A stretch of DNA of 64,000 nucleotides from Ilyonectria destructans (Eukaryota; Ascomycota; Sordariomycetes; Hypocreales; Nectriaceae). Under the pieces are notes generated by a model. The model was given only the letters and a program-made list of their open reading frames with translations, ran no database searches and was not told where the DNA came from. This document shows positions 1 to 64,000 of the stretch, piece by piece. The stretch's first letter is position 1; each line of letters starts with the position of its first letter. Position numbers and translations under genes: made by a program. Where the stretch lies: NCBI GenBank assembly GCA_020740775.1, contig JAHEWK010000008.1:2356001-2420000 (forward strand). The letters run 5' to 3'.

Positions 1-287
1 CGTCGTTCCAACCTTCAGATCGAATGGGAAGCCAAGCCCCTCTAGATACACAGAGAAACTCTAGGGGTCCGTCATTCCAATCTCACCAGCCTTCAGACCA
101 ATGGAGACGAAAGCATTATCAGAGAGATTTTGATGACCGACAAACCTTGGAGGACAGAATCTTCGAACTAGAATCCCAATTATATCAACCGAATCCTAGT
201 GCACACCGAGTTCAGTGGAATGACTTCGATGAAGACACACCGCCTCCGGAATTTGCTTATAGACACCAGAGTTTGAGGTGGGAGTGA
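1..287 (+). CDS. 3' end of a Gln/Arg/Ser-rich low-complexity protein (partial)
   Basis: The frame is open from the left edge of the window to a TGA at 285-287, so the start lies outside. The peptide is rich in Gln, Arg, Ser and Pro and carries a short repeated element (FQPSDR near the edge, then FQSHQPSDQW). No domain is recognised. A second stretch of similar composition (many Pro, Gln and Arg; PPPRRQQQPPGS) lies at about 745-950 in another frame, so a spliced or decayed continuation is possible. The calling rests only on an open frame with biased composition, hence the low score. Confidence 0.3.
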   Translation, partial: SFQPSDRMGSQAPLDTQRNSRGPSFQSHQPSDQWRRKHYQRDFDDRQTLEDRIFELESQLYQPNPSAHRVQWNDFDEDTPPPEFAYRHQSLRWE

Positions 288-1164
288 TGGCCCTTAGTTA
301 GATTAAAGAAATGCAGTACTAAAATAGGTACACATACTTGGGAGATGCAATAGTTGAAATAGGGTTGTTATCACTTACTGCCCACAGAAAGCAATATTAT
401 TTGAACCCCCATGATTGCATTATATTCTCTAGACCATATTGTTGACTAACTCAAGGCCTAGTCTCTATATACTTAGTAACGCAGGAGAAGGTGAACCACC
501 ATCTGTTACTGAGGACGTCGAAGAGTCATCATTATCAGAAGTATCCATACAGCATTTCTTAACTGGTCTCTCTTAAATCAAAATTTCCTTTTCCAATATT
601 AGTTTGAGTCATGGAATGTAGAAGGGAGTCGAGGAACAGCATGAGAGACATGTGGAGAGACAGGGACCTAGGCCAGACTGGTGGGAGCCCTCAGGACCCG
701 ATAATCTTTACGGCGACAGCAGGACTGGAATTTTCGACCACTAGATGATTGTTACGGCAGGGCTAGGCCGTCAGGTTCTCCACCACCCCGCCGGCAACAA
801 CAACCGCCGGGTAGTTATTATGGGCCATCAGCTCGACCATCGGCTCGGCCATCAGATTCTCGACAGCAAGCTCCAGGACAGATATTCGAAGAGCGTGGCA
901 ATCCACGCCCACGAAGATGATGGCAGCAAGAACAGCACCCCTCGCAGGAATCCCTAAAGACAAGCTTGGGTATGTTATGTTGAAAACTTATATCGTTGTA
1001 TTGCTCCTATATAGACCTAAAAGAGCTGGCCTCTTAACATTCTTGCTCTGCTACTGTGATCGACAAGATGCAACCGCGTTGGTATTTGGAGAAACTAAAG
1101 GCGTGCTGTCACGAAACCCGGCGGTACGACGTTTCTTTGTCGGGCGAGCCTCGACCAGTTCTGC
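288..1164. other. No supportable gene; low-complexity coding-like remnant
   Basis: Most of this stretch is AT-rich with stops in all frames. Between about 700 and 960 the plus strand has a Pro/Gln/Arg-rich reading stretch preceded by an in-frame TAA and with no start codon. It resembles in composition the partial protein at the left edge. I see no other signal. Confidence 0.3.
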
Positions 1165-1602
1165 CTAGTAGCCATTAGCGCATGTCGGAAAGCTAAGCAG
1201 AGGACATACAAGTTCAGTCTGCAGCGCGGCACGGAGGTCCATATCTTCCAAACCCCTCTTTCGATTCAACTCTTGCTTCGCTCCTTCTGAGTCTCTCAAG
1301 TGCAAATCTTTTAAAGCTTTGGCCTCATTCTTGAGCTCCTCGCTTTGTCTGGATTTATCGTCGATAGCGTCGAGTTTGGCGAGTATTTCGTCCTGCATCT
1401 TCACTACCTCGTCTTTGAATTTTATCTGCTCGTTTTCTAGCTTCTCCAGGCCTGCTGCAGTATTGTCGTGCACTTCTAGGAGCGTTAATGTCAGGGCTTC
1501 GTCGACTTCATGGTCCTCTTCGGCACGACTGGTGTGCCTTGCTTGGAGGCTGGCTTCGTAGCTCGCTAGCAGCTTTGACAAATTCTGGTTCCAGGCATCC
1601 AT
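1165..1602 (-). CDS. Small coiled-coil protein, unknown function
   Basis: Predicted protein of 145 residues, starting at the ATG at 1602-1600 (MDAWNQNL). The open frame runs further upstream, but only from a non-ATG codon. After a short N-terminal part, most of the protein is a charged heptad-like helix rich in Glu, Lys, Leu and Asp (LEKLENEQIKF, VVKMQDEILAKLDAIDD), ending in a short hydrophobic tail (VCPLLSFPTC). No family is recognised. It stands first in a series of small coiled-coil genes (also 2147 and 2906). The long heptad pattern with no stop favours a real gene, but an intron near either end cannot be excluded. Confidence 0.5.
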   Translation of the reverse strand: MDAWNQNLSKLLASYEASLQARHTSRAEEDHEVDEALTLTLLEVHDNTAAGLEKLENEQIKFKDEVVKMQDEILAKLDAIDDKSRQSEELKNEAKALKDLHLRDSEGAKQELNRKRGLEDMDLRAALQTELVCPLLSFPTCANGY

Positions 1603-2146
1603 GGCTGTACGATTCGCGAGAGCAGGATTGTAATGCCGAGTATCAGTGTTCAAATTGAGACAAATTTGAGTATGGGGAGTTCGAGAGTGAGCTTGCCCCT
1701 CCACACCAACAGCCCCTGTCCGATGTCAAAGCTTGCATGTTCTAGATCCGCGAAACTGTTTTCCTGAGCCGGGCGGCTTCAGCTACATCCACTTAGCTTC
1801 CATCGCCCAGCCACGCCTTGGGGTGTTCGGTCAAGAGACATGCGCGCTTATTCCCTTATTCCTATTGGGTACGGCGGCTGGGACTCTGATTGGTCAGACT
1901 GAAAAGAATAGCTGGTTGGTACAACGACCGAAGCACCATGATTGGACGCTCGAGAGACCCCCCTTTGATAGAGTCACGCTTTTCACCAAATGTTGATTGC
2001 CTGATTCTGCTTTGAGCGTGATCCATGCTGTAAATCACAATGAAGATATTCCGGAAGTAAGAGACATATAAGGGAGAGTATTCAAAGATGACATCCATTC
2101 CGCAACATCAAGCCATTGATAACTTATCACATCAAGATTCTCAAAC
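1603..2146. other. Intergenic, with a TATA element before the next gene
   Basis: No supportable gene is seen. A TATA-like element, CATATAAGG, lies at 2065-2073, about 75 bases before the ATG at 2147, and fits a core promoter for the plus-strand gene. Confidence 0.4.
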
Positions 2147-2617
2147 ATGGAGAGTAGCCGAGATTTCGATCAGCTGTGCAATCAACTTCTGGAGTGCCAA
2201 TGCGCATGTTGGGCTTGGCAAAGCGCATATGCAGATCAGGTCAACCGGAACATGCAACTTTACACCGAGACAGAACGACTGCATGCGTTGGTCGAAGCGC
2301 AGCAGACACGTATCTCATACGTCACGCAAGAAAATCAGCGGCTCAACTTACTCATGGGGCATTTGGTAGCTCCCCCTTTGAACCCCACCTAATAGCTACG
2401 CTAACATCTTCAGATGCCTCGAGACATTGGTCCCCCGAGCACATACCAGAGTCTGGCTGTGGAGGCAACGGATGGACTGGTTGAAGATAATGCCAAGGGT
2501 TCTACTCTGGAGCCGGAAAAGAGTGAAATTGTCCAGAAGCTGGAAATGATTGCGGATCTCTCTGACAACCCTTCCCCCCCCCATACTCCCAAGACCCCCA
2601 AGAGTAATATAGACTAG
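2147..2617 (+). CDS. Small coiled-coil protein with one intron, unknown function
   Basis: CDS joins 2147-2365 and 2414-2617, giving 140 residues. The 48 bp intron 2366-2413 starts GTAGCT, has a GCTAAC branch site and ends TTCAG, and it lies in phase 0. Exon 1 encodes a coiled coil (ETERLHALVEAQQTRISYVT) preceded by a Cys-containing segment (CNQLLECQCACWAW). Exon 2 begins MPRDIGPPS and ends with a Ser/Pro tail (NPSPPHTPKTPKSNID). The start is ATG 2147 in the context AAACATGG. The next gene (2906) has the same layout: coiled-coil exon, 48 bp phase-0 intron, acidic/Pro-rich tail. No family is recognised. Confidence 0.6.
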
Positions 2618-2832
2618 CTGTATTTCTCGGCACAAGCTCGACTGCCTATAGCGTATTCACTCCTCTCTTCATATCCTTGCTGCGTGTACATCGTGATGAC
2701 ATTTTTGCACTTGAACGTGACAAGCCAATATCTAAAAATAGAGGCGAGCGGGGAAGGGTGTGTGCTTGATACTGCGTAGCTCCCATGGGGTTATTTTGGG
2801 CTCAGGCTTGCTTTAGTCCATCAGTTCCTACG

Positions 2833-2840
2833 TATATATA
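2833..2840 (+). promoter_or_regulatory. TATA box of the gene at 2906
   Basis: TATATATA lies about 65 bases before the ATG at 2906. The leader between them is rich in CA and CT, as is common before fungal genes. Confidence 0.45.
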
Positions 2841-2905
2841 CCATACTAGATGCCCAGAAAGACAGCAGTCAACCCCAACAGCCTTCAGCAAGACTCTCTC
2901 TCAAC

Positions 2906-3331
2906 ATGGACCAAACATCCACTGACATGGACGTCATCACCACCCTTGATGACTGCCTCACAGAGTTGTGGAACTTGGATCGGCAAGCCAAACACTTGAT
3001 GCACAGCCTGAGCCGTGTTGAGTACATATGGAACGAGTCTACGGCGGCAGTTCAGCGACTGCGCGTCCAGGTTCAAGAGGTTGCTCGCAAAGTCTCTAAA
3101 AAGGTATGAGTTAACGCTGACGCATGGGACTTGGCTCTAAGATCAATCCAGCTCGACGAAGTCGATCCACTTCCTCAGGAGGGAGATGAACAGCCCACAG
3201 CACCATCTACCCCCACTAACCCAAATCCATGGAACACGACTGTCATTCCAATAGGCATTTCGTTGCCCAAAGCGACCGCACCACGAGGTAATTCAGGCGA
3301 CGAACCAAACCTGACTGAGGGTAGGAAGTAA
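2906..3331 (+). CDS. Small coiled-coil protein with one intron, unknown function
   Basis: CDS joins 2906-3103 and 3152-3331, giving 125 residues. The 48 bp intron 3104-3151 has donor GTATGA, branch CGCTGAC and acceptor ATCCAG, in phase 0. Exon 1 is an amphipathic helix (LDDCLTELWNLDRQAKHLM then AAVQRLRVQVQEVARKVSKK). Exon 2 is acidic and Pro/Thr-rich (QPTAPSTPTNPNPW). The start ATG at 2906 sits in a good context (CAACATGG) behind a TATA box. The architecture matches the gene at 2147 (same intron length and phase, same order of helix and tail), although the proteins are not obviously alike in sequence. No function can be assigned. Confidence 0.6.
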
Positions 3332-3837
3332 AGTTGTCTTGTTTCTCTTCTCATCGTCGCGTATCCCCATGTCCATCGTTTAGCCATGGCTTGTTATCAC
3401 GGGGAATGTCTTGGGTTTCAGTCACTTCATATCAGCTCTCAGCGAAAGCCTGGGCTTTAAGATTGCCTTGTACCAAATCCTGGTGCACATCTCTCTTTAC
3501 GCGCTTTTGTATCTTCATTCACTTGTTTAGTGCAACAACGCACACGCCTGAATAACATCTATTGCGTCTCACTTGCGGTAATATCGAGACTCAGACATGT
3601 TGCATGAGTCTTCTTGTCATTTCGCCTTGCCAAAGGGTCTCGATCTTATTTGAGAGTAAGCTCCGTACCTATCCCGGGTGACACCCTCTGGTTCCAACCT
3701 TCTCGCAGCGTATCACATCCCACCATGCAAGTTGGTGGCGTGACACGACTTCGTCCAATGAACTCGCCAGAGGCCAGTGGTTGGACGGTAGCTGAGCGTT
3801 TAAAGACCGGCCGCGCCCCCCACTTCATCTCCTCGTC

Positions 3838-4317
3838 ATGGCCTCCCCTGTCCTTCTTTCTACTACACAACACGGCTCCAACTCAATGGAGATTGATAAT
3901 TCTGCCCTTGATCTCCTCGCCGACAGTCTGGCCAAGTTCTCTGTTACGAGGCGGGGCTTCGACCGCAACATCCACCAACACTCCCACTGCGTCGAGCGCA
4001 GCACTCGTCGTCGTCCGAAAAGGCGTCCGAACCGCCCCAGGCGCTCCCCGATCAACCATGGGCGATACTCAAAGCCAAGTTTCCCGGAGCGACAGACCGT
4101 GGCTAGTTCACACGACGGGGCAGCACGGGACGCTGTCTATCACGATGATGCTCCGACCTGTCAGGGAGTGGGAATGGAAGTTGGAGAAGCTGCTGGCGAG
4201 CCCCTTGTTTCAGTAGATTATATCGATTTAACAGATGAGAGCAAGAGTCTGGAAACAATTTTCAAAGAATCGGTGACCATTTATGTTGAGGCATCGTGGT
4301 TCCCTGCCAGGACCTGA
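3838..4317 (+). CDS. Hypothetical basic protein, 159 residues
   Basis: ATG in the context CGTCATGGCC. The N-terminal part is Ser/Leu-rich (DNSALDLLADSLAKFS). A strongly basic stretch around residues 57-70 (RRRPKRRPNRPRRSP) would serve as a nuclear localisation signal. The C-terminal part is acidic (DYIDLTDESKSLETIF). No family is recognised. A 200-codon frame on the same strand from 3614 overlaps it. I prefer this one because its end looks protein-like and its start context is better, but a spliced gene using parts of both frames remains possible. Confidence 0.35.
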   Translation: MASPVLLSTTQHGSNSMEIDNSALDLLADSLAKFSVTRRGFDRNIHQHSHCVERSTRRRPKRRPNRPRRSPINHGRYSKPSFPERQTVASSHDGAARDAVYHDDAPTCQGVGMEVGEAAGEPLVSVDYIDLTDESKSLETIFKESVTIYVEASWFPART

Positions 4318-5125
4318 GCTGGTGGAGATTTGGTGGTGAGATGAGTGTTAGGCTAAAGATAGAGATTTCGACAACAGACTACAGTGCCTTCATTATGCTT
4401 TAGTCGTGTGACACTGAGGTGTAAGAATGCTCATTCCCAGTACATGGAGATTCTGCACCGGCAGACCTATCAACAAGGTGCGGGTAGACAGACGATCTAC
4501 CTAGGTCAAGTACCCCCACGTTTAGCGACCCCACAGGGATGGATGATGAGCTAGGCTGCATTCTCATTACTGTTGTTATCTACCCTTTCTTCCCCACTTG
4601 CATAAAGGAACGTGCGTCAGGTTACGTTGGAATAGCCATCACCAACGCCACGATTGGCGATGCGCGCACAGTCGTCCACCCCCAGCATCCTGGGGTTGTG
4701 CCCAGGTGCAGAAGCAGGGGGTTGTCGGGTAAACCTCGGGCGTTCAAGGTACATAAAGACCACCATCCTCCCCGCCCCGAAGCAAGAAACGTAAGCCACC
4801 TCTCGCAGTCGCTTGTTGGTTGTCCATACTAGTCTCACTGCCGTGCGCAATCCCGCGAGCTCAGAAATTCGCCGTGTATCGGTATAGCTACACCCGCAGT
4901 CAAGTATGGACACTGAAGTATTTCGTAACCAGTAGCAATCGAGATACTGACCCAAACATTGCGGCATCTTATTTGTGATCTTGTCGCAAGGAAGAAGCAA
5001 GGGCCTCACAACGATCCTCGGCGTCACCAAAACACCATCCGCTGCATACAGCCATATACAACGACGGAACTGAACACCCCGTCAGAACACCACATCCACC
5101 TTTATCACTCAAATTATACCCCAGG
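4318..5125. other. Intergenic
   Basis: No gene is supportable. A 137-codon minus-strand frame (4617-5030) has no recognisable features. The last part is the probable leader of the JmjC gene at 5126. Confidence 0.35.
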
Positions 5126-7717
5126 ATGGCAGGCGAGAGCATTGAGGACCTCGCGGGCGAGGTTGCGAGCCTCCAGACCCGAGCAGACTCCTGGGAAAGC
5201 TTGGTCAAAAAGCTGCATAAGCTCCTGCCGTCTCGTTCACAGAACGGAACACGGCAACGAAGTCGGGATAGCAACAGCTCAACTGGCGGCCAAACCGGGC
5301 ATCAATTCGATGTCCAGGGTGTGTTGAGAATCGCTAATGAACTTATTACCCAAATACGCCCCCTCCAACAGGATATTAGAAGTCTCGCAAGCAGGATCAA
5401 ATCGCAGCAACAGGCTAGTGGAGCAGGGGCATCGTCGTCACAGATCAAGGTCAGAACTCCTCTACCCACTGAACCACAGACTGAGGAGCGCAGAGGAGAT
5501 GGCAGGGGTAATGAGAATAACTGCGAGAATGACGGCGAGGAGGACAACGAAGCAGAGGACGACAACGACGCCAACGACGACTCCGATAAGGAGGAGGACA
5601 ACAACACCGACGACGACGCCGATGAGGAGGAGGACAACAACACCGACGACGACGCCGATGAGGAGGAGGACAACGATGCCAACGAGGACGACGACGACGA
5701 CGCCGAGAAGGACATCGACGCCGAGGAGGAAGCAAGCGACGCCTCCCCGATACCGACCCACGATTTGCCCACGGAACAAGACCCAGCAGATCTTTTTACC
5801 CTGACGCCTGATCAACTGGGCGAGCGTATGCCAGAGACACTATACCAGCTGTCACAAAAGCCAAAGTTTGCGAATAGGGCCAGAGTACCTTGGATAAAAC
5901 AGGAGGCCTTAGGCGCGGATATCGAGAAGAAGCTAGTGCCAAAGGAAGACTGTGATATGAAATTCAACATCTTCCAGGCACGGCAAGATGGCGGCATGAA
6001 CATCTACAGAGACGACCCAAAAGAAGGGAGGGACTTCGAGTGGCCAGACTTCAGTGAAATAGGGGACGTCCCAACCAAGAGACAAGCGGTCAAGGCCTTG
6101 GTAAAATTCCTAGGGAAGCCAGACAAAACGGTCTCCTATTTCAACGGGATCATGGAGTCCGAGCTCTATGATGCGTGCCCTCTGTACGCGGGTAAGATGC
6201 TCGCTGAAACCGAGGCACTCATACATGCCAATCAAACTTACACACATCTTGGCAAGGAGGGATCAGCGACAGCAATGCACCAAGAAGATGCGAATTTTTG
6301 GTCTGTCAATGTTTGTTTCGGTGGAGCGAAGCTCTGGACCGTCGTCGCAGAAAAGCACACCAAGAAGTTTGAAGCCTGGGTGCGCGACAACTGGATATGC
6401 AAGACCTGCCCACAGTTCGTTCGTCATCTGAACATGTTTTTCGGACCAGAGCAGCTCAAGGCTGCGAGAATTGAATTTGAAATCTTCGTCCAGGGTCCAG
6501 GAGTTATGGTGGTCACTAAGCCGTATCAGTACCACCAAGTGTTCAATGTCGATCATTCTTTGGCTATTTCGATTAACTTCCTGGCTCCTGGACAGACCCC
6601 AACATTTTTCGACCATGATGGGCCGCTTGAGGTCTGTAACGAATGCGGTTTGAAGAATCTGTGCGGGAGAGAAGGGTTTCACGTCACATTGGTTGACTCC
6701 GATATACCACCCCCTAGCTCCGATGACTCCGGCGACTCCGATGCGGCAGCAACAATTCCGGGACAAAAGAGAAAGCCGTCCCAGCATGCCACCAACATAA
6801 CGAAACGGAGAAGGGCCGACAAAAAGGACTGGATTGATGCAGTTCCGGCGCGCAGGAGCCAGCGGGCAGCAGGACAGCAGGTCGCCACTCTCCCCAACGG
6901 CGTCGGCGAGGAGGTTGACAAACGGGCAGAAAGGCTCAGCAGGATGGAAGAATACCTTAAGCAGGGCCGATTTGTTGTTACACCGACCCTGAATGAGGGT
7001 GAATCTATGGCCGATGATGTAGTTCGTCTTGCATTGTCCATCCTAAGCCGGGATGCTCTCAAGCAACTCATCAAGGCCATAGAGTACTCAAAAAGGCCAC
7101 CAAAAGAATGGGCTCGCAAACCTCTCGACCAACTCGAGCTCAACGATGGCAACCCAGCCTACAAATCTATCGCACGACGGAGCAAGCAAATGAATGAGAC
7201 CGAAGAAAAGACCGACTGCAGTAAGATTACCGACAGACACGATCAATTGCAGTTTGCGACAGACTGCCAAGCTTTAAGGGACGAAAGGAATGTCGATCGT
7301 CTGCCGAGCGACGTTGTTGATGAAATTTGCAAAATGAGCAGCTCGACTCGTCAGCAAGTCAAGGACCGCAATAAGGAAGGGACAAAATGGAGAAGCGTGT
7401 GTGGGAAGTTAAACTACGGTTCAGGGCTCCTGGCGTTGATCCCCTGCTGTCGTATTAGCCTGAGTCCATTTGATGTTAGCTCAGGGGATTACACAGCACT
7501 TGCCAAGGAGAAGGAAAATGGGCGCCTCCGAAGGTTCCATGAGTTACTAGACAGTAACTATGCCAGATCGATTTGCGCCGCAGCGGAAGCCTGGCTTAAG
7601 GCTGTGGATGAAGGGAAGCAATTCGGTCTTGATGATATTGGCAGCGACGTTGACTGGGATAACCTGAGGGAAGACGAGATTCTGGAGCAACTTGAATCCC
7701 TAAGGCCAATAAGATAG
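5126..7717 (+). CDS. JmjC-domain protein (putative Fe(II)/2-oxoglutarate oxygenase)
   Basis: Single-exon protein of 863 residues. It has an N-terminal helical region (to about 100), then a very acidic Asp/Glu/Asn tract (about 140-210) made of 12-residue repeats. A conserved segment begins LTPDQLGERM, followed by FEWPDF. The JmjC-like core spans about 340-490: an HQE metal-ligand triad start at about 384-386 (AMHQEDANFWSV), then KLWTVV, and the distal His in QYHQVFNV at about 470 followed by SLAISINFLAPGQ. A Cys motif (CNECGLKNLCG) and a basic stretch (KRRRADKK) follow. JmjC proteins commonly demethylate histones, but the substrate cannot be told here. A broken paralogue lies convergently downstream (8095-9354). 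Confidence 0.8.
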   Translation: MAGESIEDLAGEVASLQTRADSWESLVKKLHKLLPSRSQNGTRQRSRDSNSSTGGQTGHQFDVQGVLRIANELITQIRPLQQDIRSLASRIKSQQQASGAGASSSQIKVRTPLPTEPQTEERRGDGRGNENNCENDGEEDNEAEDDNDANDDSDKEEDNNTDDDADEEEDNNTDDDADEEEDNDANEDDDDDAEKDIDAEEEASDASPIPTHDLPTEQDPADLFTLTPDQLGERMPETLYQLSQKPKFANRARVPWIKQEALGADIEKKLVPKEDCDMKFNIFQARQDGGMNIYRDDPKEGRDFEWPDFSEIGDVPTKRQAVKALVKFLGKPDKTVSYFNGIMESELYDACPLYAGKMLAETEALIHANQTYTHLGKEGSATAMHQEDANFWSVNVCFGGAKLWTVVAEKHTKKFEAWVRDNWICKTCPQFVRHLNMFFGPEQLKAARIEFEIFVQGPGVMVVTKPYQYHQVFNVDHSLAISINFLAPGQTPTFFDHDGPLEVCNECGLKNLCGREGFHVTLVDSDIPPPSSDDSGDSDAAATIPGQKRKPSQHATNITKRRRADKKDWIDAVPARRSQRAAGQQVATLPNGVGEEVDKRAERLSRMEEYLKQGRFVVTPTLNEGESMADDVVRLALSILSRDALKQLIKAIEYSKRPPKEWARKPLDQLELNDGNPAYKSIARRSKQMNETEEKTDCSKITDRHDQLQFATDCQALRDERNVDRLPSDVVDEICKMSSSTRQQVKDRNKEGTKWRSVCGKLNYGSGLLALIPCCRISLSPFDVSSGDYTALAKEKENGRLRRFHELLDSNYARSICAAAEAWLKAVDEGKQFGLDDIGSDVDWDNLREDEILEQLESLRPIR
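5591..5690 (+). repeat. 36 bp in-frame minisatellite in the JmjC gene
   Basis: Two to three near-identical 36 bp units rich in GAC, GAG and AAC code for the acidic repeat EEDNNTDDDADE. The length is a multiple of three, so copy-number change keeps the frame. The antisense frames over this tract stay open only because of the biased composition. Confidence 0.7.
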
Positions 7718-8094
7718 TAGTCAATTGATTGTATCTGTCCGTGTATCGTAGCTTAAGCAAGAAGCATTGAGAAAGGCCATTTCCACGAGCGGGAGAAGAG
7801 GGGAAAGAGAAGTGAAGGCGATGTTTTTCCGATCGAGGTTAGCTTTGATTAGGTAAGCACTAGGGGGAAATTCCCCTAGTGCTTACAAAGCAGAGAATAT
7901 GACGGAGTTCGCACAGGTCTCATGCATGCGTCTGCCTTGATGTCGTCGGATGAGTTTGGCCGGAATAAAAATATCATTATCCTTCAGAATGATACTTGGA
8001 GGCTTAACCCTTTGGAAAGCCATCTGGGATGACGAAGTGGGCCAGGGTGGTGGCCGTGTGCTAAGCACTCAGCTACCCGTTACTCGTGGTTTAG
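7718..8094. other. Convergent intergenic gap with a palindrome
   Basis: The gap lies between the ends of the JmjC gene and its broken paralogue. It holds the hairpin at 7853-7886. On the minus strand a frame of about 60 residues (7883-8068, including AFQRVKPPSIIL) may be a leftover of whatever replaced the missing part of the paralogue. I cannot identify it. Confidence 0.35.
7853..7886. repeat. Near-perfect 34 bp palindrome (14 bp arms)
   Basis: Arms GTAAGCACTAGGGG and CCCCTAGTGCTTAC are perfect reverse complements around a 6-base centre (GAAATT). It lies between two convergent, paralogous genes. It could be a transcript-end hairpin, a relic of a transposon end or a duplication junction. The sequence alone does not decide. 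Confidence 0.7.
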
Positions 8095-9354
8095 TCAGAG
8101 GGAGGGCGCTATCCACAAGTCTAGGGTAACCAATAGTGGTGGATGGTTAATGATGTCGTCAAGCCATTTCCTGGCTTCTGCAATAGTTGGTAACTTCACT
8201 TCGTTGGGAAAGTCTGGCCATTTGAAATCGGATGTGCGTTCCGAAATGTAGATAAACGCATAACCCTCACCTTCCGGACCAGGCTCGAATATGTTGCCTG
8301 TATATTGACAATCACGATCTTTAGTATTCAGCTTTGTTTTGAACAAGTCTAGATCAATATTGGGGCGGGGAACCATAATCTCGTTGTTGAAATCGTCCCG
8401 AGTGACGATGTTTTGAAGAGCTTGAATCAGTCGTTCCCCCATATCGGCGGATGACAGAGCGAACTCTGGTGCCGAGTCAAGTAATTGTGCTGAAGTAGTA
8501 TCTGGCGTTGTGATCCTTGTATCTGTGGTATCTGCGGCTGATGTTGTGCTTTCAACTGTATCGCTGTCTCGAGACGCTGTACCGTCAGGTGGAGATCCCA
8601 CACCAATCTCTGGGTTACCTATGCTGTCCTCTTGCCCGATTGGGTCCGGGGTGGTCGGGAGCTGCGCTGGCTGGTTATCGGCGACGGCAAGGCTGGCGTC
8701 ACCTTCGCCCTCAACTGAGTGAACTTGCAATAGCTGACCTGCTGCATCCCCTTTGGAGGAGTCAACCATGACCACATCCTCTGAAACCAAGGCCCTAGCG
8801 AGCTGTTCACCATCTGCCATGGGTGTGTCCTCATTCGGCGAATTCCCGCCTGCTCGGGACTCAATAGCTGGCTGGCTTGCTCGTGAAACCTAATCATCTT
8901 GCTCTGGGTCGCGGTGTAGTGGTGCGTGCTCTTGCTCGCCTGACGTGGTTGCATCTCCATCTGCGCTATCCGTATGGCTCTCAGATTGAGGATTCGGCTG
9001 CAGGGTCAAATTCATAGCTGGGTTGCCGTCTTGCCCGTTCGCTGAGGCATCGGCGACTTCTGAACTGGTGTCGGATGCATCGTAACTCTGGGCTGCAATG
9101 GCTTGTGCATCAGACTGAATCGCCTGTGCCTCTTCCCTGAGTGTGTTTAGGAGGTCTGTAAGATTTTTGGCCCATGCTGGCGGTTCATTATGGTGTTCGT
9201 TTCGTTCTTTACCTCGACCCACAGACCGCGCGGATCGTCTCCCGGGGTTTATTTTGGTGTCGATGAATGTCTTAATTGTCGAAAGCGTCGCTTGTAATTT
9301 ATCCGCCTTCGCAAGCAGTAAGTCGATCTTTGAGCGAGAATCGGGCTTGGACAT
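8095..9354 (-). pseudogene. Truncated paralogue of the JmjC gene with an in-frame TAG
   Basis: From the ATG at 9354 the minus strand stays in one frame for 420 codons to 8095, broken by a single TAG at 8892-8890. Translation on both sides is plausible and contiguous (EHAPLHRDPEQDD, stop, VSRASQPAIES). The N-terminal helical region resembles that of the JmjC protein at 5126. The segment MGERLIQALQN...FKWPDFPNEVKLPT aligns with LGERMPETLYQ...FEWPDFSEIGDVPT there. The frame then ends before the catalytic JmjC core, so no metal-binding residues remain. It also shares the motif AQLPTTPDP with the gene at 9614-12005. Most likely a broken, 3'-truncated copy. If the TAG is a sequencing error, a 419-residue protein without a catalytic domain would result. 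Confidence 0.6.
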
Positions 9355-9613
9355 GATGGCGCCAAGATGCGTGACAGTGAGAAGTAGCTCCAAGAGAAAA
9401 GGCCTGCTTGGTCGCGCCTCGATGACGGGGAGCGCCGTGCTTCTTATGCACTGCACGTCCGGGGCTTATCCGATCCGAGCACCCGTGATGGCGGGGAGCA
9501 TCAGCTGCGCCACAGGCACGTGGTGGATCCTCATGTGCTGGGGTGAAGCCCCAACCCGACTTTATGTTCAATCACTTCTTATTATATGCAGATCTGCAGA
9601 CGCATTGTCTCTA

Positions 9614-12005
9614 CTACCTGTTAGTGGGCCTTTGAGATCTCGTTGACACTCTCTTCAGCCTTATATTCGCTTTGTCTACCGCATCCTGCTTCGCCTCCCG
9701 AGCCTTCTGAGCATCGGCCAACTCTTCCTGGTTCTTCCCTACAGCTTCCGCTGCTTCATGCACAGCTCTCTGTGCTTCCCTCAGAGCCGACCACCGTTCC
9801 TCAAGAACTTCCATAGTCTTTTTATACTCTTTCTCTCTTTCTCTCTGTACTCCCTGAGCATAACCTAGCTCTCTGTTCTTATCACATAGGTCTTGCTGAG
9901 CCTGGGCTATCTGGGCGGGGAGGTGGGATTTCTTTTGACAAGAGCGGGAGGGAGGAGATGCATCAGCATCGACCAACACTGCATTGTCTGAATGGCTGGC
10001 TAGGGCTTGAGATTCGACAGATAAGTGCAGAGGGAGCTGGGACTGCTCGTATTTAGCCCTTTTCCCTATCGAAAGTGCGGCCATTTGCTGCGGCGTCAAG
10101 ATCGGGATGGACTGCCGTCCTTGGTCTGGATCTGGTATAGTCGGGAGCTGCGCTGAATGGTTATCGATGGCGGCAAGTCTATCACCCTTATCCTCAGACA
10201 CCGGACGAGGGGTGCAGACGTTGTCCCTTTGCGTTCTTTCGACAATAATGCTGTCAGTGGTCGATAATGGCCCGGCCGTATGTGCTCTCTCCGCGTTGCC
10301 TATGGATCCAAAGGCGTCGTCACTTGGGAGCGCAGAATCAACCAGTGCAAGGGCTGCCTGGGCCGCCTGGGCCGCCTGGGCCAAGTCATGGACTGGACTC
10401 TGGAACACGCTTGTTTCAGTATCTCGGCCTGGTGAAGGGGATGGGTTGGCATCGGGCTGAACAGCAATCCATTTCCACCTCTTGGCTGGCCTCTCTCCCG
10501 CTGGCCAATGTGGTTCGGGCCCCCCTTCCAAGTCACCAAGACCATCGAAATCTTGATCCTCCAACATGGAGGTTCCATCAGGCAACTGCGTATCTCGGTG
10601 TGAGAAAGCCGAGCTGTGTTTTGGCGTGGTGTCTTCTAACGGAATGCTGTGCCGTCGTTTTCTGTGACTTTCTTGGTTCACCTTGCACCTCAAGGGCTGC
10701 TGCTCCAAATCACAGCCTAGAGTGGCCTCGCTATTGGGCGGTCTTGTGACGTCCGGGGTCGCTACAAGCCGTGCTGGGTCACAGCCCAGCTTCATCCTAT
10801 GTTGCTCTAGCCGTATGGTATCAATATACAACTCACCACATGAGCACATATAGGAAGGACTGGTCAAGTCTTTATAATCCCTCAACGCTTTCAGATCCCA
10901 CATCATCAGCGTCATAGTCACTTCTGCTATACTGTTATTGAGGGTCGATTAAAAGGAGACCTGAATGTACTTGCCATGGTTATTGCGTTCTGAATTTAAT
11001 GATTGCCGGACGGCATTGAAAACCATTTGCAGAATTTCGCGAGATTTTTTGTCGATACTGGAGCAAGCGCATTTATCGAGCTCACCCAGGTCGTCAACCG
11101 ATCCAGAGCCTTGTCCGGTGAAACGTCGCAGTTGTTGGATGAAGAAGCCGGTGGTATCTTGAGTAGTGTGTGAGTCTCGTTCAGACTCCTTTTTAGTAAT
11201 GCTCACCTCGTTTTGAGAAGTTCTGTACGGATACTTTTTCGAAATACAACCTGTACTGACATCTTTTGACGATTCGCAGAAGCATCATTCTCGAAATTCG
11301 AACCAGTTGCTGGAAGCAATAGAAATAGACCGTGCCGTAGTCGCTGACATCAACCACCTCTTCCTTCCATCCGCAAAATGGTACATGGTCAGAAAACTTG
11401 AGCCACGACAAGAACGATCCATTACAGTATACACATGTATAAGATGTAGAGTGTGACATGTGAAGGTTCTGATGCATCGGATAATTTGGTGCACGAATAA
11501 CTCGACCTGGACAGTATTGGCAGGATAAAGCACGTCCACGAGTGAACTCTTTATACATCTCCGTCGATTTCCCAAGCGGTTCAGCAGCTTCTTCGGGGGT
11601 ATAACCTTGGAGCTTATATAATTTGCAGAGTTTGGCGTCCCGCTCGTTCCAGCTGGCGCTGATGTGTGTCTGGTTGGCGCGACTCTGCCTATCTCTGGCG
11701 TGATCTATGTTGGCGTACTCTATGTCGTCGAAGAAAGAAGGATCAGCAAGCAATCGTTCTTCATCAATATCTAACGTTCGGGGCTGGCTGTCGCTCTTTT
11801 CGTAGTCGTTCTCGGCCAGAGACTGGATGGCCGTCGCGGATCCTCGATCTCGGTGTCCGGAAGCTGTCGTTCGAGCAAGGTCCGAGGCGTTCTCGAGACT
11901 ATCTATCGGGGCTTGCCCTGTGTCAATACTTGCGTTAGGAATTACTTGACTGAATATTGTGGATAAAGACTAACCGACAGAATTAAGAATCACCGAGAAA
12001 CTCAT
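9614..12005 (-). CDS. C2H2-type zinc-finger protein with C-terminal coiled coil
   Basis: Four exons on the minus strand: 12005-11975, 11917-11207, 11157-10975 and 10923-9614, giving 744 residues. All junctions keep the frame. The introns are 57, 49 and 51 bp, and the last is a GC-AG intron (donor GCAAGT). An acidic N-terminal part is followed by WNERDAKLCKLYKLQGYTPEE, a short Myb/HTH-like segment. Next come degenerate zinc fingers (CQYC with HQNLHMSH, CVYC with SDHVPFC, and CSCGELYIDTIRLEQH), a Ser/Pro-rich middle with LTPQQM, and a long coiled coil at the C-terminus. A DNA-binding regulator is a reasonable inference. The segment AQLPTIPDP is shared, also at DNA level, with the JmjC paralogue next door. 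A short upstream reading frame (12209-12015) precedes the start. Confidence 0.65.
10924..10974 (-). other. GC-AG intron
   Basis: On the minus strand the 51 bp intron begins GCAAGT and ends AGCAG. It joins the frame ending in AACCATG to the frame starting AAGTGACTATG. Reading through it meets a stop, so removal is needed to connect the two long frames. Confidence 0.55.
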
Positions 12006-12014
12006 ATTGTAATA

Positions 12015-12209
12015 TCAAGTGTCGAGTGATAAGAGCGTTGACTCTGTCTTGTCGATAGCTTGAAGTCTGTGGTGATGAATCCCGAGCGCTCTAGTGGTCT
12101 CCTGTGCCTTTGCGTTAGCGATTAGTTTATAATAGGAGCCAAGTGTCGAACTAACCGTTGGAATGAGATGGCAAGGTGCTGTCGAGATGTTGTAGTGGTA
12201 TCGGCTCAT
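12015..12209 (-). other. Short leader reading frame upstream of the zinc-finger gene
   Basis: ATG at 12209 opens a frame (MSRYHYNISTAPC) that ends at 12015, ten bases before the start of the zinc-finger gene. It contains a candidate 48 bp intron (12155-12108; donor GTTAGT, branch GCTAAC, acceptor AAAG). It may be a spliced upstream ORF acting on translation of the main gene, or chance. Confidence 0.25.
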
Positions 12210-12606
12210 CGAAAGAAAGCTGTGTCTCTCCGTAGGGTAACGTCTGTATTTACCTACAAGGAGGGCTTGGGGCTGTCTTATAGCGGCCTCAGGTCTCTAC
12301 GTGGCCGGAGTGGCCAATGATCGGCAGGCCCTTCAGCTGAATAAAAAACCAACGCGGAATGCAGGGGGCCGTAAGCCGTAGGGCCCATCCGCTAGGAGCT
12401 TCCCCGCCAGTGCGCCTAGTTGTGGCTGGCTACCTTGCAATAACCGCTCGCGGACCATGGTACCTGGTGAGATGGTGTTGAGATGGCCCACACCAACTTG
12501 GCGTGTGGGACTGGCATCTGACTTACTTGGACTACTGGCCAGTCCTGTTCCCGGCGTGCCTCTAAACGTCTAACAACCTTGCGGACTACAATGCGCTTGC
12601 TCATCT

Positions 12607-12852
12607 TCATTCTATCACCCGTGGTTGCCTTGCCATCGTCGTTTCCTGAAGGCAATTCTCCATCCAGTTCTCAATCCAAGCATCAGTTTCACCTTCTTTG
12701 TATTCATTCCCATCTCCTTTGTGTTCATTTCTAACTTCTTTATGTTCATCCCCACCCTCACTTATGTTTTTCATGAGCTCCATAAAAACGGCACGAGCAG
12801 TGGTGGGCTTGATCGGGACGTCGTGCTTTTCTTGAGTAGGGTCAGGGGCCAT
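12607..12852 (-). CDS. Small charged hypothetical protein with a short repeat
   Basis: ATG at 12852 opens an 81-residue frame (MAPDPTQEKHDVP) containing an imperfect repeat (EHKEVRNEHKGDGNEYKEGE). An overlapping frame continues below it (12655-12416, MKMSKRIVVRKVVRRLEARRE) and holds a good intron signal (GTAAGT to CACCAG, 12525-12465 approximately). The two frames may belong to one gene through an unrecognised splice or a small indel. No family is recognised. Confidence 0.35.
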   Translation of the reverse strand: MAPDPTQEKHDVPIKPTTARAVFMELMKNISEGGDEHKEVRNEHKGDGNEYKEGETDAWIENWMENCLQETTMARQPRVIE

Positions 12853-13721
12853 ACGATACTCTGAGAATAGAAGCACTTACTAGTGTTATTCATGTTGAAT
12901 TCTTTGCAATTGGAGGCTGTGGCAAGATGGTTGAGGGACGCTGTAGGAGAGTGCTTGGAGAAACTTGAGGTCTTCTTATATCTATTGCTTCGGTACTACA
13001 GGTGTTTATCAACCGCAGACAGGCGGTGTAAAACTCTACACGCCCGCCAAGTTTGCCTTAATGCAAGTGAAAATGCATCCTCTCAGCCACATCACATTAC
13101 CGCTTGGGTCTGTGCAAGGATCCGTAGCAAGGGAGCGAAAGACGCAGCCACATCATATGCTGACGCTCAGGGGCTTGATACTAACGGGTCTCGGCAGTTC
13201 AATGCGAAGAGTTTCTGACAAGGGGCTTCTTGAAACCCATGGTCGCGTCGGATGATATGGAGCAATCTATACAAAGTAAATGCCAACGCCCTCTCTGCTA
13301 GCCCAGACATCCATCCATCCGGTTCCCTGGTTCCATTTACTTCCAGGTCGTTTCTGTGTAAAGTCGCTTGACTCATGAGTGGTCATTTCTTGAGCTTTTG
13401 GACTTCACGATCTGGTTGTCTGTACGGCACAACTCTACAATTAAGTCCGGCCGGCCTCTAGAAGCATGCTGCGGCTATACGAACTCGTCAAATAGAACGG
13501 AACTATGAGGTTGGGAAGGTTGGTCTCGTTCAATACCCGGGAAACTAGTGATAGGTAAGAAGTACACACATATTTACAGGATGCCAAGGTTGAGACTGGC
13601 GACATTGGTCTTAGACGTCCGCTCTTCTATCTCCACCACCAACATATATGGTTAGTACCTTGCCCCGTCTTGGACCTCTGGACGATATTTAGTTGCTTTC
13701 AATTATTATCACGGAGAAGAC
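12853..13721. other. Intergenic, nothing supportable
   Basis: Only short overlapping frames without features are present on either strand. No repeats or RNA genes were recognised. Confidence 0.35.
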
Positions 13722-14784
13722 TCACTTGAGGGAGAGACGAGAAAGCTTGCCTGTGTTCAAGCGCTTCAGATGTCCCCTCTTACTGTACCAAGTCCGCTTG
13801 AACCTCTGCTTCGAGATACCAGGGAAATGATGACAGATGTCGTCCCACAAATAATCTTTATCGTCTTTGAGCATCTCAGTGATCTTATTGGCGAGCTGTT
13901 GATCTTCTGTGAGTGGCGACATCGCCTTTGATATGTCATAGGGCTTGGCTGCGTTGGTCGCTTCAGGACTCTCTGGGTCGATCTGTCCCGACTCGGCTTG
14001 CGATTCGGTGTCAATTTCAGTGTCCACGATTGTTGATTCAGAAATGGAGCCATTGGGAACTGTCGACTGATCCGCCACGGAGTAGCCCGGCCTATAACCT
14101 GTCAGTTCATCCAAGCAAATAGGAAGCGACATACCTTAGCTTGAGGTTGCATATCAACCCATCTCCCGTTCCGACAGGCAAATCCCTGACAGTCTCGGAG
14201 GGGAGAGGAGAAGCCAAGCAAAGATCCCCATGCTCTGCGAATGTTCTTGATATTACCTGCACCCCATTCGCCCCGATAAACACCACTGTGTGGCCAACTG
14301 GGCTCTCGGGGAGGTCAAAGCTGACGGAGTAAACCTTATTCGCGCCAGGGTACTGGTGAATAACCTCTTCGGCGATTCCAAGGGGAGTGATGACTTCCTC
14401 CTTCCGCAGTTCCGCTCTCACAAGGCTGGTATCCTCTGGAAACTCTGCCGTCGCCCTGCAGCGTCTGCCCTCTAGGCAGGATAGGTGTGCGAAACGCTGC
14501 CAAGGGGAAAACTGAACGTGACTGGATGAAGATCAGTAGTGATCTTTGGGTAAGTGGCAATCTTACATTTCTGTGCCATTCCTGGAGATAAGCTGGATAT
14601 CCTCTCTCTCAATATCGAAGGAGCTCAACGCAGCTGCTTGGAAATTCTTAAGAAAGGGTTGGTGATATTTCCGAGTAGAGTGTACTTGGCCTTCCCGCGT
14701 GACATATGCTATATTGTTGATAGATCGAGACGAGGCACCATTGGTGTTCCGGAGAAAGCTGTAAGTAAAAGCCTTGTATTCCAT
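13722..14784 (-). CDS. Protein with C-terminal Myb/HTH-like segment
   Basis: Three exons on the minus strand: 14784-14567, 14521-14135 and 14091-13722, giving 324 residues. The introns are 45 bp (GTAAGA...CCAG) and 43 bp (GTATGT...TTATAG), both phase 2, and the three frames join without a stop. The first two exons encode a globular-looking domain of unknown type (SRSINNIAYVTREGQ, YSVSFDLPESPVG, VVFIGANGVQVISRTF). After an acidic linker, the last 60 residues (LTEDQQLANKITEMLKDD, WDDICHHFPGISKQRFKRTW) resemble a SANT/Myb-type helical fold ending in a basic tail. A role in DNA binding is an inference. The start ATG is the first in frame, but an upstream exon cannot be excluded. Confidence 0.55.
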
Positions 14785-15441
14785 CTTGCGGCTTGTGCTC
14801 TAATGGAGCGCAGATGAAGACACCGTGGGCGGCATATTTGTAATCCCCTGAGATGGAAAATGAAATTACCCAACAGCCTTGCGATGCCACAAAACCGGAA
14901 GCATCGCCGCAAGACTGCAAATGGTTATCCACATGCATGCTGTAATTACTGCGGTCTACAGCCTGATTCGCCTGCTCCAGTGGCTTGCTGGCCACCTCGC
15001 GGCCCACTCGGCGACAAACAGGACACCACCGAAGATCCTATACTCCATACGGGGTTGCGTAATCCCACTCAATAACCCCACCCGAGAGCAGGGGCAAGTA
15101 ATCCTGGGAGGGCGTGAAAGCAAACGGTGCACAGACCGTGATCGTGAAGGGGGGCGTGTAAGCCTCGATCCGAGTTAGCGTAGTTTCCTCCAGTACGTCT
15201 CCTGCCTCACCCTCGAGTCACGACGATACCCGGGTACTAGGTACCTCTGCTTCTTACCTCGCAGTCTGGTTGGTTGGGGGCTGGCTCGTATCTCGGGCAA
15301 GGGGACTCGACATTGTGACGAGTTTCTTCCTCGAAAGGGGGCGGTATTTCTCACATATACTCGCCACCCCCCGCTCTAACTCCTTGCTTCCAACACCTTA
15401 ATCCTCGCTATACTCTCATCTGCTGTTAAAGACTCGCCAAC
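14785..15441. other. Intergenic
   Basis: Overlapping short frames on the minus strand (14648-15007) may be upstream sequence of the gene at 13722-14784, but no clean exon is seen. The last 100 bases are a pyrimidine-rich leader to the broken gene at 15442. Confidence 0.3.
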
Positions 15442-16203
15442 ATGACACAATCACACCAGAAGCCTGCCCAGCCAAGCCCCGAGAATCACTAAAAACCAGA
15501 TGACTTGACCAAATGGCAATGGGCTATTTGCAATCTTGTTGCATTGAAGTCCGGCTGAGGATCCGATTCCTCATCTTTCAGCGACTGGGTCGACAATCTG
15601 AATACCCAGGAGCCTGCTGCTTTTTGTAACTTGTCTCGTGATGACCTCTACGTCCATCAGGGAATCCAAGTCCGAGGATTACCGAGCGTAAATATCAACA
15701 ACCAGGTCAAGAAGCTCCAAGACGAAGTTAAAACATATACGGGAAGGCAGTTTGTTAAGGTCTCCTGCGGAGTCAGAATTGACGAGGACTGTCTCAAACC
15801 GATCGATTTAATCTGTTGGTTGAGTAGGGTCGGTGACTTTCGAACGGACTGGAACCACCTTGAACCCGACTTTTATCCCCTTTACATTGCGATTCTCTTT
15901 GGCTTGGTTCTTGCTCGTCTCGGCAAAGTCATTGAAGTTGATACACCAATTACCTGCGTCATGTGGGCTATCGTCGAGCAGTACGAGAGGGGTGAGGGAC
16001 TCCTTCCTGCCCCAAACACTAAATTGCCGCCAGCTCCTCGGCCATCGATTCATCGGCCAGTGATTCCTCGTCACTCACAGCTTTATCCTGGCGATCTTTC
16101 GGTTTGGGCTTCTGTCATTGTGGTCCTCCTCCTCTTGCTTGTCATGTCTACCCTGGTTGCTCCTCAACTAGCACCACCTAGAGGCACTCGATCTTTCTGG
16201 TAG
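15442..16203 (+). pseudogene. Membrane protein gene with two in-frame stops
   Basis: From ATG 15442 one frame of 254 codons runs to TAG at 16201 and is interrupted only by TAA (codon 17) and TGA (codon 39). Translation on both sides is sensible (MTQSHQKPAQPSPENH, stop, KPDDLTKWQWAICNLVALKSG, stop, GSDSSSFSDWVDNL). The leader and start context look genuine. The C-terminal half has two hydrophobic segments (FYPLYIAILFGLVLARL and VWASVIVVLLLLLVMSTLVA). CAA to TAA is the change expected from RIP, and CGA to TGA is also a C-to-T change, but two sites do not prove RIP. No family is recognised. Confidence 0.55.
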
Positions 16204-16601
16204 TAGCAGCCTCAATTCAGAAAGATAGCGGACGATGGTACAAAAGCTTCCTCAATTCACACTCAAACACGAAAGTGGGTAGAGACAGGATCTTTGGAGC
16301 TTTTAGGAAGGAATGAATCTTAGGGTTTCAATTTGTGTTATTTAGTCCTGATTATCAATCACCATTCATTTGTGTCCTCAAACCCGCCCAGACCCAGTGG
16401 TGAGCGCTTCGCTCTTGTTCTTCTCGTCTTCCGTGTGCTCATTGTTGAGTGCAGGTGAGCATATCAAGCCCGCGATAGTATCAAGTGGGTAAAGGTCTGA
16501 TGAATGTGCAAGCTGGGGTCTAGCAAGTATTTATCTTAGGTAAATATGGTGCAGTAGAGTTGACAGGGGCAAATGCAGACCGTGTTTGTATCTTATTTAT
16601 C
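16204..16601. other. Intergenic, nothing supportable
   Basis: Region between the 3' ends of a plus-strand and a minus-strand gene. AT-rich; no feature seen. Confidence 0.35.
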
Positions 16602-17356
16602 TTATCCAATAGCCGAGTTCCCACCCCGGAGGATCTCTTCGGTTAGCTTAACCAATACACTCTTGACGGATTGTTGCTCGAACACGGGTTCCTGTGGCCT
16701 CGCTATCCTATCAACCATGTCGTTCTGATATTTAGATAAGCTCTCATTAATAATTCCATCAATATCAGCTTCAATTGTCCTACCCGACTCTATCGCGCGG
16801 AATTGATCAATTGACCTTGATCTGAACTTTGTCACCACTATCTCTTCCAACCTCCCATCTTGAGTTACCGCCATCAGGACTGGATTAAAGTAGAATGAGT
16901 ATACCACATGGGGCACTTGAGGAACTACCACATGCATGGGATCGTCAATAGCCATCACCCTAAGCAATTTGTTGAGATTGAAGGTGTAGATGGCTATGTG
17001 GAGACGCTGCATCACCACAGGAAGCTGCTTGAGTAGGATGGGACCGGCGTTGTTATGCATTGAGCTTTCCTGTAGGGCGGTCATGGGTCGATCGATAAGG
17101 TCGGCCTCGCTTGTGTCTGGGTTCGTCATTAGTCTTGTTCAAAGGGAAGCAAGTGCATCATACTACCATGTGTACGCTCCATCGGAGTCAACCATCTATC
17201 CCAATTGAGCTCAGACCCTCCCTCAAGCTCTTCGTTCTTGCGTCTGTCTTGGTACCGGACGATGAGGTAGATGAATACGGCAACCGCCAGGACTGACAGA
17301 CATGCAGACAGGGCAATGACGACAGCATGCGATGGCAATGGCATTCTCGCTAACAT
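16602..17356 (-). CDS. Single-pass membrane protein, unknown function
   Basis: Two exons on the minus strand, 17356-17167 and 17116-16602, give 234 residues. The 50 bp intron (17166-17117) has donor GTAGTA, a GACTAAT branch region and acceptor CCCAG, phase 1, and joins MERTH to DTSEADL. Residues about 10-35 form one transmembrane helix (VVIALSACLSVLAVAVFIYLIV) followed by basic residues (RYQDRRK), so the rest is probably cytosolic. The remainder is globular with no known motif (VVVPQVPHVVYSFYFNP, FRSRSIDQFRAIESGRT). The start ATG 17356 has a clean context. Confidence 0.6.
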
Positions 17357-18390
17357 GGTTTGGGTCTTGGTGGGGGCTTTGGAATGCCAGTCGTGCCGTA
17401 CGCGCCACGTCCCATTGAAGCCAAAGGGTAAAAGAGGGGGCTGAAAGGGCGGTCTTGGGCGAACCAGCGGCGGTGAGCCATGCTGTTGCCTCGCTGGGTT
17501 GCACTTTCATTTAAGTATTGCTACACCATGCAGAGTCAAGGGCGACGAGGATAGATGAGTCCTAATCCGGAACAAGGGTCTCTGGATGCCAGGCGGACAG
17601 ACTCCCATCCATGTTGGCTGATTAATGTGAACAAAGCAACGATGGTGAGTCGAGCGGTACGACAGCATCCGATGTCCTAAGAAAAGAAGGCTGCTGCGGC
17701 CAAGCGAAGTCCAGAATAGTTTCAACACACGCCCCTCCACTATGGATCACCTGGAGCCGAGCCGCGCTTATACGCTAATATATTTAGAATCCGTGCTGTA
17801 CAGCACGCCTTCGAAAAGGGACTAGCGCATTTGGTTGCTTTTTCAGCCCGATTTGATTCTCCCCCGACTCGAACCCGGTGGCGTAGTATTGACCTGATGC
17901 AATCGGTGACTAGCGTGGGATTGATTCTGATTCTGAGAACCAACCCTTGACTAGCGTGGGATTGATTCTGATCCTGAGAACCAACCCTTGACTAGCTTGG
18001 GGCTGGTTCATGTCAATCTATGCCAAGGGGTGTCATACCTATTCCAGGTTGGTTGGTTCGTACAGTTGGCTTCCCGGTCGACGCAGTTACTAGTGTGGTT
18101 ATGGGGGTACTTGCTGGCCTTGCTCCCTTACCGGTGGACTGACCAGCCTTGACTCCCCCTTCCTCTCTATAGTCCAACTCGCTATGCACATGCTATGAGT
18201 TGGGCTTCACCGTTTCTTTCTGCAGATAACCGAGCCGCATGGCAGGTCGCGTACAGAAGAGCTTCAAGCCCGACCTAAGTTCGCTCCAAATTCAACAGCG
18301 CGCATATAAAGGAACGGTCCTACAACCTTGGATGCAGATACACTTTCCTCTTTCACTCTTCATTCAGTCGATCTTATTCAGTCAATCGAA
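17357..18390. other. Intergenic with tandem repeat and promoter of the next gene
   Basis: Short minus-strand frames here have no features. The stretch holds the 41 bp tandem repeat at 17909-18000. A TATA element (CATATAAAGG) lies at about 18302-18311, some 80 bases before the ATG at 18391. Confidence 0.4.
17909..18000. repeat. 41 bp tandem repeat, about 2.2 copies
   Basis: A unit starting GACTAGCGTGGGATTGATTC and ending GAACCAACCCTT occurs twice in tandem, with a degenerate third start. A related fragment (GGCTAGCGTGGGATTGAT) lies at about 21132-21160, so this is a dispersed repeat family rather than a purely local one. Confidence 0.6.
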
Positions 18391-18724
18391 ATGGCCGCTG
18401 ACGGGTGTGTACTTATCGATAAAGCACGGGGAGATCTTTACTGTAAGTTTTCAACCATTTCGGCCTTAAAAGCAGTCATTGATGGGATCAGTGGACAAAG
18501 GAATCATCCAGGAGAACGAGATAGCTCGTCGTGAACCCGCATCTAAGTGGCCTATGCAAGCAGAGGAGCTGCAACTCGCAGCGGACGACACTGTTTGGCT
18601 TCTAAGCATATCGAAGAAAGAGATCCAACAAAGGAAGCTTAGCTATGTCGTTGTTAATGGGGCCCTCTGGTTAGGGACAGTAGGCGCCACGGTAGGCGCC
18701 ATTGTATGGAGCTTGAAGGGCTAG
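18391..18724 (+). CDS. Small tail-anchored-like membrane protein
   Basis: Exons 18391-18442 and 18492-18724 encode 94 residues. The 49 bp intron (18443-18491) has donor GTAAGT and acceptor ATCAG and lies in phase 1. The N-terminal part is soluble and charged (MAADGCVLIDKARGDLY). The last 25 residues form one Gly/Ala/Val-rich hydrophobic helix (VVNGALWLGTVGATVGAIVW) ending SLKG, as in a tail-anchored protein. A TATA box and a CT-rich leader support the start. Function unknown. Confidence 0.6.
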
Positions 18725-18903
18725 AATTGGATTGCTTGATGGTATTTGATTGCTTATTTTTTGGATCAAGATAATCAACTATGAGAGTCATCGGTTATGC
18801 TCCTTGGGGTGTGTTCTCATGCAGTTCCGTGACCAAATATATGCCCGAACCCTAATGTAGCCAGACAATGGCAGCCTTGCCCACATCCCTCTACCGTCCA
18901 TAA

Positions 18904-19629
18904 CTACAGTCTTGTAACCTCCCCAGAGACAATTTCAACTCCCTGCAGGCGCTCTATCGCCAGCTTCAATGTGTTGACCCGAGACATATGCACTCCAGGT
19001 TTCTTTACTATTCCTCGCAGCTGATCGAAAGCCGCTTCTAGGTCGGAATATCCATGGACAGACCGCATGTGTATAGTGCGCGCCGACTCACGATTAAATC
19101 CCCTGCCAACGGCACGTCTGCATCCATCATAAGGCAAAGAAAAGACTGTCCCGTGTGGGACTCATCTATATGTCGTTTAACGCTTGAGACTCGCTTGTAT
19201 CGCTTGGAGCAGCGAGGACATGAGAATCCGTCCTTGTCAGGATAGACATTCTTGTACAGCTGATGAATGTCACTACTGGGAAGCCCGGTCGACCCGCCAA
19301 TAGGACTCTGTAGAGAGTCGGGTGTGCTGGTGACAGATGAAAGAATCGATGAACCTCGGTGACCTGGATGAAAGGGGTGTTTTTGAGTATGGTTCTCGAC
19401 GTTCTCATCCATGACTAAATGGTTTCCGGCGGGCAGTTCAAGGGAGCCAGTGTCGTTCATCGAACAGTTGGTGACTAGTGGAGTCTGCCATGAATTCAAT
19501 AGACTCTGCGGATGAGATAAGTCAGCAACAGTACTCTCCTTCACTCTCTGCTATATGAATGTTACTTACTGGTGAAATAGCGGTATAGAAAGATGTGCTG
19601 ATGTCATGATATGGTGTCAGTGATTCCAT
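18904..19629 (-). pseudogene. C2H2 zinc-finger gene broken by a one-base shift
   Basis: Exon 1 from ATG 19629 (MESLTPYHD), a 64 bp intron (19569-19506; GTAAGT, branch GCTGAC, acceptor CCGCAG, phase 0), then exon 2. A clear C2H2 finger is present (FSCPRCSKRYKRVSSVKRH followed by ESH). Directly after it (SFLC) the frame leaves the second finger. One base further on, the next frame reads PYDGCRRAVGRGFNRESART then IHMRSVHG and continues to a stop at 18904. A single missing C in the run at about 19134 would restore CPYDGC. The break could be a real frameshift or an assembly error. If intact, this would be a two-finger DNA-binding protein. Confidence 0.6.
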
Positions 19630-20095
19630 GGCTGCTACTGATGGGTCGCCGCCGATCGGTGGTAGTTGGTTGCGACGCAATGAAGTACTAGGTGAAGAGA
19701 GATTGTTAGCAGTGGTCGGATTTGGCGACGCGATCTGTGGCAGGTTGGCACGCACAACCCAAAGGTAAGATACAGTGAGATAGTGCTGTGATTAAAATAA
19801 AAGGAAAGGAAAGGAAAGGAGGGTAAAGAGGAGCAAGAAGCGCTGAAGTCATAGGGAAGAGAGGACAGACTGTTATATTGTCGTGGAAGTGTGTCAGGGG
19901 CCGTCTACGTCTTTTATTCGTGGCGCATATGTCCCTTGCCAGCCTATTTAGATGTCTTGATAAGCGGAGGCGCACTGACCACAGCACGGACGGGGCATGG
20001 TGATAGTAAGAGGTATTGAACTATGGAAGGAGGGACCGGGACAAGCGACAAGCTTTACACCCCAGCTCATACAAAACACCAACAGTAGGCCAGAC
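19630..20095. other. Intergenic with purine tract
   Basis: Leader of the zinc-finger gene above and a short A/G-rich tract of AAAGG units at 19796-19822. No gene seen. Confidence 0.35.
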
Positions 20096-20905
20096 TCAGA
20101 CACTTAGCCACGAATCCAGAGCGTTCTCATCAGTCAAGGCACTTGGAGAGCAGTGGGTATCACGAATTGCCTGTAAAAGGCAATGCTGCGTAGGGTAAGT
20201 ATAGGAGACTAGCAGAGAATGGTCACTTACTAGGACGTCTGCCGCAGTGTTGAACGTTTCCATGATAGGAACGTGGTATATTATGCACATGTGCATCAAA
20301 GCGCGGTCCCAGTCCTCTTTCCTGAGTTTCGCTACCGTGAAACTCAGGGCATCATCTTCCAAATCTTTCAAATCTTCCAACGAGCAGAGAAGCATTCTCA
20401 ACAGGGCCTTATCCTCCATCTCCAGACGTTTCAAGACGCAGTTTTTGATTGCAACACCCTCGGCACTGTCGTTGATCAATTCATCCAAGATGTACTGAAC
20501 GGCCTTGTCATCTGGTAACTCTGTATCGTAACTGGCATTCTGGTATTCCCCGATCGATTTCACGACCTCTTGAGTTTTGGTCTGCGAGTCAATCCTGTTG
20601 CGGATGTAGTCTTTCAAAGACATGCCATGGTTCGTCAAGGCATCTTCGTCCGTCCGGTCATCTTCATCCATCGAGGCATCTTCATCCATCGAGGCATCTT
20701 CATCCGTCCGGTCATCGTCATCCATCGAGACATCTTCATCCATCCAGGCAGAGTCATCGTCCTGGACCGGGAAGGCGAGGAAGTCCTCCAGCGGAAAAAG
20801 TACCTTAAGCTAATTGCGTAATCCTGGTCAGCATGGCATTGGATCAAATCGCTCCAGGCGCGGACTCACGCGTATGGTTCGCATAGGTGATAGAGAGCTG
20901 TTCAT
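20096..20905 (-). CDS. Acidic hypothetical protein with MDED repeats
   Basis: Exon 1 20905-20870 (MNSSLSPMRTIR), a 60 bp intron (20869-20810; GTGAGT, branch GCTGACC, acceptor ATTAG, phase 0), then exon 2 from 20809. A second intron is likely at 20230-20186 (45 bp, GTAAGT...CGCAG, phase 0). Its retention keeps the frame, so two isoforms are possible. Exon 2 starts LKVLFPLEDFLAFPVQDDDSAW and carries 18 bp repeats coding MDEDAS/MDEDDRTDED. It is followed by a helical, charged region (LKRLEMEDKALLRMLLCSLEDL). No family is recognised. Confidence 0.55.
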
Positions 20906-21675
20906 GGTGTGTGGGAGGAAGGTGCCAGGGTAAAGGTCCAATGAAGGGGAGATGCAAGGTTGAAAAGGCAATTGGTTGCCTTATATCTTGTCCTACTCCC
21001 GGACTGGGGACGTTACATCTGCGTTGGCGCAGCTTGCTAAGGCACATGCCTCAGGCCAGTCTCGGGTTCACTTTGAAGGCGAAAGTCGACTCCCCTTGGT
21101 TGGCATGGTTCTGGGTTTCGGCCTAGGACGGAACCCTTGGCTAGCGTGGGATTGATGCTCGGGACCAGAACCAATCCACGCTAAAAGAGGGCGCTACCCA
21201 GCCATCCAACGCTACGGGAAGCGTCTCCTTCCGGCCGGACTGGACTTGCACCTGCGGGTGACAGTGGCTGCAGTAGGCCCCCAGCATAATCTCGATCCTG
21301 GTCGCAAGACACATCATCTCGGGTGGTACTTTTGATGGCCAGCTGCGGGCGTCAAGCTACTTATCTCTTGAAATTAGGGAGGGTGGAGAACGGGGCTGAC
21401 AGATGAGCATACCAAGGAAGAGACTGTGGGGTGGGCTTGTGATGAAGGGTTCGGAATTATACACATGGCCCTTGACGCCGAAGTGTAGGCCGGACGCGAC
21501 CTCTTGCCTATTGATAATACCCACTCAGCTGGCTCTGGCGACTATCTTAACACCGGAGGGCCTCTCATATATCCAGCTTACCGGTTGACTGGTCATCAAG
21601 CTCTCATTTTTCTACAATCAGCAGATCTCCCTCTTATTCCTACACTACCGAAAAGCCTCCGCCTTCATCTTCACT
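20906..21675. other. Intergenic with a dispersed-repeat fragment
   Basis: Contains at about 21132-21160 a fragment of the repeat seen at 17909. The last 80 bases form the leader of the WOPR gene. No other gene is supportable. Confidence 0.35.
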
Positions 21676-22104
21676 ATGCAACTACCGGACTCGGTGCAAC
21701 CTACGTGGCATGGACATATAAATACGCCGGAGGACGCCAAGCTCATACTAGAGGCTTGCCTCTTGGGCAAACTCAACCACGCAGCAAGAGGATCGTATCG
21801 ATACGAAATCCCCAACCTCGAATGGCAAGGGAAGATTTTCGTGTTTGAAAAGTCCGCATCTGGTATTTCGCAATGGAAGGACCATGCGGAATGGGAGACT
21901 TTGGAGCCTGATGGCCCTTTTAGCATTCATAGTCTCAAATGTGGACTGAGAAAGAGGATCGTGACCATGAGTTGGCAAGGCATCCAGCACATCCTCATTG
22001 CATACTACGGCGAGGATCAAGCTCCATTGAAGACGCCGTCAAAATCTACAGAGTTCCTCGATCTCACCGTTCGGGGCGGTCTCGGAATTCTTTCTTCGAC
22101 GTAA
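21676..22104 (+). CDS. Short WOPR-domain (Gti1/Pac2 family) protein
   Basis: Single-exon protein of 142 residues starting at ATG 21676. The N-terminal block TWHGHINTPEDAKLILEAC then LLGKLNHAARG matches the first half of the WOPR domain typical of Gti1/Pac2/Wor1-type regulators, followed by GKIFVFEKSASGISQWKDH. A second block (LRKRIVTMSWQGIQHILIAYY) matches the second WOPR half. Family members are usually several hundred residues long and have a long Gln-rich C-terminus. Here the protein ends soon after the domain and the linker between halves is very short. In fungi WOPR proteins bind DNA and control morphological switching and virulence. This one may be a minimal or decayed version. Confidence 0.75.
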   Translation: MQLPDSVQPTWHGHINTPEDAKLILEACLLGKLNHAARGSYRYEIPNLEWQGKIFVFEKSASGISQWKDHAEWETLEPDGPFSIHSLKCGLRKRIVTMSWQGIQHILIAYYGEDQAPLKTPSKSTEFLDLTVRGGLGILSST

Positions 22105-22363
22105 CCGGGGTTTCCTGTACAATATGGCATCTATATACATACCAACAGCCATAGATCTTATGCATTATAGTCATGTCTCCTAGCCGGCTAGCTTTGCATG
22201 TTGCCTCGTTCGCTCATCGCTTCTGGACGCGGCGTATAAACGTCCCCTGAGAGAGCACTGCCTTTGCTGGACTGGGCGTCTGGCTTTTTCTCAACTGCCT
22301 GCTGGCCTTGGCTGGACCTAGTGAGCCGGTCAGTGTGACTACCTCACCATGGCCGATCTCAGC

Positions 22364-22954
22364 TTACTGGAAGACAATGCCAACCATCAGGCCGAGAATG
22401 ATTCCTGCTTCCACCTTCACGTGGCTGTTTGGTGGGACACGAATGTATGTCCCAGTCTGCCACGTTATTTTAGACCATTTGCCCTTCCGACTAGACCGAG
22501 TAGAAACAATGGGTTCATAATCTCCATCAATGTGAACTATGGTGGAACCACTGGCTGGTTTCGGCGTCGATGGATAGTTCTGTAGGTAACCTAGGGGGAT
22601 GATGATAATCGTCTGGTTTATGTGTGCACGAAGTGTTCCACCAGTCATAATAACAAACGGACTGTGATGCTGAACGAGAGCTCTAGTACCGTAAGACTTC
22701 TCTAGGTCGGAGACGAGATCAATTCCCTAGAGGGCTGGTTAATGAGTTGCTCAGAAGATACCGCTCCCACATACATGCTGTTTTCTGAAGGCGTCGTAGA
22801 TTTCTGCATGGGTTTTAGTCGCGTCGTACTCATGCATACTCTCTCCTCCGGCTTTGGATGTCTTGAAGAACGTCTCCTCTTCATGTTCGTGACAGGCTCG
22901 GACAGCCAGCTCGTGAATATCCGGGTGTGCTCCGAGGACGACTGCCTCATCCAT
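22364..22954 (-). CDS. Hypothetical protein, 180 residues
   Basis: Exon 1 22954-22775 (MDEAVVLGAHPDIHELAVRAC) and exon 2 22726-22364 are joined by a 48 bp phase-0 intron (22774-22727; GTATGT, branch ATTAAC, acceptor CTCTAG). The joined frame reads FRKQH-GIDLVSDLEKSYGTRAL. The frame upstream of this ATG is open to a TAG and has protein-like content, so a further 5' exon is possible. The C-terminal part is hydrophobic (HVKVEAGIILGLMVGIVFQ), resembling a membrane anchor. No family is recognised. Confidence 0.5.
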
Positions 22955-23357
22955 CGGGTATGGTCTCTGCGCCTCCCGGCCAGATTGCGAAGGCGAATAC
23001 GAGGCCGCGGGCACACGTTGTTCCTATATTAGCGGTGGTGTAGATCTGGGCCTGAAGGTTTTGGACTTCGTCACAGACTCAACGTAGAGGGCGGTGCTTG
23101 GGTTTTAACGTGTTGTGGTCGGGTATTTTGGGCCTCCGCTAAATTGCCGGGCGAGGTCACGGGACTCCCGACTTCTCGTGGGGACGGGATTGCGGCGAAA
23201 GTCATTTTTCCACTAGGCTACTTGTATCTAGACTAAGTTTGCCTTGTGGGGTTGCGCGCAACGGCCAAGTGCATCATCCGTCACAAGGCACCGGCTCGTG
23301 CCTCGTCTGAATACAGTAAAGGGCTAAAGAGCTGTTAGCTTTGTACATGCCGTGATC
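22955..23357. other. Intergenic
   Basis: Probable upstream region of the minus-strand gene at 22364-22954 and downstream region of the methyltransferase gene. No feature seen. Confidence 0.35.
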
Positions 23358-24395
23358 TTAGGATAGCGACAAACCCATTTTAAATTCACTGCGCCAGCTG
23401 TTGGTCACCCGCATCCCCGCCTCACGACACATTCCATGAACTCGTTGCTGGTCGTATTTGTAGGATGTAAAGCAATCCACGGTGGTTCCCTTTGTATATG
23501 TATGGCCAAAATGAACGTCCTCCTTGGCAACGAACATGAACACATGGCAAAGGCCCGCTGAGTCTGTTCTGAAAGAACATCTTAAGTCCCACTTGTCCTT
23601 ACTAAAGACATCCTTTCCAGCTAGCGCATTGGCAATGTCCCTAAACGATTCGATGAGGTCCTGGAAGGCGGCACTGTGGTACGCACGCTCGATCTTTTCC
23701 TTATAGTCAATTGTATGCGCGTCCTGGCCGAAGAGGAGGGCATCCTGTTTACCCAGCACGTCGGACCATCGTTGAAGATCTTTGACTGCCTGCGGATATG
23801 GTTTGTTGCAAATAGTAGACCCGAGCGATAGAAACAGGCGAGGCCCTGGGATTTGGCGACAGTGCTTCATCCCGTCATCAAAAGTTCCATGAAGGCCGAT
23901 GATACAGAGCTTCGAAGGGTCGAATTTCTTGGCAAGGGTCGGAATGTTCTGAGACAAGGAACGGCGGTTGATGTCGATGGCAATGTAAGTGCACACATGA
24001 CCTTCTCTTTCGACTTTGCTGAGCAACCATACTGCTTTTTCTAATGAACTAGTAAGATGTCAGCTCCGCTCGATAACTCATTGAATACATTGATAGACTG
24101 ACCCTGCGCCGATGTCAATAATGGTCATACCATTAGAGAAGAGCTTGAGGATCTCCTTGCTGTGAGCATCGAAGATTGCAAGCTCTTCATACGTCTGATA
24201 GTATCCCTGGGCTTTGCTGGCTTCTGTCCAATCATTCGAGTGCGCGTACAAGACGGATTTTTCCAAAGGCTGCCCGGACGAAAGATTCTGCACAAATTCC
24301 TGTTCGAGTGACTGCACTGACTTGAGCCCTCCAATATCAACGATTTCGCCGTGTTGACAAGGACGCCAAGCGTCTGGGTTTACCGGGGTGGCCAT
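23358..24395 (-). CDS. EgtD/EasF-like SAM-dependent methyltransferase
   Basis: Exons 24395-24103 and 24048-23358 encode 327 residues. The intron is 54 bp (GTCAGT donor, GCTGAC branch, CTAG acceptor, phase 2) and splits the SAM-binding motif IDIGAGS. Family hallmarks: TYEELAIFDAHSKEILKLF in the N-terminal half, motif I IIDIGAGSLEKAVWLL, motif II YIAIDINRRSL, and the GLHGTFDDGM segment followed by LFLSLGSTICN. This family (histidine-specific methyltransferases such as EgtD, and fungal N-methyltransferases such as EasF) methylates amino nitrogen of amino acids or indole derivatives. The real substrate is unknown. Full length for the family. No biosynthetic partner genes are visible nearby. Confidence 0.75.
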
Positions 24396-24879
24396 GGCCG
24401 CGTGCGTCGACTCGGAAAGAGAGGAAGGAAGAGGAGCAAGGTAAAGAAGTAGAAAGGCTAGAGGAGTATGGAGGCCAGAGGGTAGGAGAGCGTGGAGGGC
24501 CGGATAAATAGAGAGGTAGCATGGAGGGGGAGAGGGCCTGGGTGGGGGGGATCTATTTGGACTAGCTGCGCTTCATGCAGATGCAAGACTGTCTGATACC
24601 TATGGCAGGTTCTCCCTTCTCATTGACCAGGAGAAGGCGCAATCTAGACATCAGCCACTGATTAGATACCTATGGCCTCAGCCGAGAGGGAGTCGAGAAA
24701 GAGTGGCATAGATCCACAGACCGGCTGCGTAGGAGACGATGAGCAGTCATCAAACATTGGGACGTTCGTGAAATGATAGGTGAACAAAACGGTGGCTAGT
24801 GGCACACGGAAAGGCATTGACATATCAAAGCTACTACTGTACTTCTGACTGTTGCTGATCAAGGAAACCAGTTGTGACC
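24396..24879. other. Intergenic, divergent upstream of the methyltransferase
   Basis: Contains a purine-rich stretch immediately upstream of the methyltransferase (24414-24540; GAGGAAGGAAGAGG-type). No gene is supportable. Confidence 0.35.
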
Positions 24880-25596
24880 TCACTTAGGTGCCGCCTGTGT
24901 AGCAGTGACACTTTCCCATCCTTCGTCGTCTTCCTCTTTCTCCTCCTCATCATCAGAGGCTGTTGCATCGCTTTGATCCGAATCTCCCTCGTCCACAACT
25001 CGAGGTGGCACACTTATAAGCCTTGGTGTAGGTGCATGATAGATGTTCAATGGAGGATATCCAGTGGGCCAACTGAGACGCAACCAGGTCTCATAGAGAC
25101 AAGCGAGAATGTGTGCTGGGTTTTGTTCGGATGGTGGATCAATACTGAGTCGGGAGCAATGACCGTGGCAGAATTTGAATGCGCTGGGAAGCAGGTCGTT
25201 CTCGGGAGTCGTCACCGCCCAGAGGAGGTCGGTTTCGTCGACGGTGTTGAGCTTTCGGAAGTTGATGATGGCAATCCTGATATCTTTCGTAGTCGGGGCC
25301 CGGAGTAAATCAGCGGAGAGCTGCAGTGGTTTTACTCTTGTCGGGACAGATGGTCCAGGATGTGTCTCAGAATACTTCGACTCAAGTGCCTTAAGACGCA
25401 TATCAAGCAATTCTCCAGTGAGGCCGGCCTCTAAAACAATATTGACCCGGAGTTTTGCCTCCAGCTTTGCAATAAGAAAATGCGAAACCAGGTCTTGTAT
25501 TTCTGTATCTTCCTCACGAGTTTGAAAGAAAGCGAGTTGGATAGGGTCGGTGTCAAAGCCCTGGCTCCGGTAGAGTAATTTGATGCGGTTTTCCAT
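24880..25596 (-). CDS. Hypothetical protein with acidic C-terminal tail, 238 residues
   Basis: Single exon from ATG 25596 (MENRIKLLYRSQGF). The body is a globular, mostly helical-looking protein (DLVSHFLIAKLEAKLRV, FKFCHGHCSRLSIDPPSEQ, ACLYETWLRLSWP). The tail is acidic (SDATASDDEEEKEEDDEGW). No known family. Its length, single clean start and biased tail make it a credible gene. Confidence 0.55.
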   Translation of the reverse strand: MENRIKLLYRSQGFDTDPIQLAFFQTREEDTEIQDLVSHFLIAKLEAKLRVNIVLEAGLTGELLDMRLKALESKYSETHPGPSVPTRVKPLQLSADLLRAPTTKDIRIAIINFRKLNTVDETDLLWAVTTPENDLLPSAFKFCHGHCSRLSIDPPSEQNPAHILACLYETWLRLSWPTGYPPLNIYHAPTPRLISVPPRVVDEGDSDQSDATASDDEEEKEEDDEGWESVTATQAAPK

Positions 25597-26165
25597 GGCA
25601 GCGTGGCAACTTGCTCGGCGTCTTGGAACTTGGGTCGGGTAGGGAGTGAGCTCAGAAATTCACCCTGGTGAGGGGGGGAGCAGTATATGTGACAGCTCTC
25701 AAAGCACTCGAAGCCGGGACGTACCGCGTTGGTTCGGAGGGTTTGTTTTCCGTTGATCCACACCCCACGCCATCGTCTGCCCGGAAGATCGTCTAATCAA
25801 AACGTGCCGCGATGAGGAGGCAACTAGTGACCTTGCCGTGCACTTTTCTCTCGGGTCTGAACCGACAACTGTTACCCGAGCGAAGGGTGTGTGCCGCGTT
25901 GGCTGGGATTGCCTGCAACCATTACCCTTCTCGTCCATAGAGTCATGCAATGTCTCCCACTAGCGTGACTTGATCCCCGGACGAGCATCAAGTCGTGAGT
26001 GGGAACCAGGGGGTCAGACGTTAGGTCAGCCACACCCTGCCTCTAGCCTTAAACGGGAGGCCACAAGGTTCAGGCGTACTCATAGCTGCGACGTATCTTT
26101 TACCTCTTGCTCGCTAGATTGCGCATCTAGGGCTTACGCGCAACTCTGCATCTTTCACCACCATC
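25597..26165. other. Divergent promoter region
   Basis: Lies between the starts of two divergent genes (25596 minus, 26166 plus). A frame from 25970 runs into the plus-strand gene but has no protein-like features before 26166. No other feature seen. Confidence 0.4.
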
Positions 26166-27531
26166 ATGGGTATTACTCACAGTCAATTCGTGGCGAACCA
26201 CATCCTTCAAGCATGTCAGAGCAGTGTAGGGCAAGAGTACGTGTCAATGAACGATCTAGAAACACCACAGGTAGGCCTTCTTCCCATCGTGCACCGTACA
26301 TCATCTCAACCCTACAGTTTCTCCACCACCTTCGGTTCCTGCTACGTGATCTGACAGCATTGCCGCGACTCCCAGAACTGGAAACCACCATTAAGAACTA
26401 CTTCATCCTCAAACCTTGTCCGTCGATCGAGGCAGAAGACACTGAACGTGCCGATGCCTTGGTGCAGTCGCCAGCAGTGTTCTTGAGCTGCTTACCCGAG
26501 GACGACAACCTGGCTCGCCGACTATTCCGAGGAAGTGTGGAGGGCAATGACCAGGTGATCAAACGATTATGTACGCTTCTTTTCTCGTGGATGCGGACAG
26601 ACTTCAACAGCAAGTTCCACAGTAAGGGGCGCGATGAACCCCTCGCAAGGTATCTTAACCTTGACAAGTCGAAGACCTGCAGCGATCTAGCATACACAGG
26701 GTGCCAGCTTCAGCCTTTGTACGACAAGTCTCCAGCTCTGCTGCTTGCAACAATAAAGAGTAGCCTATATGAGTCAGTCATCCCCAGACTTGTAATTGCA
26801 GTCGCTAACCATGCCGATGCAGCTTTGAAAGACATTTACCGAAGGACAAGTTGCGAATTGAAGACGCCACCAGGCGAGTTGCGTCATCAAGCAACAAATT
26901 GGAAACGTACACCCATCATATCAAATCGACCCTCGAGACCATCAAGCAAGAATGTACAACGTGGTTAAAAGGCCTTGAAGCTATCGGCAAGGAGCAAGAA
27001 AGCAAGGAGCAAGAAGGTGCCCGACCCAGCAAGCGCAAGAAGACTGAACGAATCTCAGTGCTATCACTCTTGCCTAAGACAGTTGACAATGAGCACGGCG
27101 AGGGGCATCGTTTACTTCCAGGTTTCCCTGACGGCCAAAACCTAATGATGACCCAAGCCCCAGACTCGCTACTTATCCCCGGAGCTTCGTCAATGGCCAC
27201 TGCGCTACAGCCAGCCTCGTCGATGGCCTTCGCGAACACTGTTCCAGTGGAGCAACCCATCGATCATACCTTACCAGTGATTGGCAACGGACTCGGTATG
27301 ACTACAACAGACAGTTACGGCGTGGGGGCTAATCTGGCTGAGCCTTGGACATCAATTGGCCAAGACTTGGGACCCGACTTTACTTCTAGCGATCTTCGCT
27401 ATTATAACCTTTTCTCCGGAGAAGATTACTCCAATCCCTCAGCCGAGCTTTGTCTAGTTTCACCCACCTTTGAGTCATCTACAGGGCAGACGGCAGATAT
27501 CACGGTGGAACAGGGCAACATATGGATCTGA
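26166..27531 (+). CDS. Hypothetical protein with coiled coil and nuclear signal, 422 residues
   Basis: Exons 26166-26270, 26318-26772 and 26823-27531. Intron 1 (47 bp, GTAGGC...CCTACAG) is phase 0. Intron 2 (50 bp, donor GTCAGT as in the methyltransferase gene, branch GCTAAC, acceptor ATGCAG) is phase 2. All joins keep the frame. The N-terminal half is a helical domain (FLHHLRFLLRDLTALPRL, LARRLFRGSVEGNDQVIKRL). A coiled coil follows (RRVASSSNKLETYTHHIKST). Then comes a basic cluster (RPSKRKKTER) that may be a nuclear signal, and an unstructured C-terminus rich in Ser, Thr and Gly. No family is recognised. Confidence 0.6.
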
Positions 27532-27818
27532 AATGTCGCCTTTGGGCTCAGAAGGATACAAGAGACATGGTAACCCTATAATTTAATCAGAACGTAATGT
27601 TGATCAGGCGACTTCAATCCCCCTAGCCATTTCTTTCCGCTTCAATATCCCCTCTCTGCCTCTGACTGTCCACGAGGCAGTCTTGTTAGAGAATTGGATG
27701 GCCGCAACACAACGGATTCGACACCAGCAACCCCTTTTCTTCTCCCTCGCAAACTTCGGACTGAGCTCCCTTTGTCAAATATTCATGTTCAATCCACGTA
27801 TCAGTTATCATTATTGAG

Positions 27819-28653
27819 CTACGTAGATGTGGAGACTAATTCCGTGGTCGACACAATTGACCCAGCCACAGTTGCCTTCTCCCTCAGGTCTAGAAAATCT
27901 TTCCTCAGATGTCCCTTTGACATCACCACCATAGATATACAGGCCTGAATAGACACGGTATGAAACCACTTCGTGAACACCGAAACGAGAAGCAGCAATA
28001 TTGAAAGGAAGACTGCGCTAGCGGTAATCGACAGATATCGTATGACTACCCGCTTGGAAGCTCGTCGAGGCTCTGTCACAGGTGGTATCACAGGATGGCC
28101 TGCCTCCAGGCGGTCAGGCGTAGACTCCTTCTCCTCCCGGAAGAAGCCTACAAAGACCCTCGTCACAAAGATGAAGAGCACACAATGAGTCGTGATGAGC
28201 GGTAGAGCTGTCGTGTCGTATGGAGATTGGAACAGCAAGGCGGCGCTCCCCGCGGCTTCCATGCACTCGACAGTAATCAGAATCCACGTCAACCAACGCG
28301 GTACTGATAGTTTATCCATAACTTTGAACTTATCCAGTAAAAGAGAAAGAATTGTAAACTATATAAATCAGTAGCTATATCCATCAAGGATATCGTTGGC
28401 TTACCTCAATTATGTTGAGAATCCAGAGACAGATTGCTTTCCATAGGGTGTATATTGTATGTCGTTTCTCATAATAAAACATTCCATTGAAGGAAAGTGC
28501 TGAGAAAATAGCCAGCACAAGTACAATAATAAAGATAAATGCTGCAAAACACTTCCATGCATTGCTTGCACGATAAGTTGCACACACCAGACAACAAAAC
28601 AAGATGATGAGCACGAAGACCCCGTCGAGCACTTCGCCGATTGCAATTTCCAT
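27819..28653 (-). CDS. Multi-pass membrane protein, about 6 helices
   Basis: Exons 28653-28405 and 28358-27819 encode 262 residues. The 46 bp intron (28404-28359; GTAAGC, branch GCTACTGAT, acceptor ATATAG) is phase 0. Hydrophobic segments follow one another: VFVLIILFCCLVCATYRA, FAAFIFIIVLVLAIFSALSF, AICLWILNIIEFTILSLLL, LTWILITVECMEAAGSAALL, LITTHCVLFIFVTRVFVGFF and SITASAVFLSILLLLVSVF. A charged loop with RR and KR residues separates the last two. The shape resembles small fungal integral membrane proteins of unknown role. Confidence 0.6.
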
Positions 28654-28900
28654 TGTTTAATAAGTCAAAATAGACACGGGGTTTAGAAGAGAGCATGAAA
28701 GAGTAGCTTCTCGCTGCTTTATACACTACAGACAACACATCGGGACGTACGATGATCACAATGGCCCCACCGGCGAACTTCGGATAGATGACCTGTTTTG
28801 GATGCCATAAACGATTAAGCTAACTTGGGGCTACAAACGATCCCGAGCTAGCCGCGAGATTATATCACACTGATGGGCGACACAACCCCCCATGCATACT

Positions 28901-29260
28901 TCAATCCACGTTTGTATACTCCCCTGACCCAAAAGATTCGGTCACCTGTAGATCGTTGCTACTGAAACCATCAGAGTCCGAGACTCCATCTCCATTCACA
29001 ATAGGGGGCGTCTCTTGGTCTTCCGCGATGGGCGTCTCGTCTTGGTCTCCTGCGGTAGTCGTCTCTTGGTCTTGGTCCTCCACGGCGGGCGTCTCGTCTT
29101 GGTGTTCCACGGCGGGCGTCTCGTCTTGGTGTTCCACGGCGGGCGTCTCGTCTTGGTCTCCTGCGGTAGTCGTCTCTTGATCTTGGTCTTCCGCAGTGGG
29201 CGTCTCGTCTTGGTCTTCCACGGCGGGGGTGTCCTGGACTTCTGGCGAGGGTGGAGCCAT
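28901..29260 (-). CDS. Acidic repeat protein (EDQDETPAVE units)
   Basis: ATG 29260 opens a 119-residue frame made mostly of near-identical 10-11-residue units such as DQDETPAVE and DQDQETTTAG. At DNA level these are 30 and 33 bp repeats at about 29005-29225, all multiples of three. It ends with a non-repetitive Ser/Gly/Asp-rich tail. The conserved frame across length variants favours coding use. No domain or signal peptide is seen. Antisense frames over the repeats are shadows. Confidence 0.5.
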   Translation of the reverse strand: MAPPSPEVQDTPAVEDQDETPTAEDQDQETTTAGDQDETPAVEHQDETPAVEHQDETPAVEDQDQETTTAGDQDETPIAEDQETPPIVNGDGVSDSDGFSSNDLQVTESFGSGEYTNVD

Positions 29261-31046
29261 ATTCTATTATCAAGGATACAGTCAGGTCAGCTGCGCTAGG
29301 AAGGACTAATCCACAACCTACTAATTTGTTTCGGTTTACAATCAGTCTGTAGGTCGATGCAAGATTGGGATATTCACTACCAAATGGCACGCCATGAGGT
29401 CTGCCTTTATAACACTCAATTGACCTCGGACATGGTTCTGGGCGCCTCATTTACTCGAGCTGAGATCTCTTCGTTTATGCAAGTGATTAGTAGCGTTCTC
29501 GGTGAGCCAACTGTGTTGTGGCCGATAGAGAGGCCGCATTCATCTATCCAATTGAGGATTAGAGACCTTCTCCAACCCCTGACCGACTGACAACGGTTGC
29601 TTCCATGGGTGTTATCCCAAAGCGAGGCCATCCAAGACCAACACACCATGTTTCTCTTGCCATTAGAGGGTGTCATAGGCCGATGCATGTCGGCCATCAT
29701 CATCTTTCCAGCTTCCACCCACACTTCTACCAGGCATGGTCGCCATGCAGGCCCATGATGAACTCCGGCTGGATGTCCTGTCCGTAAGTTGGGCCATGCT
29801 GGCTGACACTCAATGTCCTCCATCCTTAACCCCAGATGCGGCCTGTTTGCTCAGCCTGGAATTTCAGTTCGTTTATGCAAGTGATCGGAGGCGTCCCTTG
29901 GCAAGCCGTCAGGGCTACAGGGCGGTGTTGGCCAAATGTGACATGCACTTTCCCTGAGAATATCAGCCCGGTCAGCAAAGTGGTCGCATGCGTCTGTCCA
30001 ATTGGGACCTAGATTCCGTTCCTCAACCCCTACCGCACGCTATCGACAGCCCATGCATTAGCCATTGATCGATGATCTGTGATGATCTACGGTCAGAGTC
30101 GACCATGCATAGGCGACCACACTCGAACAACGGACGACTATCCCGGTGAGGTTGTTGGTCGATACTCACCCTCGGCCGCGCCCTGCAGTACGAATTGGTC
30201 TTATTGAGGTCGATTCTGTAGGTCTGCGTTGGCCCTGGCCTTCATAATGGTAAGGCTAGCTATACTCCGTGTCACGCCAAGCTCTCTCTCGTCGTTGGTC
30301 CTTCGCCATTCACCGATGGGATGTGGTTCAACCGGCCGCAACTCTGCAAGCCAGTAGAACTACAGTCATGCAACCAGACCGGGGTTCACCGGTTCTCTTT
30401 CGAACCGAGACCCTCTATCTACACCATGCACACCCATGGTCTACTCATCTTCAGCCATTGGGGGCGACCATAGGCCAGTGTGAAGTCGGCCACCCTCCCT
30501 TATTCATTATCTCCGACAACTGCTGACGGATAATCAATGGCGCCAACTCCTCACTCTTACATGCAGGCACAGCCGCTTATTGAAGACCCTACGTCAATGC
30601 TGAGACTGGAAGCCTTCCGAGTTCTCCGTTGGACCAGTTGATTTGGCCAGAAACGATTTGCATTCGGACTTCACATAAGTCCTGAAGACAACATCTGTTC
30701 AATTCATATTCAAGTTTAAGTTACATCATGAGGACTGCCAGGTGCCCTCTATCACCTTGTTGGTTTGCCGTTCACCGACAATACACCGGCTGCGGTCCTG
30801 CAAGCCACTGGGACTGTTACTAAAGTTGGCACTAATGTGTTGACTTGGCCTAAATGAGACAGCCGGACTGGCATATCACGATTAGCCAATCGGCAGGGGG
30901 ATTGTCATGTGGACTCGGCGAGCCAACCGATGCGCTCCTCTCTCTCAATTCCCCCGCACTCTTACCACAGACCACCCCTAGTCCCGATTGTCCGATGATC
31001 TGCCGTGCAGGGCCATAGAATTGGAGTGGTTTTGGTGGAGAATACT
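29261..31046. other. Gene-free, decayed duplicated DNA
   Basis: No supportable coding region. Several blocks recur in diverged form. For example, a block around 29515-29590 (ATCTATCCAATTGAGGA...CAACCCCTGACCG) recurs at about 29980-30045 (GTCTGTCCAATTGGGACC...CAACCCCTACCGC). A block near 30297-30360 (GTTGGTCCTTCGCCATTCACCGA) recurs near 30760-30810. This looks like old, mutated tandem duplication or a dead repeat element. Confidence 0.4.
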
Positions 31047-31350
31047 CCGTACCACAAGCTGTGATCCTGCCAAGGCAGGGATCCTTGCAGAGGGAGTGGA
31101 GGGGTACCACGAATTGTGATCCCTGCCAAGGAAGCGCAGGGGTACCACAAGTTGTGATCCCTGCCAAAGTAGTGGAGGGTACCACGAGTTGTGATTCCTG
31201 CCAAAGTAGTGGAGGGTACCACAAGCTGTGATCCTTGCAGAGGGAGTGGAGGGTACCACGAGTTGTGGTCCCTACCAAGGTAGTGGATGGTACCACGAGT
31301 TGTGATCCTGCCAGGGTAGCGCAGGGGTACCACAAGTTGTGATTCCTGCT
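31047..31350. repeat. 37 bp minisatellite, 8 copies
   Basis: Eight units starting GTACCAC occur at 31049, 31104, 31142, 31179, 31216, 31253, 31290 and 31327. The spacing is 37 bp except for the first two intervals (55 and 38). The unit contains TTGTGATCC and TGCCAA. Since 37 is not a multiple of three and no stop-free frame of known type results, the long antisense frame over it is a by-product. It lies just upstream of the gene at 31457. Confidence 0.75.
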
Positions 31351-31456
31351 AAATGTGAAACGATCGAAAGTATGACTAAGGCCATATGGATAATCTTCGG
31401 CTAAGTAACAAGAAACGCCCCCGGAAAAGGTGCTTTTCCGAGTAGCGAATGAATCC

Positions 31457-32305
31457 ATGCGTCATGGCACAGGATTACGAACGTCAGACACCCCGCGCAA
31501 TTTGACCGAGGAACAAACACTTCTGGCTATGGCGTCGACCACATTCTCGCTCGAGGTCGCGAAGAAGTCCCTCATCGACGAGGGCTTCTTTGATTTGAAG
31601 GACTCGGCGATAGGAGAAGATATGTTGGAGATGGAGAGGAGGGGCTTCCCATACTTCTCGGAATATGGCCTGGATTTTTGCAAGCGACACGTCCTCAATG
31701 GGGTGAGTAGGGATGAGAGGTTCTAAGATACCCATCTAATCCTTTCCAGCGCATCCTATCTATTGTGGAATCCTTCTTTGGCGACGAAATTTGCATTCTC
31801 GCCCACTGGCTGAGATACAAAGCATACCCCGGGCATATCCTATGCTTCAGGAGGGGTGGTCCAAAAGCTGGTCGGCGCGCTCTAATAGTTCATCTACTGC
31901 CCAAGGGGTCGCTGGTTAGTTATTGTAGCGGTTCGCATCAACATGAGTTGCCTACCATGGACGGGAAAAGGCTATTGCACGAAATTCCCGGATCTGCACT
32001 GGCTGAAGTAGGCTGCAAACTCGAGGAGGAGGAATTTCCAGACGGTGGCTTGTAAGTTACCGCCCTATATTGCAATCGCATGCTCTGACACATCTCACAG
32101 AGCAATTTTCGATGCTCGAATCGGTTTCGAAATCAAGCTAGGGTATGCGATCACGTTTGAGTTTGCGACAGTCGACGTGGTCGAGAGATGGCCAAAAATG
32201 ATCCTTCACACACCCGGGTTGGCACAGAAGGTGGCTGACATGGAGAGCCCAAAAATCCGAATGAACTTTGAATTCAGAGATTCAACTGGGGGTACCAACA
32301 AATAG
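31457..32305 (+). CDS. Hypothetical protein, 250 residues
   Basis: Exons 31457-31702, 31750-32051 and 32101-32305. Introns are 47 bp (GTGAGT, CTAATC branch, TTCCAG) in phase 0 and 49 bp (GTAAGT...TCACAG) in phase 2. The joined protein reads HVLNG-RILSIVESFFGDEIC and DGGL-AIFDARIGFE. The C-terminal half has a short His-containing segment (SGSHQHELP), then GGLAIFDARIGFEIKLGYAITFEF. This recalls, weakly, cupin-type oxygenases such as the PhyH family, but I cannot locate a full metal triad. Treat as unknown. Confidence 0.6.
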
Positions 32306-32315
32306 CTATCACTGC

Positions 32316-33422
32316 TCATACGTATGTTACAACGCCGGTCCTTACATCCCCAGTCCCATGCTCTTCTGGCATCCAACCGACCCATGGTTCAGGAAAGTTT
32401 ATAATACCGTTGACGGGGGCATCGAAGTTCATGTCGTCCAGAGCGCCTGTTGATCCTTCGATAGACTCGGGATAAAACACCCCTGTTGCCATGTTTGTAA
32501 ATCCATTTATGGCCACTGATTCGGCAACCGTTGGAAAAGGCATAGCCGGCTGCGCGGAGGTGGTCGACTGCGCAGAAGTGGTCGACTGCGCAGAAGTGGT
32601 CGACTGCGCGGAGGGAAGACCTGCAGGCGTGCCTTGTTTGATGTCAGCGTAGCCGAGACGTTTGAAAAGCGCCAGTACCATTGACGTGTAGGAATTGCGC
32701 GTAGGTTGTTGGTATCATGCCAACACCGTCCGACTTGGCTCTTTGAGCTCCTGATGTCCCTGAGTCTACACCTTCCACCTCGCGAGCTCTTTTATTACTC
32801 CTCCTTTCAACACCAGATAGACGTTCGTTTTCTGCAAGCCTTAGCTCATCGGCGGCACGATCGCGCAACTCATTGCACATTTGGTTCATATATGTAATCT
32901 TCGTTTGACCCGCGTGCCCGTGCCGTTTGCTGTGTCTGATGTACTCGCTCACTCGCCCGAGAACTTGGCGACAGCACACACATACCTCGTCACATTTGAC
33001 GTCTGCACTGAAGGCGTTAGAAACCCGCATTATTGGGTGGGGAGGTTGTTCGTTGGGAGGGAAAATGAAAATTACGTCGTTCAAAGTGCCGACGGAGTCT
33101 CTGCCGTGTACTAAACGGTTTGTTGTGCCGACCGCATCGTTTGAGAGGACAATAATACGTTTTGCCACTACCGTTCGATGTTATGGGGCTCTCGTCATCG
33201 TTGTCACTATCTGTATCATCGTTGTCATTCGCCTTCGAGTGCGTTCGGCATATTTCGAGCTGAGCGGAAAGGTAGCTTTCCCGAGACTGGAAGGTTTAGT
33301 TCTGTACCTGCAGGCTGAAGGGTACTGACTCGATATTCTTCAAGATGGGCATTTAACGAATCGATCGTTAGAAAGAAAGCAGAGCAAGTACATTGTGGCC
33401 GCTGGCAGATCTCGTCCGACAT
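32316..33422 (-). CDS. Tandem C2H2 zinc-finger protein with SAQSTT repeats
   Basis: Four exons on the minus strand: 33422-33330, 33286-33076, 33002-32679 and 32632-32316, giving 314 residues. Introns are 43, 73 and 46 bp (donors GTCAGT, GTAATT, GTACTG; acceptors TTCCAG, GTGCAG, AACAAG) and every join keeps the frame. Exon 1 contains CQRPQCTCSAFF...NAHLEEY. An acidic linker (NDNDDTDSDNDDES) follows. Then two fingers appear across the second splice: CPLKRCGRHNKPF...RLRRHFERH, followed by CVCCRQVLG...YIRHSKRH. A basic helix (SNKRAREVEG) comes next, then three SAQSTT repeats (18 bp units) near the C-terminus. Probable nuclear DNA-binding protein. Target unknown. Confidence 0.65.
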
Positions 33423-33722
33423 GTTGCCAATTGCCGCAGGGCTGAGTGGTAGTTGATCAAGGAAAGGTCGGAGACAGCGCACACGCCGCGAAGGAAGAGT
33501 GTCCAATCCTCATTTCCAGTCGGCGTTTGGTTAATCCGACTTCCAGGGTGACGTGTCAGCCAATTAGCGTTGGGTAAATTTAACAAAGTATAATTGGTTG
33601 AAAAATGCCACTCTACAGAGGCAAGGTCAAATGATTAAATACCTCCTAATTCCCAGGTGTTCGGCTCCCTCTTAAACATCTCTTTACCTCTTCTACCCTT
33701 CACACTTCATCAAAATCAAAAG

Positions 33723-33809
33723 ATGCCCGTGCCTGAATGCGAAACATGCCACGACACAGGCAAAGTCAAAGGAAACCTATGCCCTACTTGCGGCGGAGAG
33801 AAAGGCTGA
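33723..33809 (+). CDS. 28-residue CxxC-CxxC mini protein
   Basis: A short frame from ATG 33723 in a good context (AAAAGATGCC) after a pyrimidine- and CA-rich leader. It encodes a peptide with CETCHDTGKVKG followed by CPTCGGEKG, i.e. two CxxC pairs spaced as in a DnaJ-type zinc ribbon half, then TGA. Such a peptide could bind one zinc ion. It may instead be the first exon of a longer gene, since GT and AG signals follow (GTAAGC at about 33823), but no continuing frame is clear. Confidence 0.45.
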   Translation: MPVPECETCHDTGKVKGNLCPTCGGEKG

Positions 33810-34832
33810 GTATCATCTGCCAGGTAAGCACATCTAGAGTCGGTTTTCTTCTTTATCATTTCTTGGGAGCTCTTGGTTAACTATTCGCCAGCGGGAGAAA
33901 AGGATCAAGCTTTGGCGTGTTGTTATGTGAGATGGCACGTCGGTGTTATGCATGAGGTTAGGCGCTTTCAATAAGATTTCAAGACCACACCGAAAGGGTT
34001 TTTGCCACTTGTTTTCGAGTTGTCCAACGATGAAAGCAAACCCGGCATTTATCCGCTTCACAATAATGAGCCGATAAAAGCCGACCCTTGATCTGTTCCA
34101 GCATTTCCAGCATCAAGCCACACAACCATTCACGGCGAGCTGATGTTAACATTACCGCCGCAGCCTAGCGTTATCTCCTACGCCCCCCTTCCCGGAAAGC
34201 TCCACTTGCTGCACACTTACCCTAAGAAAAAGAACATCTTTTTGTCAAGGATGCTGTGATATCATGTCCCCCCCCCCCCCCAACGATTCCCCTGCCATTC
34301 CCCCTTTATAAATGAAAATCACGTGCTCCCAGACGATATCTCCTGTTTACAGCTGCTTGCCACATCCCGATTTGCCCCGTGTGCATCGATTTTCCACCGT
34401 GAGGACTTACCAACCAATCAAACGGAAGCACGCCTTACCCAGTTCGGATTAAAGCACAGGAACGCCAGTTAGCTGCCACATGTCACCCCAAGTGGGGTGA
34501 CAGCAAGCCGCAGCCTTCCAAAGGTGCCCACAGAATTGACCCATCGGGGCAGCGGCAGTTCTGGCTCGGAGCTTCAACCGCCTTGTGACCATGTTGGTAG
34601 ATGACTCGTATCATACTCAAGATACATTGTAGCCAATCGGCCATCAGTCACAGGGATCTTGCACCACTTATCCCCCACTCCGCATTTCAATCCCGTCTGA
34701 TGGCTCGTCCTTCACAGCATGCAAGACGGAAAGGCAGCCTCAATGCAACGCTCTAGGCAGCAGCCCATGGGTTCGGCAAGAGAGGGATAAGCGCCGAATA
34801 GGTTGCGTCGGGTATCGGAGTTGTGATAATGC
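33810..34832. other. Intergenic with poly-C run and a hairpin
   Basis: Contains a run of 14 C at 34268-34281 and the hairpin at 34482-34501. No gene is supportable. Confidence 0.4.
34482..34501. repeat. 8 bp-arm perfect hairpin
   Basis: GTCACCCC and GGGGTGAC flank a 4-base loop (AAGT). Function unknown. It lies 0.35 kb before a kinase-like remnant. Confidence 0.6.
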
Positions 34833-35546
34833 TTGGCAGTCAGGCTTTCGCTCTTCCCGGAGTTGCACGCCCGTCGGATGACTCATTTGTGCCAGGGAGT
34901 TTATCAGCCAACCATTAGCCGCTCAAACAATACGCCGGGTAATTTAGCTCTTGGTTGCGCCTTTCTTGGGTCCTTTCTTGGTTCTTCCTGGCTCGACCTA
35001 TCAGGATCACGTGGATCCCTTGTCAAATTCCGCCAGTCGTTGTATGGCTACATGCTTGTGGCGAAAGGCGTAGTGGCCATGGATACTAAGCATCTACACC
35101 ACGAAAACCAGATATATGATCGTCTTCATGACCTGCAAGGAGAGTACATTCCAGTCTGTCTCGGTCTCGTTGGCCTAATTAAGCCATACTATTACGACAG
35201 CGGCGAATATGAGTACTTCATGTTCCTCAGTTATGGCGGGCGACCAGTCTTAAAAGAACTGGGAGAAGTCAATACAGGTGTCACCAACAAGATTCTCGCC
35301 GCGCTCAGTCGATTGCATCAGCACCGAGTTCTCCACTGCGATGCAGAGCCACGCAACGTGCTCTACGATAAACGCACTGGTAGATGTATGATCGTGGACT
35401 TAATGCTGGCGAAGTTCCATGCCCGACAACCTCTCCGGCCCATCAACGTCAATGGACGAAATCGGAAGAGGAAATGGGCGCCAAAGAAGCATGAGAAAGA
35501 CGTTTTTGCTGTCGAGGCGCAATCTTTGCGGGCGAGTTTGTCATAG
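34833..35546 (+). pseudogene. 5'-truncated protein-kinase-like remnant
   Basis: The stop-free frame has no upstream ATG of the right kind and becomes protein-like from about 34990. It shows ENQIYDRLHDLQGEYIPVCLG, then YFMFLSYGGRP, then the catalytic-loop-like LHCDAEPRNVLYD and MIVDLMLAKFH. In intact fungal members of this kinase-like group the loop reads H-G-D and is followed by a DF/DL metal-binding motif. Here H-C-D and VDL are present, but the N-terminal lobe (nucleotide-binding Lys region) is incomplete. A basic tail (NGRNRKRKWAPKK) follows. Probably a decayed gene. Confidence 0.5.
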
Positions 35547-36242
35547 TTATGCTGGGTGTACGATGCACCCCGCCACGATCTTGATTGGGAATGTCAATTG
35601 ACAGCGAACGGAAACCAATATCTCCAGATATCTATGTGCTACTCGTATCGACAGCTTACATAGGAGCTTTATTGAAAGAAATCAGATACGGCTATGGTAT
35701 GGGTCGGGTCTAGATACAAGATGTATCGTGACAGTACCGGGTAGGACCACTCGACGAAATCAAGACTCGGTGACGCTATGCACTAAGTTACAGTTCCATT
35801 CATGGAAGCGTCTGCTGAGATGAGCGGCAAGGAAAACCTATCTTTGCAGTCTACATCTCATGAATCGATGAGACCTGATGCCTGGCTAACAGCAGCTGCA
35901 GCTCAGAATCGTCCTCGTAGTGTTGCAATGCAGCAACCTTCCACTCATTCCATTCCAAGTCCTCGTCCACCCCTACCGCGTTTCGAAGTCCTCGAAAGCG
36001 GCCTAGGAATCCGTCCCAGTCCGCAAGATCATATCCACAGCAGAATGCAAACCTATACTGTAACCGACCGTTCCAAACAAAACAGGCCAGATCTCGATGG
36101 CCCTTTTCTTCAAGCACGTGTGCAAAAACAACATCGTCGTCACCCAGGCTGTTCTTCAACTCTATCCCCTCATTGATAACTTATGCCCAGTAGACTGCTC
36201 AACGACCTGTTCAGACCCAATCGTCACCGGACCCAGCAATTC
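35547..36242. other. Intergenic with a possible minus-strand coding remnant
   Basis: On the minus strand 36159-35851 an open frame without ATG reads FVWNGRLQYRFAFCCGYDL and WNEWKVAALQHYEDDSELQ, which looks protein-like. It could be one exon or a remnant. The overlapping plus-strand frame (35802-36176) is low-complexity and less convincing. Confidence 0.3.
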
Positions 36243-36479
36243 TTAGGATAGTCGCAGGATATTCATTATGTCGACGTAGCTGCAAGAGTATGGGTGGTCG
36301 GGGCATGCTTTGCAGAGAACATAGACTCCTTCTTGCGCTCCCCATTCGTCATGACTCCCTGTTTGGCACACTTTGAACTTCTTTCGGCAGCCCCTTGCTT
36401 CACAGGTGTATGAATTGTGCTCGTTGTTGGGGTGACTGCATATGCTGCACCATCCCTTGGCTCCGGAGCTGGCTGACAT
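36243..36479 (-). CDS. Cys-rich zinc-binding-like mini protein, 78 residues
   Basis: ATG at 36479 (MSASSGAKGW). The peptide has many paired Cys/His residues: WCSICSHPNNEHNSYTC, then ARGCRKKFKVCQTGSH, then VLCKACPDHPYSC, consistent with one or two bound zinc ions, as in RING- or LIM-like folds, although the spacing fits no family I know. It is a single-exon gene with the start in a good context (AAAAATGTC). Function unknown. Confidence 0.5.
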   Translation of the reverse strand: MSASSGAKGWCSICSHPNNEHNSYTCEARGCRKKFKVCQTGSHDEWGAQEGVYVLCKACPDHPYSCSYVDIMNILRLS

Positions 36480-37165
36480 TTTTCTCAAACAAATCTCGTA
36501 TCTATATCAGTCAGTCAAAAGCTTCGTTCACATACAATTCAAAACCTACCGTACTCGAGGCTAACAAGCTACAGAACGGAATCTGTCTAGCTTGACAGGA
36601 TGGCTACAAGATCCAATTGAAACGACCTCCAGACATTTTTCTCAACGGTCATGCCATTATATATCCCATGATCAATGCCGGCGTGAATCGGACGCGTCCA
36701 TCGCCAAGAAAGGTCTAAAAATAATTGTCTTCAAGCGCGCGGCAAGCAGTGGACACGTATAGGCCGCATGGTAAGCTTTGCCTGATGAGCGTTACCCTGG
36801 ATCCAGTTCCAGTCGTTAGGCACCACACTCCGTTCGTTTTCACACATCAAACGCTGAGCTGTGCCTCAGATGCCCCACTCTCGAACAACAAAACCCAGCT
36901 GCTCCCACCCACTTCGCAAGCTAAAATTGTCTTTAGCAAGAATTCGATTATTCATCCTCCAATGGCGGCCAATACTTGGGCACCTAAGCGCCCATGTAAA
37001 CTGGCGTGATGGGTCGGCTAATCGGGGCGACAATCACTGACATAATTTGGGCACGTGCTGCGCCACTTAATTTGGGCACCTAGGCGCCTATGTATTGGCC
37101 GCCATCCTCCTATCTCATCTGCTTTCACCAAAATTCCAAGCTACCGTCCATCGTTTCTGTTCACT
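36480..37165. other. Intergenic with an inverted-repeat element
   Basis: Contains the MITE-like element at 36962-37105, which abuts the start of the next gene. No gene is supportable; a 94-codon frame at 36725-37009 has no features. Confidence 0.35.
36962..37105. repeat. Inverted-repeat element, MITE-like, 144 bp
   Basis: Perfect 14 bp terminal inverted repeats ATGGCGGCCAATAC (36962-36975) and GTATTGGCCGCCAT (37092-37105). Inside are two direct copies of TTGGGCACCTARGCGCC. The size and arrangement suggest a small non-autonomous transposon. No clear target-site duplication was identified. Confidence 0.45.
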
Positions 37166-39055
37166 ATGCATGATGCAATCCGACTAAGCGCCGACCAGTT
37201 CCGTTCCATCTACGAGGAGAGTTTCAAGACTTGGGCCCGGCTTTACCTTCGCGTCGTCGAGAACTCTAAGCTTCCAACCCATGTACTCTTTGTCCGAGAT
37301 GTTTTCCGACAACACCCGTCCTTGCCACGCAACTTGAGCCTGAAGCATGACAAGAGAGGAGCATTAGCCACCGGTGCCTCTATTTGGGGCTCCGCGGCAG
37401 CTGCATGTGGTCCCGGACTGCCATCATTTCGACAGCCGGTGCATATCAGGGTTGCTGTAAGGGAGCCGATTCCGTTATCGATCTCTGAGATGGGCGAAGC
37501 CAAACCTGCCTATACATCATGCTTTGCGCAAGATAATGATTATCTTGCCATACTTATACTGGCTTGGACATACATTCTGTCAGCTCGATGGACGGAAATT
37601 ATGCCCTCCTGCACTCTTGCGTACACCGAGAACCAGGTAACATACCACGACGGTATGACGAGATGTAAGGACAAGCAGAGCCTCATCAGCATTCATATTG
37701 GCAATGCGAGTCCGGAAGAGGCTAGATGGTGGGCAGCAGTTCTAGCGCCAGGCCAGGGCTGGCAAGCCCATATGCAGCTTGAACAGAGTACGTCTTTATC
37801 ACCTTGGTCAATCCACCTCCAGCCAAGCCCAGGTTTTGTTTTGCTACACACAACCGATGATTTGCCTTCATCACATCCGGCTGCATCGTTCTCAGATGCT
37901 AGCACCTATCTCGACAACTTCTGCACGCGCCACAATATTATGGACCAGAGCCATGCTGCGTTAGCTTCTGTCCTTCTACTACCATCTATGAGTGGCTTCC
38001 ACACCTTACGACTACCAGCTCCTAGAGTTAGTGACTGGAGGAATGCGACGGATCTTCCAATCGGCTGTCCTGATCGTAAGCTGCAGCATGACTGGATGCA
38101 CAAGGACCATCATATAGACAAGCTTCTAACCTTGAGCTGCAACACTAGAAGCATACGTCCTATGTTGTTAAGCGCCTTCTATGAACCTAGCATTGAATGC
38201 AACGCCATCACTCCATGGCTTCAGGGAACTTTGGCTGCGATCGAGCACCTGGCTGGCCACAACCCATACATCATTGGACGCATGTGCATGGAGCGGGCAC
38301 CTGGAGTGGCGTTCCTGTGGCTCGGTAGCCTTATTCTGGGTCTACAGGAGAGGCTACTGCAGGACGTTCGTTTTGGGCAGATACCGATCGATCTCCCCTC
38401 CGCTGTGTGGTCGGGAACGGTTCAGTCATTTATCCAGCAACGTGTATCCAAACCTCTCGTCACAGGTGGATACGTGTCGCGTGCGGACGAGTGTACGCTT
38501 CTCTTCCTCTCTCAATCAGGCCATCACGCTCGGATTCCCGTGTGTCAGTGGAAACCGTTTGGTGCAACCCCTTTTGAAGATGTTGACATCGAAGTCCGAG
38601 TCCACGAAGGATGCGAAGATCATCAGCTTCAATACAAAGGAATCCTCTGGGGGTGTGAGGACGACAAATTTGAGTTTCAGTCGTCGCAAGAGGCAGACAG
38701 TCAGGATCTTTCAGATCACTCACTGACAAAGGCTCCTGATGATGCAGGACCTATGCGAATCTGCTTTGAAGAGTTAGACCGAAAGAGAGAGGCCATCTCG
38801 GAAAATGCAACGCGAAGTATCTTTGGTTGGTTGCGCTTTGATGGTTATGCGCGGCACGAAGAGGATATATGGAAACACGAGTGGTTTGATATGTCTGAAT
38901 CTGACGAAGATGATGTAGGAGAGGATGAAACGACTTCTGGCGCCTCACCCGAGCTCTCGCCGCGGATAGAGTCTTGGCTATCGGATGTAAATCCTTCCAC
39001 GAATGATTTCACTGCAGCTAGGAGCTTCACCGATCAATTACAGTATCAACTCTAA
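37166..39055 (+). CDS. Large fungal hypothetical protein, 629 residues
   Basis: Single exon. The start is placed at ATG 37166 (MHDAIRLSADQFRSIYEES), the first ATG that begins protein-like sequence. The frame is open further upstream but runs into the inverted-repeat element. Segments such as ILILAWTYILSARWTEIM, ARWWAAVLAPGQGWQ and AFLWLGSLILGLQERLL are typical of a family of large uncharacterised proteins that I associate with Fusarium and related fungi; no biochemical role is known to me. The C-terminus is acidic (DMSESDEDDVGEDETTS). No signal peptide or transmembrane helix is evident. Full-length and intact. Confidence 0.75.
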   Translation: MHDAIRLSADQFRSIYEESFKTWARLYLRVVENSKLPTHVLFVRDVFRQHPSLPRNLSLKHDKRGALATGASIWGSAAAACGPGLPSFRQPVHIRVAVREPIPLSISEMGEAKPAYTSCFAQDNDYLAILILAWTYILSARWTEIMPSCTLAYTENQVTYHDGMTRCKDKQSLISIHIGNASPEEARWWAAVLAPGQGWQAHMQLEQSTSLSPWSIHLQPSPGFVLLHTTDDLPSSHPAASFSDASTYLDNFCTRHNIMDQSHAALASVLLLPSMSGFHTLRLPAPRVSDWRNATDLPIGCPDRKLQHDWMHKDHHIDKLLTLSCNTRSIRPMLLSAFYEPSIECNAITPWLQGTLAAIEHLAGHNPYIIGRMCMERAPGVAFLWLGSLILGLQERLLQDVRFGQIPIDLPSAVWSGTVQSFIQQRVSKPLVTGGYVSRADECTLLFLSQSGHHARIPVCQWKPFGATPFEDVDIEVRVHEGCEDHQLQYKGILWGCEDDKFEFQSSQEADSQDLSDHSLTKAPDDAGPMRICFEELDRKREAISENATRSIFGWLRFDGYARHEEDIWKHEWFDMSESDEDDVGEDETTSGASPELSPRIESWLSDVNPSTNDFTAARSFTDQLQYQL

Positions 39056-39625
39056 TGGAGTTGACCTTCCTCGTGTGTCACATCAATTTGTATGCAAATG
39101 ATCGGGATTGTGAATGCGTCCAAGAAACATACAGTCTGCCCGAGCGCTGATACGCGAGAGTCCACGGGCGCCCCAATACAGTGCTGGGTGCAGTGCGCGA
39201 GAATCCGAGGGCGTGACTCGGTGGGTTCTCCTCTTTTTGGTGGGAGCACGGGAAGCACTGGACCTTCAGAGCTCTTGATCCTCGTTGTGACCTTAACTTG
39301 GTAGTGGGATACTAGAAAAATAAACTTGTTTGGAAGTTAAGAAGAGAGCCATGCGATTCAGCTGTAGCGGCACGATATATGGCAGGCTTTGATTGCGACA
39401 CACATAAGCTGCACCACTTAAAAGGGGCGGCCGAGCCGTTCGACATTATTCTTGCGTTTGTCCAACCTGGCCATCAGACCGCTTTTTAATATATCGGGTT
39501 CCTGCATTGGACCGACTATTCTATAATACACGTCCAGAGCATTGCTTAAGTGCTCGCGGCGAGGTCATCGAGAGGACATGATTAAATAGGAAAGGACGGC
39601 TGGATGGAAGGCTGTTCAGGTGCGA
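39056..39625. other. Intergenic, nothing supportable
   Basis: Region between the hypothetical gene and the ankyrin fragment. No feature seen on either strand. Confidence 0.35.
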
Positions 39626-40297
39626 ATGGAGAAGGTGGGTGGTCCCACGCTGCTCATTGAGAAGGGTGCTAGCGTCGCAGTTGCTACCAATGCCGGGCGG
39701 ACGCCATTGCATTCAGCATCATATCATGGACACATCGAGGTGGTCAGGCTACTGCTAATGACTCTGGGCGTCGAAACTAGCAGGGCAGACAATCATGGTC
39801 GTACAGCGTTGTTCTTCGCTTCCAGATGCGGATACAACAATGTAGTTCAAGCGCGGCTTGCTGATGGGCGGATTGACCTGGGCAGCAAGGACTGGTACCG
39901 GTCGACATCGTTGTTTGCTGCCGTGAGGAACGGCCACTTCGAAGTGGTGGAGCTTTTACTCGCGGCCGGAGGCATCACCATTGAGGGCCAAGACGGTTTT
40001 GGTCGGAGTCTCTTCTGGTGGGCGCGGCGTACTGGCAATCTTCGAGTCCTTCAGCTCCTAGTGCAGCATGCCGAAAGGGCAGGCAGTCCTATCCCTGACG
40101 ACCCTGCTCCTGTCAATGCCACCTCTATTCCGTTTGATCATGAATCCGATTGGTGCGACGCCTGTACACTGAGCACCCGGGAAGGCTGTGGATATTCTTG
40201 CAGAGTATGTGACAGCGGGGATTTTGACTTGTGCGTCGAGTGCTTTGACGGAGGTATCCGATGCCGTGACATCTCCCATGTGCTGGTGCCTCGGTGA
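39626..40297 (+). pseudogene. 3' fragment of an ankyrin-ZZ zinc-finger gene
   Basis: The frame from ATG 39626 encodes about four ankyrin repeats (AGRTPLHSASYHGHIEVVRLLL, HGRTALFFASRCGYNNVV, TSLFAAVRNGHFEVVELLL). A ZZ-type zinc finger follows: CDACTLSTREGCGYSCRVC then DFDLCVECFDGGIRCRDISHVLV. ANK-ZZ ends are found on fungal NACHT/STAND proteins. No NACHT part or upstream ankyrin sequence is present, and the repeat pattern stops abruptly at the 5' side, so this is most likely the surviving 3' end of a larger NLR-type gene. It might still be expressed as a short protein. Confidence 0.6.
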
Positions 40298-41013
40298 GCG
40301 CCCAGAAGACCTTTCCCTAATGGCCTGCGCGGCTGTATGATGTAAGTTGATTTAGAAGATCTCACTAAGTATGCACAAGTTCATAAAATTCAACTGCTCG
40401 GCCCCGTCAGAGTCTTTTGTCAGTCCGATGTTGGCAGTGAATACATATCTAATTTAAACTGGCCGTAAGTCATGTCCAGGCAAAGATTCGCATGGGGACG
40501 CCGCTATGGTGGGCCGCCAGGAACGGGCACGAGGCAGCTCCTCGACCGGGGCGCCCACACTGAGGCCGCGGACAAGTACTTGGCCAGACGCCGCGCCGTC
40601 GTGCGGCTACTGCAATTCCATAGTGCTCAGCCTTCATTGACTACGTCACCTGAACCTCCTCCCGATGTATGACTGGGTGGCTCGGTGACAGTGTGGCTGT
40701 GCAGGGTCCCGCACCGGCCAATGCCACGAAACACGGCTGTTCCTCTAGTCTCTGAGGGCAAACTTATTCAATCAAACATGCGCGTTGAGGCAAACTTAAT
40801 CGCCAATGTAGCTGACATCGGAAAGAGGCACGTGAGGCGCGGCAGCCACTTAGCTGTGCTGTGGGTGCCACAACTTAATTTTGGCGGTGGATGCTATCTC
40901 AGCACCCACACCGATAGTCATGAGGCTGGTTGGCGAACCAAACAGATTCTTCATAGATGAATTAGGTTAGATAACGTAGAACGGTTGAAAACATTAAAAT
41001 CATCACGAGGTCA
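40298..41013. other. Ankyrin debris and intergenic DNA
   Basis: Apart from the ankyrin fragment at about 40490-40680 no feature is recognised. The rest is AT-rich. Confidence 0.4.
40490..40680 (+). pseudogene. Degenerate ankyrin 3'-end fragment
   Basis: The DNA reads as one ankyrin unit plus C-terminus with indels: TPLW-WAARNGHE, then LLDRGAHTEAADK, then VVRLLQFHSAQPSLTTSPEPP. This parallels the end of NLR2 (58300-58420; LLQLHGAQPSSTTSP). Frame changes between the parts show that it is not functional. Confidence 0.6.
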
Positions 41014-41325
41014 TTATTTTTCTGCCATCTCAGAGGCCGGACTCGCTCGTCGGATGTCTTCCGTTCCGCCGGATGTCTTCAGTTCCGCCTCTCCGGCTAC
41101 GCTCACCGTTCTGTTGGTAACTGCCTCTTTAGTGACCTTCACATATTTTTCTTGTCGGCCCTGCTTGGCGCTGACAAACAATGCTGTATGACCCTGGCTG
41201 TCCTTGCTGGTGGCTTCAATATCGGGGTGTTCGAGAAGCAGCTTGACCACTTCAACGTGTCCCTTCGATGATGCTACATAGAGCGGTGCCGCTCCGTCCT
41301 TGTTCGCAGCCAACGGCCAGTCCAA
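41014..41325 (-). pseudogene. Ankyrin-repeat fragment
   Basis: The minus-strand frame shows two ankyrin units (KDGAAPLYVASSKGHVEVVKLLL and QGHTALFVSAKQGRQEKYVKV) followed by unrelated sequence. There is no start and no flanking ankyrin DNA. A remnant. Confidence 0.5.
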
Positions 41326-41559
41326 CAGGCTCCATGGCTACGTGCTTTGGTTGCCGTGAATGAATCCGAGGCGGGGTGTCTCTTGTTATAGTCGGCTTGG
41401 TGAGACAGCCAAGTTTCTTTGCACAGCCACATACGGCAGCCTGCACGTCATGCGCAGCTTGTCGCCCGCAGCATGCAAGTGCAGCCAATCTGAGGGGAAA
41501 GAGGTAGAGCCTGCCGACATCGAACGGATATTCAAAGACTGCCACAAGGCACACGAAAA

Positions 41560-41830
41560 GGTCATTGACCAGGAAGTTCAAGATGAATGTCAATGCTCAA
41601 CAGAGGCCCGGATGTTGCCAGCAAATTTCGGCGCAAACACAGTAAGAACGCTTCCTAATCGAATATCCTAAGGCACTGCTCGTGACGCTGGGTAATGGCA
41701 CATGGCGATGGCAAAATGGGACTAACGCTGCAGGGAACTAATCGACTTGAATTACTAATAGGTATCTCCAACATTCGAAATGACTTTACTTAAGCAGTTT
41801 CCAGTAGGCCCCACCAGCTAGAGATAACAG
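41560..41830 (-). repeat. Copy of the NLR2 3' flank (inverted)
   Basis: Reading the minus strand, this stretch resembles 58480-58750 on the plus strand. Shared signals in order include CAGTAG with CTACTGGAAAACTGCTTAAG, CGAATGTTGGAGATA, TAATTCAAGTCGATTAG, GTCCCATTTT and CGGCGCAAA. It lies directly after the truncated NLR copy at 41847-43345, as 58480 lies directly after NLR2. The duplicated segment therefore includes the non-coding 3' flank. Confidence 0.65.
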
Positions 41831-41846
41831 TGTATATCAACGACGC

Positions 41847-43345
41847 TCAGAAGTGGGTGGCGGGGTGGGGTGGGGGTGGAGCAATACGGTCTTGCAGCAG
41901 CCGCACGACGGCCTCGCGCCCGTCCGCGGCGGCCCACGATAGCGGCGTCCGGCCCTTCCTGTCCGCCGCCTCGGTGTGGGCACCCCGGTCGACGAGCAGC
42001 CGCACGACGGCCTCGTGCCCGTTCTTGGCGGCCCGCAACAGCGGCGTCCGGCCCTTCTTGTCCGCCGCCTCGGTGTGGGCGCCCCGGTCGACGAGCAGCC
42101 GCACGACGGCCTCGTGCCCGTTCTCAGCGGCCCACGACAGTGGCGTCCGGCCATGCGAATCTTTGGCGTCGATATTAATGCCAGATTGGCCCCGCCTTTC
42201 CAAAATGGCCCCCAACGCTCCTGCCACTCCATACCTCGACATAACGTGTATTAGACTAGTCCCTTCTGGCGGACAGTCACCAGAGTTTTGCTGCAATATC
42301 CCGTAAACACGCACCCATCGTTCCACAAGAGTGTTTGATGGCCAGGTGAAACATTGCAGAAGATCCTCTTGAGGGACTCTTCTAGCATCACTTTGCTTCG
42401 TGTGCGCCACCCACGAGGTCGTGGCGTAATGCAGGAAAGGAAACTTAGATCTCAAGCGGTAATGCTCGTAACTTGCTAACTGACCGATCTCCTCCATCGC
42501 CAAGTAGCGTATGCAGGTCCTAGAAAGCCGATGGTGTGCGATTCCGACTACAAAATCGGGTTTGGCGGACTCGTCCAGAGCCGATAGGCCCTTCTCGACG
42601 AAAAAGTCCTTGACGGACTGGTGGATGAACTGGACAACCTTCGCATCCGATGTGACCTCGGCAAGACCGCGGCTGAGAGTCTGAACCCGCCTCTTCATCC
42701 CGTCGTGGTCGGATGGGGAATCCCCTGCGGTCTGGCATTCGTGCAATGACCGGTGTGGGCAATCGGCCTCGACAAGCATAGCCCATCGCAATTCGTCCAG
42801 TGACAAAGGCCGCGTGGCAAAGCAGATCCATTGGATGAGATTTAGGGACTCCGAGCCTATGTTTCGGATGAGGTCGCGGTACAAGGCGTCGAGCTCTTGG
42901 GGGACCGAAAGGATGACGGCTTCAATTTCCTTCAATCCGGCACCCTTCTAGGCCCAGAACTTGCTTCACCACAAGCCACGCCCAGATAAAAACGCCGTCG
43001 GCGCGGTTCGTGATCAATCCTGGAATCGTAGATGATGTTCGCCCACGGAACGAAGAGAGCTTATCTTGCACGAAAGTCGATATATCCTTCCGGTTCTCTT
43101 TCTCTGCGCATACTTCGAACATGCCATCCAGGTCCAGAATCGGGTAGTGACGACAAGTGAAGCAGATGTGAAACTGCTTCAAGCCGATAGACAGGAGCCT
43201 CTGGAGCAAGGACTTGAACTCCTCGACTAGTTTGACCGCAGTCTTCTCGCCAGATTCGTCTAGGGCGTCGATAAATAACCAGACCGCGCGAGTTTTCAAG
43301 ACCTTCAGAAGCGATGATTCGACGAGTCGTGGCAGCTCACGCGGT
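41847..43345 (-). pseudogene. 5'-truncated NACHT-ankyrin copy with a small frameshift
   Basis: Homology to NLR2 begins within the NACHT region, near the WHPGEL block (about 43340), and runs to the ankyrin end. The first frame (43299-42922: RAVWLFIDALDESGEK) stops after GLEGCRIEGN. The next frame (from 42935: IEAVILSVPQELDALYRDL) then continues to 41847. Comparison with NLR1 (CTTGAGCGCGAGGGTGTC) shows about five bases missing near 42950, which explains the shift. The P-loop, N-terminal domain and any sigma motif are absent. The ankyrin part keeps four units. Clearly non-functional as an NLR. Confidence 0.75.
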
Positions 43346-43508
43346 CATCCTAAGCGCTAGAAATAGTGCCAAGGACTTAAAATTGATCAATTGATGTTGA
43401 TCAAAAATGAACTCTTTGAAATCAATTAAAGTTAAGCCGAATACTTCAATATAATGTATGATTGGGCTCTTGGGAATAGTTATGACAAACCTTAACAAAG
43501 TCAACAAG
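43346..43508. other. AT-rich junction next to the truncated NLR
   Basis: AT-rich sequence with short inverted elements (TTGATCAATTGATGTTGATCAA). It marks the 5' breakpoint of the truncated NLR copy. Confidence 0.35.
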
Positions 43509-44143
43509 ATGGCCCATACACAGCACCACCAGCATCAGGAAGACAGCGCGGCGCAGGATTTGCTGAGTTCAGTTGACCTGGCTCAGCATGCCGAGGGTCT
43601 ATCTCCATACAACGCAATGGTCATCCAATCACACGAGGTGCCAAGCATGTACTGCTTGCTAGCGGCTTTCTCTAATTGGCTCTTTCTTGCCGGATTTGTC
43701 ATCTTCCCAGGCACCTTTACCTCGCTTAGCCAAGCCAGGCTGCTGAGCGAGTCCCAGGCTGGCAGAGTGATGCAAGATGCCATCCGCAACACGCCTCTCC
43801 TCGTCGTTGGCAGCCTTTGTTGCCTTTCAGGTGGGGCGGGGATCGGGTGGTTATACTGGAAACTCGGCCATAATTATATCTGGCTTACTGATCGGGTCTT
43901 TATGTGGGTCCATGACTTCACGGTTATTGAGGCATTGGCTGACATATTTTAAGACCTGGTCTACTTAATTCAGCAGTTGCTCTCATCATGAGCTTGGTGA
44001 ATATTTACACTGCACAGAGTGGGGATTGGTCTGTAACCGCAATCGTCTCGGTGTGCATTATCGGGATCTGGGGAGTAGTCATGGGACTGATGTTAGCTGC
44101 CTTTGAGCTCTGGTTTTTGGCCAAATTAAAGTTGCAGACTTAA
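43509..44143 (+). CDS. Four-helix membrane protein, fungal family of unknown function
   Basis: Exons 43509-43903 and 43954-44143 encode 194 residues. The 50 bp intron (GTGGGT, branch GGCTGAC, acceptor TTTTAAG, phase 2) joins TDRVF to IPGLLNSAVAL. The start is ATG 43509 (MAHTQHHQHQED). Hydrophobic segments: YCLLAAFSNWLFLAGFVIFPG, LLVVGSLCCLSGGAGIGWLY, LLNSAVALIMSLVNIYT, SVTAIVSVCIIGIWGVVMGLML. The pattern matches a widespread family of fungal integral membrane proteins (motifs IRNTPLLVVG and GLLNS) with no known role. Intact. Confidence 0.65.
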
Positions 44144-44488
44144 AATCCTGAGATAGAGCAATTGTCAATATTTCACAGCTTCCCGCTGTGCCAAGCCCAG
44201 AGCGTTTCAGAGAAGTGTCTCTCTCGTGCCCCGAAGTAGACTTCCGAGGTTTAGCCTCGGATTTTCTTTCTCCGGAGCAACCGCCGGAACAACTGCTCAG
44301 AAGCTGAGCACACTGGACCGAGGCTCACGGCCTGCACCGCCACAGGCACAGACGCGTTGCGGGTATGAAATCCGTCGCGTCCGCCTTCCTCCTTAACTTC
44401 TTCACCCTCACACCGCACCCCTTCCTCGATCCGCCGAAGCATACCGCAGCTAAAAAGACGATCCCCATAAGCCTCTGAGACTACACCG
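44144..44488. other. Intergenic
   Basis: Leader to the PNP-like gene at 44489. No feature seen. Confidence 0.35.
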
Positions 44489-45829
44489 ATGACCCGCCGT
44501 CCCGTTAACCGAGACGATTTCCCCGTCGCCATCATTTGTGCGTTAAAGGTCGAGTACGATGCTGTCTCTCTTCTGGTTGATTGGTGGGATGATGGAGACC
44601 GATATGGCACGGCAGTGGGAGACTACAATACATACAAGACTGGGAGGATGGGAAACGTAAACATTGTGCTGGTGCACCTGTCGGGCAGAGGAAAGTGCAT
44701 AGCAGCAGCGGCGGCGGCTAGTCTTCGTTCGAGCTTTTCAAAGCTGAAATTGGTCCTACTGACCGGAATCTGTGGTGGAGTACCAAGTGGTGCCACGGAT
44801 CACGAGATGTTACTTGGCGATGTTATTATTAGCAAGACTATCGTCCAGTACGATATTGGCAGACAATATCCTGGTGGTTTCGAGATGAGTGATCATTTCA
44901 GTGACCAACTTGGCGAAATGACGGAGAGTGTTAAAAGTCTGGTTGTGACTCTGGAAACTGATCATGGGCGTAAGTGTCTCGAAGGCCGAGCGGCAGGTTT
45001 CCTTAAACAACTGCAGAAAGGTGCATCGTCCAAAGAACAGCAAGTCGAGTACAAGTATCCCGGTGCTGTGAGCGATCGGCTATTTGAGCCTGGTTATCGT
45101 CATAAGCACCAGATTTCAATGCCACATCATTGTGGAGAGTGTCGCAACAGCTCAGGCTCAACATGTGATAAGTCTCGAGAGTTATCCTGTGAAGAACTTG
45201 GATGCAGTGACAACTATGCCGTGCAGCGCCACCGCCTTGAGATAAAACGGAATTTGGAGGAACACGGGCTCACTGAGGATGCTCAGGCACCTTGCGTGTT
45301 TTTCGGTCAGTTCGCGTCTGGCGACAAGGTGATGAAATCTGGAGAGCACCGTGACGAGATCGCGAAACAGCACGGCGCCATGGCCTTTGAGATGGAAGGC
45401 GCCGGTGTATGGGGACGGGTTCCGTGCATCATTGTCAAGGGCGTCTGTGACTACGCGGACAGCCACAAGGACAAGACCTGGCAAGGATTCGCAGCCGCAA
45501 CAGCAGCCTCTGTGGCACGGGCACTGGTGGAGCATCACGCCCAGTCCATGCTAAACAGCGTACAGGATCGCCCAGGGCAACTAACACACCGTGCCAGACC
45601 TGTGAAAAGCTTTGCATACCCGCCACGGCGTCGGGGCCAGCGAGGCTTTTGCTACCGATGCGATAAGCGTAGCCATAAGCTACCACGCTGTTACTCGCGG
45701 GAGGACACTGTCTGGAAAGGCCGTGTAAACAGGAAGGACGAGGACCGCTGTATAAACTGTGGTGCTTCTGACCACTGGTGGGACCTTTGTGATTGGGAAG
45801 ATTTGCTGATTAAACGGAAGCCCTACTGA
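44489..45829 (+). CDS. PNP-like nucleoside phosphorylase domain fused to two CCHC zinc knuckles
   Basis: Single-exon protein of 446 residues. The first 350 residues form a PNP/UDP-phosphorylase-like domain as found at the N-terminus of fungal NLRs: FPVAIICALKVEYDAV, LVLLTGICGGVPSGA, LGDVIISKTIVQYDIGR, the MEGAG Glu (AMAFEMEGAGVWG) and GVCDYADSHKDKTWQGFAAATAA with its catalytic-type Asp. A Cys-rich insertion (HHCGECRNSSGSTC) lies in the middle. No NACHT follows. Instead the C-terminus carries two CCHC zinc knuckles (CYRCDKRSHKLPRC at about 388 and CINCGASDHWWDLC at about 421), which usually bind single-stranded nucleic acid. The PNP domain may cleave or sense nucleosides. This pairing is unusual. 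Confidence 0.8.
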   Translation: MTRRPVNRDDFPVAIICALKVEYDAVSLLVDWWDDGDRYGTAVGDYNTYKTGRMGNVNIVLVHLSGRGKCIAAAAAASLRSSFSKLKLVLLTGICGGVPSGATDHEMLLGDVIISKTIVQYDIGRQYPGGFEMSDHFSDQLGEMTESVKSLVVTLETDHGRKCLEGRAAGFLKQLQKGASSKEQQVEYKYPGAVSDRLFEPGYRHKHQISMPHHCGECRNSSGSTCDKSRELSCEELGCSDNYAVQRHRLEIKRNLEEHGLTEDAQAPCVFFGQFASGDKVMKSGEHRDEIAKQHGAMAFEMEGAGVWGRVPCIIVKGVCDYADSHKDKTWQGFAAATAASVARALVEHHAQSMLNSVQDRPGQLTHRARPVKSFAYPPRRRGQRGFCYRCDKRSHKLPRCYSREDTVWKGRVNRKDEDRCINCGASDHWWDLCDWEDLLIKRKPY

Positions 45830-46323
45830 TGGGTCAACAGGGTACGGAAAGCGGTGTTTTCAAATGGTGAGAGGTGGTGAAAGAGGATAGTGGGCTGTAT
45901 GCTCGGATGAGGGAGATCCTTCTAGAGGTTGGAAAGATCCGAAAGTGCTGGCGGAGAAATAGAGCTAATAGACTGCGCCTTCAGTTCACTGCGTAATGTT
46001 TGGGTGGTAGGTAACGGCGAGGCTTCCTGGCGTCGGTGCTGAACTACCAAGTCAACTGCAATGGCGCGACGGCGAGAGTCGGCTGCTCTGGATCAAGGAC
46101 GACCCTGGCATTCAGCTTTTACAAAGCGGCACTCTAATATCATCCAGGTCATCTCGTAGGGAACAAGTGATAGTAAAGTCGTATTCTTCGTAATTGGCGC
46201 TAACTTATAGCCTCGTCTGAATGTCAATGTAACACAGCGCCTTTGGACCTCCGCGACCAGCTGTCTCCTGCGAGGGCACCTCCGACGCCACTGTGAGCGG
46301 CCCCGATGCCAGGCCTGGCAGTA
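45830..46323. other. Intergenic with a 100 bp dispersed repeat
   Basis: Contains the repeat at 45963-46062. No gene is supportable. Confidence 0.4.
45963..46062 (+). repeat. Dispersed repeat, copy 1
   Basis: About 100 bp beginning AGCTAATAGACTGCGCCTTC and including GTAACGGCGAGGCTT is repeated in direct orientation at 59573-59672 with roughly 85-90% identity by eye. It lies outside all genes. Together the copies bracket the sigma-NLR cluster (46.3-59 kb). Confidence 0.7.
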
Positions 46324-49300
46324 CTAACCAAACTTCCGAATTCGACTACATAAGAGTCGTAATGGTCGCAATTTCATCCGGCTCTTGCTCGTTTCAAGCT
46401 TCTGGATAATAGTTTCGTTTCCTCCCTCTTTAGCTACCGACAGAGGCGACTGACCACAGTTGTCCTCTGAGTCTGGAGAAGCACCCTCTTCAAGTAGTAG
46501 CGTGACGACGGGCACATCTCCTCTTTCCACAGCCCGCAAAAGCGGCGTCTAGTGTCGTTAAACGGAAATGTGTATTTAAACCGGAGTGAGTTCACTTACA
46601 AGCTATACCAACCCAACCAAAGCAGCGTCAGCTACCAGTTCGACTCTACGGAAGGCAACTCGGGTTCACTTACCAACTATACCAGCCAAAACAGAACAGC
46701 GTCAGCCATCGATTCGAGCCTACTCAACACAACTCGGGTTCACTTACACGCTATACCAGCCAAAACAGAACAGCGTCAGCCACCGATTCGAGTCTACTCA
46801 ACGCAACTCGGGTTCACTTACATCCTATACCAGAACAGCGTCAGCCATCGATTCGAGCCTGCTCAACGCAACTCGGGTTCACTTACATCCTATACCAGAA
46901 CAGCGTCAGCCATCGATTCAAGTCTACTCAACGCAACTCGGGTTCACTTACATCCTATACCAGAACAGCGTCAGCCATCGATTCGAGCCTGCTCAACGCA
47001 ACTCGGGCTCACTTACCCACTATACCAGCCAAAACAGAACAGCGTCAGCCACCGATTCGAGTCTACTCAACGCAACTCGGGTTCACTTACATCCTATACC
47101 AGAACAGCATCAGCCATCGATTCGAGTCTACTCAACACAACTCGGGTTCACTTACCAACTATACCAGCCAAAACAGAACAGCGTCAGCCATCGATTCGAG
47201 TCTACTCAACACAACTCAGGTTCACTTACATCCTATACCAGCCAAAACAGAACAGCGTCAGCCATCGATTCGAGCCTACTCAACACAACTCGGGTTCACT
47301 TACACGCTATACCAGCCAAAACAGAACAGCGTCAGCCACCGATTCGAGTCTACTCAGCGCAACTCGGGTTCACTTACCAACTATACCAGCCAAAACAGAA
47401 CAGCGTCAGCCATCGATTCGAGTCTATTCAACACAACTCGGGTTCACTTACCGGCTATACCAGCCAAAACAGAACAGCGTCAGCCACCGATTCGAGTCTA
47501 CTCAACACAACTCGGGTTCACTTACCGGCTATACCAGCCAAAACAGAACAGCGTCAGCCACCGATTCGAGTCTACTCGACACAACTCGGACTCACTTACC
47601 CACTATACCAGCCAAAACAGAACAGCGTCAGCTACCAGTTCGACTCTACGGAAGGCAACTCGGGTTCACTTACACGCTATACCAGCCAAAACAGAACAGC
47701 ATCAGCCACCGATTCGAGTCTACTCAGCGCAACTCGGGTTCACTTACATCCTATACCAGAACAGCGTCAGCCATCGATTCGAGCCTGCTCAACGCAACTC
47801 GGGTTCACTTACCAACTATACCAGCCAAAACAGAACAGCGTCAGCCATCGATTCGAGTCTACTCAACACAACTCGGGCTCACTTACCCACTATACCAGCC
47901 AAAACAGAACAGCGTCAGCCATCGATTCGAGTCTACTCAACACAACTCGGGTTCACTTACACGCTATACCAGCCAAAACAGAACAACGTCAGCCACCGAT
48001 TCGAGTCTACTCAGCGCAACTCGGGTTCACTTACATCCTATACCAGAACAGCGTCAGCCATCGATTCGAGCCTGCTCAACGCAACTCGGGTTCACTTACC
48101 GGCTATACCGGCCAAAACAGAACAGCGTCAGCCATCGATTCGAGCCTGCTCAACGCAACTCGGGTTCACTTACACGCTATACCAGCCAAAACAGAACAGC
48201 GTCAGCCATCGATTCGAGTCTACTCAACACAACTCGGGCTCACTTACCCACTATACCAGCCAAAACAGAACAGCGTCAGCCACCGATTCGAGTCTACTCA
48301 GCGCAACTCGGGTTCACTTACATCCTATACCAGAACAGCGTCAGCCATCGATTCGAGCCTGCTCAACGCAACTCGGGCTCACTTACCAACTATACCAGAA
48401 CAGCGTCAGCCATCGATTCGAGCCTGCTCAACGCAACTCGGGTTCACTTACCGGCTATACCAGCCAAAACAGAACAGCGTCAGCCATCGATTCGAGTCTA
48501 CTCAACGCAACTCGGGTTCACTTACCGGCTATACCAGCCAAAACAGAACAGCGTCAGCCACCGATTCGAGTCGACTCAACGCAACTCGGGCTCACTTACC
48601 AACTATACCAGAACAGCGTCAGCCATCGATTCGAGTCTACTCAACGCAACTCGGGCTCACTTACCGGCTATACCAGCCAAAACAGAACAGCGTCAGCCAT
48701 CGATTCGGGTCGACTCAACGCAACTCGTGTCCACTTACCAACTATACCAGAACAGCATCAGCCATCGATTCGGGTCGACTCAACAGAACTCGGGCTCACT
48801 TACCCACTATACCAGCCAAAAACAGAACAGCGTCAGCCATCGATTCGGGTCGACTCAACGCAACTCGGGTTCACTTACCAACTATACCAGAACAGCATCA
48901 GCCATCGATTCGGGTCGACTCAACACAACTCGGACTCACTTACCCACTATACCAGCCAAAGCACAGCGTCAGCCATCGATTCGGGTCGACTCAACGCAAC
49001 TCGGGTTCACTTACACGCTATACCAGCCAAAACAGAACAGCGTCAGCCATCGATTCGAGTCTACTCAACACAACTCGGGCTCACTTACCGGCTATACCAG
49101 CCAAAACAGAACAGCGTCAGCCATCGATTCAACCTGAATGTCTGCCCATCTCGGACTTTGGTGGACTCACTAGCCTATAAGAGTAATTCACCTTCGAGTT
49201 TTTGTCAAGTAGCATCTTGACGCTCTTCTCAGACCCGCTTTCAATTGCCCAGGCTAACGGTGTAGCACCACCCTCATCTTTCGCCTTAATGTTAGCTTCG

Positions 49301-51472
49301 TTTTCCAATAGGAGTGATATTACCGTTTTGTGTCCTCTCCAGGCGGCCCAATGCAACGCCGTGGTATTAATTTTGTCCTGCGCATTGATTTTGGCCTTCT
49401 TCTTGACCAACTCTTTCACTACGGCTAGGTAGCCTCTCTCCGCAGCGTACAACAGTGGCGTCCGGCCCTCGTCGTCTCCAGAATTCGGGTCCGCGCCATT
49501 CTCGAGCAGCTCTTTCACTACGGCTAGGTAGCCTCTCTCCGCAGCGTATAGCAACGGAGTCCTCCCGTATTCATCCTTCGCGTTGACATAAGTGCGAACT
49601 TGGTGTACCCTTTTCAGAATCAGCCGTAACTGCCCTATTAACTGATATCGAGACACTATGTGTGCGGTGCTGATCTTTTCTGGCGGCTGGTCGCTTGAGA
49701 ATGGCTCTATTATACGGTAAATCCGCGCCCACCGTTGCACAATAGCTTCCGAGACTCCGGAGAAATGGTCCGGAAGACCCCCTTGAGAGGCCTTCGTCTC
49801 GCTTTGTTTTACGTGCACTATCCACGAGGTCGTAGCGTAATGCAGGAAAGGGAACTCGGATCTCAAGTGGTCAGACTCGCGAATTGCTGACTGACCGATC
49901 TCCTCCATCTCCAAGTAGCGTATGCAGGTCCTAGAAAGCCGATGGTGTGCCATTCCAACTACAAAGTCGGGTTTGGCGGTCTCGTCCAGAGCCGAGAGGT
50001 CCTTCTCGACGAAAAAGTCCTTGACAGACTGGTGGATGAACTGGACAACCTTCGCATCCGATGTGACCTCGGCAAGGCCGCGGCTGAGCGTCTGAACTCG
50101 CCTCTTCATCCCGTCGTCGTCGAATGGGTAGTCCCCTGCGCTCTGGCATTCGTACAGTGACCGGTGTGGGCAATCGGCGTCGACAAGCATAGCCCATCGC
50201 AATTCGTTTAGTGACAAAGGCCGCATGGCAAAACAGATCCATTGGACGAGTTTCAGAGAGTCCGAGGCCATATTTCGGATGAGCTCGTGGTATAAGGCGT
50301 CGAGTTCTTGAGGGACCGAAAGAATAACGGCCTCAATCTTCTTTAATCCGACACCCTCGCGCTCAAGGTCCAGAACTTGCTCCACCATAAGCCATGCCCA
50401 CAAGAAAACGCCGTCGGCGCGGTTCGTGATTAAATCCGGAATCGTAGATGATGTTCGCTTACGAAACGACGAGAGCTTGTCTTGCACGAAAGCCGATATA
50501 TCCTTCCAGTTCTCTTCCTCTACGCATACTTCAAACACGCCATCCAGGCCCAGAATCGGGTAGTGACGACAAGTAAAGCAGATGCGAAATTGTTTTAAGT
50601 CGCTGGACGGGAGGCTGTGGAGCATCGACTCGAAATCCTCGACTAGCTTTACCGCGTTGTCTTTGCCGCATTCGTCTAACGCGTCGACGAATAACCAGAC
50701 TGGACGAGTCTCTAAGACTTTTGGAAGTGATGATTCAAAGAGTCGTAGAAGCTCGCCCGGATGCCACTGCCACTTTTCACCCGCCTTGCCAACAGTTTCG
50801 CACCGTTGTTTGAATGTGTCCACAAGGCCTGTCAGTGCCTCAGGGACCTGGCGTAGGAGTTGGTGAAGGAGCGACCGGAAGAGACCCAACGGCATCTTTT
50901 GGAGTTCAGAGCCACGGCCGTGGAAGAAGAATGAGAGGATCAAGGCTCCCTCTCGGCTGTTGGGTATTGCCATGGCACGGCCCAGAACGTATCGCAGCAA
51001 CGTCGACTTCCCAGAACCGGGCTTCCCTTTGATCCAGAGCAGGCCTCGATCACGAGAGGCCCAGCTCGTGTATGTTTCGTGTTGAAGCAGCCACTCGCAA
51101 GTTCCGTTAGCGGCGGCATCGATATCGTTGAACCGACTGTCCATTTCTGGAAAAGCCAGCGATCTTAAGCAATCTCGTAACGGATCGAAGTGTTCGTTTG
51201 TGTCTGAACGATATGGTGAGTTGAGAATCTCGACGAAAACGCCTGTTCTTACTAAAATACACAGGCTGTTGGAAAGTAGCCCCAGGGAATTGATTGCCAC
51301 TGCCATTGCTGATGTTCTGAGTGCCGCCAGGAGCGTTGAATTGGTCCCCGGTGCTGAAGCTGTTGTAGGATGAGCTCTGGGGAAAGGGCCTAGTGCGTGC
51401 CGTGTCCCCTTGTAACCCACCAGTCCGAGGCCGCTCCTGTGGCGGAAATATCTCGTCTGCGGCTCCCTCCAT
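46324..51472 (-). CDS. NLR1: sigma motif-NACHT-ankyrin receptor containing a microexon array
   Basis: Exon 1 51472-51253 carries a sigma amyloid motif (STGDQFNAPGG, TQNISNGSGNQFPGATF). A 49 bp phase-1 intron (51252-51204; GTAAGA, TTCAG) leads to exon 2 (51203-49192). This begins with the conserved CLRSLAFPEMDSRFNDIDAA block, then a NACHT NTPase with P-loop GKPGSGKSTLL, Walker B-like VWLFVDALDECG and several ankyrin repeats ending LLDKNSK. The next ankyrin exon (46548-46324; TPLLRAVERGDVPVVTLLL) lies 2.6 kb away. Between them are 36 predicted one-codon exons and 37 introns (see 46549-49191). With all included, the protein is 854 residues. Sigma-NLRs sense a ligand through the repeats and pass an amyloid fold to a motif-matched effector. 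The SesB gene upstream is divergent. Confidence 0.8.
46549..49191 (-). repeat. Tandem array of 37 introns and 36 one-codon microexons
   Basis: Unit length is 74 bp (24 copies), or 65 bp in 11 units lacking a 9 bp CCAAAACAG-type piece, with small variants; the sum of units matches the 2489 bp between the first and last microexon. On the minus strand each unit reads GTAAGTG donor, a GCTGAC branch site, TATAG acceptor, then three variable bases and the next GTAAGTG. Donor and acceptor flanks are identical in 36 of 36. The triplets (minus strand, counts) are TTG 8, GAT 8, CCG 7, CGT 6, TGG 6, CTT 1; first at 49089-49091, last at 46600-46602. The flanking exons end AAG|gtgaat and resume after CACTAG. 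All junctions are phase 0. Confidence 0.75.
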
Positions 51473-52826
51473 TGTCTAAGGCATGTTAGATCAGTTGAAG
51501 AAGGCTGAGGACGACGGAAAGAAGAGCGGAGTCGTACCAGGTATTGATCTATCCGAGGGCTTACTAGGCGGGGTCTGCTCAGCTGAAACTAGATGTGCAG
51601 AATGGATTCAGCTCCTGTGTGTGCGCCCAATTTGTAGAGGTTTCGCCCATTGGCTTCCTTTATTTTCATTTTCATGTACATGCATAAAGTCAGCACAACA
51701 AGCCAATCAGTTACTGTTATCGAGCATCGGCGTATCCTGAGCCAAATTCGAGGCAGCCAACCTGCAGCCACATCACAGGTATAGCGAATTATAAAAGGTC
51801 AGCAACCGCCCTGAGAACTTTTGGTGATGCAGGCTCAGAGGTCATCTCGCAAGTGGTCTGAACACTTTTGAGACGCCAAGCCACGACGCACACAAACAAA
51901 GGAAATGAGATTATCGAGCGCTCTAAGCGCTCTGCAAAGCTTCCAGTTTCTCCGGCCAAGCGCTCAATCGCATCTATGAATGACCTCCATGCATTCTTCG
52001 GAGTATAAACGATGGCCCCGGCGCCAGGTGTGCTTCGTGGCCTAGGGGTGTTCGGGTGTTATGGCTTTGAAAGCCCGTTCAGGCCCGCTCAGCGATTGAC
52101 CACCCCTTTGCATCACCACTTGTGCTAGGCAAATGGGTTCGGGCCGTGCCTGGTACGGGCCGGTAATGGGCTGCCGCGGCCTGGCGCTACACATGGACGG
52201 CGTCGACCGTGGGGCCTCATCTGGCTAGAGCTAACAAGATTTGCCTGGACTTCGCGCGCAACACGGAGGCGGGCAGGCTTCTGAGAAACCCAGGCGCAGT
52301 CACTCCAATTCATCTCCCCGGCCAGGCAAAGGGTTACGCAGACGGTACAAGACAGCTGCCAGGGATTGATACCCTGTCGCGGGGCAAGGAGTCATCGCGC
52401 AGGCGTGTCTTTTAAGCGAAATGCCTGATTCGCATCCCGCCATCCTGGGGCCATCGAGCCTCACCGATCCCGGAACGCATGGACGACAATATAAGAGGTC
52501 GGGAGTCGTGCCATGCCGATGGTAAAGGCTCGAACAGGGTACACTGGACACCGTGGTTCTGCCTCCTGCTTGTCCTCCAGCAACCGGCGGCGGTCGCACA
52601 TCACTGACCAGGAGCCCAAGAGTGAAGAGGACGCTGCAGGGCGACGGCCGCAACGAGCAACTTGGTTGCTGCGCAGCAGCCGCCACAGCCACCGCAGCCA
52701 CCACATCACGCGAGAAGTGACGGCTGAGTGACATTCATCAACTGGCATTTCCAGTAGTCCTCCTTCCTCGCAACTTCGCATTTTCTCAGAGCCGCCACTC
52801 TTCTTCAAAGTGCGTCACGCACGATT
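51473..52826. other. Divergent region between NLR1 and SesB
   Basis: No gene is supportable. The part nearest NLR1 (about 51540-51960) is the inverted counterpart of 55120-55550. The rest is GC-rich with no recognised element, and presumably holds both promoters. Confidence 0.4.
51540..51960 (-). repeat. NLR1 upstream flank, inverted copy of the NLR2 upstream flank
   Basis: The minus strand here resembles the plus strand at 55120-55550. Shared blocks, in order, are GCAGAGCGCTTAGAGCG, GAGCCTGCAT, CGGTTGCTGACCTTT, ATAATTCGCTATACSTGTGA, GTGGCTGCAGGTTGGC, TTGGCTCAGG and CACATCTAGTTTC. It places homologous sequence upstream of both NLR genes. Confidence 0.65.
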
Positions 52827-54047
52827 GTGATGATCTCCACCAACCCGAGCTCCCTTTCCTATCGATTCTACAACGCATCGCTGATGAGGAGGTTGCGAGC
52901 GAAATTTCCATGGCGGAAGCAGCATCGGACTGGCGACAATTCACCGGAAATTCATCAACAGCAGGAGACAAGCCGCGGCCACGACCCGCCCAGTCCTCCA
53001 CCGCATCACGAGACAGACCTCGGGTCACCCCCTCAGAGCACTCCAGTTCCCTCCTTCCCGGATGGAGTTGAAGTTCTGCACGACTGCCGCGACGCCACGA
53101 TCGACATCTGCTTTGTCCACGGTCTGTCTGGCAATCGGGTCAGCACCTGGACCGCCAATAGGCAGCCCAAACCCTGGCCCGAGACGCTCCTGCCACTCAA
53201 GCTCAGCAGGGCTCGCATACTCACGTATGGCTACGACGCGTACATCGTGCGGAAACCGGTCGCATCGACAAATGGGCTGATCGATCACGCCACGAACCTC
53301 TTGAACGACCTGGCGACCGACAGAGCCTGTTCCAATGCGTCCTCTCGACCGCTAGTCTTTGTCGCCCACAGCCTGGGCGGCCTCGTCTGCAAGGAAGCCG
53401 TTCTTCTCTCCCGAAACAACCCCGAACCACATCTCCGGGGCATATTCGACTGCACCAAGGGCATCGTATTCCTGGGCACGCCTCACAGGGGATCCTGGAT
53501 GGCCGACTGGGCCAGGATACCGGCTTCGGCCCTTGGGATCGTCAAGTCCACCAACAAGTCGTTGTTGAAGATCTTGGAGACAGACGACAAGTACCTGCAG
53601 TCCATTCAAGATCGCTTTTGGTCCATGGTACGGGAACAGCAGAAGGCCGGCCGGGATCTCGAGGTTACGTGCTTCTTTGAAGAACTGCCCTTGTCTGGGG
53701 TCGGAAAAGTCGTCTCCAAGGACTCGGCTACCCTTGAAAGTTACAACGCGATCAGCATCCACGCCAACCATAGCAACATGGCTAAGTTTAGTTCCGTGGA
53801 CGACAATGGATTTAAAAGGCTGCTTGGCGAGCTGACCAGATGGGAATCACAAATCAGGAATTCAGCTGCCAAGCAACCAAGACGATCTATAGAAGAAGCA
53901 CAGATAAAAAGGTCAGCCAACTCGTACTTCAACAGCTATGGCCCTGGCGACCAATTCAACGCTCCCGGCGGTACTCAGAACATCAGCAAAGGTAGTGGTA
54001 ACCAATTCCCTGGGGCTACTTTCTCGGGGACTGTGCAATTTGGCTAA
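52827..54047 (+). CDS. sesB: SesB-like alpha/beta hydrolase with C-terminal sigma amyloid motif
   Basis: Single exon, 406 residues. After a basic/Pro-rich N-terminus comes a serine-hydrolase fold: oxyanion-type IDICFVHGLSG (His about 98), the nucleophile elbow FVAHSLGGLVCKEAV (Ser about 182), LGTPHRGSWMADWA, and a distal His in HANHSNMAKF (about 315). Residues 370-406 form the sigma motif (YGPGDQFNAPGG then TQNISKGSGNQFPGATF). SesB-type proteins act as effectors: their hydrolase domain is thought to be switched on when the motif is templated by an NLR. It is divergent from NLR1, whose motif is of the same subtype, and convergent with SesA. Intact and full length. Symbol by family resemblance only. 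Confidence 0.8.
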   Translation: MMISTNPSSLSYRFYNASLMRRLRAKFPWRKQHRTGDNSPEIHQQQETSRGHDPPSPPPHHETDLGSPPQSTPVPSFPDGVEVLHDCRDATIDICFVHGLSGNRVSTWTANRQPKPWPETLLPLKLSRARILTYGYDAYIVRKPVASTNGLIDHATNLLNDLATDRACSNASSRPLVFVAHSLGGLVCKEAVLLSRNNPEPHLRGIFDCTKGIVFLGTPHRGSWMADWARIPASALGIVKSTNKSLLKILETDDKYLQSIQDRFWSMVREQQKAGRDLEVTCFFEELPLSGVGKVVSKDSATLESYNAISIHANHSNMAKFSSVDDNGFKRLLGELTRWESQIRNSAAKQPRRSIEEAQIKRSANSYFNSYGPGDQFNAPGGTQNISKGSGNQFPGATFSGTVQFG

Positions 54048-54367
54048 GGGGTTCGCGAGCGGGGTTCGCGAGAGCAGGTGTCTGAAGATATCTGGGCAGA
54101 GGTCGACCAAGGAGGCTGCGAATCCAATCTTAGGCATATGCATAATATGTCACATTGCCTTGTGATTCTTCGCTTGATTCATTTTCTTAAACCAAATGCA
54201 ATCGAGGAGACTCTCCTCAAGCTATATTGCCAAACACACAATAACGCCTGCTCCCACTACCTAGACATCAAGGCCCAGCGAACAACGGATGGCATACTGA
54301 ACCAGTCTTCCACCTTATGGTAGTATGAAGGGCTTTCCAACGTAGTCCTTCTCAAGTCGGATTGTTG
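54048..54367. other. Convergent gap between SesB and SesA
   Basis: No feature beyond presumed 3' ends of both transcripts. Confidence 0.4.
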
Positions 54368-54963
54368 TCAAAAGGACACAGATCCAGAGAAAGTAGCCCC
54401 AGGGAAGTGGTTGCCACTGCCTGTGCTCTTGTTCACGGTACCGCCAGGAGCGTTGAGCATGTCCCCAGAGCCATAGTGCGCAAAAGTATCGCCCGACCCC
54501 TCGTTTGGCATGGACACCTCCATATTTGACAGCTTCTCGATGGCACCGCGCAACCCGTTGACTTGGTCTTCCATTCCTGCCCTGATTGCACCGTTCTCGG
54601 CCAAGGCACATATATCATTCATCATCCCCATCACCAAAACCTCCACCGTCCTTCCCTTGCCCTCTTGTGTCACCGCCTCTTTGTAACCCTCGAACCTCGA
54701 AGTCTCCGGTGCTTGGGCGACGGCGTTGAATATGCTCTTGGACAGCTCTGCGTTGGTGTTGCACTCCCTCAGTGAGTCCATGACGCTTTGGGGATCTCCG
54801 GCTACGTTGAGTCCGCCTAGTTGAGTCTTGGCAGTTTGCCTCGACCCGCTTCGTGGAAAGCCTCTCGGAGACCCTTGTCATCTTTGACAACATTGTAGTA
54901 ATCTGTGGCGGCCTCGAGGGTGGTGATCGTGCTCGAGATCAAGTTTGTGACAGTAGCTGCCAT
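54368..54963 (-). pseudogene. sesA: SesA-like gene with C-terminal sigma motif, probably frameshifted
   Basis: From ATG 54963 the minus strand reads MAATVTNLISSTITTLEAAT then DYYNVVKDDKGLREAFHEAG, typical of a SesA N-terminal domain, but this frame ends at a TAG (54819-54817) after 48 residues. From about 54838 another frame carries on the family sequence without a gap in sense: QTAKTQLGGLNVAGDPQSV, then MDSLRECNTNAELS and NDICALAENGAIR, ending in the sigma motif (YGSGDMLNAPGG, TVNKSTGSGNHFPGATF). The frames meet with a shift of one base mod 3, and a short helix of the family appears missing, so a small deletion is likely. No intron fits. SesA proteins are proposed effectors or co-regulators of NLRs. 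Confidence 0.65.
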
Positions 54964-55992
54964 CTTTGGGCGGAAGACTAAATCCGGGCTGTGGATATGC
55001 TCCGATGCTACTGACGTCTGTGGCTCTTATTAGTATTGATATTTCTTCCCAAGAGTCAGGTATTTAACGCCTACAGAGAATATTGCGAGAAGGCGTGTTC
55101 ACGGAATATATCAGACCTGATAGGGTTAGCGAAGGGAAAAGGCAGAGCGCTTAGAGCGTTGAGTAAGAAAGACGTCTGGCTTCCTACACCCCTTAGGAGG
55201 GTGCGGGCACCCTGCAGTATCGCGCATGAGATTCTCATTTGCTGGGTGTGGGCAACTACCCTCTGAGCCTGCATTGCCACCAAAAAGTTCTCGGCGGTTG
55301 CTGACCTTTGATAATTCGCTATACGTGTGATGTGGCTGCAGGTTGGCAGCACTGAATTGGCTCAGGCGATACTGGACTATGGTAGCTCATTGGCTCATCG
55401 TCCCGACTCTATGCATATGCAGTCCAAATGGGAAACATCCAACTTGAGAGATGCGCAGATTGGCTCCTGGCTGGAGCACAGTCCATTCTACACATCTAGT
55501 TTCGGCTGGAACGGACCCCGCTCACCCGCTGGCCTGGCGCCCCAATCTGACACCAGATGTGCTTTCCTGCTTCCCAAGAGTGTCAAACTATTGTTCGGCT
55601 CGCGAACGAAACCTCTACATGCTGCACGCGTTTGATCTTCCAAGACGACCTGAGTCTCGTTTGTATCCGTCCGTGCTGTCATATTTTCGCGAAGCCCTAT
55701 TGGCGACAGCTGGCCACCCCTGCCTCTTCAGCCCGCGATGACTGCCAAATGAGTAACCCTAGGGCTCTGACTTCATCATCCTCACCATTTCCAGGTGACT
55801 TCACGTCTAGTCTACCTCCTTCTCGGCAGAGACGAAGAGATTTTGGTAGTCCGCCTCTCACCCTGCGTTCCTCCTTCAACCGGGTCTACAGGCCTTGGTG
55901 ATCCTTGGACAGATCATAGTCGTCTTGTACAACCCCACTTAACTTTTTGCCGCCTTCCGCCTTTCTTTCATCGATCTAACGTTCTTTAGATA
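54964..55992. other. Upstream region shared by SesA and NLR2
   Basis: Divergent promoter region. It contains the copy of the NLR1 upstream flank (55120-55550). No other gene is supportable. Confidence 0.4.
55120..55550 (+). repeat. NLR2 upstream flank, inverted copy of the NLR1 upstream flank
   Basis: Counterpart of 51540-51960 in opposite orientation (see there for the shared blocks). Relative to the start codon it lies about 370 bases further upstream than in NLR1, so there was an insertion or deletion since duplication. Confidence 0.65.
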
Positions 55993-58422
55993 ATGGGCTC
56001 TGCGCAGAGCACATCCTTTATCAGCCACGGTACTGGGGACCAACTTAACACTCATCGCGGCACCGTGAACAAGAGCGAAGGTGATGGCGCCCATCTCCCC
56101 GGAGCCACTATTCACGGTGATGTGCATATTACTTGTAAGAGCGGCTGTTTTCGCGGATAGCCGGAGATTCTTAACTCACCATATCGTTCAAACACAGGGG
56201 AATCATCACAAAATTGCTTACAATCGCTGGCTTTTCGAGAAATGGACAGTCGGTTCCACGACATCGATACCGCCGCTCAGGGAACATGCGAGTGGCTGCT
56301 TCGACACCAAACGTACACGAGATGGGCCTCTTGTGATCAAGGTGTGCTTTGGATCAAAGGGAAGCCCGGCTCTGGGAAGTCGACGTTGCTACGACACATC
56401 CTGGGTAAAGTCGTGGCAATACCCACGACCGCGGAGAGTGACTTGATCCTCTCGTTCTTCTTCCACAGCCGCGGCGCTGAACTCCAAAGGACGCCGTTGG
56501 GCCTCTTCCAGACCCTCCTTTACCAGCTCCTCAGGCAGGTCCCTGACGCACTGCAAGACCTCGTGGCTACTTTCAAACAACGGTGCGAAACCATTGGCAA
56601 GCCGGGTGAAAAGTGGCAGTGGCATCCAGGCGAACTGCAATGCTTCTTCGAGTTATCGCTTCCGAAGGTCTTGGAGACTCGCCCAGTCTGGTTATTCGTC
56701 GACGCGTTGGACGAATGTGGCGAAGAGATTGCGGCCAAGTTAGTCGAGGAGTTCAAGTCCTTGCTCCAAAGGCTTTCGTCCATCGGCTCGAAACACTTTC
56801 ACGTCTGCTTCACTTGTCGTCACTACCCGATTCTGCCAGACCTGGATGGTGCGCTCCAAATATGCGCAGATGGAGAAAACGGGAAAGACATATCGACGTT
56901 CGTCCAAGAAAAGCTCTCTTCGTTCCGCGTACGAAAGTCATCCATGATTCCGGATTTGATCACGAAACGCGCCGAGGGCGTGTTCCTCTGGGCGTGGCTT
57001 GTGGTGAACCAAGTTCTAAAGCTTGACAGGGAGGGTGTCGGGCCAAAGAAGATCGAGGCTGAAATCCGTTCGATTCCTCAAAAGCTCGATGCCTTATACC
57101 GCGAACTCATCCGAAACATGGGCTCGGACTCTCTGAACCTCGTCCAATGGATCTGCTTTGCCATGCGGCCGTTGTCATTAGAAGAATTGCGATGGGCTAT
57201 ACTTGTCGAGGCCGATTGCCAACATCTGTCATTATACGAATGCCAGAACGCAGGAGATTACACATCCGACGATGATAGAATGAAGAGGCGAGTTCAGACG
57301 CTTAGCCGCGGTCTTGCCGAGGTCACGTCGGATGCGAAGGTTGTCCAGTTCATCCACCAGTCCGTCAAGGATTTTTTCGTCAAGAATGGCCTATCGGCTC
57401 TGGATAAGACCGTCAAAGCCGACTTTATAGTCGGAATCGCACACTATCGGCTTTCTAGGACCTGTATACGCTACTTGGCGATGGAGGAGATCGGCCGGTT
57501 GGCAAGCGATGAGCGTGGCGACATAATATCTGAGTTTCCTTTCGTGCATTACGCCACGACCTCGTGGGTAGCGCATACGAAGCAAAGTGATGCTAGAAGT
57601 GTCCCTCAAGAGGATCTTCTGGACTATTTCGCAGGGCCATCAAACACTCTTATGGAACAATGGGTGCATATTTACAGAATATTGGAGATATATTCTGATA
57701 ACTGTCCGCCAGAAGGGACTAGTCTAATACACGTTATGTCGAGGTATGGAGTGGCAGGAGCGTTGTGGGCCATTTTGAAAAGGGCAGACCAAACTGGCAT
57801 TAATATCGACGCCAAAGATTCGCATGGCCGGACGCCGCTATCGTGGGCCGCCGAGCACGGACACGAGGCCGTTGTGCGGCTGCTCTTCGACCGGGGCGCC
57901 CACATCGAGGCGGCGGACGAGGTGGGCCAGACGCCGCTGTCGTGGGCCGCCGCGAAAGGGCACGAGGCCGTTGTGCAGCTGCTCCTCGACCGGGGCGCCC
58001 ACATCGAGGCGGCGGACGAGGTGGGCCAGACGCCGCTGTCGTGGGCCGCCGCGAAAGGGCACGAGGCCGTTGTGCAGCTGCTCCTCGACCGGGGCACCCA
58101 CATCGAGGCGGCGGACGAGTGGGGCCGGACGCCGCTATGGAGGGCCGCCGCGTACGGGCACGAGGCCGTTGTGCGGCTGCTCCTCGACCGGGGCGCCCAC
58201 ATCGAGGCGGCGGACGAGTGGGGCCAGACGCCGCTGTCGTGGGCCGCCGAGAACGGGCACGCGGCCGTTGTGCAGCTGCTCCTCGACCGGGGCGCCCACA
58301 TCGAGGCGGCGGACGAGTGGGGCCGGACGCCGCTATCGTGGGCCGCCCTCGGAGGGCACGACGCCGTCATGCAGTTACTGCAATTACATGGTGCCCAACC
58401 TTCGTCGACTACGTCGCCTTGA
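55993..58422 (+). CDS. NLR2: sigma-like motif-NACHT-ankyrin receptor
   Basis: Exons 55993-56134 and 56198-58422 encode 788 residues. The 63 bp intron (GTAAGA, branch TTAACTC, acceptor ACACAG, phase 1) is at the same place as in NLR1 and is recognisably homologous. Exon 1 encodes a variant sigma motif (GTGDQLNTHRG, TVNKSEGDGAHLPGATI). Exon 2 has CLQSLAFREMDSRFHDIDTA, the NACHT P-loop GKPGSGKSTLL at about 102-112, Walker B-like VWLFVDALDECGEE, and six to seven ankyrin repeats (AADEVGQTPLSWAAAKGHEA) ending QLHGAQPSSTTSP. It is an intact receptor. Its motif resembles that of SesA (shared TVNKS) more than that of SesB. Confidence 0.85.
57824..58400 (+). repeat. Near-identical 99 bp ankyrin units
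   Basis: About six GC-rich 99 bp units, each coding one 33-residue ankyrin repeat, differ at only a few positions (for example the residues after AADE and TPL). Such homogeneous repeats are usual in fungal NLRs that evolve by repeat exchange. Three long antisense or off-frame open frames here are composition artefacts. Confidence 0.75.
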
Positions 58423-58479
58423 CCTCCACCCTACCCACCACCTGCTCCTGAACCCTATTTATAAACCCGGTTATCTCTG

Positions 58480-58750
58480 GCAGTAGAACCTACTGGAAAA
58501 CTGCTTAAGTAAAGTTATTTCGAATGTTGGAGATATTCATTAGTAATTCAAGTCGATTAGTTTCCCTCAGTATTAGTCCCATTTTACTATTGACATGTGC
58601 AATTACCCAACCTCATAAACAGTACCTCGGGATATTCGATTAGGAAACGTCTCACTGTATTTGCGCCGAAATTTACCAGCAACGTCCGGACCTCCGCTAA
58701 GTATTGACATCTTGAACTTCCTGGTTGATCAAGAATGCGTTTTCTTAAAA
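58480..58750 (+). repeat. NLR2 3' flank, duplicated next to the truncated NLR
   Basis: Counterpart of 41560-41830 in inverted orientation. Confidence 0.65.
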
Positions 58751-59572
58751 TAGTCTGATATGACCCCCGTATGCTTCTAAAAGCGCTTAGCTTTGAATTG
58801 CGGAGTAGCCTCCATGTGTTTTCAGTTTCCTCTTTGTACCTTAACACCTCAGTACCAGCGCTTGCCTTTCCCCCGATCCCACAGGTAAGCCCGATCCCTC
58901 CCATCCCGTCCACAGCGTAATCCGGCGTAAGTGCAATCGTTCTGGCAGAATGGTTTACGCTAACCTTGACCCAGGCCCACTCAGTTGGATTCTTCCAGTG
59001 CGCCATATAGCCACACAGAAACGGGTGTGCGAGAGACGGTATAACTTGCTCAGGCGGCTCAAACGAAGCCCTCCGTAGATGGATCGTGTGTGGTCTGGGG
59101 TAGACGTGCTCCGTGTTGAGCTACCTGACGAAGAACCTCCAGGCGGGCCACACTACTTCGGCCGGATGCAGGTGCTTTCCTTGGCCATCCGGTTAGCTTC
59201 AATGACGGTCGAGCGCCCTTTCGCACAGGAACAATATGACGGCGGATTTTGTAAAAAGAAGTGAAGCGGGACAGGATAGAACAAAACTCTTCTTGGTCGT
59301 GAATGGTCGTGAAAAATCCTATCGTTTTTGCCCTTGCCTGGACTTCTAGGGCCATTTTGAGGTGAATGTTCTGTACCAACATTTTCCGGCCTGCCTAGTG
59401 GCTTGCCCACCAAGCACCTGTCGCTACATGCAATTGGCATTAATCAGAGTACGCTTTCCAGTTTTTCTTGCCATGGAACGCCTTGGTAATTCTGATGCAG
59501 TTGCAGCTGAGTGTGGCTTACTTTCCATGGTTAGACGCATGAGGTCAGCCACAGCAAAAGTCAGCCTTGGCC

Positions 59573-59672
59573 AGCTAATAGACTGCGCCTTCGGTTCACT
59601 GCGTAATGTTCGCGGGTAGGTAACGGCGAGGCTTTCTGGCCTCAGTGTTGAACTATTAAGTTAACCGCACTG
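59573..59672 (+). repeat. Dispersed repeat, copy 2
   Basis: Direct-orientation copy of 45963-46062, with shared core GACTGCGCCTTC, TTCACTGCGTAATGTT and GGTAACGGCGAGGC. Confidence 0.7.
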
Positions 59673-60075
59673 TGCTCGTCAAATAACTGGGGACCCACCG
59701 GACGCTCAAGCTGGTGGTTTGGAGAGGCGTACCCAAGGCAGAGCATGAGAGCCCACAATCTGAGGTTCCGATGAGCTTTCTTTTGCGACGTTGTTGAGGT
59801 GGCGGTGGTAGTGCCAACCGGTGGTGGCAGTGCATGCATACATAGGCCTGGTAGCGACACCATCCCTGGCTGCCTGATGCGCCCTCGATCGTCTCTACCC
59901 TTCTTCCTTCCATCCCCAAATACGAATCGGCCGCGAAACAGTCAGTTGCGATAATCGCCCTTCATCAGACGCCTTTCAGGAAGTCATTCCGCCTTATCTC
60001 CCTCTACCCTACCGATGCTTACATCCCGAGCAAAGTCGCGCCTGTGAATCATAACCAGATCGACATCTCGCCGAG

Positions 60076-63000
60076 ATGGATGGGAGACCTTGGTACGAAG
60101 ACCAGGCTGAGACAAGCTCCCCTCACCCTCCAAAGCGACAAAAGAATTTTCACGACGAGGGCAATGAAGTTCACGAGTCGCGAAACGGGTCGCTCACTTC
60201 GCATGATCAGTACACCATCGCGTGGATCTGCGCGCTGCACATAGAGATGGCAGCAGCTCGCGCCATGCTGGACGAGGTTCACGAAGACCTGCCAAGGCAT
60301 AGGAACAACAGCAACACCTACACGCTCGGCAGCATAGAGTACCACAACATCGTCATTGCGTGCTTGCCAACGTACGGAACGAACAACGCGGCGAATGTGT
60401 TGACCCACCTGGTCCGTACCTTCCCGTCGATCCGCCTGGGTTTGATGGTGGGAATTGGAGGTGGAGTGCCGAGCAACGCCGATATACGTTTGGGCGACAT
60501 CGTCGTCGGAACGAGGGTGATGCAGTATGATTTGGGGAAGATTGTTGGAGACGGACAGATCCAGCCGACAGCAATCCCAAAGATTCCCCAACAGCTCCTC
60601 GGCACAGTCGTGTCCACCTTACGATCAAAACATGAGCTAGAGCCCAGTCGGGTCCCATCCATCCTGCGGGAGAAGTTTGAGGGACACTCCGAGTACGGTC
60701 GCCCAAGCTCACCGGATTGCCTTTTCTGCGCGACGTATGATCATGCATCTCCAACGCCTGGCTGTGACGGATGCGACCATTCAAAGCTGGTACCACGAAG
60801 CAGGCGGATGACGGATGATCCGCTGATACATTATGGTGCAATCGCCTCAGGGAACCAAGTCATACGGAGCGGCACTGTCCGGGACAACATTGCTCGTCGA
60901 GCTGACGTCATGTGTTTCGAAATGGAGGCCGCTGGCCTGATGGATATTCTCCCTTATCTCCCAATCCGTGGAATCTGCAATTACTCAGACTCTCACAAGA
61001 ACAAGGAATGGCAGAAGTATGCCGCAGCTGCAGCGGCTGCATACGCAAGGGAATTACTGACGGTGTTACCCGTGGCCGAAGCGCATGCAAAAGCTGCCCA
61101 CGTGCCCAACCCTCGTAAGTTAAGCTTAGTGGTCTTGAGAGCATGTTCTGATCATCGTGGCTCACATCCGGTATGTAGATCAAGATTTATCAAACAATCA
61201 CCGGCAGCGATTGCTGGACTCCCTCAGATTTGACCAGATGGATTCTCGTAAATCGACTATTAAAACCGCCCACATCAAAACATGTCGATGGTTTCTTAAC
61301 CACCCTGACTACCAAGCATGGCTTGATGCCGGAAAATGGACGCAACATCATGGCTTTTTGTGGATCAGTGGCAAGCCGGGTGCGGGCAAGTCGACTATCA
61401 TGAAGTTCGCATGCTCGAGCATGAAGAGCAAAGCCCGCCGCGAGCATTCTATCACTGCTTCTTTCTTCTTCAACGCTCGGGGAGAATACTTGGAAAGGTC
61501 GATCGTGGGGATGTACCGATCTTTGCTACTCCAGCTGCTCGAAGACTATCCTGATCTCCAGACAGTCTTGGACGATCCCGATCTCGTTTCCCCGAGTCAG
61601 AATGGCTGTCCTTGCTTGAACGTTCTGAAGGACCTTTTCTGCAACGCAGTGTCCGCCCTCGGTAAACTCTCGTTTACTTGCTTCATCGATGCTCTCGACG
61701 AGTGTGATGAACAACAAGTTATGGACATGGTCCAATACTTTGAAGACCTGGCAGAACAATCCACAGACAACCGCATTGCGCTCCGAATCTGTTTCTCTAG
61801 TCGACATTATCCCTACATCATCATACGACGGGGGATCCGACTCACGCTAGAGGACCAGCCAGGTCATGCCGAAGACTTGGCAAACTACGTTGCAAGCCGC
61901 CTCCGGATCAAAGAACCTGCGCTTGTCGAAGAGCTGCAACCCCAACTTCTCGAGAAAGCCGCCGGTGTTTTCCTGTGGATCGTCCTCGTTGTCGATATTC
62001 TCAACAAAGATTATGGACATGGTGGTCTGGCTCCGAGAAAGAGACTCGCAGAAATACCGAGCGACTTGAGCAAACTGTTCAGAAACATCCTGAGGCGTGA
62101 CAATAAGAATATGGAGCATCTTCTGCTTTGCGTCCTCTGGATTCTCTACGCAAAGCAGCCCTTGCGGCCGACGGAGTTCTACCATGCTCTCTGGTCTGGT
62201 TTGTCACTGAAGGGTCTGGCCGATCCCGAAATCCCAGGTGTCACCGTCCCAGATGCTGGTGACAGGGTTAACGGATGTGTTATCAGCTCCTCGAAAGGAC
62301 TTGCTGAGATCACGAAATCTAAGCAGCCAACCGTGCAATTCATACACGAATCCGTCCGAGATTTCCTCGTCAAAGATAAGGGTCTGCATGAATTGTGGCC
62401 TGATCTTGGATTTGATTGGGAGAGCCCAAGCCATGAGAGACTCAAACAATGTTGCAACTTATATATGAATCATAGCTTGGTGCGTGCGTCTGTTAGCAAG
62501 CTGCTGTCAGAGGCCAAATCCAACGGGCACACGGAAATCTCAAAGGAGTACCCGTTTTTGGAGTATGCCAGTCAGCATGTTCTCCACCATGCCAACGCCG
62601 CGGCGAATGCGGTTCCTCAAGACGAGTTTCTATCTCGTTTTCGCGTTCCCAACTGGATCAGTATCATCAATCTTTTCGAAAAGTTCAAGGTTCGTGAATA
62701 CAGCCCGGATGCAAGTCTCTTCTATCTTCTCGCAGAAAAAGGATTCTCGGAGCTCATCCGCACGAGGCTCAAAAAGGATCCGCGTATTCATTGTTTTGGA
62801 GAGAGATATGGGTACCCCATATTTGCCGCTTTGGCCAGTGGTAACAAAGATGCTGTTGCTGCTCTTCTGAACTCTCCTTCGAGCATCTGTAACGGAGTCG
62901 ACATTACAGAGGGTCTGAACTGCAGGAAAGACTTGAAAGAGTACAAAAATCGAACACCGCTGTCTTGGGCTGCCCAGGATGGTCGGGCTGGCATTGTCAA

Positions 63001-63430
63001 GCTGCTTCTCCAGACAGGGACGACCGTCAATGAGGTGGATTGGGGGGGCCGAACGTCACTTTCGCTGGCCTCAGAGAACGGCCACGAGGCGGTGGCGAGG
63101 GTTCTTATAGAGAAGGGAGCAAACGCCAACGCTAGCGATAAGGACGGATTGACACCGCTTGAGTGGGCCTTAAACAACGGCCACGAGGCAGTAGCGGGGC
63201 TTCTTATCGAGAAGGGAGCAGACGTCAACGACAGCGACAAGGACGGATGGACACCGCTATGGTGGGCCTTAAGGAACGGCCATGAGGCGGTGGCGGGGCT
63301 TCTTATTGACAAGGGAGCAGACGTTAACGCCAGCGACAAATACGGATGGACACCGCTTGAGTGGGCCTTAAGGAACGGCCATGAGGCGGTGGCGGGGCTT
63401 CTTATTGACAAGGGAGCAGACGCGGCGTGA
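60076..63430 (+). CDS. PNP-NACHT-ankyrin NLR receptor
   Basis: Exons 60076-61114 and 61179-63430 encode 1096 residues. The 64 bp intron (GTAAGT, ATGTAG, phase 1) joins VPNP to HQDLSNNHRQRLLDSL. N-terminal PNP/UDP-phosphorylase-like domain: YTIAWICALHIEMAAARAML, LGLMVGIGGGVPSN, LGDIVVGTRVMQYDLGK, FEMEAAGLMDILP and GICNYSDSHKNKEWQKYAAAAAAAY. Then NACHT: FLWISGKPGAGKSTIMKF (P-loop) and FTCFIDALDECDEQQ. Ankyrin repeats end the protein; the last four (DKDGLTPLEWALNNGHEAVAG) are nearly identical at DNA level. It is an intact receptor of a known class. Unlike its neighbours it has no amyloid motif, so the PNP domain itself is presumably the output or sensing module. Confidence 0.9.
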
Positions 63431-64000
63431 ACCAGGCTGGCTACTACTGTTGCCATTAAGAAAACTGTGTGGACATTATGCCACGTTTGCGTAAAGCGAT
63501 GCCCATTCGACAGAAGGTCTTCCTGGGTCTGGTACTGCATCTGTCCTCCTGTCGCCTGACTGACTTCCTGAGAAGTCACACTGCCAGGCTGGTCGAAGAT
63601 GGTCACCACGGTCAACCAAGTTCAACCTTCGGCGCAAGTTAAGGGCGGATTTGGCAGTATGAACACGAAGCAAGAGATTACACAAGGGGGTCTAGGTGCT
63701 ACAAAGGCAACCGAACAAAATGGGAAGGGCAGCGCATCGGAGAATACAGATAAAGAAAGAGAGATGCTCACAGCTTTGACGCGACAATGGTCATCACAAT
63801 GTAACAATAACAGGTCCACCTCGTATATACTTAAGTACTATACTCGTTCCATCGCAATAGCTATATTAACGTTGATGACACACAGACTTCGCTCTCAATC
63901 AAGCACGGAGTACATGAGGTTGCCGGAAGATATGGAGAGTGCTTCGTAGACGAGTGGCTTCGTCCTTGGCCCCGGACGCCGCCTTCCCTAATGCCTGATT
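63431..64000. other. Intergenic to the right edge
   Basis: A 116-codon plus-strand frame at 63599-63949 (MVTTVNQVQPSAQ) has no recognisable features or codon bias. Nothing else is seen. Confidence 0.35.

Follow-up and report, generated by a model that had tools for sequence, protein, structure and literature searches.

Single-codon exons predicted in tandem within a NACHT-ankyrin receptor gene of Ilyonectria destructans

What is a tandem repeat doing within the ankyrin domain of a fungal receptor gene when each of its units, read on the strand of that gene, is an intron-like sequence followed by three bases? The repeat is at 46549-49191 on the minus strand of the window, by which is meant the whole stretch of 64,000 nucleotides analysed, and its host is a NACHT-ankyrin receptor (NLR) gene of Ilyonectria destructans (Nectriaceae, Sordariomycetes). 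The answer considered probable here is a codon-cassette array in the ankyrin sensor, with predicted splicing of its triplets as single-codon exons and a role in diversifying the receptor. The basis for it is that the spacing is exact, the splice signals are intact and the array is placed in phase 0, together with the diversity of the triplets and the occurrence of sister arrays of unrelated sequence.

The array and its host gene

The gene, its array and its divergent neighbour are laid out as follows.

52821..54044, plus strand: alpha/beta hydrolase resembling serine esterases, sigma motif at its C-terminus, divergent from the NLR gene (PF17106 1.1e-18, PF05057 2.3e-4)
51253..51472, minus strand: N-terminal exon of the NLR gene, with a sigma amyloid-type motif (P0002 against the open reading frames; ends set by hand)
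From the N-terminal exon to 51204, minus strand: intron of about 49 nt (worked out by hand)
49171..51203, minus strand: main NLR exon, NPHP3_N/NACHT and ankyrin repeats, ending ...MLLDKNSKVNYSYRL (Pfam; start set by hand)
49191, minus strand: alternative first donor, GTGAAT, with which the first intron would be 100 nt (sequence)
49092..49170, minus strand: first array intron, GTGAGT...TATAG, 79 nt (sequence)
46600..49091, minus strand: the codon array proper, 36 exons of three bases each, from CCG to CTT, with 35 inner introns (62-72 nt) between them
46549..46599, minus strand: last intron, GTAAGT...TTTAACGACACTAG, 51 nt, acceptor ACTAG/ACG (sequence)
46324..46548, minus strand: final exon, which carries the other half of the ankyrin domain (TPLLRAVERGD...) and stops in frame at 46324

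By Pfam the main exon has the NACHT-type NTPase and C-terminal ankyrin repeats that characterise the nank genes of Tuber, its matches being PF24883 (2e-33) and PF12796 (2.3e-31); PF05729, at 2e-5 and 24.9 bits, is below its cut-off of 26.7. In P0002, a public model of the NLR, the sigma motif is at residues 34-74 (PF17106, NACHT_sigma). With that motif N-terminal in the NLR and C-terminal in the esterase-like gene, the two form a head-to-head pair, and the hydrolase is likely, judged by its sequence and tag, to be the effector partner of the NLR. NLR/effector pairs with the sigma motif on both partners, in such a layout, are described in passages of PMC9815663. Elsewhere in the window there are further tandem repeats, of 99-bp period and 89-91% matching (41896-42152, 57826-58374 and 63076-63422), which by eye are ankyrin-like and possibly belong to other NLR-like genes with highly alike repeats. 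There is also a long open reading frame at window 44471-45829 (+) which we take to resemble a nucleoside phosphorylase of the PNP_UDP type, and phosphorylases of that type are common NLR-linked effectors.

The units of the array are 65 or 74 bp, each being an intron and then a triplet, and a tandem-repeat scan gives a period of 74 with 35.7 copies. An earlier inspection, here the sequence-only reading, had claimed that exactly three bases separate each acceptor from the next donor, and this holds without exception, TATAG-NNN-GTAAGT being present in 36/36 units on the minus strand. The perfect GTAAGT donor that it gave each unit is likewise in all 36, and in the 35 aligned inner units both that donor and TATAG are invariant. 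Some of its other details need relaxing: TATAG does precede every triplet but the last intron ends in ACTAG; the branch-like site is GCTGAY in 35/35 inner introns, GCTGAC as claimed in 31 and GCTGAT in four; and the sizes of 62 or 71 bp apply to 33 of the 35 inner introns (71 nt in 22, 62 nt in 11), there being one of 68 nt and one of 72 nt, with 79 and 51 nt for the outer ones. All length differences are intronic, the acceptor-donor spacing being constant across the array. The totals by sequence are 36 triplets and 37 introns, and 36 one-codon exons between 37 tandem introns in an NLR gene, as had been proposed, have strong sequence support, the splicing being predicted. The proposal that the array joins two halves of one ankyrin domain in phase 0 also stands, flanking exons and Pfam being in agreement.

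The triplets are TTG (8), GAT (8), CCG (7), CGT (6), TGG (6) and CTT (1), with 0 stops, and the five main ones are near-equal in number (chi-square p 0.97); that 28 distinct triplets are stop-free has a p of 0.17, which is weak. Because every exon is 3 nt, the joining of any donor to any later acceptor keeps the frame, and by simple arithmetic every splice path through the array, with up to 2^36 subsets, stays in frame. When the window was scanned for chains of at least three units, one array was found, at exon length 3, and there were zero such chains at exon lengths 1, 2 and 4-12. In the 71.7-Mb genome TATAGNNNGTAAGT has 81 matches, 36 of them being the window array, compared to 32 for the reversed control pattern. 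As the units are head-to-tail and within 10-100 bp the definition of a minisatellite fits; that label is true of the array DNA, but leaves the triplets unexplained. A plain satellite was rejected, and the contention that this is not ordinary satellite DNA is borne out by the invariant splice signals, the 3-nt spacing, the hypervariable triplets and the sister arrays of unrelated sequence. The nesting of stwintrons is also absent, each inner unit having its own donor, branch-like site and acceptor.

Where does the array begin? The sequence-only reading had the first donor at 49191, use of which would leave the ankyrin repeat nine residues short on direct splicing of the outer exons. However, the in-frame GTGAGT at 49170 is closer to the donor consensus than is the GTGAAT at 49191, and with it the exon ends KVNYSYRL. 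In the three preceding repeats of the gene there are, by hand count, 14 residues between [EL]L[LV] and TPL/TAL, but with donor 49170 the spacer at the array junction is 12 residues, and thus two codons would be missing from the ankyrin repeat. (In 120 homologues the mode is 15, 470/803, with a rough pattern that counts from the first two leucines and is hence about one residue longer.) From its fit to the consensus 49170 is the likelier first donor, in which case the shortfall would be two residues rather than nine.

Sister arrays and the variability of triplets

Elsewhere the genome has four more arrays, on contigs C13 (two), C67 and C25, whose introns belong to three other families.

L034 (C13:982500-992400), 2885-4006 (minus strand) and 5323-7465 (plus strand): codon arrays in an inverted pair of a small signal-peptide-like gene
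L037 (C25:435000-442000), 3340-4393, plus strand: HET-domain gene with seven single-codon exons (by sequence)
L035 (C67:1055500-1065400), 5060-5700, plus strand: array of a fourth family, with units of 78-82 bp and one donor that has decayed into ATAAGT

Genome-wide the pattern GTAAGT-(40-70)-TAG-NNN-GTAAGT has 51 matches, against 8 for its reversed control, 35 being in the window array, 7 in C13, 5 in C67, 1 in C25 and 3 elsewhere (C12:5314281, C56:5932 and C67:236209), with no tandem repeat in the 7 kb around the C12 match. Its CAG version has 32 against 7, 27 of them in C13. Patterns with GTATGT (16 against 10 in the control) or GTGAGT (6 against 6) as donor gave no array, mixed and other donors being outside their scope, and a looser exon-size pattern gave, among the matches listed, 246 against 363 in the reversed control. 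Apart from itself the window array matches nothing in the genome, and nothing in plasmids. DNA queries from the window, C13 and C67 arrays match their own loci only; that from C25 matches itself and C29, the latter through coding sequence only, and the HET relative on C29 has no array within the 3.2 kb examined. These intron families do not, then, have the dispersal over many unrelated genes that is typical of introners. An introner burst between pre-existing codons of an ordinary protein was rejected for the window array, which has six triplets only, and these linked to near intron bases; the C13 and C25 arrays may have arisen in that way.

The two C13 copies have a first exon of 37 codons, signal-peptide-like by eye, and then single-codon exons with a 72-bp period. 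In the plus-strand copy there are 25 of these with intact sites and one with a lost acceptor, and, with its final donor lost, the copy closes in an exon that runs on to a stop (by eye); in the minus-strand copy there are 12 with intact sites and one with a lost acceptor, and beyond these a TGC with intact sites and then a degenerate acceptor. The copies are identical over 400/400 bp upstream and at 179/180 bp over exon 1 and intron 1, and their triplet lists diverge after the fourth unit. Cysteine codons are enriched in both, 6/26 (p 1.6e-4) and 3/13 (p 0.008), counts which include the terminal TGC and exclude the lost-acceptor triplet, and the two tests are not independent since the copies share their first units. 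The first exon has no homologue among 5.8 billion proteins, and in the genome only its two copies were found. On C25 the triplets are GAG TGG AAC GAT CTT GAA GAA, between an opening exon ending ...WIHYDFE (by eye) and a HET-domain coding exon; downstream of the array the frame of this gene breaks, and hAT-transposase-like ORFs (by eye) flank it on both sides.

Which part of a unit varies? Of the 74 columns of the window array, those of the exon are the three most diverse, with a mean pairwise diversity of 0.64 compared to 0.069 for the intron (9.3x). Exon columns are also the top three in both C13 arrays (0.71 against 0.13 with 25 units, 0.74 against 0.11 with 13 units), and the chance of three given columns having these ranks is ~1.5e-5 per array, columns being taken as independent. 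The two small arrays have less of a contrast, and their exon columns are not cleanly top: on C25, 0.83 against 0.18 with ranks 1, 5, 1 (5 units), and on C67, 0.67 against 0.27 with ranks 4, 1, 8 (7 units).

Among the 13 pairs of window units whose introns are identical, 69% have different triplets. In a test with 500 shuffles and uncorrected p-values, the identity of a triplet in the window array goes with the bases of the upstream intron that are close to it (columns 57-66, z 5.5-7.2, where a single indel of nine bases accounts for most of the signal) and with the first informative base downstream (z 5.4). Mid-intron columns upstream (23-44) have a weaker association, of z 3.7 at most and in several columns due to the same two units, and the far intron ends have none. 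Strong near and absent far, such linkage is the pattern that recombination inside introns, carrying triplets with it, would leave. In C13 the association is weak (maximum z 3.7, in column 11; otherwise z 2.0 at column 11 upstream and, downstream, 2.2 at column 17 and 2.4 at column 60) and is therefore no direct demonstration of recombination there. Adjacent identical codons are enriched in C13 (7 compared to 1.9 expected, p 7e-4), but not in the window (4 compared to 6.0 expected, p 0.87).

Gene models and competing explanations

What do public gene models make of such sequences? Ranked by identity, P0002 (I. destructans) is the nearest public protein, at 99% over 83% of the query. It ends WLLLLDDDDDDDVSEPELR, in which the TGG of unit 3 is joined by the triplets that follow the 62-nt introns, all 11 of these and no others, 12 triplets thus serving as exons before the model reads on into intron; from this composition it follows that a gene caller treats the units as introns and the triplets as exons. 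P0002 also omits clearly coding ankyrin sequence and ends inside an intron. In view of that omission it is taken as a prediction and not as RNA evidence, and it has the look of a gene-calling artefact. Among the NLR homologues listed, the models of the other 119 do not have the array-derived residues sought in such a place; P0093 has two of five short array strings, elsewhere in the protein, by chance. Of 12 HET homologues of the C25 gene that were found, 11 were examined, as proteins. Three of these, P0121, P0122 and P0124, have ...WI[HD]xxFE joined directly to [AT]TW[TE]R with zero codons between, and five, P0123, P0126, P0127, P0129 and P0130, start with residues resembling a translated I. 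destructans repeat intron, as though the predicted start lay within an array intron. At the array position P0131 (Cladorrhinum samala) has ~21-23 additional acidic and aromatic residues, and the models of the remaining two begin elsewhere. Together with P0002 these five and P0131 are apparently distorted by codon-sized exons. As it was proteins that were examined, we infer, at the level of array DNA, that HET arrays may also be present in Fusarium and Sordariales.

Could the array not be one intron of 2.6 kb, from first donor to last acceptor, within which a minisatellite has grown with its triplets untranslated? The two outer sites, donor and acceptor, could each be used and join in frame, and the three HET models without intervening codons join the corresponding outer exons directly. 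However, such an intron would leave unexplained that exactly the inter-site triplets have the top diversity in three large arrays, that 3-nt spacing and mostly intact sites recur in unrelated arrays, and that the C13 triplets are Cys-rich. The ankyrin repeat would stay two residues short, and 2.6 kb is far above the ~49 nt of the other intron inferred in the gene. It is, all told, an unlikely explanation. The complete short-intron signals of each inner unit are equally what is needed for all 36 codons to be constitutively included, giving a fixed 36-residue P/R/W/L/D insert in an ankyrin loop and no isoforms, but near-equal numbers of five triplets are odd for a fixed structure and the Tuber precedent, in the passages that report it, is one of alternative splicing; constitutive inclusion seems quite improbable.

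It can also be asked whether the plus strand encodes a repeat protein, as all three of its frames are open for ~870 codons (ORFs of 878, 866 and 876 aa). They are open simultaneously because the unit is without TTA, CTA or TCA, whose count in the 35 units is 0; in the other arrays antisense stops are present (60/7/9 in the plus-strand C13 copy, 30/1/2 in its minus-strand counterpart, 6/8/8 in C67 and 1/6/7 in C25). With the open frames following from unit composition, and the ankyrin domain continuing on the minus strand on both sides of the array, a plus-strand protein was rejected and is given almost no credence.

With the codon-cassette array, triplets would likely be included in varying subsets, and one gene would give many in-frame sensor variants. 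The introns would be removed individually by intron definition and exon inclusion would vary between transcripts. Two included codons would restore the canonical ankyrin spacer and more than two would give a longer loop in the sensor, with the receptor likely signalling via its sigma motif to the adjoining sigma-tagged hydrolase. Over generations, unequal exchange or gene conversion in the near-identical introns may add, drop and reorder codons, the frame being intact, and the codon shuffling may be a selected diversity generator for non-self sensing.

Precedents and meaning

A long series of one-codon exons was not known to the sequence-only reading. However, 3-bp or codon-sized exons, alternatively spliced, are reported for NACHT-ankyrin/NLR sensor genes of Tuber melanosporum in passages of PMC9815663, PMC3689799, PMC4986451 and PMC10197012, two of which put their number at tens or dozens, and the source cited there for the 3-bp mini-exons of the nank family is Iotti et al. 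2012. The window array is therefore of a known kind, in another fungal class, with dozens of 3-bp exons, by sequence alone, between canonical splice sites in the sensor region. Going by those passages, what is shared is a NACHT-ankyrin NLR, tens to dozens of codon-sized exons and a proposed role in diversifying the C-terminal sensor. Tuber, however, is of the Pezizomycetes and has a nank family, whereas here there is, with the patterns used, a single such NLR in the Nectriaceae; alternative splicing is reported for Tuber, whereas here it is predicted and the likeness is one of design; and here the design is also in HET and signal-peptide-like genes.

Other systems are related in part, as the pertinent passages present them. 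The HNWD, ANK and TPR repeats of Podospora NLR sensors (PMC4986451, PMC9815663) also consist of highly similar units in tandem, which differ at a few hypervariable positions and which recombination reshuffles, but the unit there is a protein repeat, whereas that of the present arrays consists of an intron and a single codon. Introner-like elements and stwintrons (PMC4457414, PMC8469720) similarly involve families of near-identical spliceosomal introns within one genome, but here each family is at one locus (an inverted gene pair in the case of C13), and is head to tail with 3-nt exons, neither nested nor dispersed. Single microexons, e.g., that of Trichoderma Xlr2 (PMC11121469) and the 3-bp exon of Drosophila homothorax (PMC7392893), are very short, down to one codon; there is one per gene, and those passages mention no array of hypervariable triplets. 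Among the matches listed, the open literature, as far as its matching passages go, has no such arrays in HET or secreted-peptide genes, and no hypervariable exon columns, linkage decay or differing copies of the C13 type. What is new here is the four further arrays in three intron families, three of these arrays being in HET and signal-peptide-like genes.

Is there, then, a general ascomycete design, in which germline intron recombination shuffles codons in frame and splicing subsamples them, in NLRs, HET proteins and small secreted peptides? That is put forward tentatively, as a possibility somewhat short of an even chance. Exons of 3 nt are easily missed in annotation, and misannotation of such genes may therefore be widespread; the models of the HET homologues resemble the errors expected from missing them. 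The array is also a sharp test of how the spliceosome handles dozens of introns spaced by 3 nt. If its triplets are spliced in, the gene would be edited residue by residue via ordinary intron recombination, without frameshifts, and there would be further variation at the RNA level. Non-self recognition would then be diversified in a manner quite unlike the shuffling of repeat domains, and by a route present in two fungal classes, the Pezizomycetes, for which passages in the literature report it, and the Sordariomycetes studied here.
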